In this document: piece by piece, positions 1 through 42,003 of the stretch
Numbering within the stretch: position 1 is the stretch's first letter
Layout of the letters: every line of letters starts with the position of its first letter
Virus record (IMG/VR): IMGVR_UViG_3300010885_017365
Span: 1 to 42,003 of that record
Strand: one strand, 5' to 3'
Length of the DNA: 42,003 nucleotides
From: a virus
Program-made: the position numbers and the translations under genes
The notes under the pieces: generated by a model
What the model was told of the DNA's origin: nothing
The model's input: the letters and a program-made list of their open reading frames with translations, nothing else
The model's database searches: none

Positions 1-408
1 ATTGGCAATGTTAGCATTGGAATAATTGTTAGTTACAGTAGTTCCAGTTACTTGTAAATTGCCCGCTACAACTAAATTACCACTAAGGGTAAGCATACTA
101 GCATCTAAATATTGTGCGTAAACCGTGTTAAAACGATTGGTTGCGGCACCGATTGAACGAACATTAGCAAAGTCCGGAACAATGGCTGCCTTTGGTACAA
201 TAACTCCAACTCCGTTTGTAGCTAGGTTTAGGTTGCCATTGGTGTTGGTAACTTGGATAGTGTTATTAGCTATAGAAATGTTACTGCCAACTAATCCAGC
301 TGACCAAATTTGGCTGAAGTTGTTGTTTACAGCGTTAAAAGCAGTACGCAAAGGATCACCGGTCCCGTCATTTAAAACGTTGCCTGTATTGATTATTAGC
401 TGTGACAT
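1..408 (-). CDS. Tail fibre protein, N-terminal part (cut by window edge)
   Basis: Open reading frame of 136 codons with no stop before the window's left edge, so only the N-terminus is visible. The start is the ATG at 408-406, preceded by AAGGA. The N-terminus carries NDGTGDPLRTAFNAVNNNF, which closely matches the start of the large fibre at 28872 (NDGQGDPIRTAF), followed by Asn/Thr/Gly-rich beta-repeat sequence (LSGNLVVAGNLQVTGTT). This composition is typical of phage tail fibres. The shared N-terminal module suggests attachment to the same virion site as the 28872 protein, by inference. It lies on the opposite strand from the other fibre genes and has its own TAAATA box. The product name is moderately sure; the receptor specificity is unknown. 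Confidence 0.75.
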   Translation of the reverse strand, partial: MSQLIINTGNVLNDGTGDPLRTAFNAVNNNFSQIWSAGLVGSNISIANNTIQVTNTNGNLNLATNGVGVIVPKAAIVPDFANVRSIGAATNRFNTVYAQYLDASMLTLSGNLVVAGNLQVTGTTVTNNYSNANIAN

Positions 409-434
409 TTATAGGTATCCTTGGTTATCGTTAT

Positions 435-440
435 TATTTA
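435..440 (-). promoter_or_regulatory. Late-type TAAATA promoter box for the partial tail fibre
   Basis: On the minus strand CTAAATA lies about 27 nt upstream of the fibre ATG. The same box precedes the plus-strand fibre genes at 28872, 33843 and 35698, which supports a T4-late-like promoter. No TTGACA-type -35 box is seen. Confidence 0.55.
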
Positions 441-491
441 GTTAAATTACGTTATCGCTGGTTTTGGCTAGATTAACTAAGGATTATGCTA

Positions 492-1181
492 CTAAATGCT
501 AGTTTTACATGGTTGTTTTATATGATTTCGTACGAATGAATTGATGGATGTTGTCCGTAAACAGCATAAACATGACACTTTTGTTTGTGATGGGTGGGTA
601 CCTTTGGCTAGCATTTTTTGATTATGATTAGCATCAACGTTGTTTTTGCCGAGCCAATGGTGTGTGCCGTTTTTAGAAGCAAGTTGGGCTGGGTGTGTGC
701 CGTTTTTCGCTAATTGGCTCATTTGTTCACTTAATGCGATATTATCCCCGTCACTCTTGTGGCGTAAATGTTTACTACCAGACCAGTGATGTTTACCAGC
801 TTTTGAAGCTCGCTGAGCTGGTAAATCGCCTCGTTTCGCTCGCTCGCTCGCGTGACTAGTACCATCTTGCCGTTTTTGAAGATGATGTGTGCCAGAATTA
901 ACTCGTCGTAAGTTTTCAGCCTTTGCTAGTTCTGATATTTCTTCATGCGACATATTGAGTTTTATAGCCATTAACGTACAGGCGCTATAATCCCCTCGAT
1001 TATAGTGAATATCGTAATGCTCCTGTATAGTAACTGCTTTTAAGTTACTGGGATGATTATTAGAATGATTACCATCTATATGATGGATATCGTAAGTTCT
1101 ACCTGTTTCGTCTGTTGGTATTGGGCCAATATGGTTTTCGTAAATTTTGCGATAGTATTTGGTACTGCAATAAGTACACAT
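492..1181 (-). CDS. HNH homing endonuclease
   Basis: A 229-residue protein with an N-terminal CxxC (C2, C5), an HNH core around residues 30-60 (YDIHHIDGNHSNN, then NLKAV and the final H56/H59), and a middle region of repeated Gly-Thr-His-x-x-Gln/Trp units like the NUMOD3-type DNA-binding repeats of phage homing endonucleases. The C-terminus is Cys-rich (C204, C206, C207, C225) and may form a zinc finger. AAAGGAA precedes the start. It stands alone between a tail-fibre gene and an unrelated small gene, as free-standing phage endonucleases often do. It probably cuts an allele lacking it and spreads by repair. The cut site is unknown. Confidence 0.85.
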   Translation of the reverse strand: MCTYCSTKYYRKIYENHIGPIPTDETGRTYDIHHIDGNHSNNHPSNLKAVTIQEHYDIHYNRGDYSACTLMAIKLNMSHEEISELAKAENLRRVNSGTHHLQKRQDGTSHASERAKRGDLPAQRASKAGKHHWSGSKHLRHKSDGDNIALSEQMSQLAKNGTHPAQLASKNGTHHWLGKNNVDANHNQKMLAKGTHPSQTKVSCLCCLRTTSINSFVRNHIKQPCKTSI

Positions 1182-1269
1182 AGCTGATAGTTCCTTTTAA
1201 CTGTTAGGGCCAATGGATATGTCCAGTATCGCGATTGGCATTCTTGTTGGCTTGTTTTGCCAAAAAGAC

Positions 1270-1298
1270 TTGATCTATTAATATACTTAGTGTATTAT
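1270..1298 (+). promoter_or_regulatory. Sigma70-type promoter for the small gene at 1357
   Basis: TTGATC (1270-1275), a 17-nt spacer, then TATTAT (1293-1298). The leader of about 50 nt carries AAAGGA ahead of the ATG at 1357. Confidence 0.65.
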
Positions 1299-1356
1299 GC
1301 ATATAAGTCATTGAAAGATGACCACGTTTATTAAACACTATTGAAAGGATTAAACG

Positions 1357-1632
1357 ATGAAATACATTTACTCTAAAGAAACTAAAACTTTTAAACTACA
1401 AAAGGCTCTCCAGTCTGGCGCAGTTGTAACAGCTTCACAAGCAGCTAAATCTTTTGGCATCAAGAACTTGACAGCTGAAGTTGCTCGTGTACGTGCTAAC
1501 GGGTTTGTTGTTAACACTATCAGCCGCAAAGCTGGTAACGGTGTAAACGTAACTGAATACGCAATGGGCAAGCCATCACGTCAGTTGATCGCCGCAGGAT
1601 ATAAGGCTTTGTCAGTTGGTTTAGTAGGTTAA
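1357..1632 (+). CDS. Small basic protein, possible helix-turn-helix
   Basis: A 91-residue Lys/Ala-rich protein. Residues about 20-55 (ASQAAKSFGIKNLTAEVARVRANGF) read like a helix-turn-helix or winged-helix unit in which a short helix and turn precede a recognition helix, so DNA binding is plausible but not proven. It has its own sigma70-type promoter, a good ribosome site (AAAGGATTAAACG) and a strong terminator after it, so it is a single-gene transcript. Such isolated, strongly expressed small genes in phages are often regulators or host-takeover proteins, which is inference here. No specific family was recognised. Confidence 0.7.
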   Translation: MKYIYSKETKTFKLQKALQSGAVVTASQAAKSFGIKNLTAEVARVRANGFVVNTISRKAGNGVNVTEYAMGKPSRQLIAAGYKALSVGLVG

Positions 1633-1670
1633 TACCCGCCTAAATGCCCCACTCGGCGGCATTTGAATAC

Positions 1671-1701
1671 AAAAAAGCCCCAATCTCTGGGGCTTTTTGT
1701 T
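1671..1701. terminator. Bidirectional rho-independent terminator
   Basis: A perfect stem AAAAAGCCCCA / TGGGGCTTTTT with loop ATCTC. A-runs and T-runs on both sides allow termination of the plus gene ending at 1632 and of the minus carbonic anhydrase gene ending at 1718. A second, weaker hairpin (AAATGCC / GGCATTT) lies just upstream around 1641-1662. Confidence 0.9.
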
Positions 1702-1717
1702 ATTTGCTAAAAACGAA

Positions 1718-2653
1718 TTAGTTTGGATTAGCGTAATAAATTGTTGTTCCTGTTGGTTGAATAGCACGAGCATTACCATCAGCAAAGGCTGTTCTAAATT
1801 GTTGTACTTGGGCCACAGATAACTGGATTGGTTGTCTAAACAATACCCAACTAACAATTTGTGGATATACTTGTAAAGTTAACTGGCGCTGAGGATTACC
1901 CCACCAAGGACGACCATTGTTAGGATCTGTATTTGCCACACAGGTACTTGGAGCACCTAATGTAGCTCCAGAAATTGGAGCAGTTAATCCGCCGCTGTAT
2001 CTGTAACTTGGAGCAGTATTAAAGTTAGACATACCCATCATACTAGCAATATTAAAACTAACAGTACTACCGGAAAGTGCGCCAGTAGAATTAGGAGCTG
2101 GTATGGCATTGAACACGTTAGTCCAAGCCGGATTGGCTGTATTACCATTACCAACCATTCTTTGTCCTAATACTAATAAACTGTCAGCGTTACACAATCC
2201 AAAAGGACCAGTGAAATCAGCAAGTTTAAAGTAAACAAAGTGTACTTCTAAATCAGTTGCTGAATTATTAACCCAATGCTCACTTGGACCGTGGAAATGG
2301 AATTCTAACAAACAATATTGCTGACCGTTAAATGTAATGCTTGGTGAGCAAGATCCAGCGTTTGGATTATTAAGTTTGTATGTTCCCCAGCGAGTATTGG
2401 CAACTGTATAAGCATACGGACCAGTCGGTGCTGTAGCTAAAGTACAAACATCACTACCTTGACAAAACTGTGCGTTTAGTGTGTTTTGGGTTTGAAAAGT
2501 AAAAGTAGCGTTCAATCCGCTATAGTTAGCAAACTGGGCAGGACTACCCTGAGGTGTAACTGAGGTAATATTAACCGGAGTTTGACTTTGAGCAATGGCA
2601 ATAGCAGATACCAAACCTAATACCATTGCTACTATAAAATTCATTTTTTTCAT
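1718..2653 (-). CDS. Secreted alpha-carbonic anhydrase
   Basis: 311 residues. It begins with a signal peptide (MKKMNFIVAMVLGLV, Ala-rich cleavage region near residues 18-22), so the enzyme should act in the periplasm or outside. The alpha-class zinc ligands are visible: EFHFHGPSEH gives H119 and H121, and DLEVHFVY gives H138. E125 in SEH and T224 in GGLTAP match the conserved gatekeeper residues, and NARAIQP near the end matches the family's C-terminal motif. The reaction is reversible hydration of CO2 to bicarbonate. Several cysteines suggest disulfides. A TAAATA late box lies upstream and AAGGAA serves as ribosome site. A carbonic anhydrase is an unusual phage gene; its role in infection is unknown. 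Confidence 0.9.
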   Translation of the reverse strand: MKKMNFIVAMVLGLVSAIAIAQSQTPVNITSVTPQGSPAQFANYSGLNATFTFQTQNTLNAQFCQGSDVCTLATAPTGPYAYTVANTRWGTYKLNNPNAGSCSPSITFNGQQYCLLEFHFHGPSEHWVNNSATDLEVHFVYFKLADFTGPFGLCNADSLLVLGQRMVGNGNTANPAWTNVFNAIPAPNSTGALSGSTVSFNIASMMGMSNFNTAPSYRYSGGLTAPISGATLGAPSTCVANTDPNNGRPWWGNPQRQLTLQVYPQIVSWVLFRQPIQLSVAQVQQFRTAFADGNARAIQPTGTTIYYANPN

Positions 2654-2693
2654 TTTGGAGTTCCTTAATTAAGTTCTAGGTTTGAACTACCAA

Positions 2694-2699
2694 TATTTA
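2694..2699 (-). promoter_or_regulatory. Late-type TAAATA box upstream of carbonic anhydrase
   Basis: GCTAAATATTGG on the minus strand, about 40 nt before the ATG at 2653, with AAGGAACTCC as ribosome site between them. This places the enzyme with the structural genes in timing, if the box is functional. Confidence 0.5.
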
Positions 2700-2708
2700 G
2701 CTTATAAG

Positions 2709-2737
2709 TTGACTTTTAATCAGTTTTAATGTATAAT
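2709..2737 (+). promoter_or_regulatory. Sigma70-type promoter giving a leaderless mRNA
   Basis: TTGACT (2709-2714), 17-nt spacer, TATAAT (2732-2737). Six nt later comes the ATG at 2744, which is the expected transcription start. TTTTAATC after the -35 box matches the recurrent phage promoter family. An in-frame ATG at 2729 overlaps the -10 box and cannot be on the transcript. Confidence 0.75.
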
Positions 2738-2743
2738 AGCTAT

Positions 2744-3205
2744 ATGTTTAAAAAATTATTCCAGCGTTTAGGTAGACATCGTGTAATTTTGGACAGGGAA
2801 AGCAACGAGCCTTATTTGGAGAGATATTATGTATTTCTCAAGGATCGTCAGCGTTTTCCATTTAATGTCTTTGTACACAAGTTCCTAAAGGGTGACAAGG
2901 ATGATGTACACGACCACCCGTGGTCCTATGCTACCTTAATCCTCAAAGGTGGATACTGGGAATGGATCCCTACTTTTGACGCTAAGGGAGAGAAAAATGG
3001 CGAGCGTGTATATTGGCGTGGGCCCGGACACTTTCGCAGATGTACAGCTAACTCCTATCACAGGATTGAGTTGGAGCCAGGAGTAACTGCTTGGACATTG
3101 TTTATGCCAGGAAGCCAAGAAAGAGACTGGGGTTTTTTAGTCAACAATGTGTGGACACAACACGAAGAATATTTTGATAAACGCAAGGAGAAGTTAAATG
3201 CCTAA
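2744..3205 (+). CDS. Cupin-like protein
   Basis: 153 residues from the ATG at 2744. This start was chosen because the upstream in-frame ATG lies inside the -10 box. The core has HDHPWSYATLILKGGYWE followed by a second half with YHRIEL and a conserved WTLFMPG, which reads as a small cupin barrel with possible metal-binding His residues. Function is not established; phage cupins of this kind are often annotated as hypothetical or dioxygenase-like. It is the first gene of a dense small-gene cluster and overlaps the next gene by 8 nt. Confidence 0.7.
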   Translation: MFKKLFQRLGRHRVILDRESNEPYLERYYVFLKDRQRFPFNVFVHKFLKGDKDDVHDHPWSYATLILKGGYWEWIPTFDAKGEKNGERVYWRGPGHFRRCTANSYHRIELEPGVTAWTLFMPGSQERDWGFLVNNVWTQHEEYFDKRKEKLNA

Positions 3206-3716
3206 TTGGTGTGATAATTTAGCAACCATTTCTGGTCCTAGTCATATAATCAAAGAGATTAAACAAATATTGGAAAGCGATGATCCTGAGTTATTAAACT
3301 ATATGGTTCCACAACCTAAGTTTGAAGGTGACCAAGATTGGTATAATTGGAACGTAACTAATTGGGGTACAAAATGGGATATCTCATCTGTGTATATAAA
3401 CGACTGTGATGACGAAGAATATATAACCTTTAACTTTAGTTCAGCTTGGGCACCGCCTGTGTCAGCATTTGAAACTTGGGCACGTGGTGAAGATGGAGTA
3501 ACATTCCAATTAGATTACTTTGAACCTGGAGTAGAATTTGTAGGAACAGCTATATACGATGGAGAGTACTTTGATGATGAATGCGTAGATAGTACTTCTA
3601 ATCCAGAGTATTACAAAGATAAAGCTAGAGATGAATGGGGCTGGGAAGATGAAGAAGACGAAGAGCCCTTGACAGAATGGTATAAACAAGGTGTAGAAGA
3701 TAAAGGATTGAAATAA
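3198..3716 (+). CDS. Api92-like ferredoxin-fold protein
   Basis: 172 residues starting MPNWCDNLATISG, the hallmark N-terminus of the Api92/YubB-type ferredoxin-like family common on phages and plasmids. Then comes NWNVTNWGTKWD, another family motif, and an acidic C-terminal tail rich in Asp/Glu (residues about 145-165). The molecular role of the family is not known. AGGAG precedes the start, which overlaps the end of the cupin gene; the stop overlaps the next start as TAATG, implying coupled translation. Confidence 0.75.
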   Translation: MPNWCDNLATISGPSHIIKEIKQILESDDPELLNYMVPQPKFEGDQDWYNWNVTNWGTKWDISSVYINDCDDEEYITFNFSSAWAPPVSAFETWARGEDGVTFQLDYFEPGVEFVGTAIYDGEYFDDECVDSTSNPEYYKDKARDEWGWEDEEDEEPLTEWYKQGVEDKGLK

Positions 3717-4063
3717 TGGCTGAGATTATTTTAGGTATTTTGTTAGGTATGTTACTTGCTGGCATAATGGTATATTTGTATATTCGCGGATTGATCCGTA
3801 CTGTTATGCGTGAGTTGGACGAGCATATCGAACGAGCAGCCAATACACTAATGCCTGTAATTATTGAACGTGAAAATGGCGTACTATTTTGCTATGACAA
3901 ACAAGACAAGCAGTTTATTTGTCAGGGTGCTACAGTAGCAGAGATTCGGGAAGCATTTGCTCGACGATTCCCAGATAAAACGGCATACTTAGACGGCGGT
4001 GACGAAGAGTTAGTTAAAGAATTGCGTGAAGAATTAAAGGAACTTAATGTTAAATTGGATTAA
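3716..4063 (+). CDS. Small membrane-anchored protein
   Basis: 115 residues with one N-terminal transmembrane helix (about residues 2-24), then a charged soluble part (ELDEHIERAAN) and a Glu/Lys-rich C-terminal helix likely to be a coiled coil. No known family was recognised. Coupled to the preceding gene by a TAATG overlap. Confidence 0.65.
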   Translation: MAEIILGILLGMLLAGIMVYLYIRGLIRTVMRELDEHIERAANTLMPVIIERENGVLFCYDKQDKQFICQGATVAEIREAFARRFPDKTAYLDGGDEELVKELREELKELNVKLD

Positions 4064-4232
4064 GTATTCGGGTGCGAGTATTAGTGTCACAGTAAATCCT
4101 TATCACTGGCGTTGGACTCTGGTAGCTAGAGAAGCATTTATAGATGAATGGGTAGGACCACATGAGCGCAGTTGGCATATTGCGTGGCTGTTTTTAACAG
4201 TAAGAATTTGGATTGACGACGGGAGTTGGTAA
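4047..4232 (+). CDS. Hypothetical small Trp-rich protein
   Basis: 61 residues with eight tryptophans. AAGGAACTTA precedes the ATG at 4047, which overlaps the end of the previous gene by 17 nt, and the stop overlaps the next start as TAATG. No function can be assigned. Confidence 0.55.
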   Translation: MLNWIKYSGASISVTVNPYHWRWTLVAREAFIDEWVGPHERSWHIAWLFLTVRIWIDDGSW

Positions 4233-4411
4233 TGAAACGGCATATGATTGATCCTCCTAGCGGATGGCGGTATGGCTTCCCTAAAGAACTGCCCGCAGGT
4301 GTTGAGAATGTTTTAGCTTGGTTAGTAGAGAATGGATATCCGCAGAAAGAAATTGACCGTATGGGCGATCACTTTTATTGCGGTCATTGGTATAGAGAGG
4401 ATAAAGAATGA
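4232..4411 (+). CDS. Hypothetical small protein
   Basis: 59 residues from the ATG at 4232, which overlaps the previous stop and has GGGAG 6 nt upstream; a longer reading from TTG at 4226 is less likely. It contains PPSGWRYGFPKELP and FYCGHWY. No known domain was recognised. The stop overlaps the following ATG (ATGA). Confidence 0.55.
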   Translation: MKRHMIDPPSGWRYGFPKELPAGVENVLAWLVENGYPQKEIDRMGDHFYCGHWYREDKE

Positions 4412-5049
4412 AAGTATACACGTCTAAATACAGAAATCATTGGATAAGTCCTTATGTTATTTTAACTAAGGTTTGCTTTTGGGAAAAGAATGTAGATAAG
4501 ATTTATAATCTTAACGACGATCCCACCAATCCATATGAGCCATGGGTTAACGTGTTGGAGCCTGTATGTCGATTATGGCAAAAGTTCCTTGACATTGTAC
4601 ATCCACGTATTGAGTATATTAAGCTAGATCGGTGGGATACGTGGTCGTTTGATCATACATTAGCCGACATTATTCTTCCTGGACTAAAGCAGTTAAAGGC
4701 AACTAAACAAGGAGCTCCCTATACAGATGACAAAGATGTTCCTGAGTATTTGCGTAGTCACATGGCACAGCCCAAAGAAAATGATTGGGACACAGATAGT
4801 TTACACTTTATGCGTTGGGATTGGATACTCGACGAAATGATTTGGGCCTTTGAACAAAAGGTTGATGACGAAGCAGACAGTAAGTTCTTTGATCACAGTG
4901 AATGTCCACCTATTGACGATTTCCTAAAAAATCCCAATAAACATTTTAACAAAACCAAGTATGATAAAAAGGGACACACCGCCTGGCTAAAGCGCAAACA
5001 AAATGGATTCCGTTTGTTTGGCAAATATTACGAAAATCTTTGGGATTAA
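4408..5049 (+). CDS. Conserved phage protein of unknown function
   Basis: 213 residues. It has the pattern YRNHWISPYVILTKVCFWE near the N-terminus, DTWSFDHTLADIILPGLKQLK in the middle, and RWDWILDEMIWAFEQK later, which I recognise as a widespread conserved protein of large myophages with no known role. It is Trp/Asp-rich and has no signal peptide or membrane helix. It sits inside the overlapping small-gene operon (ATGA junction with the upstream gene). Confidence 0.7.
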   Translation: MKVYTSKYRNHWISPYVILTKVCFWEKNVDKIYNLNDDPTNPYEPWVNVLEPVCRLWQKFLDIVHPRIEYIKLDRWDTWSFDHTLADIILPGLKQLKATKQGAPYTDDKDVPEYLRSHMAQPKENDWDTDSLHFMRWDWILDEMIWAFEQKVDDEADSKFFDHSECPPIDDFLKNPNKHFNKTKYDKKGHTAWLKRKQNGFRLFGKYYENLWD

Positions 5050-5051
5050 GA

Positions 5052-5240
5052 ATGAATAACCCACTCTCCGTCCAACAGATATATGATTTATTAGAAACAG
5101 CAGATCCTACAGAAAGCCTACAAGCGGATCCGCACGGTACTTGGGAAATAGTAGAGTTTGTTAGACAGGTTGAAAAATACTACGGTATTGAGCGCCCTGA
5201 TGGACTCTACCAAGAATGGTTATCCTGGTGTAAATCATAA
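5052..5240 (+). CDS. Hypothetical small acidic protein
   Basis: 62 residues from the ATG at 5052, just after the previous stop; an upstream TTG at 5040 is a weaker start. Sequence MNNPLSVQQIYDLLETAD, then YYGIERPDGLYQEWLSW, is likely mostly helical. No family was recognised. The stop overlaps the next start (TAATG). Confidence 0.55.
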   Translation: MNNPLSVQQIYDLLETADPTESLQADPHGTWEIVEFVRQVEKYYGIERPDGLYQEWLSWCKS

Positions 5241-5746
5241 TGACTGACAAGAAAAAGCCTAACTCTGCGGATGGCAGAGATAGTTATGATTCTACTTCGT
5301 CGGGAGAATTGATACAGTTTTTTAACAAGAACGTAACTCCATATCCAACTGAAGTAGGCGGGCCTGCGTTTGACTTAATACCTATTGAAAAGCAAAAGGA
5401 TATTATGGTGAATGTCGCAAGACTTCATGCCAGGCAAGAGTATAGCCGTATTATGGAGTTGGTAGCAGTATTACAGCGTCAAGCAGATGAAGTGCGTAAA
5501 CGTGTGGACATTACAGATTTAGTTCATGCGGCCAAGTATACATTCCAAATTTATCATGGGCAATGTTATTGGTTAGCACGTGATAGTAGACGTGGTGGAA
5601 CGATTTTAGTACAAACAGGGCCGGAAGAGTGGACAACTACTCCGCCGGAATATTATGAGTATATTTGCCGCGTTAAGTGGTTAGGTGATTATACATGGAT
5701 TGAAGTTGATAACGAGGGTAATGATGTCTGGACAGACCGCTTTTGA
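5240..5746 (+). CDS. DUF2452-like phage protein
   Basis: 168 residues. The N-terminal half (DSTSSGELIQFFNKNVTPYP, then EVGGPAFDLIPIEKQKD) matches the DUF2452 pattern seen in many phages, followed by a helix with VARLHARQEYSRIMELVAVL. The C-terminal half (YTFQIYHGQCYWLARD, then TPPEYYEYICRVKWLGDYTW) is a separate beta-rich part. The function of the family is unknown. Confidence 0.7.
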   Translation: MTDKKKPNSADGRDSYDSTSSGELIQFFNKNVTPYPTEVGGPAFDLIPIEKQKDIMVNVARLHARQEYSRIMELVAVLQRQADEVRKRVDITDLVHAAKYTFQIYHGQCYWLARDSRRGGTILVQTGPEEWTTTPPEYYEYICRVKWLGDYTWIEVDNEGNDVWTDRF

Positions 5747-5984
5747 GCAAATGACAACACACATGGTTGAACATAACGATACTCCATTAAGAGTATGGTC
5801 GGGTAAGATTGACCGAGAGGATTACCTACAATGGAAAGAAGACTTTATTTGGGAAGCATTACACGGGCAACGATACGGGCAAAGTTTTTGTAATCGCTTT
5901 GGGTTACACGACAACCATTTGTTTTATAATACGGGCGGCATAGACTGGGCTGACGAGTATATTAGAAAGACTTATCTTGCGTGA
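5724..5984 (+). CDS. Hypothetical phage protein
   Basis: 86 residues if started at the ATG at 5724, which has GAGG about 6 nt upstream; starts at 5721 or 5751 (MTTHMVEHND) are possible. The core DREDYLQWKEDFIWEALHG, then RYGQSFCNRFGLHD, looks like a conserved phage module. It overlaps the end of the preceding gene in another frame. No function can be given. Confidence 0.6.
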   Translation: MSGQTAFEQMTTHMVEHNDTPLRVWSGKIDREDYLQWKEDFIWEALHGQRYGQSFCNRFGLHDNHLFYNTGGIDWADEYIRKTYLA

Positions 5985-6015
5985 CCCCAAGTTCACACAT
6001 CCAGTTAGGATTACC

Positions 6016-6195
6016 ATGCGACATAATGATGACATTATGGCATGGGACGAAGTATGCTACAAGGCCATAGATTTATTCGGCCTACCTGGAGACAGATATA
6101 TAACTGATATAAGCACAGAATGGATGGATTGGATATTTAAGGATCCAAAAGATGCTATTATATTCAAATTAAAATTTAGCGAGGTCTCTGTATGA
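6016..6195 (+). CDS. Hypothetical small phage protein
   Basis: 59 residues from the ATG at 6016, chosen because TTAGGATTACC gives a good ribosome site; a TTG at 5977 would add 13 residues. The ending MDWIFKDPKDAIIFKLKFS resembles a conserved phage pattern in which an acidic-aromatic strand precedes a DA-xx-FKLKF motif. Function unknown. Overlaps the next gene by ATGA. Confidence 0.6.
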   Translation: MRHNDDIMAWDEVCYKAIDLFGLPGDRYITDISTEWMDWIFKDPKDAIIFKLKFSEVSV

Positions 6196-6425
6196 TATTA
6201 GAGCAAGGCGAATTTGCACAACCAAAACAAGGATTTAATCACGCTAAACTGATTATCAAATCGTTTGGGGTAATCGAGCAAGTATTGGATTGGTGTAAGC
6301 GTGAGTTAGTGGGGGATTGGCGCTGGCAACTTAAAGAAGTTAGTACACACCAACGTAAAGGCGAGTATATCTTTTACTTTGATTCCGAAAGAGATTATTT
6401 GGCATTCGTTCTCAAATGGTCTTAG
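6192..6425 (+). CDS. Hypothetical phage protein
   Basis: 77 residues, last gene of the first small-gene operon; a sigma70-type promoter begins 2 nt after its stop. It contains DWRWQLKEVSTHQRKGEYIF and FDSERDYLAFVLKWS, probably an alpha/beta fold related in style to the preceding protein, which also ends in FKLKF. The two may be distant relatives, by inference only. Confidence 0.55.
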   Translation: MILEQGEFAQPKQGFNHAKLIIKSFGVIEQVLDWCKRELVGDWRWQLKEVSTHQRKGEYIFYFDSERDYLAFVLKWS

Positions 6426-6426
6426 G

Positions 6427-6455
6427 TTGACATTTAATTCAAATTACACTATACT
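6427..6455 (+). promoter_or_regulatory. Sigma70-type promoter with TTTAATTC element
   Basis: TTGACA (6427-6432), 17 nt, TATACT (6450-6455), with TTTAATTC directly after the -35 box. This one has a normal leader with TTAGGAG ahead of the ATG at 6487. Confidence 0.8.
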
Positions 6456-6486
6456 ATAGTTTGTTATAGTAACTTAGGAGTAAAGA

Positions 6487-6837
6487 ATGAAATCATATCG
6501 TTTTTTAGGTGAAGAAGCAGAAGTATTAGGTAGTCGTTTAGATGCGGCACGTAAGGCATTAGTAGAAGCTAAAAGTCCTTGGTCCAAAACATACTGGGCC
6601 GCGGTAGTAGAGAGATTACTATTCCAATGGAAACAATTACCTGTGTTACACGATGCCGATGCATTAGTAACAATTATTCCTCGCTGGACTGTAGATTACA
6701 ATTTTTACGAAAAGGCCGAAGAAGTTGGCTTGTATGGTATTAATGATCGCATCTATGAACTTGTTATGAACAAAGATCCTGACCTCAATGCCAGCTGGGA
6801 GAATCACAGGGCACAACGATTAGCAAGGGCGCAATAA
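6487..6837 (+). CDS. Hypothetical phage protein
   Basis: 116 residues, mostly helical (SRLDAARKALVEAKSPWSKT, then WAAVVERLLFQWKQLP). A strong TTAGGAG ribosome site and its own promoter indicate good expression. No family was recognised. Its stop overlaps the next start as TAATG. Confidence 0.65.
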   Translation: MKSYRFLGEEAEVLGSRLDAARKALVEAKSPWSKTYWAAVVERLLFQWKQLPVLHDADALVTIIPRWTVDYNFYEKAEEVGLYGINDRIYELVMNKDPDLNASWENHRAQRLARAQ

Positions 6838-7016
6838 TGACAACACCATACAAATCACGTTTTACAGACGGACAAAATAATATTTTTACAGTTAACGAAG
6901 TTATTCAAACTCCTGTGGGCTTGACTGTTTACTATGAGAACGAAGCTACCAAACAAGAATACTCCTGTTTATTAGATGCATTTAGCGAAAGATTCAAAGA
7001 GATTCAGAATGACTGA
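6837..7016 (+). CDS. Hypothetical small protein
   Basis: 59 residues beginning MTTPYKSRFTDGQNNIFTV and ending ERFKEIQND. The TAATG overlap with the gene before and the 8-nt overlap with the gene after place it in a three-gene operon. It looks like a small beta-rich protein (VYYENEATKQEYSCLL). No function recognised. Confidence 0.55.
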   Translation: MTTPYKSRFTDGQNNIFTVNEVIQTPVGLTVYYENEATKQEYSCLLDAFSERFKEIQND

Positions 7017-7200
7017 AGATAGACTAATGATAGCAGAAGCTGTGTTCGCAGGCTTAATTGGCGAAGAGCATTTAACTCAGGATGAAATTGATGAGATGTT
7101 TGAGTTAGTATGCGATGCGGCTACTGAACAAGAGTTAGTTAAAGCACGTGAGCGTGGACTAAATGTCTTCGTAGGTTATGAAGACTATATGATACACTAA
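7009..7200 (+). CDS. Hypothetical small acidic protein
   Basis: 63 residues from the ATG at 7009, which has AAAGAGA upstream; an in-frame ATG at 6976 would read deep through the preceding gene and is less likely. It is acidic and helical (HLTQDEIDEMFELVCDAATE). No known family. Last gene before the strand switch. Confidence 0.5.
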   Translation: MTEDRLMIAEAVFAGLIGEEHLTQDEIDEMFELVCDAATEQELVKARERGLNVFVGYEDYMIH

Positions 7201-7220
7201 GTTACCAAAGAGTATAGATA

Positions 7221-7239
7221 TGCGGATCTTTTTTCCGCA
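7221..7239. terminator. Weak terminator-like hairpin between convergent genes
   Basis: TGCGGA / TCCGCA stem around a T-rich loop between the plus operon ending at 7200 and the minus gene ending at 7296. The T-tract is broken, so efficiency is doubtful. Confidence 0.35.
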
Positions 7240-7295
7240 ATTCTTTTAACTTCTTTTTATACAGGAAGTGTAATCTAATTCGGTGATATAATCGT

Positions 7296-8057
7296 TTAAG
7301 CATTATCAATCCTTGCCATCCAGGCTTTAATACAATCTTTCCAAAACTTATGTCCTTCAATACCATAATGTGTATCCCTGGGATCATACTCACTAAATGG
7401 AACTTTATTGTCTCGCATATAATGCCAAAAAGTTTCACTGACTTTAATAAATCCTAAATGCCTATCTCTCCTGGTACCATATGCTTCGTATAAGCACTTA
7501 TATTGTTCTACTAAGTCGCTAGATCTATTTGGCTGATTAAATCCAATTGGATCAACCCAACTATGAAAAGCATTCATGAAGTAATACTTTATATTTAACG
7601 ATTCTAAATATTTAGCAGTTAAGTATACATCAAATAGACATTTATATTCATTAACTCCGTGATCATCAATTATAGTTCGGTACTTAATATATTCGGTTAA
7701 TTCTAATGAAAAATTGCTATTGATGTCAGATGAAAGAGATAACCCAGAGTATGATTTTAATTGCTTTAATTTAGAATTCCAAACTTCAAATCTATCAATA
7801 CCCGACCACATAATTATAACAACAACATCGTTGGCTTGATACTTTCCAGTTAATTCTATATTTTCAATAATCCACTCTATAGTAGTGCGTTTAATTTGTG
7901 CGTTAGAGTTACCTGCTTCCGCAATGTTAACCCAACCCCAACCCATACTATCAGCCAACCATCTAGGCCAAGCATTTACATACGATTCAAATTGCTTAGT
8001 GTATTCTATTTCAGATCCAGCTGTGTGACTACAGCCATTAGCTAGTAAGATTGTCAA
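7296..8057 (-). CDS. SGNH-hydrolase-like protein, copy with intact motifs
   Basis: 253 residues. The N-terminus MTILLANGCSHTAG carries the nucleophile Ser10 in an SGNH/GDSL-like block I; EAGNSNAQIKRTTIEW supplies the block with Gly-Asn; MWSGIDRFE is a third conserved strand; and DTHYGIEGHKFW near the end gives the Asp-x-His catalytic pair. It may remove acyl or acetyl groups from surface polysaccharides, which is inference. The only available start is TTG, overlapping the upstream paralogue by 20 nt, so its translation probably depends on that gene. The family is common in phages but uncharacterised. Confidence 0.7.
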   Translation of the reverse strand: MTILLANGCSHTAGSEIEYTKQFESYVNAWPRWLADSMGWGWVNIAEAGNSNAQIKRTTIEWIIENIELTGKYQANDVVVIIMWSGIDRFEVWNSKLKQLKSYSGLSLSSDINSNFSLELTEYIKYRTIIDDHGVNEYKCLFDVYLTAKYLESLNIKYYFMNAFHSWVDPIGFNQPNRSSDLVEQYKCLYEAYGTRRDRHLGFIKVSETFWHYMRDNKVPFSEYDPRDTHYGIEGHKFWKDCIKAWMARIDNA

Positions 8058-8772
8058 TTCGATTCATCCAATCTTTTACATTATTTTTCCAGAACTTTTG
8101 TCCATCAGCTCCCCAGTGTTCCCATTTAGAATGTTCACTAACTGGAATTTTATTTTCACGCATATACTGCCAGAATCTTTCTTCCTGAGAGTGAAATCCC
8201 AAATGCCTATAGCGCCTATCACCGTAAGCATTGTATAATATTTGATATTTCTGTTGTAGGGATTTTTCGTCAACTTGCTCAGGCCAGTTATAGTTAGCAT
8301 TCATAAAGTAATATTTTATGCCTAACGATTCTAAATATCGGGCCGTTAAATAAACATCAAATAAATTTTTATATTCAGTTGCACTTTGATCGTCTATCAA
8401 TGTTCGATATTTGATATATTCTTTTAATTCAACTGAAAGATATTTAGAGTCAAACTGACCAGAGAATGATCTTAATCGCTTTAGCTTATTGTCCCATGCT
8501 TCAAACCTATTAAAACCAGCCCACATAATCATAACAACTAACTCTTCTGGTTTATACCGGTTAGTTAACTCAACCTTTTCAATAATCCATTCTATAGTAG
8601 TTCTTCGAATTTGTTCGTTAGAGCTGGCAGATTCAGCTAAGTTAACCCAGTCCCAGCCCATGTCATCTGCTAGCCATCTGGGCCAAGCATTTATATATGA
8701 CTTGTCTTGTAATGGAAATTCGATTTCGGCTCCGGCTGTGTGACTACAACCATTAGCTAATAATGTTATCAT
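8038..8772 (-). CDS. SGNH-hydrolase-like protein, divergent copy
   Basis: 244 residues, a tandem paralogue of the downstream gene with the same N-terminus (NGCSHTAG, Ser10) and the same order of motifs. The Gly-Asn block has become ESASSNEQIRR, and the Asp of the C-terminal Asp-x-His pair is missing (KWEHWGADGQKFW, keeping only His). It may therefore be inactive or altered in activity, perhaps serving as a partner of the intact copy. It starts with ATG only 5 nt after a TAAATA box, so its mRNA would be leaderless. First gene of the pair. Confidence 0.7.
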   Translation of the reverse strand: MITLLANGCSHTAGAEIEFPLQDKSYINAWPRWLADDMGWDWVNLAESASSNEQIRRTTIEWIIEKVELTNRYKPEELVVMIMWAGFNRFEAWDNKLKRLRSFSGQFDSKYLSVELKEYIKYRTLIDDQSATEYKNLFDVYLTARYLESLGIKYYFMNANYNWPEQVDEKSLQQKYQILYNAYGDRRYRHLGFHSQEERFWQYMRENKIPVSEHSKWEHWGADGQKFWKNNVKDWMNRIDNLTS

Positions 8773-8777
8773 GGGGA

Positions 8778-8783
8778 TATTTA
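8778..8783 (-). promoter_or_regulatory. Late-type TAAATA box, 5 nt before ATG
   Basis: On the minus strand AATAAATA is followed by TCCCC and then the ATG at 8772. The same TAAATA-N5-ATG spacing occurs at 11143 and 27921. Transcription would start at about the start codon. Confidence 0.5.
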
Positions 8784-8866
8784 TTACCCAAAATCGTTAT
8801 TGATAATTTAAATAACCCTTATTAAAAAATATCGTAAGCATTATAGGCAAATTCTATTAAAAACAC

Positions 8867-8895
8867 TTGATTTATGTGATAAATTAATGTATAAT
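8867..8895 (+). promoter_or_regulatory. Sigma70-type promoter for ahpC-ahpD
   Basis: TTGATT (8867-8872), 17 nt, TATAAT (8890-8895). The leader of about 47 nt ends in AAGGAGAAG before the ATG at 8949. Confidence 0.75.
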
Positions 8896-8948
8896 AACTT
8901 ATTAGTAGAAACACTAATACTAACCAATTTTAACTTAAGGAGAAGTAT

Positions 8949-9488
8949 ATGAAAACAGTAGGACATAAATTAGAGAAGTTTGTAGTAACCGGCGTTAAGC
9001 CAGGACAACCAGAAGATGCGTTCTTTGATATTACAGAAGAATCATTTCCGGGCAAATGGAAAGTAATCGTTTACTATCCAAAAGATTTTACATTCGTATG
9101 CCCAACAGAGATTGTAGCTTACGACAAGTTAGCAGGCGACTTTGCTGACCGTGACGCAGTATTGCTAACAGGTAGCACAGACAATGAGTTCTGTAAAGTT
9201 AGCTGGCAAAAAGCACATCCAGACTTACAAAAAATCACACACAATCAATTCGCTGACACACAGCGTGGTGAGTTGAGTTTGATTGAACAGTTGGGTGTAT
9301 TTTATGCTCCAGCAGGTGCCGCACTTCGCGCAACATTCATCGTTGATCCAGACAACGTTATCCAACACGTTACTGTTAACAACTTGAACGTTGGTCGTAG
9401 CCCAGAAGAAACATTGCGTATTCTCGATGCGTTACAAACTGGCGAACTTTGCGCTTGTAACCGTACAGTAGGCGGGGAGACTCTATAA
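8949..9488 (+). CDS. ahpC: Peroxiredoxin AhpC (2-Cys)
   Basis: 179 residues, close to full AhpC length. It reduces hydrogen peroxide, organic peroxides and peroxynitrite in the cytoplasm. The peroxidatic Cys51 lies in DFTFVCPTEI, and the resolving region is C168-A-C170 in GELCACNRTVGG, the C-x-C form found where AhpD rather than AhpF is the reductant. That fits the AhpD gene directly downstream, which starts on the overlapping TAATG. AAGGAG is a strong ribosome site. An intact two-gene peroxide-reducing unit on a phage is uncommon. Confidence 0.95.
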   Translation: MKTVGHKLEKFVVTGVKPGQPEDAFFDITEESFPGKWKVIVYYPKDFTFVCPTEIVAYDKLAGDFADRDAVLLTGSTDNEFCKVSWQKAHPDLQKITHNQFADTQRGELSLIEQLGVFYAPAGAALRATFIVDPDNVIQHVTVNNLNVGRSPEETLRILDALQTGELCACNRTVGGETL

Positions 9489-9994
9489 TGGCATTTAACG
9501 ACGCTATCAAAGAAGCGTTGCCAGACTACGCAAAGGATACTAAGTTAAACTTAGATGCTGTCCTTTTGCGTAGTACCTTAGATGCTGATGTTGCTATGGG
9601 TTGTGCTGTAGCCGCATTAGCCGCAACAGGCAACGGTAAAGTATTAAGTATTTTATTAGCAGATGGACCAGTACACGCAGAGTCAGCAATGACAGCGGCA
9701 AGCATTATGGCCCAAAACAACGTTTGGTATCCCTACGTTGAAATGGCTAATGATGAGCAACTGACTGGGTTGCCAGCACAGTTACGCATGAACGCGATTG
9801 CGAGTCATGGCGGAACAACTAAAGCAAACTTTGAAGCATTTAGTTTAGCGGCTAGTATTGTAGGTAAGTGCCATTTTTGCGTAAAGGCACACTACGACAC
9901 ACTCAAGAAGGAAGGCTACACAGTAGAACAACTTCGTGACATCGGTCGTATCGCAAGTGTTATGAATAGTGTAGCAAAGGTGTTGAATAGCTAA
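9488..9994 (+). CDS. ahpD: Alkylhydroperoxidase AhpD
   Basis: 168 residues of the AhpD/CMD fold. The active site GKCHFCVKAHYDTL has the CxxC pair with the downstream His expected for AhpD, the enzyme that re-reduces AhpC. Helical Ala-rich sequence surrounds it (MGCAVAALAATGNGK). It overlaps ahpC by one base (TAATG), so the pair should be made in fixed ratio. The electron donor for AhpD (a lipoyl protein in known systems) would have to come from the host. Its stop codon is part of the TAAATA box for the downstream riboswitch and terC. Confidence 0.92.
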   Translation: MAFNDAIKEALPDYAKDTKLNLDAVLLRSTLDADVAMGCAVAALAATGNGKVLSILLADGPVHAESAMTAASIMAQNNVWYPYVEMANDEQLTGLPAQLRMNAIASHGGTTKANFEAFSLAASIVGKCHFCVKAHYDTLKKEGYTVEQLRDIGRIASVMNSVAKVLNS

Positions 9995-9997
9995 ATA
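9992..9997 (+). promoter_or_regulatory. Late-type TAAATA box upstream of riboswitch
   Basis: GCTAAATATC overlapping the ahpD stop. A start about 6 nt downstream would begin the RNA at the 5' edge of the riboswitch, which supports the box being real. Confidence 0.5.
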
Positions 9998-10000
9998 TCT

Positions 10001-10080
10001 GTGGGGAGTAACCAGCCCGCAAGGGCTCTACACATCGTCAATACGGCTTAGGCCCGGGTGTAGACTAAGAGGTGAGACCA
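10001..10080 (+). ncRNA. yybP-ykoY manganese riboswitch
   Basis: GGGGAGTA at the 5' end, a GCAA-capped hairpin (AGCCC gcaa GGGCT), an arm CTACAC / GTGTAG holding the conserved TCGTCAATACGG and CCCGGG segments, and GGTGAGACC at the 3' end. This order matches the yybP-ykoY Mn2+ riboswitch as I know it. P1 looks short (about 4 bp). It sits 23 nt before a terC gene, the family's classic target, with AAGGAG in between, so control is probably at translation or access of the ribosome site. Metal binding is inferred from the family. Confidence 0.85.
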
Positions 10081-10102
10081 TTTTACTTTCAAGGAGAAGG
10101 AA

Positions 10103-10774
10103 ATGGATTTACATTTAGTTCAAGCAGTCTGGGCAGTTTTAGCTATCATTTTAATTGATATTGTTTTAGCCGGTGACAATGCTCTTGTTATTGGTATGGC
10201 TGCTAATCGTTTACCTGAAAATCAACGCAAGCGGGTAATACTATGGGGAACCGTAGGAGCAGTAGCTATTAGATTTGTCAGCGTAGCAATATTAACAAGT
10301 TTATTATTGATACCAGGACTTAGACTCATTGGTGGATTGGCATTAATCTATATTGGTTGGAAGTTGGCTTTCCAAGAAGCAGACCATAAAATTAGTGCCA
10401 AAGATACATTTTGGTCAGCAGTAGGAACTATTGTAGTAGCCGATGCTGTCATGGGCATTGACAATGCGTTAGGCATTGCGGCTGCCGCCAACGGTGACTT
10501 TGGTTTGGTAATCTTTGGATTGTTAGTTAGTGTTCCAATCATTTTGTTTGGATCAACAGTAATAGCCAAAGTATTAGCTCGCTGGCCTAATCTTATCTTT
10601 TTAGGTAGCTTTGTATTGTTCCTAGTTGCTATGCAAATGATTCTTAAAGAGCCGTTTATTGACACTTATGTAGATCCATTACATGATTGGATTGAGATGA
10701 AACTGCCTTGGTTAGTAGCTATCGTATTGACTGCCAAACAGTATTACAGAGCCCGAATTAAAAAATCAGTGTAG
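10103..10774 (+). CDS. TerC-family membrane protein (probable Mn2+ exporter)
   Basis: 223 residues with about seven hydrophobic helices. The two TerC signature helices carry acidic/Asn residues: IVLAGDNALVIGMA near residues 22-35 and MGIDNALGIAAAA near 118-130. TerC/Alx-type proteins export or adjust cytoplasmic Mn2+. The manganese riboswitch directly upstream supports this role. AAGGAG precedes the ATG. Nearby AhpCD, and the SOD farther along, tie manganese to oxidant defence. It could alternatively act in metal loading of exported proteins, as reported for some TerC members. Confidence 0.9.
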   Translation: MDLHLVQAVWAVLAIILIDIVLAGDNALVIGMAANRLPENQRKRVILWGTVGAVAIRFVSVAILTSLLLIPGLRLIGGLALIYIGWKLAFQEADHKISAKDTFWSAVGTIVVADAVMGIDNALGIAAAANGDFGLVIFGLLVSVPIILFGSTVIAKVLARWPNLIFLGSFVLFLVAMQMILKEPFIDTYVDPLHDWIEMKLPWLVAIVLTAKQYYRARIKKSV

Positions 10775-10796
10775 CAAAATTGTAATATTTGTAAAG

Positions 10797-10880
10797 TAAA
10801 TAATACAACCGGGTACAAAGATAGAGTACCGCTGGAGCTCGTAACCAGTACCAAAAAGGATCCGAAAGGTCCTTTTTTAT
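10797..10880 (+). ncRNA. Candidate small RNA or structured 3' UTR
   Basis: A TAAATA box (10797-10802) is followed by about 45 nt able to form two short hairpins (GGTAC / GTACC and CTGG / CCAG) and then a rho-independent terminator, with no open reading frame. A transcript of about 70 nt from this box is plausible. It could equally be just the 3' end of the terC mRNA. Confidence 0.35.
10853..10878 (+). terminator. Rho-independent terminator after terC
   Basis: AAAAAGGATCC, a GAAA tetraloop, GGTCC and then six T residues. It closes the terC transcript or the candidate small RNA and isolates the following promoter. Confidence 0.85.
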
Positions 10881-10896
10881 TGTAATCTTATTTTTC

Positions 10897-10925
10897 TTGA
10901 CTTTTGCTATATACTATGTTACAGT
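10897..10925 (+). promoter_or_regulatory. Sigma70-type promoter for the 52-residue gene
   Basis: TTGACT (10897-10902), 17 nt, TACAGT (10920-10925). The ribosome site AAAGGAGG lies before the ATG at 10950. Confidence 0.6.
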
Positions 10926-10949
10926 TATATTACAAAAGGAGGATTAGCT

Positions 10950-11108
10950 ATGAAACAAAAGAAATTAATTTCCAAATTGTATCAGGCTTGTCTAGACCAC
11001 GATGCCAAAAAGGTTAACGAACTCAAGAAAAAAGAGTTTGAAAAAATCTTTAAACATAAGGCCCAAGGCAAAGCATTTGATTCAAAATGGCACGTAGTTA
11101 CGGTGTAA
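10950..11108 (+). CDS. Small lysine-rich phage protein
   Basis: 52 residues, [18 protein letters not shown] and so on, strongly basic and helical, ending [13 protein letters not shown] perfect AAAGGAGG and its own promoter show it is a real, well expressed gene. The pattern resembles a conserved small protein of large myophages with no known function; nucleic-acid or host-protein binding is only a guess. Confidence 0.7.
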
Positions 11109-11122
11109 CAAATATGTAATAC

Positions 11123-11168
11123 AGTTTTCTCTGGCATCGCAGTAAATAGTAGTATGCCAGAGAAAACT
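11123..11168. repeat. Perfect 15-bp inverted repeat around the start of the phosphoesterase gene
   Basis: Left arm AGTTTTCTCTGGCAT (11123-11137) and right arm ATGCCAGAGAAAACT (11154-11168) are exact reverse complements, separated by 16 nt that contain TAAATA. The right arm begins with the ATG of the downstream gene. In a read-through RNA the start codon would be locked in a hairpin; an RNA started from the TAAATA box would lack the left arm. It could also be a DNA operator. Confidence 0.85.
11143..11148 (+). promoter_or_regulatory. Late-type TAAATA box in the loop of the inverted repeat
   Basis: TAAATA-GTAGT-ATG, the same N5 spacing as at 27921 and on the minus strand at 8778. The expected RNA begins on the ATG. 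Confidence 0.5.
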
Positions 11169-11972
11169 TACCGTTCGATCTTTATATCAGATGTTCATCT
11201 AGGCACTCGCGACTGTCGAGCAGAAGCACTCAATAACTTCCTCAAACACAATACCTGCGAAACACTTTATCTAGTAGGCGATATTATTGACGCTTGGAAG
11301 ATTCAACAAAACAAATGGCGCTGGAAACAAAGTCACACCAACGTAGTTAGACGTATACTCGGCCACGCTAAACGTGGTACTAGAGTAATCTATGTAGCTG
11401 GCAACCACGATGAGTTCCTCCGCCCGCTTATCCCTTACGGTATGGGATTTGGTGCTGTAGAAATAGTAAATCAAACAGAACACATAGGATTAGATGGCCG
11501 GCATTATCTAGTCACACACGGCGATCTTTTTGACGGCATTACCCGCTTGGCTCCTTGGCTAAGTTTCTTAGGAGATAAACTCTATGACTTTGTTCTTGAC
11601 CTTAATAGCCGCTTTAATTGGATACGTCACAGGATGGGCTTTGGTTATTGGAGTTTGTCTAAGTTCCTCAAGCACAAAGTTAAAAAAGCCGCAGACTTTA
11701 TGTTCCAGTTTGAAAAAAACTTAGCATCATACTGTAAGAAGCGTGGGTTTGACGGTGTAATCTGTGGACATATACATCACGCAGAAATTAAAGATATAGA
11801 TGGCATCATCTATATGAACGATGGCGACTGGGTAGAGTCAATGACTGCCTTGGTTGAAAATTATAATGGATCCTGGGAGATAGTGACCTGGACCAAGGAG
11901 CACGACAATGTGGCTATTAATGATAATAGTAGTGAATATAAACAATCCCGCAGACGTACCGGGAAGACTTAG
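11154..11972 (+). CDS. LpxH-like metallophosphoesterase
   Basis: 272 residues with all five calcineurin-type metal motifs in order: ISDVHLG, VGDIIDAW, AGNHDE, THGD and GHIHHAE. The set, and the region between motifs, match UDP-2,3-diacylglucosamine diphosphatase-like proteins of lipid A synthesis. The C-terminus is a charged tail (YKQSRRRTGK). The next gene is a glycosyltransferase, and such pairs also occur in bacterial genomes, suggesting lipid or surface-glycan work. The exact substrate is not fixed by motifs. There is no ribosome site; the ATG lies in an inverted-repeat arm and a leaderless mRNA is predicted. Confidence 0.85.
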   Translation: MPEKTYRSIFISDVHLGTRDCRAEALNNFLKHNTCETLYLVGDIIDAWKIQQNKWRWKQSHTNVVRRILGHAKRGTRVIYVAGNHDEFLRPLIPYGMGFGAVEIVNQTEHIGLDGRHYLVTHGDLFDGITRLAPWLSFLGDKLYDFVLDLNSRFNWIRHRMGFGYWSLSKFLKHKVKKAADFMFQFEKNLASYCKKRGFDGVICGHIHHAEIKDIDGIIYMNDGDWVESMTALVENYNGSWEIVTWTKEHDNVAINDNSSEYKQSRRRTGKT

Positions 11973-12062
11973 CATTGAATTTCCGTCCGAACATACTTGT
12001 ATTCATGCTCAACACAGTATAAAATACTGGTTAAAGTTTGATAACTTCAAGGTCAATTCACA

Positions 12063-13064
12063 ATGTCAAAAACTATCCTCGTCATAACAGATAATGTTCA
12101 AAATCAAATTAACGGAGTGGTCACGACTTTCAAAAACTTGGAAGATTATGCTGATGATGCTGGGTATCATATTGTTTATTGTGACCCCGGGCAGTTCCCT
12201 TATATTGATTGTCCTGGTTATCCTGAAGTTAAACTCTCGTGGCCTCACGGTATTTCTAAAAAGATTAAGGCGGTACAGCCGGATTATATTCACATCGCCA
12301 CAGAAGGCCCGGTAGGATTATTTGCTCGCTGGTGGTGTGAACGTAATAACATTCCTTATAACACTTCTTATCATACAGACTTTCCTAAGTTTCTTAAAAC
12401 TATGTATGGCATTCCTGCCAAGTGGACTTATTGGTATTTGCGTTGGTTTCATAAAAATAGTCATAAGGTGTTGGTAACTACAGAAAGTATTAAACAAGAT
12501 TTAGAACTACAAGGATTTAAAAATTTAGTAGTATGGACTCGTGGGGTAGATCGAACTATCTTTAACAGTAGATATCGCACAGACATTGTGGGTAATCGTC
12601 CTATTTTATTAAATGTTGGCCGTGTTAGCAAAGAAAAAGGATTAGATGATTTTTGTGAGTTAGTGTATCCTGGTGCTACTAAAATTATTGTCGGCGACGG
12701 CCCATATCGATCAGAATTACAACACAGATATCCTAATATATTATTTGCTGGAGCAAGAACAGGAATAGATTTAGCTCGTTATTATGCTCAAGCTGATGTA
12801 TTTGTTTTTCCCAGTCGTTCTGATACTTTTGGTGTAGTTAATATAGAAGCAATGGCTTGTGGCACTCCGGTTGCCGCTTATCCAGTTCCTGGGCCTATTG
12901 ACATTATTGATGAAGGAATAACAGGAAGTTTGAATAATAACTTAACTTTGGCTATTAGCCGTTGTTTAGCACTTAATCGTGACCAAGTAGAAAATTCCAG
13001 CCTAAAATGGACTTGGAGCGAGTGTTGGCGTATTTTTCAAGAAAATCTTGTTCCTATTGTATAA
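12063..13064 (+). CDS. GT4-family glycosyltransferase
   Basis: 333 residues with a two-domain GT-B layout. The N-terminal domain has NQINGVVTTF and TEGPVGLFARWW; the C-terminal domain has NVGRVSKEKG and then FPSRSDTFGVVNIEAMACG, holding the E-x7-E type donor-binding motif. It resembles alpha-mannosyl- or glucosyltransferases that act on lipids with a nucleotide-sugar donor. It is slightly shorter than the usual 350-400 residues. It follows the LpxH-like gene by 90 nt, a gap with a small palindrome (CAGTAT aaa ATACTG) and AAGG before the ATG. It may alter host lipopolysaccharide or lipid, perhaps to block superinfection, by inference. Confidence 0.88.
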   Translation: MSKTILVITDNVQNQINGVVTTFKNLEDYADDAGYHIVYCDPGQFPYIDCPGYPEVKLSWPHGISKKIKAVQPDYIHIATEGPVGLFARWWCERNNIPYNTSYHTDFPKFLKTMYGIPAKWTYWYLRWFHKNSHKVLVTTESIKQDLELQGFKNLVVWTRGVDRTIFNSRYRTDIVGNRPILLNVGRVSKEKGLDDFCELVYPGATKIIVGDGPYRSELQHRYPNILFAGARTGIDLARYYAQADVFVFPSRSDTFGVVNIEAMACGTPVAAYPVPGPIDIIDEGITGSLNNNLTLAISRCLALNRDQVENSSLKWTWSECWRIFQENLVPIV

Positions 13065-13075
13065 AATAGCATACA

Positions 13076-14173
13076 TCAATCTTCTATTAAACTAAAAATA
13101 TTCCCGCGAACTTGCGGATGTTTTAGTAAAGGAGTTTTAAGTATTTCAATTAGGTTATTCCTATTTGGATGATCTGCTTGCCATACTGCCATAGCGTTAA
13201 ATATTTCGTCTGTCAAATGGCCCCATTTTTGTAACAATGTAATTGAAATTTCTGGTTTAGATTTAAAAGTTAACTGCCATTCTAAATAACTTTCAAGCTC
13301 TAAGTAATTGTCTTGCTGTAGTATAAAACTAGTTTGCCATTGCTTTAAATTTATAAATTCATTGTTAGCTATCAAATTATCTAACACAGCTAGGTTTTTC
13401 TTTAGTCGAGTAAAGTTACCATTTTTCCTAACAATTTTATAAGTGTGTTCTGTAGCGGCATCAACACTAACATTAATTCTTACTATATGCGGCCAAAGAG
13501 GTTTAATTTTGTTTAAATTCTCTTCGGTCATTAGTATGCCGTTAGTTATTAAATGTAATCTAATATTTTTGTGCGGATTCTGTGCTAACTCAAGTAAATA
13601 GTCCCAATATAACGGACTAGCAAAAGCATCTCCTGATCCAGTTATACGAACTGTAACTACTTGTCCAGCATTTAACAAGTATGCTACTAATTCTTTTGCC
13701 TTATTATGAACTTTTACTAATTTTTGACTATCTTGATTTTCTAAATCAAGTGGATCCCAGTATATTAATTCATTGCGACAACTAGGGCATTGTAAGTTAC
13801 AGCTATCGTCATATGAAAATTTTACAGATGTGGGTCTATTTAACTCAGCATCAAGATTTTCTATTGGAATAATTGGGCTAGGAAATTTTTTATCAGCTAA
13901 CAGTAAATTCAATGGCGTACAAAAAGTTGTACAATCATCAAATACACTCTTCTTCATGTTATCTTGTATTCGTAATCGTTCAGGATTATTAATTATTTCT
14001 TCAACTGTATCAGTTAACAAGTTACCCGTATGAACTGGCAGCCAATCATAACAACAGTTGGTAATCCATCCGCCTTTTAGTATGTCATAATCTTTAAATG
14101 GAACTATACAAGCCTTGTTGATTAATTTGTTGATTAGTTGTTTTGGCTTAATAGTGTGTATGTTACGTGACAT
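13076..14173 (-). CDS. Radical SAM protein with N-terminal SPASM/twitch-like region
   Basis: 365 residues from the ATG at 14173, one base after the preceding stop; an upstream start at 14212 would overlap it by 38 nt. The CxxxCxxC cluster motif is unusually central (DDSCNLQCPSCR, near residue 125), followed by RITGSGDAFASP and INVSVDAATEHTY, normal radical-SAM strands. The N-terminal third carries Cys pairs (ACIVPF, NCCYDW, CTTFC) like a SPASM or twitch domain placed before the core. Such proteins use S-adenosylmethionine and a 4Fe-4S cluster for radical chemistry, often on peptides. The substrate is unknown. Last gene of the operon. Confidence 0.85.
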   Translation of the reverse strand: MSRNIHTIKPKQLINKLINKACIVPFKDYDILKGGWITNCCYDWLPVHTGNLLTDTVEEIINNPERLRIQDNMKKSVFDDCTTFCTPLNLLLADKKFPSPIIPIENLDAELNRPTSVKFSYDDSCNLQCPSCRNELIYWDPLDLENQDSQKLVKVHNKAKELVAYLLNAGQVVTVRITGSGDAFASPLYWDYLLELAQNPHKNIRLHLITNGILMTEENLNKIKPLWPHIVRINVSVDAATEHTYKIVRKNGNFTRLKKNLAVLDNLIANNEFINLKQWQTSFILQQDNYLELESYLEWQLTFKSKPEISITLLQKWGHLTDEIFNAMAVWQADHPNRNNLIEILKTPLLKHPQVRGNIFSLIED

Positions 14174-14174
14174 A

Positions 14175-15155
14175 TTATTTAAACTGTTCAGTTGTTGGGC
14201 TAACTTTGCCACACTGAGTAGCGCAACGAATTAACGGATCAAACCCCATCAAGTTTTCAATCTTGTTAAAATATTCAGAAGACATTATTTCTTCTAATGT
14301 GTTTACTTTTAAATTTGGTGTCATACCAATTTTATTTGCGTAATCAATTATGTATGAATACGTTGGGTTTCCAGCAGGCATATCCAGCCAGCAGCAAGGT
14401 GTTAGGTTACCATTTGCCCCTATATATAAACTGTTTTCTTCTTTGGCTTTACAAGTAATAACAGGCGCAGATTGAATACTATCTACTACATTTTTTCTTA
14501 TTTCTATGCTACGGTCAGTTGGATATAGTATATGACTAGTAGTTCCTTTTTTAGTTAGTACTACTAATCCGGTATCTTTAAATCTAGCAGAATTTTTAGC
14601 TTTAAATTCTCTAAACCCTAGCTCAACACTTAATGCTTCACATTGTTCTACTTGATGCTTGTTATGATCAAATATTAGCATATGCCAATTTGCTGAGCCG
14701 CCAGCAGCAATAAATGCTCGAGCATTTTCTATGATCTTATCCCATACCGTGCCAATTCTGTATAAACTATGAGTATCTGCTAGTCCGTCAATGCCAAAAG
14801 TAACTCTAACATTTTCTTTGGCAAGGTCTTCCCACCATTGCTTTGATTTTGCGCTTCCGTTAGTGTGTAACTCTAAAAATAGATTAGGGTTGTGTTTTCT
14901 TAAATATTGGAAGATTGCTAAGGTATCTTTAGCAACGATAGCATCACCAAGATTACCACATACATATAAAACTGTTAACTGTTTAATAAATTCAGGAGAG
15001 ATCCATTCTTTAAATTGTTCTATAGTAATCTCATCTTCCACTAGCCAAGGGTTTACTACTCCACCTTGCATATTTCTTGAGCACATAGGACAACTTGCTT
15101 GACACTTGCTAGTTATTTCTAAATGTATTCTTTTAATGTCAGATAATTTATACAT
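14175..15155 (-). CDS. Radical SAM/SPASM protein
   Basis: 326 residues. The radical-SAM motif CQASCPMCSR lies near residues 18-27, then VLYVCGNLGDA (the GGE-like strand, here with GNLGD) and FGIDGLADTHSLYR. The C-terminal part has a SPASM-type cluster region: TCKAKEENSLYIGANG, CCWLD and CATQC. It overlaps the gene before by one base (TAATG). Family members build or modify peptides or small molecules using auxiliary Fe-S clusters. Specific function unknown. Confidence 0.88.
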   Translation of the reverse strand: MYKLSDIKRIHLEITSKCQASCPMCSRNMQGGVVNPWLVEDEITIEQFKEWISPEFIKQLTVLYVCGNLGDAIVAKDTLAIFQYLRKHNPNLFLELHTNGSAKSKQWWEDLAKENVRVTFGIDGLADTHSLYRIGTVWDKIIENARAFIAAGGSANWHMLIFDHNKHQVEQCEALSVELGFREFKAKNSARFKDTGLVVLTKKGTTSHILYPTDRSIEIRKNVVDSIQSAPVITCKAKEENSLYIGANGNLTPCCWLDMPAGNPTYSYIIDYANKIGMTPNLKVNTLEEIMSSEYFNKIENLMGFDPLIRCATQCGKVSPTTEQFK

Positions 15156-16066
15156 TACTCAATCCATTTATTAATAATAACATCGGCACCACAAACACAT
15201 AATCCGTCAATGTTACATTTAACAGGCCCGTTAGGCCAAGTTATTTCTTCAGGGGTATTAATGTTACCTATAATACCATCAACACCGCAATAGGCTTTTT
15301 TAACATCACCCTTCCAATCAACATACAAAGACTTTATACCAATCTCGCAGGTATAGTTATTAAAATTAGTCATGCCGCGGCTTATAAAGTAATTTACAGT
15401 TGGCTTATACATTATAGTTCCGTCATCAAGATAGTAATCTGACTTAAGGTCTACGGGAAATTTGTAATTTTGTTTATGCGGGTGTGTTCCAACATCAAAC
15501 CAGTTAAACTGTTCTTCACTATAGTTGCCAACAGGGCCCATAATCCTCACAGCCTCTACAAACACATTATCTAAAGCATAATAATGATTATAAGCTTCTA
15601 TACACTTATCCCAATGCTTAGGATGCATCATTACTTTTACCATGACAAATGTATTTTTTGCTGACACAGTTACTTTTTCTTCAAAGCCAGGATCAACGAA
15701 CTCTGAATGCCAAGAAAATAAAATGTAATCGAGATTTTTAGAAATGTCTTCCCAGTATCTAACAGTTTTAGCGGCGTTAGAACTTATGCCTATAGTATGT
15801 CCAGCATCTTTAAATAATTGTGCCAGCTCAGGTAAAAAAGGACTTAAACTAGGTTCCCCACCAACCACGCTACAATCTATTGAAGGATAACGTTCAAACA
15901 ATATCTTAAAGAATCTACGAGCATTCTCCCATTCGTAATGATGATTCTTTCCTGTTTTATAATCTGGCCCGCAATAAGAACAATCGTTAGTGCAAATGTT
16001 ATTGATTAGCCAAGTTAGTCTAAAAGGAGCATTTTTAGATTGTTCTATTTTTATAATTTTTTTCAT
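15155..16066 (-). CDS. Radical SAM protein
   Basis: 303 residues. CTNDCSYCGP near residue 25 binds the radical-SAM cluster; SVVGGEPSLSP is the GGE motif; ISSNAAKT and ILFSWHSEF are later barrel strands. The C-terminal part (CEIGIKSLYVDWKG, YCGVDG, CNIDGLCVCGAD) is Cys-rich and probably holds a second cluster. It is preceded by the sulfotransferase-like gene with a 9-nt gap and followed by another radical-SAM gene with a TAATG overlap, so the four genes form one transcript. Function unknown. Confidence 0.88.
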   Translation of the reverse strand: MKKIIKIEQSKNAPFRLTWLINNICTNDCSYCGPDYKTGKNHHYEWENARRFFKILFERYPSIDCSVVGGEPSLSPFLPELAQLFKDAGHTIGISSNAAKTVRYWEDISKNLDYILFSWHSEFVDPGFEEKVTVSAKNTFVMVKVMMHPKHWDKCIEAYNHYYALDNVFVEAVRIMGPVGNYSEEQFNWFDVGTHPHKQNYKFPVDLKSDYYLDDGTIMYKPTVNYFISRGMTNFNNYTCEIGIKSLYVDWKGDVKKAYCGVDGIIGNINTPEEITWPNGPVKCNIDGLCVCGADVIINKWIE

Positions 16067-16075
16067 ATTGTTTAA

Positions 16076-16666
16076 TTATTGATTAGCAAAGTAATTTTTT
16101 ACTACAGGTAATTCTGAAATTACTTTTGCCAGCTCATCATAGTTTTCAGGTTTTGTAGTTACAACATGAATAGGAGCATCAACAATGCCCAAATCCTCAT
16201 AATATAAATCCAAATCAAACTGTAATGTAGATTGCTCTAATAGTATTTCGTTTTTTATAATTCTTTCAGCAAGTTTTGACAAATGCTCTGTATCTATATT
16301 AATACTGTAATTGTCTACAGATTCAGACTTTCTTTGAAGCCACCTATCAGTAATATGGGCAGTATAAAAACTAGCAATTTGTCCAACTATATCCCTACGT
16401 CTTAATCTAATTTTAAAATTGTGCTGATCTAACACCATTTGGTAAAGTACTGACTCTGGTATCGAATCGGGCATAAACTTAACTACAAAATTGATTTTAT
16501 GATTAGTAACACAATCTTCAAAAACTTCTATTGAATCTGTTCGGCTAACGTGCGGCTCCGATAATCTAATTAAGTTTTCTTTTTTAGCAATGTAATCAGC
16601 TAACATAGAAGAGCCAGTTCTATAGTTAGCATAAATTACAACTGGTTTAGTGGTTATGTCAAACAT
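16076..16666 (-). CDS. Sulfotransferase-like protein
   Basis: 196 residues from the ATG at 16666; a TTG 33 nt upstream is less likely. YANYRTGSSMLADYIA near the N-terminus matches the 5'-phosphosulfate-binding loop of PAPS-dependent sulfotransferases, and LRRRDIVGQIASFY matches the 3'-phosphate-binding region. It would transfer sulfate from PAPS to a sugar, lipid or peptide. First gene of the operon with three radical-SAM genes. A TAAATA box lies only 7 nt before the start, so the mRNA may be leaderless. The acceptor is unknown. Confidence 0.75.
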   Translation of the reverse strand: MFDITTKPVVIYANYRTGSSMLADYIAKKENLIRLSEPHVSRTDSIEVFEDCVTNHKINFVVKFMPDSIPESVLYQMVLDQHNFKIRLRRRDIVGQIASFYTAHITDRWLQRKSESVDNYSINIDTEHLSKLAERIIKNEILLEQSTLQFDLDLYYEDLGIVDAPIHVVTTKPENYDELAKVISELPVVKNYFANQ

Positions 16667-16673
16667 TATGCCA

Positions 16674-16679
16674 TATTTA
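16674..16679 (-). promoter_or_regulatory. Late-type TAAATA box for the radical-SAM operon
   Basis: AATAAATA on the minus strand, 7 nt before the ATG at 16666. It is divergent from the box at 16730. Confidence 0.4.
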
Positions 16680-16729
16680 TTAGCTAAATTTTTAGGCAAT
16701 TTTAAATTATATGCTATTGGATAATCTAT

Positions 16730-16735
16730 TAAATA
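16730..16735 (+). promoter_or_regulatory. Late-type TAAATA box for rubrerythrin
   Basis: ATTAAATAATAA, 22 nt before the ATG at 16758, with ATAAGGAAAT as ribosome site between. Confidence 0.45.
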
Positions 16736-16757
16736 ATAATATCATAAGGAAATAATA

Positions 16758-17192
16758 ATGCCAAATACAAGAGAAAACTTAGAATTAGCGTTTATCGGCG
16801 AGTCTAAGGCTCATATGTTGTATCACTATTTTGCTAAGGTTGCCCGTGCTGAAGGATACGAAGATTTAGCCCGTGAATTTGATAAAACTGCTGAACAAGA
16901 AACCCAACATGCATATTGTGTTTTGGAAATGATGTATGGTAAGTTATCAACCCGTGGCTGTTTACAAATGGCAGTGGCTGGCGAAACAGAAAAATTTGAG
17001 AACTTATATCCTGACTCCTATGCTCAAGCGGTTACTGAATTACAAGAGCTCGAGTCTAGCGGTAATATTACCCCAATTGCTGAACATAAAAAAGCCGTGT
17101 TAATTCGGGCTGAAAAATGCTTCAAAGCCTTGACTAAGGTTGAATTACAACATCACACAAAATACCAAAAGATACTCAAAGACTTTACGTAA
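16758..17192 (+). CDS. Rubrerythrin-type diiron protein without rubredoxin domain
   Basis: 144 residues, the length of a lone ferritin-like four-helix domain. Diiron ligand patterns are visible: GES with E15, EQETQH (E48-x2-H51), GETEKF, and VELQHH (E129-x2-H132). The C-terminal rubredoxin domain of classical rubrerythrin is absent, so it is an erythrin form. It would reduce hydrogen peroxide or store iron in the cytoplasm, with an unknown electron donor. A TAAATA box, a ribosome site and a clean terminator frame it as a single-gene unit. It adds to AhpCD and SOD in the same window. Confidence 0.88.
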   Translation: MPNTRENLELAFIGESKAHMLYHYFAKVARAEGYEDLAREFDKTAEQETQHAYCVLEMMYGKLSTRGCLQMAVAGETEKFENLYPDSYAQAVTELQELESSGNITPIAEHKKAVLIRAEKCFKALTKVELQHHTKYQKILKDFT

Positions 17193-17224
17193 TCGTTGTA
17201 TATAAACAACAGATTTACCCCATT

Positions 17225-17254
17225 AAAACCCCGTTAAATGCGGGGTTTTATTTT
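17225..17254 (+). terminator. Rho-independent terminator after rubrerythrin
   Basis: AAAACCCCG / CGGGGTTTT stem with a 7-nt loop and a T-rich tail. Confidence 0.9.
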
Positions 17255-17256
17255 GG

Positions 17257-17285
17257 TTGACATTTAATTCCAAAGGCGCTATACT
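17257..17285 (+). promoter_or_regulatory. Sigma70-type promoter with TTTAATTC element
   Basis: TTGACA (17257-17262), 17 nt, TATACT (17280-17285), directly after the terminator. A leader with AAAGGAG precedes the ATG at 17315. Confidence 0.85.
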
Positions 17286-17314
17286 TGCATTATAGTAAAC
17301 AAAAGGAGAAGTAA

Positions 17315-17701
17315 ATGGCATACATTAATACCGCAGACGTAGCACAAATTCGTAAGGAACTTAAAGAGAAGTTTCCTAAGTTCAAGTTTGGTGTACGCAA
17401 AGGCGCAGGCAGCTTGTCAGTGGACGTTACAATTAAAAGTGGTCCAGCAGATTTTGTTGAACCTAGCGGGCGTGGCTACATCCAAGTTAATCAATACCAT
17501 TTAGGTAACTATGGTCCACATGAAAAGTTTTTGAGCGAGATAGTTAACATTATCAAAACAGCTCCAAGTCGTGGTGAAGGCTTCCACAAAGGTGATGTTT
17601 GGTATGACCGCAGTGACGCAATGACAGATTACTTTGATACGGCTTTTTACTTCCATATCAATGTTGGTAGCTGGAACAAACCTTATGTAAGGACAAAATA
17701 A
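17315..17701 (+). CDS. LPD29-like phage protein
   Basis: 128 residues. AYINTADVAQIRKELKEKFP, then FKFGVRKGAGSLSVDVTI and a tail with DYFDTAFYFHINVG, matches the pattern I associate with the LPD29 domain of large polyvalent proteins, here stand-alone. Role unknown. A strong ribosome site (AAAGGAGAAG) and its own promoter suggest early, high expression. Its stop overlaps the next start (TAATG). Confidence 0.7.
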   Translation: MAYINTADVAQIRKELKEKFPKFKFGVRKGAGSLSVDVTIKSGPADFVEPSGRGYIQVNQYHLGNYGPHEKFLSEIVNIIKTAPSRGEGFHKGDVWYDRSDAMTDYFDTAFYFHINVGSWNKPYVRTK

Positions 17702-17880
17702 TGAGTAACCCAATACCACGCAGTGGACTATTTGTTACCCCAGAAAGTTTTGAAGAACTAATGGAAATGACTCAAAATTGTACTGGTGACGACAAAGAGC
17801 GTAGATTAGTTTTCCTAGGCGCTATGATGGCATTGAATTTGGCACACAAATTAATTGAAGAACAGAAAGAGGTAGCATAA
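17701..17880 (+). CDS. Hypothetical small protein
   Basis: 59 residues, MSNPIPRSGLFVTPESFEEL then a helical tail ending LAHKLIEEQKEVA. TAATG junctions with both neighbours show an operon. No family recognised. Confidence 0.6.
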   Translation: MSNPIPRSGLFVTPESFEELMEMTQNCTGDDKERRLVFLGAMMALNLAHKLIEEQKEVA

Positions 17881-18026
17881 TGACACAAGTTAAGGAAAAG
17901 AAGTTAACTGATGCTGAATTGGACAAAAAGGAATACGCCCAGTTTGAACGTGAATATAAAGATTGGTGTGAAAAGTATGACATCAATTATGTTATTGAAC
18001 AAGAAGAGGAAGATGACAATGTTTAA
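17880..18026 (+). CDS. Hypothetical small charged protein
   Basis: 48 residues, Lys/Glu-rich and helical (DAELDKKEYAQFEREYKDW), ending EQEEEDDNV. It begins on the TAATG shared with the preceding gene and overlaps the following gene. No function assigned. Confidence 0.55.
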   Translation: MTQVKEKKLTDAELDKKEYAQFEREYKDWCEKYDINYVIEQEEEDDNV

Positions 18027-18147
18027 CTTTTTGGTAGGCGTAGTTTTTGGTATTATTATCAGCACAATCGGGCTTAGTGGTATAGCTAACATGGTGGATC
18101 GAGGTGTTCAATCAACCAAAACGGTTATACAGGAACAAGCAAAATAG
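18019..18147 (+). CDS. Small single-helix membrane protein
   Basis: 42 residues: one transmembrane helix (FLVGVVFGIIISTIGLSG) and a basic tail (MVDRGVQSTKTVIQEQAK). The start at 18019 has AGGA at usable spacing; the ATG at 18013 is an alternative. The form resembles a conserved tiny membrane protein of T4-like phages, function unknown. Confidence 0.6.
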   Translation: MFNFLVGVVFGIIISTIGLSGIANMVDRGVQSTKTVIQEQAK

Positions 18148-18166
18148 CCCAAAAGAACTAAAATGG

Positions 18167-18195
18167 TTGACATTTTAATCAATATCAGCTATAAT
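18167..18195 (+). promoter_or_regulatory. Sigma70-type promoter ahead of the secretion-locus region
   Basis: TTGACA (18167-18172), 17 nt, TATAAT (18190-18195), then AGTAGT as in the 27233 and 41093 promoters. The leader to the ATG at 18260 is about 58 nt and carries AGAAAGG. Confidence 0.8.
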
Positions 18196-18259
18196 AGTAG
18201 TGTAGTATGTAGTAAAAGTAGTTTAAATCAACTTAACAGGCAACATAGAAAGGCATCAA

Positions 18260-18589
18260 ATGAAACAAGAGAATTTATTTACAGTAGCAGGTACTTCTAA
18301 CCTCAACGGTGAAGTTAAAGTACGTTTTGCCAATGATTTGGTATCACGTATTAAGACACTACATCGTGGTGGTCATACAGAAGTTAATCTCATTGAGCTA
18401 CCAAAGCCAATGACAAAATTGGAGGCTTTACAGCATCTCCAATCAGTAGGCATCACACAAGGTGACGCTGGTTACGCAGTAGCGGCTAAAGTAGCTGAGA
18501 AGTCTAAACTTGCCAAAAAAGGCGAAGTTAAAGTTAAGGCAACTTCAGTTAAGGCTGTTGCTAAAGCTGGTCAAGCCCAAGCAGTTTAA
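18260..18589 (+). CDS. Conserved phage protein of unknown function
   Basis: 109 residues. The N-terminal part QENLFTVAGTSNLNGEVKV, then RFANDLVSRIKTLHRGG, followed by LIELPKPMTKLEALQHL, reads like a conserved protein of T4-like phages. The C-terminal tail is Lys/Ala-rich and basic (KVKATSVKAVAKAGQAQAV), possibly nucleic-acid binding. It is separated from the secretion genes by a UUCG hairpin, so it may or may not share their transcript. Confidence 0.65.
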   Translation: MKQENLFTVAGTSNLNGEVKVRFANDLVSRIKTLHRGGHTEVNLIELPKPMTKLEALQHLQSVGITQGDAGYAVAAKVAEKSKLAKKGEVKVKATSVKAVAKAGQAQAV

Positions 18590-18590
18590 T

Positions 18591-18612
18591 ATTGGGGGCT
18601 TCGGCCCCCAAT
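18591..18612 (+). terminator. UUCG-capped hairpin between genes
   Basis: ATTGGGGGC, TTCG loop, GCCCCCAAT: a 9-bp stem with a very stable tetraloop. There is no T-run after it, so it may stabilise the upstream RNA or cause partial termination rather than full stop before the secretion operon. Confidence 0.6.
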
Positions 18613-18630
18613 TAACTTCGGAAACTAAAA

Positions 18631-19629
18631 ATGGCAATTAAAAATACTTACTTAGACATACGCTACGAAATGGGTAATGCTAACACTACGGCAAATATCA
18701 ACCCAAAGTTGGCTCAACTAAAAGCAGAAGGCTATAATACTGTTACCATGGCTGCTCAAGTTTCTGTTAACGCAAAAACTGGCGGCATTGACACAGCAGG
18801 TCATCCACTACCAAAAGACTTTTGGGCTATGGTGGACTATGCTAAAAGCATTGGACTCAAAGTTTACATTAAAGCAGGTGTTGATATTGGTATTAACCCA
18901 GACGGTTCTGTAAACGGTGGAGATCCAAACTTCCAAGTTAGCTCACCGTTAGGCGCAGGTGTTACTCCAGCACAAGTTTGGTCTAACGTAGCGGCTTACG
19001 AAAAGACATTGGCGGCAGAAGCACAAGCTCATAAGGTTGACGGCTTTTATGTTGGTAGTAATAACTTAGGTTTTGACACAGGCGCCAACGCTCAAACATA
19101 CTTTGGTCCTGTAATTGCCGCAGTTAAATCTGCTTATACAGGTCCTGTAGGCTATCAAGCAATTTACAATAACGCTGTATTTGGTATGGTTAATATTGTA
19201 GACTTTGAAGTTAGACCTAACATTGGCGCTGGAACAAGTGTAGCACAAATTGAAGCTGGTTGGAATGCTACAGGCTATTCACAACTGTTAAAGAACATGG
19301 CTGGCGCTTATAGCAACAAAACGTTCTTAGCACATTACGCAGATGAAGCACAAGCTGGTGTGGGTTCAGGACCGTCGGCTTGGCAAACGTTTATGACTAA
19401 CCCAGGCGCACTTAATAACATACAACCAAACTATCAAGAGCAAGTAATGGCTTATCAAGCATTTGTTAACGTAGCTAAAGCGGCTGGTGTTACTGGTGTT
19501 ACTATTGGCGAATACGATCCTTGGTATGTTACTGCCGGCCCAGGATTTCAGCAAGCGGCAAAGCTAGGTGTAGATCTTTGGTCAAGCCCAGTTGAAGCAC
19601 AAATTGCTCAAACACTTAACGCACTTTAA
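18631..19629 (+). CDS. TIM-barrel glycoside-hydrolase-like protein, candidate secreted cargo
   Basis: 332 residues with the strand-helix rhythm of a TIM barrel: YLDIRYEMG, LKAEGYNTVTMAAQV, GLKVYIKAGVD, VDGFYVGSNNLG, TFLAHYADEAQAG and VTIGEYDPWY. Acidic residues at strand ends (the E in GEYDPW, the DE in HYADEAQ) are candidate catalytic groups, and the fold suggests sugar binding or cleavage. There is no Sec signal peptide and there are no RTX repeats. It is the first gene of the type I secretion operon, the usual cargo position, and such cargo carries an uncleaved C-terminal signal. The assignment as cargo is inference; the enzyme family is uncertain. Confidence 0.65.
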   Translation: MAIKNTYLDIRYEMGNANTTANINPKLAQLKAEGYNTVTMAAQVSVNAKTGGIDTAGHPLPKDFWAMVDYAKSIGLKVYIKAGVDIGINPDGSVNGGDPNFQVSSPLGAGVTPAQVWSNVAAYEKTLAAEAQAHKVDGFYVGSNNLGFDTGANAQTYFGPVIAAVKSAYTGPVGYQAIYNNAVFGMVNIVDFEVRPNIGAGTSVAQIEAGWNATGYSQLLKNMAGAYSNKTFLAHYADEAQAGVGSGPSAWQTFMTNPGALNNIQPNYQEQVMAYQAFVNVAKAAGVTGVTIGEYDPWYVTAGPGFQQAAKLGVDLWSSPVEAQIAQTLNAL

Positions 19630-19641
19630 TAGAAAAATATC

Positions 19642-21342
19642 ATGCTTAAAAATACACAAAACGAAATCCTACAAACACTATATAAATTCAAAAAAGTGTT
19701 TTATTCAATTGGCATTTTTACAGCCGTTATTAACATTCTAATGTTAGTTCCGTCAATGTATATGATGGAAGTTTACGATAGAGTGTTGGCAAGTCACAAT
19801 CAATATACCTTGATTATGCTTACTGTAATGGCCGCAGGACTATATGGTCTTACTTCTGTTATTGAGTATTTCCGTAGCATGGTAGTACTACGTATTGGTG
19901 CTAAGATAGATGCTGAGTTAAACAAGCGAGTTTACACAGCATCATTTGAACAGAACTTAACTAGAGATGGAATGAACGCAGGACAAGCACTAACAGACTT
20001 AAACACTATTAGACAGTTTGTAACTGGCGCAGGCGTCTTTGCTTTCTTCGATGCTCCTTGGTTCCCAATTTATCTTGCTATTATTTTTATGTTTAATCCG
20101 TGGCTTGGTGTGTTTGCTTTAGTAAGCACAGTATTATTAGTATCCTTAGCTTGGCTTAACGAGTTAGTGTCAAACAAAGCATTAGCTGAGTCTAATACTG
20201 CCGCAGTTAAATCATCTAACTTAGCTGGCAACACATTGCGTAACGCAGAAGTTATTGACGCTATGGGTATGCTACCTAATATGCGTACACGTTGGTATGC
20301 CGAACACAGTAAGTTTTTGGATTTATATCAGTCAGCTACACAACGAGCACACAAGATTACAGCGGCTACTAAATTTGTTCGTACAGCGGCACAGAGTTTA
20401 ATCCTTGGTGTAGCGGCATGGCTAGTACTTAAAGGCGAAGTAACAGCAGGTATGATGATTGCGGCTAGTATTTTGTTAGGACGTACACTTGCTCCAGTAG
20501 AACAAGTAATTAGCGTATGGCGTCAGTGGGCTGGCGTAGTTAGTGCGTATAAACGACTAGACACATTGCTTACTAATAACCCAGTACGTGCTTCGAATAT
20601 GTCGTTGCCCAAGCCGGTAGGTTGCCTTAGTGTAGAAAATGTAAGTTCAGGACCAGCAGGCTCAACTGTTGCTGTAATTAAGAACTTAAACTTTGGTATT
20701 AACACAGGTGATTGTTTAGGTATTGTTGGACAGTCAGGCGCAGGTAAATCTACACTAGCTAGATTGTTAGTGGGCATTGGATCTCCGTTGTTTGGTACAG
20801 TTAGACTAGATGGCGCAGACATTAGCAAATGGAATAAGGATGAGTTAGGTCCACATATTGGTTACTTGCCACAAGACATTGAATTGTTTGCTGGTACTAT
20901 TAGTGAAAACATTGCTAGGTTTGGTAGTATTGATCCCGAAGCAGTAGTTAAAGCCGCTACACTAGCCGGTGTACACGATATGATCTTACGTATGCCTAAC
21001 GGGTATGATACACAAATTGGTGTAGATGGTAGCGGGTTATCGGGCGGTGAGAAACAACGTGTAGGTTTAGCTCGTGCGCTTTACAATGATCCGTCATTAG
21101 TAGTATTAGACGAACCTAATTCAAACTTAGACCAAGTAGGTGAGTCGGCATTGGCACAAGCATTACGACAACTACGATTGAATGGAACTACAGTAATATT
21201 AATTACACATCGTCCAGAAATTATTCAAGAAACTACACAGTTAATGGTCTTACACGGTGGCTTTATGACAGCGTTTGGTCCTACAGAAAAAGTATTATCC
21301 GAGATTATGAATTTAAACAAAGTAGCACAACCAAGCGAGTAA
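19642..21342 (+). CDS. Type I secretion ABC exporter (PrtD-like)
   Basis: 566 residues, the length of PrtD/AprD-type permease-ATPases. An N-terminal membrane domain (hydrophobic helices from about 19 to 290) is followed by an ATPase with Walker A GQSGAGKSTL, Q-loop LPQDIELF, signature LSGGEKQR, Walker B LVVLDEPN and switch ITHRP. It forms the inner-membrane motor that pushes unfolded cargo through the adaptor and TolC. No C39 peptidase domain is present, so cargo is not leader-cleaved. It lies 12 nt after the TIM-barrel gene and 4 nt before the adaptor gene. All motifs are intact. Confidence 0.95.
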   Translation: MLKNTQNEILQTLYKFKKVFYSIGIFTAVINILMLVPSMYMMEVYDRVLASHNQYTLIMLTVMAAGLYGLTSVIEYFRSMVVLRIGAKIDAELNKRVYTASFEQNLTRDGMNAGQALTDLNTIRQFVTGAGVFAFFDAPWFPIYLAIIFMFNPWLGVFALVSTVLLVSLAWLNELVSNKALAESNTAAVKSSNLAGNTLRNAEVIDAMGMLPNMRTRWYAEHSKFLDLYQSATQRAHKITAATKFVRTAAQSLILGVAAWLVLKGEVTAGMMIAASILLGRTLAPVEQVISVWRQWAGVVSAYKRLDTLLTNNPVRASNMSLPKPVGCLSVENVSSGPAGSTVAVIKNLNFGINTGDCLGIVGQSGAGKSTLARLLVGIGSPLFGTVRLDGADISKWNKDELGPHIGYLPQDIELFAGTISENIARFGSIDPEAVVKAATLAGVHDMILRMPNGYDTQIGVDGSGLSGGEKQRVGLARALYNDPSLVVLDEPNSNLDQVGESALAQALRQLRLNGTTVILITHRPEIIQETTQLMVLHGGFMTAFGPTEKVLSEIMNLNKVAQPSE

Positions 21343-21346
21343 TATT

Positions 21347-22345
21347 ATGTTAAAGACAGAAACTAAAAATTGGTTCAAACACAAATTTAATGTGGTAACT
21401 GATACTACAGATAAACAGGATGTGGAGCGTGACGAAGTACACTATGCTCGAGCAGGAATGTTAATTGTTACTGTTGGGTTCGGTGGCTTTATGTTGTGGG
21501 CTAGTATTGCTCCTTTAGATAAAGGTATTCCATCCCAAGGCACAGTTATTACAGACGGGCATCGTCAAACTATCCAAACAGCACAGGGTGGCATTGTTAA
21601 AGATATCCTAGTTAAAGATGGTGATAAAGTTCAAGCTGGACAAGTATTAGCAGTAATGAACGCTACACAGCAGTCAGCACAGAATACAGCACTACGTGAA
21701 TCTATTGCTAGTAAACAACGTCAACTAGCACTAATCAAGGAACAGTTAGAAGGCTATCGTGAACTTGCTCGAGATGGTTATATGTCACGCAACAAGTTAA
21801 TTGACGCAGAGCGTAACTACTCACAAGTTAGTTCAGCACTAGCCGAAGACCAAGCTAGGTTACCAGCAAGTAATTTTGATTTAGCCAACGCAGAACTTAA
21901 AGCACCAGTTGACGGTACTGTAGCTAACTTAGAAGTATATCAAAAAGGAGCAGTTATTCAAGCAGGTACTAAGGTAATGGAAATTGTTCCGCAGAATATG
22001 CCGTTGGTAATTGAAGCACACATTCAACCTACTATGATTGATAAGGTACACAAAGGTCTTCCAGTTGAAGTAATGTTTCCAGCATTTAATCAGCAAACTA
22101 CTCCTAAGATTCCAGCTACAGTTAGACTTGTAGCGGCTAACACTACACAGGATCCAAAGACAGGACAAGGATTCTACAAAGTACAAGTTGAAGTTACTGA
22201 AAAAGGTAAGAAGTTGTTGGCAGACAATCAAATCCGTCCAGGTATGCCAGCAGAAGTATTTGTTGTAACTGGTGAACGTACACTTATGTCTTATTTGTTT
22301 AAACCTGTATTAGATAGAGCACACTCTGCTCTGAGAGAAGAATAA
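21347..22345 (+). CDS. HlyD-family secretion adaptor, shortened
   Basis: 332 residues. One N-terminal membrane helix (about residues 38-54), lipoyl half (GGIVKDILVKDGDKVQAGQVL), helical hairpin, second lipoyl half (AELKAPVDGTVANL), beta domain, and the C-terminal GERTLMSYLFKPVLDRAH found in PrtE-type adaptors. It joins the ABC exporter to TolC across the periplasm. PrtE/HlyD proteins are normally about 430-480 residues; the loss is in the coiled-coil hairpin, here only about 85 residues. The stop overlaps the tolC start as TAATG. Function should be retained if TolC docks on the shorter hairpin. Confidence 0.93.
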   Translation: MLKTETKNWFKHKFNVVTDTTDKQDVERDEVHYARAGMLIVTVGFGGFMLWASIAPLDKGIPSQGTVITDGHRQTIQTAQGGIVKDILVKDGDKVQAGQVLAVMNATQQSAQNTALRESIASKQRQLALIKEQLEGYRELARDGYMSRNKLIDAERNYSQVSSALAEDQARLPASNFDLANAELKAPVDGTVANLEVYQKGAVIQAGTKVMEIVPQNMPLVIEAHIQPTMIDKVHKGLPVEVMFPAFNQQTTPKIPATVRLVAANTTQDPKTGQGFYKVQVEVTEKGKKLLADNQIRPGMPAEVFVVTGERTLMSYLFKPVLDRAHSALREE

Positions 22346-23775
22346 TGAAAAAGTCTTTATTAACTATTGCCGCTGTTGCTACACTAGCATTACCTGGCAC
22401 TAGCCAAGCATTGGATTTAATGCAAGCATATGACTTAGCACTAACTAATGATCCCTCTTATCGCGCCGCTACTAAAGAGTTTGAAGCAGGCGATGCTAAT
22501 AGGATTATTGGACGCTCAGGATTATTACCTCAATTAAGTGCTAACTATACTAATGCTAATAATTCTAGTAAGATTAATCAACCTAACACAGGTATCTTTA
22601 CACAGAACTATCCAAGTAATAACGGCACAATTCAAATTACACAAGCATTGATTAACTTACAAGCATGGGCTAGTGCCAAACAAGGATACGCACAAGCTGA
22701 CGTAGCCAAGGCTAAGTTAGTATACAACTCACAGGACTTGTTAATCCGCACACTACAGTCTTATACCGAAGTGTTAAACTATCAAGATCAAATTGAATAT
22801 TTGACAACACAACGTAATGCGTTTAAAGAACAGTTAACTATTAATGAACGCAGACTTAAAGCTGGTGATGGTACTGTTACTGATGTTTTGGAAACTCGTG
22901 CGCAATATGAATTAGCTGAAGTACAGTTAATTGAAGCTAAGGATAACTTGGCCAATACTAAACGTAGGTTAGAAGCTATGACTGGAGTTACAATTAATTC
23001 TGCGGCAGATATTAAAAAGTTATCCAAGTCGTTTAAGGTAGCCAACGTATTGCCAGCACAATTTGATGAATGGAAGGAAAGTGCGTTGTCTAATAACGCA
23101 GAGATCCAAGCAACTAAACATTCCGAAGAAGTAGCACATCAAGAGTATAAGAAACAGTTAACTAATAATGCTCCAACATTAAATGCCGTAGCTAGTTGGA
23201 ACCAACAAAACTCTGCTTATACCTCAACTATTAGTCAACAGTCCAATACAAGTATGATTGGTATACAAGCTACTTGGGTATTGTCTAACGGTGGACAAAC
23301 AATAGGATTAATGAAACAATCTTTGGCTAACTGGGAAAAAGCACAAGCTGATACAGAAGTAGTACAAAATCGTATTGTAACTGAATTACGTAAACAATAT
23401 GACTCCGTAGTATCCAGTAAACAAAAGGTAGCAAGTTTGGAACGTGCTGTTGAATCCGCTACTGAACTTACCAAGGCAATGCGTAAAAGTGTACAGGCCG
23501 GCGAACGTATTTCGGTTGACGTATTATTAGCGGATAAAACCCGTGCTAACGCTGAAAAAGATTTAGCACAAGCCAAGTATGCTTATCTAGCCGCAGTACT
23601 TAAATTAAAGCAATTAGCAGGTAATTTAACTGTACAGGACTTAGAACAAGTAGCTGGCAACTTTGAGCGTGATCCAAATGCTCCAAAAGCAACAACGCCA
23701 GTGCCACAACAAGTAGCTAACAATGCTACAGTTACAGTACATAAACTAGTACTTCCAGATTTATTAGTTAAATAA
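22345..23775 (+). CDS. TolC-family outer membrane channel
   Basis: 476 residues with a signal peptide (MKKSLLTIAAVATLALPGTSQA) and the duplicated TolC plan: LMQAYDLALTNDPSY opens repeat one, with long helices (NQIEYLTTQ region, RLKAGDGTVTDVLETRAQY) and the second-repeat counterpart (VQAGERISVDVLLADKTRANAEK). It forms the trimeric outer-membrane exit duct for the type I system. Full length, no breaks. Third machine gene in one operon with the ABC and adaptor genes, so the phage brings a whole secretion machine rather than relying on host TolC. Confidence 0.95.
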   Translation: MKKSLLTIAAVATLALPGTSQALDLMQAYDLALTNDPSYRAATKEFEAGDANRIIGRSGLLPQLSANYTNANNSSKINQPNTGIFTQNYPSNNGTIQITQALINLQAWASAKQGYAQADVAKAKLVYNSQDLLIRTLQSYTEVLNYQDQIEYLTTQRNAFKEQLTINERRLKAGDGTVTDVLETRAQYELAEVQLIEAKDNLANTKRRLEAMTGVTINSAADIKKLSKSFKVANVLPAQFDEWKESALSNNAEIQATKHSEEVAHQEYKKQLTNNAPTLNAVASWNQQNSAYTSTISQQSNTSMIGIQATWVLSNGGQTIGLMKQSLANWEKAQADTEVVQNRIVTELRKQYDSVVSSKQKVASLERAVESATELTKAMRKSVQAGERISVDVLLADKTRANAEKDLAQAKYAYLAAVLKLKQLAGNLTVQDLEQVAGNFERDPNAPKATTPVPQQVANNATVTVHKLVLPDLLVK

Positions 23776-23781
23776 TATCTT

Positions 23782-23808
23782 TTGGAATATGTTTAAATAT
23801 ACTATAAT
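23782..23808 (+). promoter_or_regulatory. Possible promoter for the lyase lipoprotein
   Basis: TTGGAA (23782-23787), 15 nt, TATAAT (23803-23808), with a TAAATA box at 23794-23799 inside the spacer. Either element could serve; neither is strong. Confidence 0.35.
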
Positions 23809-23825
23809 TAATATCTAGGACTACA

Positions 23826-24716
23826 ATGAAAAGATTTTTACCTATCAATATAATAATTAGTTTAGCTACTGTCTTATTAACAGCTTGTGGTGGTGGCGAT
23901 TCCTCAAGCTCATCATCTAACTCAACTCCAGCTTCAACAGTTAGCCTAACAACACCAGCAGGAACATCCTGCCTAAATAACACCAATAGTCCAGATGTAT
24001 TTGGAAATACAAACTATAGAGTCTCACACGCAATTAATGCCGCAACATGGGGTTGTATGTTAGTAAATAAATCTGATGGGCAACCAGTTTATGATGGCAA
24101 TCAGTCTGTACGTTTTGAAATTAGACCAGGTGACTGTAACGCCAGCAGTTCATTTAATGACTGTGTAAATGATCGTAGTCGTTGGGAATTAATGTCAAAT
24201 GGCACTCAAGATAATTCCACTCAAGGTCAAATTATCACTTATCAATATTATGTTTATGTGCCCGCACAGCCATTGCTACGCCCTGCTACCCGCGCAGGCG
24301 CTCCCAATACTGTTCAGACAGTACTTACACAACTGAATTGGTTCAGCAGAACTAGGGCTGACCACTCAATTTTGGTAGGACTTTATGTGGATGATGCCGG
24401 CGGGTTTTTTGTCCGAACTAATAAAGACTTTGGCTATATACCTAGCCAAGAGGCTGTTATTGATAGCAATCCATACAATAAGTGGATTAAAATGACCTAT
24501 GTCATAAAGTCAACCACTGCTGCTGATGGCTACATCAAGGTATATGCCAATGATAGGTTATTAATTAATGAGACTAGAGCCACTTTACCTGACTTAAATT
24601 CAACTACTTTATTAAAAATAGGATTTTATAATTCATTCTTATCTTCTTCTGCCCAGTCATGGCAAACGCAAGTGGCTTACTTTGATGGTATCAGCACTTC
24701 GGTGACTAATTTTTAA
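23826..24716 (+). CDS. Polysaccharide-lyase lipoprotein
   Basis: 296 residues. A lipoprotein signal ends in LLTAC (lipid-attached Cys21), followed by Gly/Ser-rich linker sequence, which should anchor it to the outer membrane. The main domain has VRFEIRPGDC, NDRSRWEL, TYQYYVYVP, NKWIKMTYVIK and DGYIKVYANDRLL, the pattern of heparin-lyase-I-like polysaccharide lyases (a beta-jelly-roll fold). It would cleave uronic-acid-containing glycans. It follows the secretion operon by 50 nt. A cellular lipoprotein rather than a tail depolymerase is an unusual phage product. The substrate is not known. Confidence 0.78.
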   Translation: MKRFLPINIIISLATVLLTACGGGDSSSSSSNSTPASTVSLTTPAGTSCLNNTNSPDVFGNTNYRVSHAINAATWGCMLVNKSDGQPVYDGNQSVRFEIRPGDCNASSSFNDCVNDRSRWELMSNGTQDNSTQGQIITYQYYVYVPAQPLLRPATRAGAPNTVQTVLTQLNWFSRTRADHSILVGLYVDDAGGFFVRTNKDFGYIPSQEAVIDSNPYNKWIKMTYVIKSTTAADGYIKVYANDRLLINETRATLPDLNSTTLLKIGFYNSFLSSSAQSWQTQVAYFDGISTSVTNF

Positions 24717-24763
24717 TTAAGTAAATTTTTATATTTGGGTTTACTTGACTAATTAAATGTATA

Positions 24764-25012
24764 ATGGATCCAACCGACGAGAACCTAGAAGAAACCGTTA
24801 AGATATTAATAATGGAACTGCTAATGGTATTGTATAGATACAATATCAAAGAAATCCATTTAGGTGCGCTAATGCGATTAATAGGCGTATCAGACGAAGT
24901 AGCCAGTGAGTCCGATTTAGAACGTATGTTACTAGATGAAAAATTTAGTAAATATATGGAGACTATGGTTACAATGTCGTCAAGTGATGACTCCGATCAT
25001 ACATTACACTAA
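24764..25012 (+). CDS. Small acidic phage protein
   Basis: 82 residues, or 66 from ATG 24812 (MELLMVLYRYNIKEIHLGAL). The upstream ATG lies inside a TATAAT-like sequence, so the shorter form is possible. A conserved phage pattern (LYRYNxKEIHxGALMRLIGV), acidic C-terminus. Function unknown. Confidence 0.6.
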   Translation: MDPTDENLEETVKILIMELLMVLYRYNIKEIHLGALMRLIGVSDEVASESDLERMLLDEKFSKYMETMVTMSSSDDSDHTLH

Positions 25013-25018
25013 AACTTA

Positions 25019-25261
25019 ATGACTTTACCTGTTTGGAAGAACGGTGTTTCCTTATACACCGTAATTTATCGATGCGATGACGCAAAACATCATTTTACCA
25101 AATGGATGTCTACGTCGCGTTCAATTCAAGCCAAAATAGAAGAAAACAAACTACACATTTACGATCATAACACACTAAGCCTATTCATATTAAATTGGGC
25201 GAATAGTTGGGATAACATACTTATTTGGGACTGTTATGCCAAAAGGCACGTTTATTTCTAA
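25019..25261 (+). CDS. Hypothetical small phage protein
   Basis: 80 residues with SLYTVIYRCDDAKHHFTKWM and LFILNWANSWDNILIWDCY. The Trp/His-rich make-up resembles several other small proteins in the window. It lies 6 nt after its neighbour. No family recognised. Confidence 0.55.
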   Translation: MTLPVWKNGVSLYTVIYRCDDAKHHFTKWMSTSRSIQAKIEENKLHIYDHNTLSLFILNWANSWDNILIWDCYAKRHVYF

Positions 25262-25268
25262 CAAAAAT

Positions 25269-25296
25269 TTGACATCCTAGTTAATTCGTGTATAAT
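25269..25296 (+). promoter_or_regulatory. Sigma70-type promoter for the histone-like gene
   Basis: TTGACA (25269-25274), 16 nt, TATAAT (25291-25296). The leader to the ATG at 25336 carries AAAGGAA. Confidence 0.75.
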
Positions 25297-25335
25297 TAAG
25301 TATGTCTTAGGACACTAATTATAAAGGAAATAACA

Positions 25336-25521
25336 ATGTCACAACATGACGCACTTAAAGCAGCATTTGAAACTTACTTAGAAGAAAACGAAAAGTTCAC
25401 AGGTAAAGGTGTAAAAGCCGCGGCCGCTAGAGCTAGAAAAGCATTACAGGAAATTGCTAAAGGTTGTAAGGCACGTCGTGCTGAAATTACAGTAGAAAAA
25501 GAAGCGTTGTCAGCAAAGTAA
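25336..25521 (+). CDS. Histone H1/Hc1-like small basic protein
   Basis: 61 residues: an acidic helical start (MSQHDALKAAFETYLEENEK) then a Lys/Arg/Ala helix (KGVKAAAARARKALQEIAKG) like bacterial histone H1/Hc1 repeats. It probably binds DNA, perhaps helping to organise phage or host DNA, which is inference. AAAGGAA ribosome site. A two-codon ATG-TCT-TAG reading lies near the expected RNA start and is probably incidental. Confidence 0.65.
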   Translation: MSQHDALKAAFETYLEENEKFTGKGVKAAAARARKALQEIAKGCKARRAEITVEKEALSAK

Positions 25522-25522
25522 T

Positions 25523-25705
25523 ATGACACGTTATAGCTCAATAACTACAATCGTCGAGGATCCAGATCACCCAGGTGAGATGTTACTGCTCCTCGGCGAT
25601 GAGCTATGTGAACACATGGCGTGGCAAGAAGGCGATGTGTTGGACTGGAAAGATAACGGAGACGGCACATGGACATTACGAAAGAAAAAGACACAGAAAC
25701 TGTGA
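25523..25705 (+). CDS. Hypothetical protein with AbrB/MazE-like tail
   Basis: 60 residues. LGDELCEHMAWQEGDVLDW, then DGTWTLRKKK resembles the swapped-hairpin fold of AbrB/MazE-type DNA-binding proteins, where a 'GW-x-GD-x-L' turn is typical. A small DNA-binding or antitoxin-like role is possible; no toxin partner is seen. One nt after the histone-like gene. Confidence 0.55.
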   Translation: MTRYSSITTIVEDPDHPGEMLLLLGDELCEHMAWQEGDVLDWKDNGDGTWTLRKKKTQKL

Positions 25706-26226
25706 TAACAGACGATCCAGGTTACTATACAGGCACTATCTCCGCTGGACCATTGCCAGCGATAAAGTCTACATCACTACATCCTACCTACGGAGCAGTT
25801 CCTCCTAACAACGCAGGCACAGGCACAGTGATTATTAGCAGTCCAGATGCTACAGCTACTTACACACCAACATCACTTACAGTTACGCCTAAGTATGCCA
25901 ACACAACTATCTCCTCCAATGGTCTTAGTACTGGCACTGGATATACATACAACCTTGGCACTGGTGGAGGAGGAAGTCCTTGGGCCACCAATACTACCCT
26001 AACCGGTGGTAAATTACACCTCGAAGGTGAAGGCGCTGATATTGATATCAACGGCAAAAGTTTAACAGCTACACTTGAAGCATTAGAAGAAAGATTAAAC
26101 ATATTAACTCCTAATCCTAAATTGGAAGAGGAATGGAAAGAATTAAAAACATTAGGCAATAAGTATCGCAAGTTAGAAAAAGAATTAAAAGAAAAAGCTA
26201 AAATGTGGGCGGCATTGAAGAAATAG
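25669..26226 (+). CDS. Conserved phage protein with variable N-terminus and coiled-coil tail
   Basis: 185 residues. The N-terminal two-thirds is low-complexity, Pro/Thr/Gly-rich (residues about 15-110). The C-terminal part is orderly: GGKLHLEGEGADIDINGKSL, then LEALEERLNILTPNP and a charged coiled coil ending EKAKMWAALKK. This C-terminal pattern recurs in T4-like phages and suggests a virion or assembly protein, by inference. It overlaps the preceding gene by 37 nt, with GGAG before the ATG. Confidence 0.65.
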   Translation: MDITKEKDTETVITDDPGYYTGTISAGPLPAIKSTSLHPTYGAVPPNNAGTGTVIISSPDATATYTPTSLTVTPKYANTTISSNGLSTGTGYTYNLGTGGGGSPWATNTTLTGGKLHLEGEGADIDINGKSLTATLEALEERLNILTPNPKLEEEWKELKTLGNKYRKLEKELKEKAKMWAALKK

Positions 26227-26559
26227 TAGCATATAACTACAAAACATACCAAAAAGGCTTGCTTTTTTAACCCACTTGTAGTAAAATTAGTAAGTATATA
26301 TGCAGTAGCGAACACCGGACGGGCTTGTGCCGGGATACAAATGTAAGTCACGCACCGGACAATGAAGTTGTTGTCCGATTCGAAAAGGATCTTCGGAAAA
26401 TCCTTTCGTTGACAATATGGTATCGCGTATAGAATTTTATATGTGAAAGAGTAAATGCCAAAGAAGGCCGAGGTCTCACACCTACACTCACCACCATTGT
26501 CAATGCGCTCATCCTGAGCATTCGCTGGATCGGCACAGTATTGCTGTAGAGGAACGACA
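26227..26559 (+). other. Structured 333-nt leader region without a gene
   Basis: This stretch has no credible gene. It opens with a weak terminator (AAAAAG / CTTTTT, 26251-26268). Several hairpins follow: CCGG arms near 26316-26333, CGGACAA / TTGTCCG near 26356-26378, AAAGGAT / ATCCTTT near 26384-26406, and GCTCA / TGAGC near 26507-26519. CACCGGAC occurs twice. It reads richer in G and C than its surroundings. It may be a regulatory leader for the lysin gene or a non-coding RNA; I recognise no known riboswitch. Short readings at 26363 (16 codons) and 26456 (20 codons) are unlikely proteins. Confidence 0.45.
26251..26268 (+). terminator. Weak terminator-like hairpin
   Basis: AAAAAG, 5-nt loop, CTTTTTT, 24 nt after the gene ending at 26226. 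A short A/T stem, so only modest efficiency is expected. Confidence 0.4.
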
Positions 26560-27231
26560 ATGAAAAGTATCTTATTATCGTTAATATTAGCAACAAGTAT
26601 TACCGCAGTACAAGCAGCAGAAGTAAAGCAAGAAGCGATTGTGTTAGCAGACAACACAACATTTAGCAGTCAAGTAGTAGGACAAGCTACAAGTTTTGTA
26701 GAGCGTACTGTTAACTTAATTGCCACTCCATTCCTTTCAGACAAGGACATTGAGTGTTTAGCCCGTAATATATTTTACGAGTCAGGTGGGGAACCCACCG
26801 AAGGTAAGATTGCCGTAGGCATTGTTACAATTAACCGCGCACAAGATCCGCGCTTTGGTCGAAGTGTTTGCGAAGTAGTCAAAGCCCGCACAGTTGTAGC
26901 CAAGAGCCGCGAAGTTAAAAAAGCAGAAATAGTTAAAGTAGGATACTTTGGCCCTCCAGAAAAAATAGTCACAACTTACACAGTGGTTGAACAAATTCCA
27001 GTATGTCAATTTAGTTGGGTATGTGCTGGATATGCTCGTCAACCTAAACCCACAGACGAACGTTGGGTAGAAAGTCGTGCGATTGCCCAAAAGTTAGCCG
27101 ACGGCGAATATCCAGAATATCATTCCAAATATGGAACAGCCTTGTTCTTCCATTCTACTGGAGTGCGTCCAATATGGGCTAAAACCAAGCGCATTATAGC
27201 CAAAACTGGGCACCATATTTTCTACGAATAG
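26560..27231 (+). CDS. SleB-type cell-wall hydrolase (probable endolysin)
   Basis: 223 residues with a signal peptide (MKSILLSLILATSITAVQA) and a hydrolase-2/SleB domain: CLARNIFYESGGEP with the catalytic-type Glu, then GIVTINRAQDPRFG, CQFSWVCAG and a C-terminal GTALFFHSTG. These are lytic transglycosylase/amidase-like enzymes that cut peptidoglycan. Export by Sec would bring it to the periplasm, so it may be a signal-containing endolysin. The long structured leader upstream may tune its timing. AGAGGAACG precedes the ATG. Confidence 0.85.
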   Translation: MKSILLSLILATSITAVQAAEVKQEAIVLADNTTFSSQVVGQATSFVERTVNLIATPFLSDKDIECLARNIFYESGGEPTEGKIAVGIVTINRAQDPRFGRSVCEVVKARTVVAKSREVKKAEIVKVGYFGPPEKIVTTYTVVEQIPVCQFSWVCAGYARQPKPTDERWVESRAIAQKLADGEYPEYHSKYGTALFFHSTGVRPIWAKTKRIIAKTGHHIFYE

Positions 27232-27232
27232 G

Positions 27233-27261
27233 TTGACTTTTAATTCGCTTTTTGCTATAAT
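27233..27261 (+). promoter_or_regulatory. Sigma70-type promoter with TTTAATTC element
   Basis: TTGACT (27233-27238), 17 nt, TATAAT (27256-27261), followed by AGTAGT and an ATG at 27268, the predicted RNA start. Confidence 0.85.
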
Positions 27262-27267
27262 AGTAGT

Positions 27268-27294
27268 ATGAGTAAAAACTTAGGACTACTATAA
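27268..27294 (+). CDS. Possible 8-codon leaderless mini-gene
   Basis: ATG at the predicted RNA 5' end reads MSKNLGLL and stops in TAATG, where the next gene starts. It contains the TTAGGA ribosome site of that gene. It could be translated and coupled, or it could be chance; no protein-level evidence exists. Confidence 0.3.
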   Translation: MSKNLGLL

Positions 27295-27689
27295 TGGCAT
27301 TTCACTTGGAAGGCCCGTGGCTATCTACTACGGGCAAAGTAAAAGGTAAACGTAAGTGGGTAAGCTCAGAAGCTAAGAAACTAGCACAAAAACGGCAAGC
27401 TGAATGGGATCGCAAGCTGGTACAGTTTGACAAGATGGCTCCTAAGTTTAGCACAGGTCCTTATAATGCTCCTCGCAAAACTATGGCAGATGTTATGCCC
27501 AAAACTCCTCCTGGCAGAGAAACTCCTCGAGTTGAATCCCAGGACACAGGATGGGTTCCTTGCGTTAAGGTCAAAGATAACGAATATACAGGTACTAAAG
27601 TCAAAGGTGTAGGCACAATGCACAAGTCAAATGCGGTGCCTATTTTCTCAGATGATGAAGCTAAAGATATCAGTTCTATGCGTAGATAA
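27294..27689 (+). CDS. Conserved phage protein of unknown function
   Basis: 131 residues, basic: MAFHLEGPWLSTTGKVKGK, RESQ-rich middle (RETPRVESQDTGWVPCVK), then TGTKVKGVGTMHKSNAVPIF and a final DISSMRR. The pattern matches a widespread hypothetical protein of T4-like phages of aquatic bacteria. No known fold or function. Its start overlaps the mini-gene stop. Confidence 0.75.
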   Translation: MAFHLEGPWLSTTGKVKGKRKWVSSEAKKLAQKRQAEWDRKLVQFDKMAPKFSTGPYNAPRKTMADVMPKTPPGRETPRVESQDTGWVPCVKVKDNEYTGTKVKGVGTMHKSNAVPIFSDDEAKDISSMRR

Positions 27690-27704
27690 CCATAAGTAAT
27701 ATTA

Positions 27705-27923
27705 ATGAGTAAAGACAATATTATTAAAATGGACGGTGTAATCACTGAGGTATTACGCAACACTAACTATAGAGTTAAACTAGACAACATGGAAACTCCA
27801 ATACTGGCTACCCTATCCGGCAAGATGCGTATGAATAACATCAAAGTATTAGAGGGCGATGTAGTAGAATTAGAGCTCAGCCCATATGATTTGACTCGCG
27901 GCCGTATTAGTCGCCGCCGCTAA
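27705..27923 (+). CDS. infA: Translation initiation factor IF-1
   Basis: 72 residues, exactly the length of bacterial IF-1. DNIIKMDGVITEVLRNTNYRV, then LSGKMRMNNIKVLEGDVVEL and SPYDLTRGRISRRR match the OB-fold factor along its whole length. IF-1 sits in the ribosomal A site during initiation and works with IF-2 and IF-3 in choosing the start. Carrying it on a phage is uncommon and may bias translation towards phage mRNAs, several of which look leaderless. It has no clear ribosome site. Its stop codon is part of the TAAATA box of the SOD gene. Confidence 0.93.
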   Translation: MSKDNIIKMDGVITEVLRNTNYRVKLDNMETPILATLSGKMRMNNIKVLEGDVVELELSPYDLTRGRISRRR

Positions 27924-27926
27924 ATA
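27921..27926 (+). promoter_or_regulatory. Late-type TAAATA box, 5 nt before the SOD start
   Basis: GCTAAATA-TTACT-ATG, overlapping the IF-1 stop. Spacing equals that at 11143; a leaderless SOD mRNA is predicted. Confidence 0.5.
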
Positions 27927-27931
27927 TTACT

Positions 27932-28486
27932 ATGAACACAACAATCCGCGAAACAATTGACATCGTAGAAGCAAGCACAGTTCCAGCTAAACTGGAAACT
28001 ACACCATTGCCTTATACTCACAAGGACTTAGAGCCAGTTATGTCTGCGGCTACAATAGAATACCATTTTGAGCATTTAGCTAAAGGATACGCTAAACGCT
28101 ATAATGCAGGTGAAGGCGATCCAAAGTTTAACCGCGCTGGTAGTTTTTTACATAACAAGTTTTTTCCACAGTTACAAGCACCCAAAGGTGCTAATAAGCC
28201 CAAGGGTGCTGTATTAGAATTAATTGAAAGTAACTTTAAAACTTATGAAGACTTTAAAGAAGAATTTAAAAAAGTGGCCATGGCTATCCAGGGATCGGGC
28301 TGGGTATATCTTAGCACACAGGGCACGATTAAAACAATCCCGAATCATCAGGTTAGGACGGATATCTGTGTACTCGTTGATTTTTGGGAGCATGCATGGG
28401 CGTTAGACTACGAGTGGGACAAAGAAAAATATCTAGATAATATCTGGAAGATTATTAACTGGAACGTATGTTCTGAACGGATCTAA
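27932..28486 (+). CDS. Fe/Mn superoxide dismutase
   Basis: 184 residues. All four metal ligands are present: H45 in EYHFEH, H74 in FLHNKFF, D150 and H154 in [13 protein letters not shown]. Family-typical [20 protein letters not shown] and GSGWVYL are intact. It turns superoxide into oxygen and hydrogen peroxide in the cytoplasm; which metal it uses cannot be told from these motifs. The N-terminus is about 20 residues longer than usual. Its product peroxide could be handled by AhpCD and rubrerythrin from the same genome. A leaderless start is predicted from the TAAATA box. Confidence 0.95.
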
Positions 28487-28487
28487 T

Positions 28488-28814
28488 ATGATTACTATAA
28501 CCGAATCTGCAAGTGCTAAAATTAAAGACATTATAGCAGAAGAAAACAACCCAAATATTAAGCTTCGTGTATTCGTACAAGGCGGTGGTTGTTCAGGTAT
28601 GCAAACAGGCTTTACATTAGACGATACTCAAGCAGAGGATGACTGGGATTTTGAAGTAAATGGCGTTCATGTACTTGTAGATTCTATGAGTGGCGGGTAT
28701 TTACAGGGTTCTACAGTAGATTATGCTGAAGATATTCACGGCGCATCATTCAAAATTACCGGTATGGAAGCTAAAACAACCTGCGGTTGCGGCTCTTCGT
28801 TTTCCCCGTTTTAA
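28488..28814 (+). CDS. IscA/ErpA-type Fe-S carrier protein
   Basis: 108 residues of the A-type carrier family with the three conserved cysteines C35 (GGGCSGM), C99 and C101 (TTCGCGSSF). It receives Fe-S clusters and delivers them to target enzymes. Located 1 nt after the SOD gene in one transcript. The three radical-SAM enzymes of this phage need 4Fe-4S clusters, so this carrier may serve them, by inference. It could also repair host clusters under oxidative stress. Confidence 0.92.
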
Positions 28815-28843
28815 TCCCAAAACCTTAGACATATCCATTTAGC

Positions 28844-28849
28844 TAAATA
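28844..28849 (+). promoter_or_regulatory. Late-type TAAATA box for the fibre gene at 28872
   Basis: AGCTAAATAG, 22 nt before the ATG, with AGAGGATAGG as ribosome site. Confidence 0.55.
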
Positions 28850-28871
28850 GTATTAGCTAAAGAGGATAGGT

Positions 28872-30623
28872 ATGTCTCCAGATATTATTAACGTAGGTTC
28901 TTCTCCCAACGATGGGCAAGGCGACCCAATACGCACAGCATTTATTAAAACTAATGCTAATTTCAGCACATTATTTGCGTTACCAAACCCAACACCGCCG
29001 GCTACACTAGTAGGTAAAGCTGGCGATGTACCTGGAATGTATGCTTACAATTCCAATTATTTTTACTATTGTTTTGGAACTTGGAATGGTAGTAGCACTA
29101 TCTGGGCACAAGTTTCACAAATAAACTCTGTATCAGTTAACAAAATCAACAACGGCACAAGTAATGTAAGTATTGCTGGTGCTAATGCCAATGTAACAAT
29201 TACTGTAAATTCTATAGCTAACCTTGCCACATTTAGCACTCTTGGATTATCTGTAAACGGCAACATCACTGGCAACTACTATATCGGTAACGGCAGTCAG
29301 TTAACTGGCATTATTGCGAATTATGGCAATGCTAACGTATCAGCATTTTTACCAACTTATTCTGGAAACCTTGGCGCAATTACCGCTGTTGGTAATGTAA
29401 ATACCGTAAGTTTCTTTGTTGGTGATGGTAGTCAATTATCAAATATCACAGCCGCTAATATTGTTGGCGCTTATAGTAATTCTAACGTAGCAAATTATTT
29501 GCCAACATTTTCAGGCAACATTAGTGGTGGCAACATTTTAATCACTGGGATTGTTAGTGCCTCTGGCAATATTCTTGGCGGCAACATTAATACTGTAGGT
29601 AACGTAACAGCTAATTATTTCTTAGGTGACGGTAGTCAATTAACTAATTTACCTACTGGTAATTATGGTAATGCTAATGTAGCAGACTACTTGCCAACAT
29701 ACACAGGTAATATTACAGCAAACATTGTTAGTGCTACAGGTAATGTAAGTGCTAATTATTTCTTAGGTGACGGTAGTCAATTAACTAATTTACCTACTGG
29801 TAATTATGGTAATGCTAATGTAGCAGACTACTTGCCAACATACACAGGTAACATTACTGCTAACATCATAAGCACTACTGGCAACATTACTACCGCTGGT
29901 TACTTTGTGGGTAACTTTGCTGGAAACATTTCAGGTAACTTAGTTGTTCCTGGTGCCAATACACAAGTATTATATAATGACAACGGCAACGCTGGAGCAT
30001 CTGCTGGTTTAACATTTGACTCTGCTTCTAACGTATTAGCATCAACAGGCAACATTAGTACTACTGGTAACGTAATTGCTGTTAGTGTGTATACTTCAAG
30101 TGTTGTTAGTGCTGGTGGTAATGTACGCGGTAGCAACTTTAATACTACAGGTAATGTATCCGCGACTGGCAATGTATATGGCGATTATTTTGTTGGTAAT
30201 ATAACAGGTAGTGTAGCTAATGCTGTATTTGCTAATACAGCTAATATAGCTTATTCAGTTAGTGGGGCTAATGTAACAGGCAACGTAGCCAACGCTACTT
30301 TTGCTACTACTTCAGGTAGCTCAACTACAGCGGCTACTGTTACTACTAACGCACAACCTAACATCACATCTGTTGGCACATTGACCTCATTAAGTGTTAC
30401 TGGTAATGTTACAGCAAACAACATTATAGCAAACTCATTTGTAACATCAAATGGTTTCTTTAAACTACCTAGTTATACCACAATACAAATTGGTGCGCTA
30501 ACTGGAATGACCGGTGGCGAAATGGTTTATGATTCAGATTTACAAATAGTACAAGCGTATCAGTTAAATCCAGCTACAAGCACTATGGGCTGGGTAAGCT
30601 GGACAGTAGCTGTGTACCAGTAA
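28872..30623 (+). CDS. Tail fibre protein with repeated modules
   Basis: 583 residues. The N-terminus NDGQGDPIRTAF matches the minus-strand fibre at 1-408. The centre is made of repeats of about 47 residues (FLGDGSQLTNLPTGNYGN, then ANVADYLPTYTGNI), two of which are identical at DNA level. Farther on come ISGNLVVPGANTQVL and NAQPNITSVGTLTSLSV, both also found in the next fibre gene. The C-terminus (TGMTGGEMVYDSDL, then WVSWTVAVYQ) resembles fibre tips. A receptor-binding or connecting fibre on the virion is likely. Repeat sharing makes recombination among fibre genes easy. Confidence 0.85.
   Translation: MSPDIINVGSSPNDGQGDPIRTAFIKTNANFSTLFALPNPTPPATLVGKAGDVPGMYAYNSNYFYYCFGTWNGSSTIWAQVSQINSVSVNKINNGTSNVSIAGANANVTITVNSIANLATFSTLGLSVNGNITGNYYIGNGSQLTGIIANYGNANVSAFLPTYSGNLGAITAVGNVNTVSFFVGDGSQLSNITAANIVGAYSNSNVANYLPTFSGNISGGNILITGIVSASGNILGGNINTVGNVTANYFLGDGSQLTNLPTGNYGNANVADYLPTYTGNITANIVSATGNVSANYFLGDGSQLTNLPTGNYGNANVADYLPTYTGNITANIISTTGNITTAGYFVGNFAGNISGNLVVPGANTQVLYNDNGNAGASAGLTFDSASNVLASTGNISTTGNVIAVSVYTSSVVSAGGNVRGSNFNTTGNVSATGNVYGDYFVGNITGSVANAVFANTANIAYSVSGANVTGNVANATFATTSGSSTTAATVTTNAQPNITSVGTLTSLSVTGNVTANNIIANSFVTSNGFFKLPSYTTIQIGALTGMTGGEMVYDSDLQIVQAYQLNPATSTMGWVSWTVAVYQ
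29610..29710 (+). repeat. Direct repeat, copy 1 (101 bp exact)
   Basis: Identical to 29751-29851 over 101 bp, one period of 141 bp (47 codons) apart, inside the fibre gene. It encodes ANYFLGDGSQLTNLP and following residues. Confidence 0.9.
29751..29851 (+). repeat. Direct repeat, copy 2 (101 bp exact)
   Basis: Second copy of the fibre-gene repeat. Exact identity suggests a recent duplication or ongoing gene conversion. Confidence 0.9.
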
Positions 30624-30634
30624 TGGAGTAATTA

Positions 30635-33600
30635 ATGTCAGCACAACCTATATGGATTACACCACCAGGTCCATTACAAGGTCCTATACCAGAAGGTACA
30701 TACTTTCAAGTACCGCTTCAAGTATCCGACACGGCTACATTAGATATAACAAGCATTTTAGGCACAGGAGTAGCAGTAACAGTAGGGTTTGCTCCGCAGC
30801 CAAGTAAGCCTTGGCAAGTAGGTGACACAGTTATATTAGCTAATGTAACTCCAACAAGTTACAACGGTAACTATACAGTTACAAGTAGTACAACTAGCCA
30901 AGTAACATTTAATAGTAATAATACAAGTGCTTGGTCAGTAGGTACTGGCACAGTAGCAAGTGTACCTAGTACAGTTTTCTTTGAAGTAGTCGCAGGAACA
31001 TTACCACCTGGCGTAGAATGTACATCCAGCGGCGTTGTACAAGGCGTGCCGTCTATTCCAAACCCAGCAAGCTCTGCTCCTCTTGATGCTATTGGCGGAT
31101 TTGGTAACGGCTCTACTGTAACCTTACGCTTTGCTGAACAACCAACTCCACCATATCCATTGGGCTATGTAATATCTGTTACAGGCGTTAACCCACAAAA
31201 TTTTAACGGAACTTATTTTATTGTAGTAGCTTGTTCAACTACCAGTGTTAGCTATGTTAGCTCTGCTACTGGCACTTACGTAGGTGGCGGTCAAATAGCT
31301 AGTGGACTAGACATTGACTCTACTAGTAAATTTGCTATTAGAGCATATACTACAAAAACTATTGGCAACACACAAGTAGTTAATCGCTTTGCTGACAGCA
31401 CGTTTACATTAACTGTTGAAGGACAAAACTTACCAGGTTGGATTACCCCTGCTGGACAAATTGGACAATATTGGGACGGTGAATTACTTGAACCAGGTAT
31501 ACAGTTATTGTACACTAACGATAACTTAACTGGAATACCTCCCGCTATTAGTTTAATATCCGGATCATTGCCACCTGGTATTACAGTAAGTGATACAGGA
31601 TTAATATCTGGGTTTATAGGTATTGATCCAGATATTACAGCAGTACCAGGATTTAGTAGAAACGGTCAAGGGTTTGATGAGTATCCATTTGACTTTAGTG
31701 TACAAGCAGTTAGTGCCAACTATGAATTTACACTGCAAGTTACTGATGGTCGTACTTCTTCACAACGTACATTCTCAATGTATGTTTGGGCAACTAGCGT
31801 ATTCAATGCCTCAACTACATTAATTACAGTTGACGATACTTACTTAACAGCTTCTATATCTACTGTTACTATCCCTGTGGTTAACAATCCACAAGGTAGT
31901 ATTGGAACTGCGTCAAGTGATACATTCTTTGCGTATCGGTTTACTGGTCAAGATATTAATGGCAATCAAATTGCGTTCCTTGGAACATTCTTGCCACCAG
32001 GATTGTCACTTAACCCTATTACAGGTTGGCTATATGGTTACTTGCCACAAATTGGATTAACAGAAAACATATACAACTTTATTGTTCAAGCCTACGTTTA
32101 TGGACAACCTTCTATTGTCAGCGACCCATACCAATATAGTCTAACGGTAACAGGCCCAATATCTAGTTCAGTAACTTGGATTACACCTTCTAACTTAGGC
32201 AGTATTATTAACGGGTCTACTAGTACATTGTATGTCCAAGCTACGACTACAGCTAGGTTAGTGTTACAATATCGTTTGGCTTCAGGATCTTATTCCTTAT
32301 TACCTCAAGGATTAACTTTAGAACCATCGGGTAATATTGTTGGTCGAGTAAGTTTTAATACTTTTGCTGTAGACGGTGGAACAACTACATTTGATAGACG
32401 CGATTATCCATTTGCATTGTCTGTTGAAACTACATTTGATCTTACATTCACATTTGTAGTTAACGCTTATACTGAAGATGGCTTTATCAGCGTATTCCAA
32501 ACATTTACTATTAACTTAGTTAGATTGTATAACAAGCCTTATTATAACTTGTACATACAATGTATGCCTCCGCAAGCTAATCGTGATTTGATTAGTTCCT
32601 TGTTAGAAAATACAAATATATTTCCGCCAGCACTATTATATCGTCCAGACGACTTTAACTTTAGTGTAAGTAGTAATGTAATATATCATCACGCTTATGG
32701 ACTTGACGCAGTTGTATTGGATGATTATGTTGAGGCATTACAACTCAATCACTATTGGAAAAATTTAACGCTGGGTCAAATCAAAACAGCACAGGCTGTT
32801 GACCCATTAACTAATGAAGTTATATACGAAGTAGTCTATAGTGAAATTGTAGATACTATGGTTAATAACGATGATGTACCTGCTGATAAAGAAGTTGTAT
32901 TAGCTTATCCACTGGCTGCTAACACTCCAGATGAAATTGATGTAGTATTCCCTAATCCACTAGATCAAATGCGTAATCAAGTTATTGACGTAGTTGGTCA
33001 AGAAAGCAAAATACTTCCGCTATGGATGCAGTCAGTACAAGCTGATGGACAAGTACTAGGATTTACTCGTGCTTGGGTAATAGCATATACTAACCCAAAT
33101 GAATCTGGACAAATAGCATATAATATTGCTACACAATTTAACGGTGAACTTAATACTATAGACTTTACAGCCGATCGTTATGAACTTGATAACGGGTTAA
33201 CTGTTAACTGGGATGCCGCTGATCAACATTGGATTCCAAGTCCACCACTATCAACTACATTTGACATTAACTATCACTATAATGTTTATATTGACAACGG
33301 CGGATTAGGTTATACTGTAGGTGATATTATTACTATACCTGGAACTGTATTTGGTGGAGTAAGTCCTATTAATGATTGTATTATGAAAGTAGATACTGTA
33401 TCTAATACTGGTGTTATTCTCAATGCTTTCTTTGCTGGCACAGCCACTATATTAATGGCTGATCAAACTTATGATGCTTTAACTGGTACAGGCGGAACAG
33501 GCTCAGGAGCACTTTGGGATATTATAGTTGTACCAGGGTTAAATGCTCCAGATGTAACTAGAACTGATTGGGCTAATGATAGTAGAGCTCTTGTAGTTTG

Positions 33601-33799
33601 GACTAATGATACTAACACAATTACTGCTTGGACTAACGGAACCCCAACTATATTTGATACTAGATTTGACGGTGGAAGCCTTACATTTAACGATCCTGCT
33701 GATATCTACACTAATACTGATGCTTATAACAAGTACTTGATGTTCCCTAAATCCAATATTATTACTGATATTCCTCCAGAATATCCTGTGAAAGTTTAA
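30635..33799 (+). CDS. Large structural protein with Ig-like domains
   Basis: 1054 residues. At least three copies of a putative Ig-domain motif are visible: GTLPPGVECTSSGVVQGVP, GSLPPGITVSDTGLISGF and FLPPGLSLNPITGWLYGY (He_PIG type). The first 230 residues also hold two related beta units (TVTSSTTSQVTF, FIVVACSTTSVSY). The C-terminal third is different, with MPPQANRDLISSLLENTNIF and DRYELDNGLTVNWDA. No enzymatic motif seen. It is a virion protein, probably fibre, whisker or baseplate-associated. AATGGAGT precedes the ATG 11 nt after the previous gene, so it shares that transcript. Confidence 0.8.
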   Translation: MSAQPIWITPPGPLQGPIPEGTYFQVPLQVSDTATLDITSILGTGVAVTVGFAPQPSKPWQVGDTVILANVTPTSYNGNYTVTSSTTSQVTFNSNNTSAWSVGTGTVASVPSTVFFEVVAGTLPPGVECTSSGVVQGVPSIPNPASSAPLDAIGGFGNGSTVTLRFAEQPTPPYPLGYVISVTGVNPQNFNGTYFIVVACSTTSVSYVSSATGTYVGGGQIASGLDIDSTSKFAIRAYTTKTIGNTQVVNRFADSTFTLTVEGQNLPGWITPAGQIGQYWDGELLEPGIQLLYTNDNLTGIPPAISLISGSLPPGITVSDTGLISGFIGIDPDITAVPGFSRNGQGFDEYPFDFSVQAVSANYEFTLQVTDGRTSSQRTFSMYVWATSVFNASTTLITVDDTYLTASISTVTIPVVNNPQGSIGTASSDTFFAYRFTGQDINGNQIAFLGTFLPPGLSLNPITGWLYGYLPQIGLTENIYNFIVQAYVYGQPSIVSDPYQYSLTVTGPISSSVTWITPSNLGSIINGSTSTLYVQATTTARLVLQYRLASGSYSLLPQGLTLEPSGNIVGRVSFNTFAVDGGTTTFDRRDYPFALSVETTFDLTFTFVVNAYTEDGFISVFQTFTINLVRLYNKPYYNLYIQCMPPQANRDLISSLLENTNIFPPALLYRPDDFNFSVSSNVIYHHAYGLDAVVLDDYVEALQLNHYWKNLTLGQIKTAQAVDPLTNEVIYEVVYSEIVDTMVNNDDVPADKEVVLAYPLAANTPDEIDVVFPNPLDQMRNQVIDVVGQESKILPLWMQSVQADGQVLGFTRAWVIAYTNPNESGQIAYNIATQFNGELNTIDFTADRYELDNGLTVNWDAADQHWIPSPPLSTTFDINYHYNVYIDNGGLGYTVGDIITIPGTVFGGVSPINDCIMKVDTVSNTGVILNAFFAGTATILMADQTYDALTGTGGTGSGALWDIIVVPGLNAPDVTRTDWANDSRALVVWTNDTNTITAWTNGTPTIFDTRFDGGSLTFNDPADIYTNTDAYNKYLMFPKSNIITDIPPEYPVKV

Positions 33800-33802
33800 T
33801 AA

Positions 33803-33808
33803 TAAATA
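33803..33808 (+). promoter_or_regulatory. Late-type TAAATA box for the fibre gene at 33843
   Basis: AATAAATACA, 34 nt before the ATG, with TTAGGATAAA between. Confidence 0.5.
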
Positions 33809-33842
33809 CAAAGAACATGAAGCTTAATAATTTAGGATAAAA

Positions 33843-35645
33843 ATGACTGTACCATATACCTTTGCCAATCAAATTGGTCCCATACCGTTGCTGGAACTTG
33901 ACCAGAATTTTGCCGCTATCAGCGCCGGTGTAGACACCGCTGTTACTGTTACAGGTAACGCACAGCCTAATATTACTTCAGTCGGCACACTAAACAGTTT
34001 AACATTAGATTCTACGTTTATTTGTTTAGGCCGTGATGCCGGAGGTCCTATTGGTGGCAATGTATTCACTGTGGCCATTGGCGCTTTTGCTGGTAATAAT
34101 GATCAAGGTGCTAATAGCGTTGCTGTTGGCCGTAATGCTGGCAGAACAACACAAGGATCAGATTGTGTAGCTATTGGCACTAGTGCTGGACAAACAAATC
34201 AATTTTTTGGTGCTGTTGCTGTTGGATATCAAGCAGGTAATAATAGTCAGTTTAGTAATGCTGTTGCTGTAGGGCGTTCAGCAGGATTTACAAATCAAAG
34301 CACAGGGGCTGTTGCTCTTGGTTTCCAAGCTGGTAGAGACACACAAGGAACACGGGCCATAGCTATTGGCGCTAACGCTGGACAAACAAATCAAAGTGGT
34401 AACTCCATTGCTATAGGTGCTAACGCTGGCAATCCATCTATTGCTCCAAATTCTATTTGTATTAATGGAACATCAGCTAACTTATCGGCTCCAACAGCCA
34501 ATGCTCTTTATATAGCACCCATTAGAAACGATAATGCTAATATAGCTACATCATTGTATTATAATACTTCAACAAAAGAAGTAACTTATGCCCCAACTGG
34601 CGCTAGTTCAACTCTTAGCAATGGTAATAGTAGTGTATCTATTCCTACAGCAAATGGGAATGTTGACATAACAGTTAATGGCAATACAATTAGTACATTT
34701 AGTTCTACTGGATTATCTACGGTAGGTAACGTTAATGCTACAGATATGACAGTGGCCAACACCGTTACAGCTACAACATTTATTGGTACATTCCAAGGTA
34801 ATATTTCAGGTAATTTAGTTGTGCCAGGTGCTAATACTTGGGTATTGTTTAATAATAATGGCAACGCTGGATCTGATATTAACTTTAGATATGACTCAGC
34901 TACTGATGCTCTGTTAGCAGGAAATAGTGTAACTTCTTCTTTCTTTATTGGCGACGGAAGTTTATTGACTAACTTACCTGTTGGTAACTATGGTAATGCT
35001 AACGTAGCTAATTACTTGCCAACTTTTTCAGGCAACGTTGGTGCCGGTAATGTTAACGCTATCTACTTGTATGGTGACGGTAGTAATGTTACCAACTTGC
35101 CTGCTGGCAACTATAGTAATTCCAACGTAGCCAGTTACCTAGTAACATACGGCGGAAACATTCAAGTATCTAATATTACTAACACTGGCGGTAATGCTGT
35201 GGGCAATATTGGTAATTCGTCTGCTTATTTTAATACAGCATTTGTGCAAGCTACAACAGCACTATACGCTGACTTAGCAGAAATGTACGCCGCGGATCAA
35301 CATTATGTTTCAGGTACTATACTTGAAATTGGCGGACAACAAGAAGTACAAGCTACAACTAGTTTAGAATCAACTGCCATTGCTGGAGTAGTTTCAACTA
35401 ACCCAAGTTATACAATGAACTCAGGAATTAGTGCTGATTTCCCTGTAACAGTAGCATTATTAGGACGTGTTCCAACTAGAGTTGTTGGAACAATCAAAAA
35501 AGGACAAATTTTGGTATCTTCAGCAATACCGGGAGTCGCAACCGCAGGGGTAATAGTACCCCAAGGATCAGTAGTAGGAAAAGCACTACAGGATTATGAC
35601 TCCCAGGAAGAAGGTATTATAGAAGTATTGGTGGGTAGAATTTAA
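33843..35645 (+). CDS. Tail fibre with YadA-head-like repeats and processing-type C-terminus
   Basis: 600 residues. After an N-terminal connector (LLELDQNFAAI) and the shared NAQPNITSVGTL module come about seven YadA-head-like repeats of around 17-18 residues (NSVAVGRNAGRTTQG, AIAIGANAGQTNQSG), typical of trimeric beta rolls. Then NLVVPGANTWVLF and FIGDGSLLTNLPVGNYGN repeats shared with the 28872 fibre. The C-terminus (YADLAEMYAADQHYVSGTIL, then GRVPTRVVGTIKKGQILV) matches the peptidase-G2-like intramolecular chaperone seen at fibre ends, which may be self-cleaved. Probable host-binding fibre. Confidence 0.82.
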   Translation: MTVPYTFANQIGPIPLLELDQNFAAISAGVDTAVTVTGNAQPNITSVGTLNSLTLDSTFICLGRDAGGPIGGNVFTVAIGAFAGNNDQGANSVAVGRNAGRTTQGSDCVAIGTSAGQTNQFFGAVAVGYQAGNNSQFSNAVAVGRSAGFTNQSTGAVALGFQAGRDTQGTRAIAIGANAGQTNQSGNSIAIGANAGNPSIAPNSICINGTSANLSAPTANALYIAPIRNDNANIATSLYYNTSTKEVTYAPTGASSTLSNGNSSVSIPTANGNVDITVNGNTISTFSSTGLSTVGNVNATDMTVANTVTATTFIGTFQGNISGNLVVPGANTWVLFNNNGNAGSDINFRYDSATDALLAGNSVTSSFFIGDGSLLTNLPVGNYGNANVANYLPTFSGNVGAGNVNAIYLYGDGSNVTNLPAGNYSNSNVASYLVTYGGNIQVSNITNTGGNAVGNIGNSSAYFNTAFVQATTALYADLAEMYAADQHYVSGTILEIGGQQEVQATTSLESTAIAGVVSTNPSYTMNSGISADFPVTVALLGRVPTRVVGTIKKGQILVSSAIPGVATAGVIVPQGSVVGKALQDYDSQEEGIIEVLVGRI

Positions 35646-35667
35646 TTTAATATACCCAAAAAATAGC

Positions 35668-35673
35668 TAAATA
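35668..35673 (+). promoter_or_regulatory. Late-type TAAATA box for the fibre gene at 35698
   Basis: AGCTAAATAACA, 24 nt before the ATG, with TCAAGGATAA between. Confidence 0.55.
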
Positions 35674-35697
35674 ACATCATATTCAAGGATAATAGCA

Positions 35698-37026
35698 ATG
35701 ACAAGTCAGATTAACCCAAATAACATTAACGGTGCTTACCCAGTCGCTGGGCAAGATAATAATTCGCAAGGATTCCGTGATAATTTTACAAATACAGGTA
35801 CTAATTTCCAGTTTGCTGCGAATGAAATTACTGACTTACAAAATAAAGTTATTCTTTCAGCTCCATTGAGCGGCGGCAATACTTTAGCAGTTCAAAACGA
35901 TATGTTAAACTCCCCGTTAAGTAATGCGTTACTTAGCGATATGGCTTTTGCTACAGCGGCCTTAGGAACATTATCTGGTACAGTTGTTATTGATTATACT
36001 GTAGGACACTATCAAACAGTTACAGCTGGCGGTCCTATTAGCCTTAGTTTTACCAACTGGCCTATTGCTGGTCAAACAGGTATTGTTGCTGTACAAGTTA
36101 CAGTTAATAATTTAGGATATACATTAACATTACCGGCGGCAGTTGGCACAGGTGCCGCTATTCAATCAGAAGTGGGCATTCAAGGGTTAAACACAGGCAC
36201 TAGCATTTTAACTTTTGCTGAAACTGGAACATATACTTTTACATTTACTACAAATGATAACGGTACAACTATTTTTATTAATGATGTAACTCGTGCTCGT
36301 AACTATTTTATGAATACAGTTCTTGTTAACGCTAACGTTGCTAGTAACAATACGTCATCTGGATCTTTAACAGTTGTTGGTGGGGTTGGTATTAGCGGTA
36401 ACTTATACGTTGGCGGCATCATTAACGGTGTAGCAAACATTTCAGCTAACACAGCAGTTTACGCTACGTCAGCAGGCACAGCTAACACAGTTACATCAAA
36501 CGCACAAGGCAATATTACTAGTGTTGGTACATTAGTATTATTAGACGTAACGGGTAATATTAGTACTTCAAGTAGTATTAGTGCTACAGGTACTATTACT
36601 GGTGGAACATTATTAGCTACTGTTGATATCTCTGCCGCAGGTAATGTATTAGCCGCAGGCAACATTAGTGCTGGTGGAAACGTTATTGGTAATGTTATTA
36701 CTGATAGTGTTACTAACACTGGCTTTGATTTTGTCCTTCCTGCTTTCCAAACTATTGGCAATACAGTTAGTAACATTTCACTAAGTTCATCTACTTCAGT
36801 TAATATTTTTAACAGTACTGGTACTAGCCAAACTACAGTTAATCCTCCAACTTCACCAACAGATGGTCAAGTTACTAGCTTCTCCATTTATGGAACTGAT
36901 GCGGCTAATTTAGCAGTTGGTTCTGGTACTTGGAATCCTAGCTTTGCTAACACAGCGGTTCCAGTTGGATCGGTATTCAAATATGTTTACCAAGTTTCTG
37001 GTGGATCTTGGTTCTTAATAGCTTAA
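35698..37026 (+). CDS. Tail fibre or virion structural protein
   Basis: 442 residues. The N-terminus NINGAYPVAGQDNNSQGFRD, then ITDLQNKVIL recurs in structural proteins of T4-like phages of aquatic bacteria. The middle holds a beta domain (VVIDYTVGHYQTV, SLSFTNWP) and the linker GGVGISGNLYVGG. VTSNAQGNITSVGTLVLLDV repeats the module of the other two fibres. The end (GSGTWNPSFA, VFKYVYQVSGGSWFLIA) is a likely tip fold. Its precise place on the virion is unknown. Confidence 0.8.
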   Translation: MTSQINPNNINGAYPVAGQDNNSQGFRDNFTNTGTNFQFAANEITDLQNKVILSAPLSGGNTLAVQNDMLNSPLSNALLSDMAFATAALGTLSGTVVIDYTVGHYQTVTAGGPISLSFTNWPIAGQTGIVAVQVTVNNLGYTLTLPAAVGTGAAIQSEVGIQGLNTGTSILTFAETGTYTFTFTTNDNGTTIFINDVTRARNYFMNTVLVNANVASNNTSSGSLTVVGGVGISGNLYVGGIINGVANISANTAVYATSAGTANTVTSNAQGNITSVGTLVLLDVTGNISTSSSISATGTITGGTLLATVDISAAGNVLAAGNISAGGNVIGNVITDSVTNTGFDFVLPAFQTIGNTVSNISLSSSTSVNIFNSTGTSQTTVNPPTSPTDGQVTSFSIYGTDAANLAVGSGTWNPSFANTAVPVGSVFKYVYQVSGGSWFLIA

Positions 37027-37035
37027 TCAAACCAT

Positions 37036-37064
37036 TTGACTTTGTGAGCAAATTCATATACAAT
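37036..37064 (+). promoter_or_regulatory. Sigma70-type promoter giving a leaderless mRNA
   Basis: TTGACT (37036-37041), 17 nt, TACAAT (37059-37064), then 6 nt and the ATG at 37071. The RNA is expected to begin at the start codon. Confidence 0.7.
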
Positions 37065-37070
37065 TAGTAT

Positions 37071-37295
37071 ATGGAACATCCATTATTACCTAATATTGAT
37101 AACTTGTCAACTGACGAGCTTACTACTAAGATTGCTGAGTTAAACAAAAAACTCAGCATAGCTTATCGTATGGGCAATAATGACTTGTGTAATCAATTAC
37201 GCATGGCACTTGAAACTTATCAAAACAAATATACAGAAAAACTGCGCAACACACAGTCTGGCACTGACTACGACGGAATGATTGACATTAACTAA
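37071..37295 (+). CDS. Small helical phage protein
   Basis: 74 residues, STDELTTKIAELNKKLSIAY and NDLCNQLRMALETYQNKY form long helices, probably a coiled coil. No ribosome site is present; the promoter position predicts a leaderless message. The stop overlaps the next ATG (TAATG). The form is common in T4-like phages and its role is unknown. Confidence 0.65.
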   Translation: MEHPLLPNIDNLSTDELTTKIAELNKKLSIAYRMGNNDLCNQLRMALETYQNKYTEKLRNTQSGTDYDGMIDIN

Positions 37296-37906
37296 TGAAC
37301 GTAAGAATACAATATAATATTAGATTTATGGCCGGCATCTATTATGATGATAGGTTACAGTTAAACGAATATACTGTAAAGATATATTTTATGACTAATA
37401 CTGAGAACCCTGCCGATCATAATGTAGCCTTGGCTAGAATGAAATACTTTATCTACAATGAGTTAGAAAGTTGTATCTTTGTAGATGAAACTAATGAAGA
37501 TCAATGTCAAAAATTTATCAGCGCAGGACTTAATATAACAACTATGCCCGGGGAACCAGTGGATCAGTTAATAGGTATAATGCTATATGAAAAAATGTCA
37601 GCTATTGTAGAAGATAAGTTAATTATTGGTGAAATTGAAATATCAAGTATGTTAGGCGACGGCATTGTTTACTTACATGGCGATAATGAAAATGTTAATG
37701 ATGTTGTATTCCCTGAATGGTGGCGCACTAGTGATTTAGTACATTGTAATTTGGACTTGATTAATAGTGACAAAGTTGTTACAATGCATCAAGGGAGTGT
37801 ATGGCGTGAGATAGACTTACAATGGCCTGATATTGAAGATGACGATCCTGAAACTGGCAATACGATTGTATACGCAGACTTTAAGAGATTAGATGATAAA
37901 GAATAA
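37295..37906 (+). CDS. Conserved phage protein of unknown function
   Basis: 203 residues, acidic, with IQYNIRFMAGIYYDDRLQL, NVALARMKYFIYNELES and a tail of acidic repeats (WPDIEDDDPETGN). No catalytic motif was recognised. It begins on the TAATG shared with the leaderless gene and overlaps the DnaE-like fragment by 14 nt. Confidence 0.65.
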   Translation: MNVRIQYNIRFMAGIYYDDRLQLNEYTVKIYFMTNTENPADHNVALARMKYFIYNELESCIFVDETNEDQCQKFISAGLNITTMPGEPVDQLIGIMLYEKMSAIVEDKLIIGEIEISSMLGDGIVYLHGDNENVNDVVFPEWWRTSDLVHCNLDLINSDKVVTMHQGSVWREIDLQWPDIEDDDPETGNTIVYADFKRLDDKE

Positions 37907-38408
37907 TTACGGTGAAATGATTTTTGATGAGAATGATGTATGTGATCTCTTAATGCGAGGTCACGATGCTGAATCTTTAAAAAATATGTTAGTTGACGAA
38001 ACAGTTAAAATTGAAGAAGCTATAAACTTTGTAGATCGTATGCCTGAACTTATTAAACACGTTGGCGATCCCAATGTTATTATGAATGTGTTTGATAAAC
38101 AAAAACAAGCAAATTGGAAGATGCCACAGGCATATAAAGATTTGGACATAGCCGAATATGTCCTAAGTTTATGCTCTAATGAAGCTGAACTACAACGTGT
38201 AGGAGAAGAATTATTATTGTACCAAGAGCGTGATTTGTTTAACTTATTGCGCTATCTAAAATATCTAGTGGACTTAATGACAGAAAACAATGTTATTTGG
38301 GGTGTAGGGCGCGGTTCTAGTGTGGCAAGCTATATATTATATAAGCTAGGAGTACATAAAATTGATAGCATTTACTATCAATTGGACATAAAGGAATTTT
38401 TGCGATAG
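37893..38408 (+). CDS. DnaE-like fragment (Pol III alpha C-motif only)
   Basis: 171 residues. The last 36 residues, from W136, carry WGVGRGSSVASYILYKLG and then DSIYYQLDIKEFLR, closely like the GRGS...LVAY...I...DP..Y.L.FERFL segment of bacterial DNA polymerase III alpha. The rest (helical, charged) does not match the polymerase active-site region, and the three catalytic Asp motifs are not seen, so it cannot be a polymerase by itself. It may bind DNA or the host replisome, or be a relic under selection. AAGAGA precedes the ATG. Confidence 0.65.
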   Translation: MIKNNYGEMIFDENDVCDLLMRGHDAESLKNMLVDETVKIEEAINFVDRMPELIKHVGDPNVIMNVFDKQKQANWKMPQAYKDLDIAEYVLSLCSNEAELQRVGEELLLYQERDLFNLLRYLKYLVDLMTENNVIWGVGRGSSVASYILYKLGVHKIDSIYYQLDIKEFLR

Positions 38409-38420
38409 CAGAAAACCGCG

Positions 38421-38426
38421 TAAATA
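38421..38426 (+). promoter_or_regulatory. Late-type TAAATA box for the gene at 38447
   Basis: GCGTAAATACAT, 20 nt before the ATG, with CAGGAGAAG as ribosome site. Confidence 0.5.
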
Positions 38427-38446
38427 CATAGGATCAGGAGAAGATT

Positions 38447-38953
38447 ATGTCTATTAAAGTTTATACAAGCTCAAGAGGTAAAGTAATTGATATGGGCGCA
38501 TTACGTTTACGTAACGAGCAAGTTCGTGCTGTGGGTAATATGGGTGTTAATGCTAGGGGCGATAGAATTGATAGCCAAGGAAACGTTATTGACCCTAAGA
38601 ATGCTCAACTAGAGCGTCGCATACAACGTCAAACTAATGTACAAGAACTTCCTGTGCCCGCTAAGCCAGCAGTACCAAAACAACCTGTTGTGAACTTAGA
38701 AGAATTTCCTGACTTACCAGAAGATGAAGAATTTTTTGAGCCTCCTACTCCTGTAGCACCAATTGTAGAACCAGATCCAATTCCAGTGGTAGCCCCAGCC
38801 CCTGTTGAACCAATTGTAGCACAGCCTAAAGAAGTAGTAGATGATCCTAATGGCGGATTAGCGGCGGCTATTGCCCGTGCCAAAACCGTTAAACAAGAAT
38901 TAGAAAAAACAACTAGAGAAAAGCAACAATCCAAACCTTTAAGAAAGATTTAA
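38447..38953 (+). CDS. Proline-rich phage protein
   Basis: 168 residues. A conserved N-terminus (IKVYTSSRGKVIDMGALRLR, then NARGDRIDSQGN) leads to an extended Pro/Val/Glu-rich segment (about residues 65-125, PVPAKPAVPKQP) and a basic helical tail (AAAIARAKTVKQELEK). The N-terminal block looks like a phage structural or head-associated module, by resemblance only. A late box and strong AGGAG suggest late expression. It lies directly before the co-chaperonin gene. Confidence 0.65.
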   Translation: MSIKVYTSSRGKVIDMGALRLRNEQVRAVGNMGVNARGDRIDSQGNVIDPKNAQLERRIQRQTNVQELPVPAKPAVPKQPVVNLEEFPDLPEDEEFFEPPTPVAPIVEPDPIPVVAPAPVEPIVAQPKEVVDDPNGGLAAAIARAKTVKQELEKTTREKQQSKPLRKI

Positions 38954-39349
38954 ATGAAGCATCAGTTTGAACCACATAGACTAAATCAAGATCAAATACA
39001 AGCCATACACGATCATATCATTGTATCCGATATGGCGTTTGATGTACGCATAAGTCGAGGCGGAATTTGGATTCCTAATGACAACGGCAAGGGACACGGC
39101 ATTCGTCCACGTTGGGGTCGAGTATACGCTGTAGGGCCAGAGCAACAAGATGTTAAAGTAGGACAATGGATACTCGTAGAACACGGACGCTGGACTCGCG
39201 GATTAGAACTTGTAGACGAATTTGGTCCACGTACTATTCGTAAGATTGACCCCGACTGTGTTATGATGGTATCCGACGAAGAAGAATGTCCTGATGCCGA
39301 AGGTATTTCATCAGCAGTACACGTCGAAAAACAAGAAATGCCAAGTTAA
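38954..39349 (+). CDS. GroES/gp31-like co-chaperonin
   Basis: 131 residues. The core HGIRPRWGRVYAVGPEQQDV, KVGQWILVEHGRWTRG follows the GroES-type beta-barrel plan seen in phage co-chaperonins, with the flexible loop region (ISRGGIWIPNDNGKGHG) where GroES binds GroEL. It would work with host GroEL to fold phage proteins such as the head protein, as gp31 does in T4. Identity to GroES is low, so the call rests on pattern and on similar genes in other phages. 1 nt after the previous gene. Confidence 0.68.
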   Translation: MKHQFEPHRLNQDQIQAIHDHIIVSDMAFDVRISRGGIWIPNDNGKGHGIRPRWGRVYAVGPEQQDVKVGQWILVEHGRWTRGLELVDEFGPRTIRKIDPDCVMMVSDEEECPDAEGISSAVHVEKQEMPS

Positions 39350-39351
39350 CT

Positions 39352-39504
39352 GTGAAACAACTAGATTGTAAAACTTGCGGTAAAGTATATACACCTATGT
39401 GTGATTATATGCAAGGGCGTTGTCCTTATCACCCAGCATTAGTTAAGTTTGACTATAAACTTAGACTATCTAATTTAATTAATTTTTTTAAAGGTAAAAA
39501 ATGA
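39352..39504 (+). CDS. Small zinc-ribbon-like protein, GTG start
   Basis: 50 residues beginning with GTG (39352): KQLDCKTCGKVYTPMC then YMQGRCPYHP. Four Cys and a His in this spacing suggest a zinc knuckle. The rest is basic (KFDYKLRLSN, FFKGKK). It overlaps the following gene by ATGA. Function unknown. Confidence 0.55.
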   Translation: MKQLDCKTCGKVYTPMCDYMQGRCPYHPALVKFDYKLRLSNLINFFKGKK

Positions 39505-39680
39505 ATCATCCAGATCCAAAATTACATCGCAATATCAGTTTTGTTAAAAGCGGACTTAGAATTGCAGCGGGACTAGCACTTGTTGCCGGCGGCTGGTTAG
39601 AAATGAATCCGTATATTCAAAGCGCAGGATATATTTTAATATTTGCTGAGATTTTAGGAATTGCCGAGGAGTTGGTGTAA
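39501..39680 (+). CDS. Small membrane protein
   Basis: 59 residues with two hydrophobic segments (LRIAAGLALVAGGWL and SAGYILIFAEILGIAEEL). MNHPDPKLHRNISFVKSGLR is a recognisable phage pattern in which a short soluble lead precedes the helices. Role unknown; ATGA and TAATG junctions place it in the clamp-loader operon. Confidence 0.65.
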   Translation: MNHPDPKLHRNISFVKSGLRIAAGLALVAGGWLEMNPYIQSAGYILIFAEILGIAEELV

Positions 39681-39904
39681 TGGCATTATCCGGAGACGGC
39701 GGCAAAGGTTACGGGCGTAGACCTAACCTAGTGCCCAATAATCAAGTAGAATCCAACTGGGAACAAATCTTTGGCAAAACTAAACCAGCCAAACCAGTTG
39801 ACGACGAAGCCTTAAATGTGTATAATGAAGAAAGACTAGTATCTAAGTACGACAAAGAAAACATTAAAGGCACAAATGAAACAACTATGGACAGAGAAGT
39901 ATAG
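39680..39904 (+). CDS. Hypothetical phage protein
   Basis: 74 residues, disordered-looking: GGKGYGRRPNLVPNNQVESN, then WEQIFGKTKPAKPVDDEAL. It overlaps the clamp-loader start by 29 nt. A role as an adaptor peptide is possible but unsupported. Confidence 0.55.
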   Translation: MALSGDGGKGYGRRPNLVPNNQVESNWEQIFGKTKPAKPVDDEALNVYNEERLVSKYDKENIKGTNETTMDREV

Positions 39905-40793
39905 ACCAAATACTGTAGACGGTTATGTGTTTACAGACGAAAGTCAGCGCAAACAGGTTGACGAATGGATTAAAGAAAAAACCATTCCACACATCTTACT
40001 ACATGGGCGCCCTGGTACAGGCAAAACTACACTTGCAAAAATGTTAGTGCATGAGCTTGATATACACGATTACGATTTTTTACAAATTAACGCATCTAGA
40101 GATAATGGAGTTGACTTCCTCAAAACAAAAATTGAAGGTTTTGTACAAACAATGCCTTACGGTAATTTTAAAGTTGTATTAATGGACGAAGCGGATTATT
40201 TAAGTCACAACGCACAAGCACTTATGCGTGGACTTATGGAAACATACCAATCAAATGCTAGATTTATTTTAACTTGTAATAGCCCGTTAAAAATTATTCC
40301 AGCCTTGCACAGTCGTTGTAAAACTTATGGGATCAACACTCCAGACCAAACAGAATTTACTGCCCGTGCCGCAAATGTATTATTAACTGAAAATATAGAA
40401 TTTGATTTAGATACCTTGGATAGTTATGTAAAAGCCACTTATCCAGATTTACGTAAATGTTTAAATATTCTACAATCTAACAGCACAGATGGAAAATTAA
40501 TGGTGCCTGGCGAGAATGATCAAGATGTTCAAGAATGGCGTTTACAAGCAGTTGAATTATTTAAAACTGGTAAAATAAATGATGGGCGTAAAGTAATTTG
40601 TCAACAAGCTACAGCTACAGATATGGATGATATGTTCCGTTGGATGTATGACAATTTAGATTTATGGTCAAAGGATCCTGCTAAACAGGATCAAGCAATT
40701 ATCATTATTCGCAATGGTTTAGTTAATGTTCCTATGGTAGCAGACCAAGAAATTAACTTATCAGCAACTATTACAGAATTATGCCAACTATGA
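39876..40793 (+). CDS. Sliding-clamp loader large subunit (T4 gp44-like)
   Basis: 305 residues of the AAA+ clamp-loader family: EKYRPNTVDGYV at the start, Walker A GRPGTGKTT (residues 44-52), Walker B VVLMDEADYL (D104, E105), sensor 1 CNSP and arginine-finger LHSRCKTY. It loads the DNA sliding clamp at primer ends in phage replication. The length matches T4 gp44 (about 319). AAAGG precedes the ATG. The gene after it is not clearly the gp62-like small subunit, so that partner may lie outside the window. Confidence 0.93.
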   Translation: MKQLWTEKYRPNTVDGYVFTDESQRKQVDEWIKEKTIPHILLHGRPGTGKTTLAKMLVHELDIHDYDFLQINASRDNGVDFLKTKIEGFVQTMPYGNFKVVLMDEADYLSHNAQALMRGLMETYQSNARFILTCNSPLKIIPALHSRCKTYGINTPDQTEFTARAANVLLTENIEFDLDTLDSYVKATYPDLRKCLNILQSNSTDGKLMVPGENDQDVQEWRLQAVELFKTGKINDGRKVICQQATATDMDDMFRWMYDNLDLWSKDPAKQDQAIIIIRNGLVNVPMVADQEINLSATITELCQL

Positions 40794-41083
40794 GATACTT
40801 ATTTTTAACTTTTTATACACAAGCCTCGGGTAAGATTGACGAGCATATGGTTGTTGCTAATAATATTCGTAGAAAAGATTGGCAAACCGTTAATGTTATA
40901 TTAGACTTTAAAGAGTGTAAGGTTATTAAAAGCACAGTTAATAGGCAACTGGCTACTAAAGACTGGGACACACTTGTTGGCTACTATTATCCGTTTTATA
41001 CACAAATTATTGAGCGATTGTTTGAAGAAAACGGACACGAGATGCCCCGGGCAGAAGAGCCTAAAGAAGTTAGTGCGGACTAA
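40790..41083 (+). CDS. Conserved small phage protein next to the clamp loader
   Basis: 97 residues from the ATGA overlap at 40790; an ATG at 40781 is an alternative. MRYLFLTFYTQASGKIDEHM, KDWQTVNVILDFKECKVIKS and DWDTLVGYYYPFYTQIIERL form a recognisable pattern of T4-like phages. It is in the position of the gp62 clamp-loader subunit but shares no clear gp62 motif and is half its length. Function unknown. Confidence 0.65.
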   Translation: MRYLFLTFYTQASGKIDEHMVVANNIRRKDWQTVNVILDFKECKVIKSTVNRQLATKDWDTLVGYYYPFYTQIIERLFEENGHEMPRAEEPKEVSAD

Positions 41084-41092
41084 CATATTTGG

Positions 41093-41121
41093 TTGACATT
41101 TAATTCATATTATAGTATAAT
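41093..41121 (+). promoter_or_regulatory. Sigma70-type promoter giving a leaderless mRNA
   Basis: TTGACA (41093-41098), 17 nt, TATAAT (41116-41121), then AGTAGT and the ATG at 41128, where the RNA should begin. TTTAATTC follows the -35 box. Confidence 0.85.
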
Positions 41122-41127
41122 AGTAGT

Positions 41128-41742
41128 ATGAATAAGAAATATCGAAACAAGAAAAACAAGCTAATTTTAACTGACGCAGACGGTTGTTTGCTGGATTGGG
41201 AATGGGCATTTAATGTATGGATGCAGGAACACGGATTCGAAGAGGTTCCTGGTAGTAAGCTCAACTATGATATGAGCATACGTTATGGCATACCCCGCGA
41301 GCAAGTAGTTAAGCTGATACGTATTTTTAACGAATCGGCGGCTATAGGCTTCCTTCCAGCTCAACGCGATGCGATGTACTATGTTAAAAGACTACACGAA
41401 GAGCACGGATACAAATTCCACTGTATTACTTCGTTAAGTTTAGATCCTAATGCGCAGAGATTGCGTGAAATGAATATCCACAAGTTATTTGGTCCTACAG
41501 CATTTGAGCGTATAGTATGCTTAGATACCGGGGCTCACAAAGATGAAGCACTAGAGGAGTACGAAGGTACAGGACTCTATTGGATCGAGGATAAAGTAGA
41601 AAATGCTGAGGCCGGCTATAAGTATGGATTAGATTCGTTACTTATAGAACACGGCCACAACATGAACCACTACCATCCTGGTGTTACGCTCGTAAAAAAT
41701 TGGAAGCACATTTACGAGCATATCACAGGTCAGTCAGCGTAA
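41128..41742 (+). CDS. HAD-family phosphatase
   Basis: 204 residues with all HAD motifs: LTDADGCLLDW (nucleophile D16, acid D18), Thr/Ser motif CITSLS (T101), Lys in AHKDEA (K138) and acidic motif WIEDKVENA (E154, D155). It resembles 5'-nucleotidase-type HADs that dephosphorylate nucleotides or small phosphates. The N-terminus must begin at or before 41128 because the nucleophile is at residue 16, so a leaderless start is well supported. The last 13 nt overlap the convergent PhoH gene. Confidence 0.85.
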   Translation: MNKKYRNKKNKLILTDADGCLLDWEWAFNVWMQEHGFEEVPGSKLNYDMSIRYGIPREQVVKLIRIFNESAAIGFLPAQRDAMYYVKRLHEEHGYKFHCITSLSLDPNAQRLREMNIHKLFGPTAFERIVCLDTGAHKDEALEEYEGTGLYWIEDKVENAEAGYKYGLDSLLIEHGHNMNHYHPGVTLVKNWKHIYEHITGQSA

Positions 41743-42003
41743 AGAGTTAGCACAGAACTAATAATTCTATGCCGCTGTATGTCGCGATCATCTAAATCGC
41801 AAACAGCTATACCCTTTACACCCCCTTCCCCCAATCTTTCGCATAAGTCTGCGAGGCCATTGTTGCCTTTAATACGGTCAGCTTGCTCTATATCGCCGGT
41901 AATGACGATTTTGCTATTTTCCCCTATGCGAGTTAATAACATCTTACATTGATTAGGAGTTGCGTTTTGCATCTCGTCAGCAATGATATAACAGTTTTTG
42001 AAA
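41730..42003 (-). CDS. PhoH-like ATPase, C-terminal part (cut by window edge)
   Basis: The last 90 residues of a PhoH-type P-loop ATPase: Walker B strand CYIIADEMQNATPNQ, then MLLTRIGENSKIVITGDIEQADR, the family's most conserved block. The N-terminal Walker A part lies outside the window. PhoH genes are common in T4-like phages of aquatic hosts; their function in infection is debated (RNA-related or phosphate-stress). It reads against the HAD gene and overlaps its end by 13 nt. Confidence 0.9.
   Translation of the reverse strand, partial: FKNCYIIADEMQNATPNQCKMLLTRIGENSKIVITGDIEQADRIKGNNGLADLCERLGEGGVKGIAVCDLDDRDIQRHRIISSVLTLYAD

Follow-up and report, generated by a model that had tools for sequence, protein, structure and literature searches.

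A compact yybP-ykoY-class leader RNA probably controls translation of terC in T4-like phages

In this study, we analysed a 42,003-base stretch of viral DNA (hereafter, the window), a fragment available as an IMG/VR virus record, and describe upstream of its terC gene an RNA element that we consider, with good though not complete confidence, to be a phage-adapted, compact member of the yybP-ykoY class, which controls terC translation through a start-codon hairpin and is switched on by Mn2+. Several of its features look new, namely, a transcription start probably located on the first G's of the aptamer, the loss of helix P4, and a covarying hairpin formed between the 3' end of the aptamer and the start codon.

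The elements of the locus are listed in Table 1. On the + strand, the TAAATA box is followed by five bases and then by GGGGAGUAAC at position 10003; the aptamer reads GGGGAGUAAC ... CGUCAAUACGG ... GAGGUGAGACC, with the terC start 23 nt downstream. The encoded protein matches PF03741 (5.8e-42; 143.9 bits against a cut-off of 27.8) over profile positions 2-177 of 178, as well as PHROG 7180 (7.7e-42).

Table 1. Features of the terC leader region in the window
Feature	Position	Strand	Remarks
TAAATA, T4-type late-promoter-like box	9992-9997	+	RNA predicted to start at 10003 or an adjacent base
Mn2+ (yybP-ykoY-class) aptamer, compact, without P4	10003-10079	+	R2 model and A2 covariation
5' strands of P1.1, L1 and P1.2	10003-10004, 10005-10010, 10011-10013	+	pair with 10071-10079
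P2 hairpin	10014-10027	+	AGCCC-GCAA-GGGCU; covariation in A2
P3.1/L3/P3.2	10028-10063	+	CUACAC(A)UCG / CGGGUGUAG
L3	10038-10044	+	UCAAUAC; between P3.1 and P3.2
P3.2	10045-10047 and 10052-10054	+	GGC/GCC
Short linker replacing helix P4	10064-10070	+	6-7 nt
3' strands of P1.2, L1 (GUGAGA) and P1.1 (CC)	10071-10079	+	end of aptamer, GAGGUGAGACC
Predicted OFF hairpin	10078-10083 with 10101-10106	+	CCAUUU/AAAUGG; encloses Shine-Dalgarno, pairs start codon
Shine-Dalgarno	10091-10096	+	AAGGAG
terC, 223-aa TerC-family membrane protein	10103-10774	+	ATG at 10103; PF03741, PHROG 7180

A search with the TerC protein of the window returned 80 viral loci, many with the element immediately upstream, and pattern scans returned 47, 72 and 17 overlapping viral loci, for a total of 62 distinct leaders. 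In this set, all intact readable downstream genes belong to the TerC family, the unreadable cases being contigs that end in or just past the leader (e.g., loci L101, L213, and L223) and L233, from which most of terC is deleted. Three TerC subfamilies are found downstream: short MeeF-like, 'GGENALVIAMASK', and long Alx-like. A conserved 42-codon membrane ORF (MGTFA.LAS.PF..) is located between the riboswitch and the long Alx-like terC in L104 (positions 1319-1447) and L220.

The secondary structure is supported by covariation among 35 distinct phage elements (alignment A2). Standard pairs fill 96.3% of the pair cells, compared to 85.6% in shuffled alignments (0 of 500 as high), and double-sided changes are seen in 15 of the 24 pairs, compared to 9.0 in shuffles (0 of 500 reaching 15); structures slid along the alignment yield such changes in 8 pairs at most. 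For P2, 98.3% of the cells are paired and 4 of the 7 pairs display double-sided changes, with paired cells reaching 98.0% in P3.1 and 88.8% in P3.2, and the partners of P1.2 change in concert as judged by eye (AC/GU, GC/GC, GU/AC, and GUCC/GGAC). The 5' strand GGGGAGUA of the P1.1/L1 region is invariant in A2, as is GUGAGACC on the 3' strand, which the search pattern had required; more generally, part of the L1/L3 invariance was demanded by the pattern search, and the core is also present in leaders found via the protein alone. RGACC-type variants of the 3' strand occur among further leaders. Folded on its own, the window leader gives an unremarkable thermodynamic fold (z -0.70), so that single-sequence folding would have missed the element.

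An Infernal search with Rfam model RF00080 had been proposed in the earlier note, which counted a covariance score below threshold against the element. RF00080 has no match in the window, at the gathering score or up to E=10, which formally is such an outcome. This rule does not hold up in our view, since the proven Mn2+ riboswitch of E. coli mntP fails it as well, reaching only 41.6 bits against the cut-off of 45; for the same reason, we do not take the miss as a negative result, nor does the 45-bit threshold define the class, since a defining member falls below it. A related phage leader (L081, the same as L059) obtains 42.9 bits, also under the cut-off. In the run that scored mntP below the cut-off, E. 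coli alx was not listed by this 177-position model at E 0.1. RF00080 misses the phage elements and some bacterial ones, and given that a whole group is overlooked, similar phage and bacterial leaders have probably been missed.

Two further covariance models connect the phage and bacterial leaders. R1 was built from the 35 phage elements, that of the window included, and R2 from 18 bacterial terC leaders (Paenibacillus, Ralstonia, Cupriavidus, and others), with all phage, Polynucleobacter, and E. coli sequences excluded from its rows. Because R1 matches guided the gathering of the R2 rows, the independence of the two models concerns their sequence content and does not extend to row discovery; the outside anchors for R2 are RF00080 matches (4 of the 18 rows also reach E<0.1 with that model) and the detection of alx and mntP. 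With filters off, the sole significant R2 match in the window is the aptamer (10003-10079, 24.5 bits, E=3.6e-4), the second-best site having E=0.28. R2 also detects alx (46.0 bits), mntP (29.6 bits), and the phage leaders. R1, in turn, matches bacterial terC leaders, with the highest scores outside phages in Polynucleobacter (48-52 bits), followed by Ralstonia (about 19-28 bits) and Paenibacillus (about 16-24 bits); in E. coli, it scores alx at 20.6 bits (E=0.007) and mntP weakly (15.4 bits, E=0.24). Collectively, the R2 match and the covariation in A2, two independent tests that place the element above chance, and the TerC gene downstream bear out the claim of the earlier note that a yybP-ykoY Mn2+-class element lies directly before terC, and the comparative evidence across viral leaders does the same for the phage setting that it had assumed.

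The core of the class, L1 (GGGGAGUA/GAGACC, 10003-10010 and 10074-10079) and the L3 adenosine loop (10038-10044), is present in the window, and the element sits, as is typical of the class, in the 5' UTR of a Mn2+ homeostasis gene. With yybP-ykoY members (RF00080; E. coli alx and mntP; B. subtilis ykoY/meeY), the phage form shares the GGGGAGUA L1 strand, L3 after UCG, the P1.1/P1.2/P2/P3 layout, the GAGACC 3' strand, and the TerC target; E. coli alx has the same AC/GU P1.2 and seems to lack P2. The published aptamer is a four-way junction comprising P1.1, P1.2, P2, P3, and P4, in which Mn2+ stabilises P1.1 (PMC6754395). From our own comparison by position with A48 of the X. oryzae RNA in that paper, A10040 in L3 is likely the Mn2+-sensing adenosine. 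Unlike in RF00080 members, the four-way junction is absent from the phage form, with 6-7 nt at the position of P4; P1.1 is a GG/CC helix at the predicted 5' end, a late-promoter-like box replaces the bacterial promoter, and the start-codon-pairing platform spans 17-24 nt. The median length at the P4 position is 6 nt in the 62 phage leaders, 14 in Polynucleobacter, and 29 in other bacteria; 35 of 36 other bacteria carry a P4 hairpin, Polynucleobacter a tiny one, and phages none. Judged from these lengths, the series reads as a stepwise loss of P4, with Polynucleobacter as an intermediate.

Because the metal site (L1/L3) lies outside P4, we regard the form lacking this helix as a structural variant. 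Nevertheless, with P4 lost and P1.1 minimal, binding may differ, and the element could be a yybP-ykoY descendant that responds to another divalent ion or, in an alx-like manner, to alkaline pH, rather than being primarily a Mn2+ sensor. This appears improbable considering that the core of L1 and L3 is retained together with the UCA adenosine and that the readable downstream genes all encode TerC, the target of the Mn2+-responsive bacterial members. Hence our preference for Mn2+ as the presumptive ligand of the phage variant.

CCAU at the 3' end of the aptamer, together with the variable bases that extend it, can pair with the start-codon region (the complementary extension followed by AUGG), the partners being CCAUUU/AAAUGG in the window, CCAUAA/UUAUGG in most relatives, and CCAUUUUAA/UUAAAAUGG in others. 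Own partners pair at -4.55 kcal/mol versus -3.53 for permuted ones, with 0 of 10,000 permutations as good (P<1e-4), and the extension alone (beyond CCAU/AUGG) gives P=0.0026 over 15 distinct combinations, although kinship and incomplete independence of the sequences cause these P values to overstate the support; the advantage of own partners persists when each distinct strand is represented by a single row (n=17). Chance complementarity of CCAU and AUGG due to an ATGG start context was rejected by permuting the partners beyond those four bases. In the ligand-free ensemble, the hairpin has a mean probability of 0.86 (1.00 for the pairs in the window), with the AUG unpaired at 0.06. Forcing P1.1 and P1.2 raises AUG accessibility from 0.06 to 0.46 on average, and to only 0.09 in the window itself. 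The forced ON state costs about 12 kcal/mol on average in metal-free calculations, which leave out docking, metal, and kinetics; with a P1.1 of only two base pairs, the energy balance rests on the docking thus omitted.

Loci L019, L033, and L054 carry a long-platform sister variant (90-115 bases), in which CCAU is engaged in a strong hairpin and both the Shine-Dalgarno and the AUG are paired; when CCAU is blocked, the fold shifts to a long alternative helix and the Shine-Dalgarno region opens. In L019 and L054, L3 is UCAAUUC, not UCAAYAC. As modelled, the short and long platforms both predict that Mn2+ turns the switch on, as in bacteria, and ON is therefore the direction that we would expect. 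Several other mechanisms were considered and discarded. The conserved GAGGUG is not retained as a decoy Shine-Dalgarno because the bases preceding it vary (GAGGUGAG, GCGGUGAG, GCAGUGAG, and GAUGUGAG). An OFF helix between the 5' GGGAGUAA and the pre-Shine-Dalgarno UUACUUUC is found in the window fold and is not kept in most relatives. For transcription attenuation, the window offers just 23 nt and no terminator-like site between 10079 and 10103.

T4-type late promoters have a TATAAATA/TAAATA box that gp55 recognises and that stands at a constant distance from the start, and transcription in T4 starts about six bases past TAAATA. With that spacing, the first nucleotide of the window RNA would be the initial G of GGGGAGUA or a neighbouring base. 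TAAATA is found 4-7 nt before GGGG in all 49 distinct phage leaders, which were collected without TAAATA in the query, and before the aptamer in none of 46 bacterial leaders; this constant spacing lends comparative support to the proposal of the earlier note that the box sets the start of the RNA at the edge of the riboswitch, although the exact start site and the use of a late sigma factor are predicted from sequence. Across the window, TAAATA is depleted (41 copies versus 78 expected), and 10 of the 41 copies precede gene starts by a short distance. No sigma-70-like promoter is evident near 9950-10000 of the window.

The T4-like affiliation of the phage is supported by a T4-type clamp loader and a GroES-like head protein encoded in the window, together with gp55, the T4 late sigma factor, in 4 large relatives (214-357 kb); the lifestyle is presumably lytic. 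Gp55 was not found in the 42,003-base window fragment, and the upstream gene ends beside TAAATA, both of which would fit with the box being an AT-rich by-product rather than a promoter and terC being transcribed from further upstream. We find this unlikely in view of the fixed position of the box in the phage leaders versus its absence from the bacterial ones, and no phage leader has a second TAAATA in the 45 nt upstream. Another TAAATA does occur between terC and the next gene; the ~75 nt after it fold well (10797-10885, +; z -2.43) and end in a hairpin followed by a T run (GGATCCGAAAGGTCCTTTTTT). This segment is possibly a late-expressed small RNA or a terC terminator, and its 15-base core is absent from all other loci examined.

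We tentatively favour a model in which a host Mn2+ riboswitch, having lost P4, with its 5' base at or near a late start and its 3' end competing for the start codon, has become a minimal late-infection AND gate, such that TerC production requires both the late sigma factor and high free Mn2+. With the RNA initiated by the late promoter on the aptamer's first G or an adjacent base, the sensor would be the extreme 5' end of the message. When Mn2+ is absent, the last bases of the aptamer, CCAUUU, would pair with AAAUGG and exclude the ribosome; when it is present, docking of L1 and L3 about the ion would be accompanied by formation of P1.2 and of P1.1, a helix of just two base pairs (GG/CC), which would pull CC out of the start-codon hairpin and allow TerC to be made. 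The protein would thus appear only late in infection and at high free Mn2+, which it would probably export or redistribute.

A late-promoter-like box adjoining a start-codon hairpin is also reminiscent of T4 genes e and soc, in which early read-through RNA has its start concealed by a hairpin, whereas late transcription, by beginning inside that hairpin, frees the start. Such early/late control would leave the conserved aptamer unexplained and, moreover, the predicted late start precedes the entire hairpin of the window (10078-10106), which would be part of both transcripts; we thus give this scenario very little credence compared to the Mn2+-responsive one.

The closest bacterial protein and the closest bacterial RNA both come from Polynucleobacter, making a Polynucleobacter-like (Burkholderiales) source host likely, a plausible but unproven origin. 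The terC leaders of this genus, found in 34 of 121 genomes searched, accompany the closest bacterial TerC proteins (61-63%) and differ from the phage form in the retained tiny P4 hairpin, the P1.2 helix GUAGCC/GGCAAGACC, and the lack of TAAATA. Among viruses, the riboswitch is absent from the closest relative of the window TerC (L001, 88%) and from the remainder of its clade, and is present in a large sister clade. Three riboswitch state changes suffice on the viral TerC tree, a quick tree with many weakly supported forks, and thus the window probably either gained its riboswitch separately or is alone in having retained it.

In L052, L055, and L056, the 5' part of the aptamer is gone through a natural deletion situated about 100 nt before terC, with TAAATA, the 3' end (ACAAAACTGTGATACC), the platform, and terC kept. 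These loci and the riboswitch-less clade imply that the element is dispensable in some phages. By extension, it might be a relic, a structured 5' UTR that was copied together with terC from a host and has since lost its switching, the start-codon hairpin only dampening translation. We see only a slim chance of this, because compensatory changes in P2, P3, the P4-equivalent P3.2, and the platform-start codon pairing point to continuing selection on both folds.

Alx and MeeY, both of the TerC family, function in Mn export or as metalation factors, and the corresponding genes, alx and ykoY/meeY, are Mn-induced via the yybP-ykoY class (PMC12096827). A late, Mn-gated phage TerC could relieve Mn2+ excess or assist Mn loading of exported proteins that depend on this metal. 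Directly upstream of the riboswitch (8949-9994, +) are genes for an AhpC/TSA-like peroxiredoxin and a CMD (AhpD-like) protein, which hint at an oxidative-stress setting; in L011, terC directly follows a matching peroxiredoxin C-terminus, and both the riboswitch and the CMD gene are missing. Elsewhere in the window, an ABC transporter with a membrane domain, a PHROG 4949 protein, and an outer-membrane efflux (TolC-like) protein are encoded in a row (19642-23775, +), in what looks like a phage-borne type I secretion operon; three adjacent radical SAM-like proteins (13076-16066, -) have a glycosyltransferase alongside (12063-13064), and the product of 2729-3205 (+) matches PHROG 4786, annotated as cysteine dioxygenase (6.8e-37).

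Phage-borne riboswitches are described as rare, and those found in our literature search are mainly glutamine riboswitches. Methylophage Melnitz and pelagiphages carry one (PMC9004378), likewise in aquatic phages, which differs from the element described here in ligand, RNA class, and target (the tmRNA gene rather than a metal gene). Our search of the open-access literature, with most subscription papers outside its scope, found no earlier report of a phage Mn2+ riboswitch. TerC-family genes are also present in cultured phages (Otagovirus and others), with <40% identity in the cases checked; 0 of the 6 leaders examined match R1 or R2, and cultured phages gave no DNA match to a representative leader.

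Finally, the placement of the element before terC suggests that this phage and dozens of uncultured relatives tune metal levels in infected cells. If so, a metal-sensing switch conserved in dozens of phages, with targets from three TerC subfamilies, would mean that the metal level is read in late infection. The phage element would also represent a natural minimal Mn2+ aptamer, which may help to ask which helices sensing needs.
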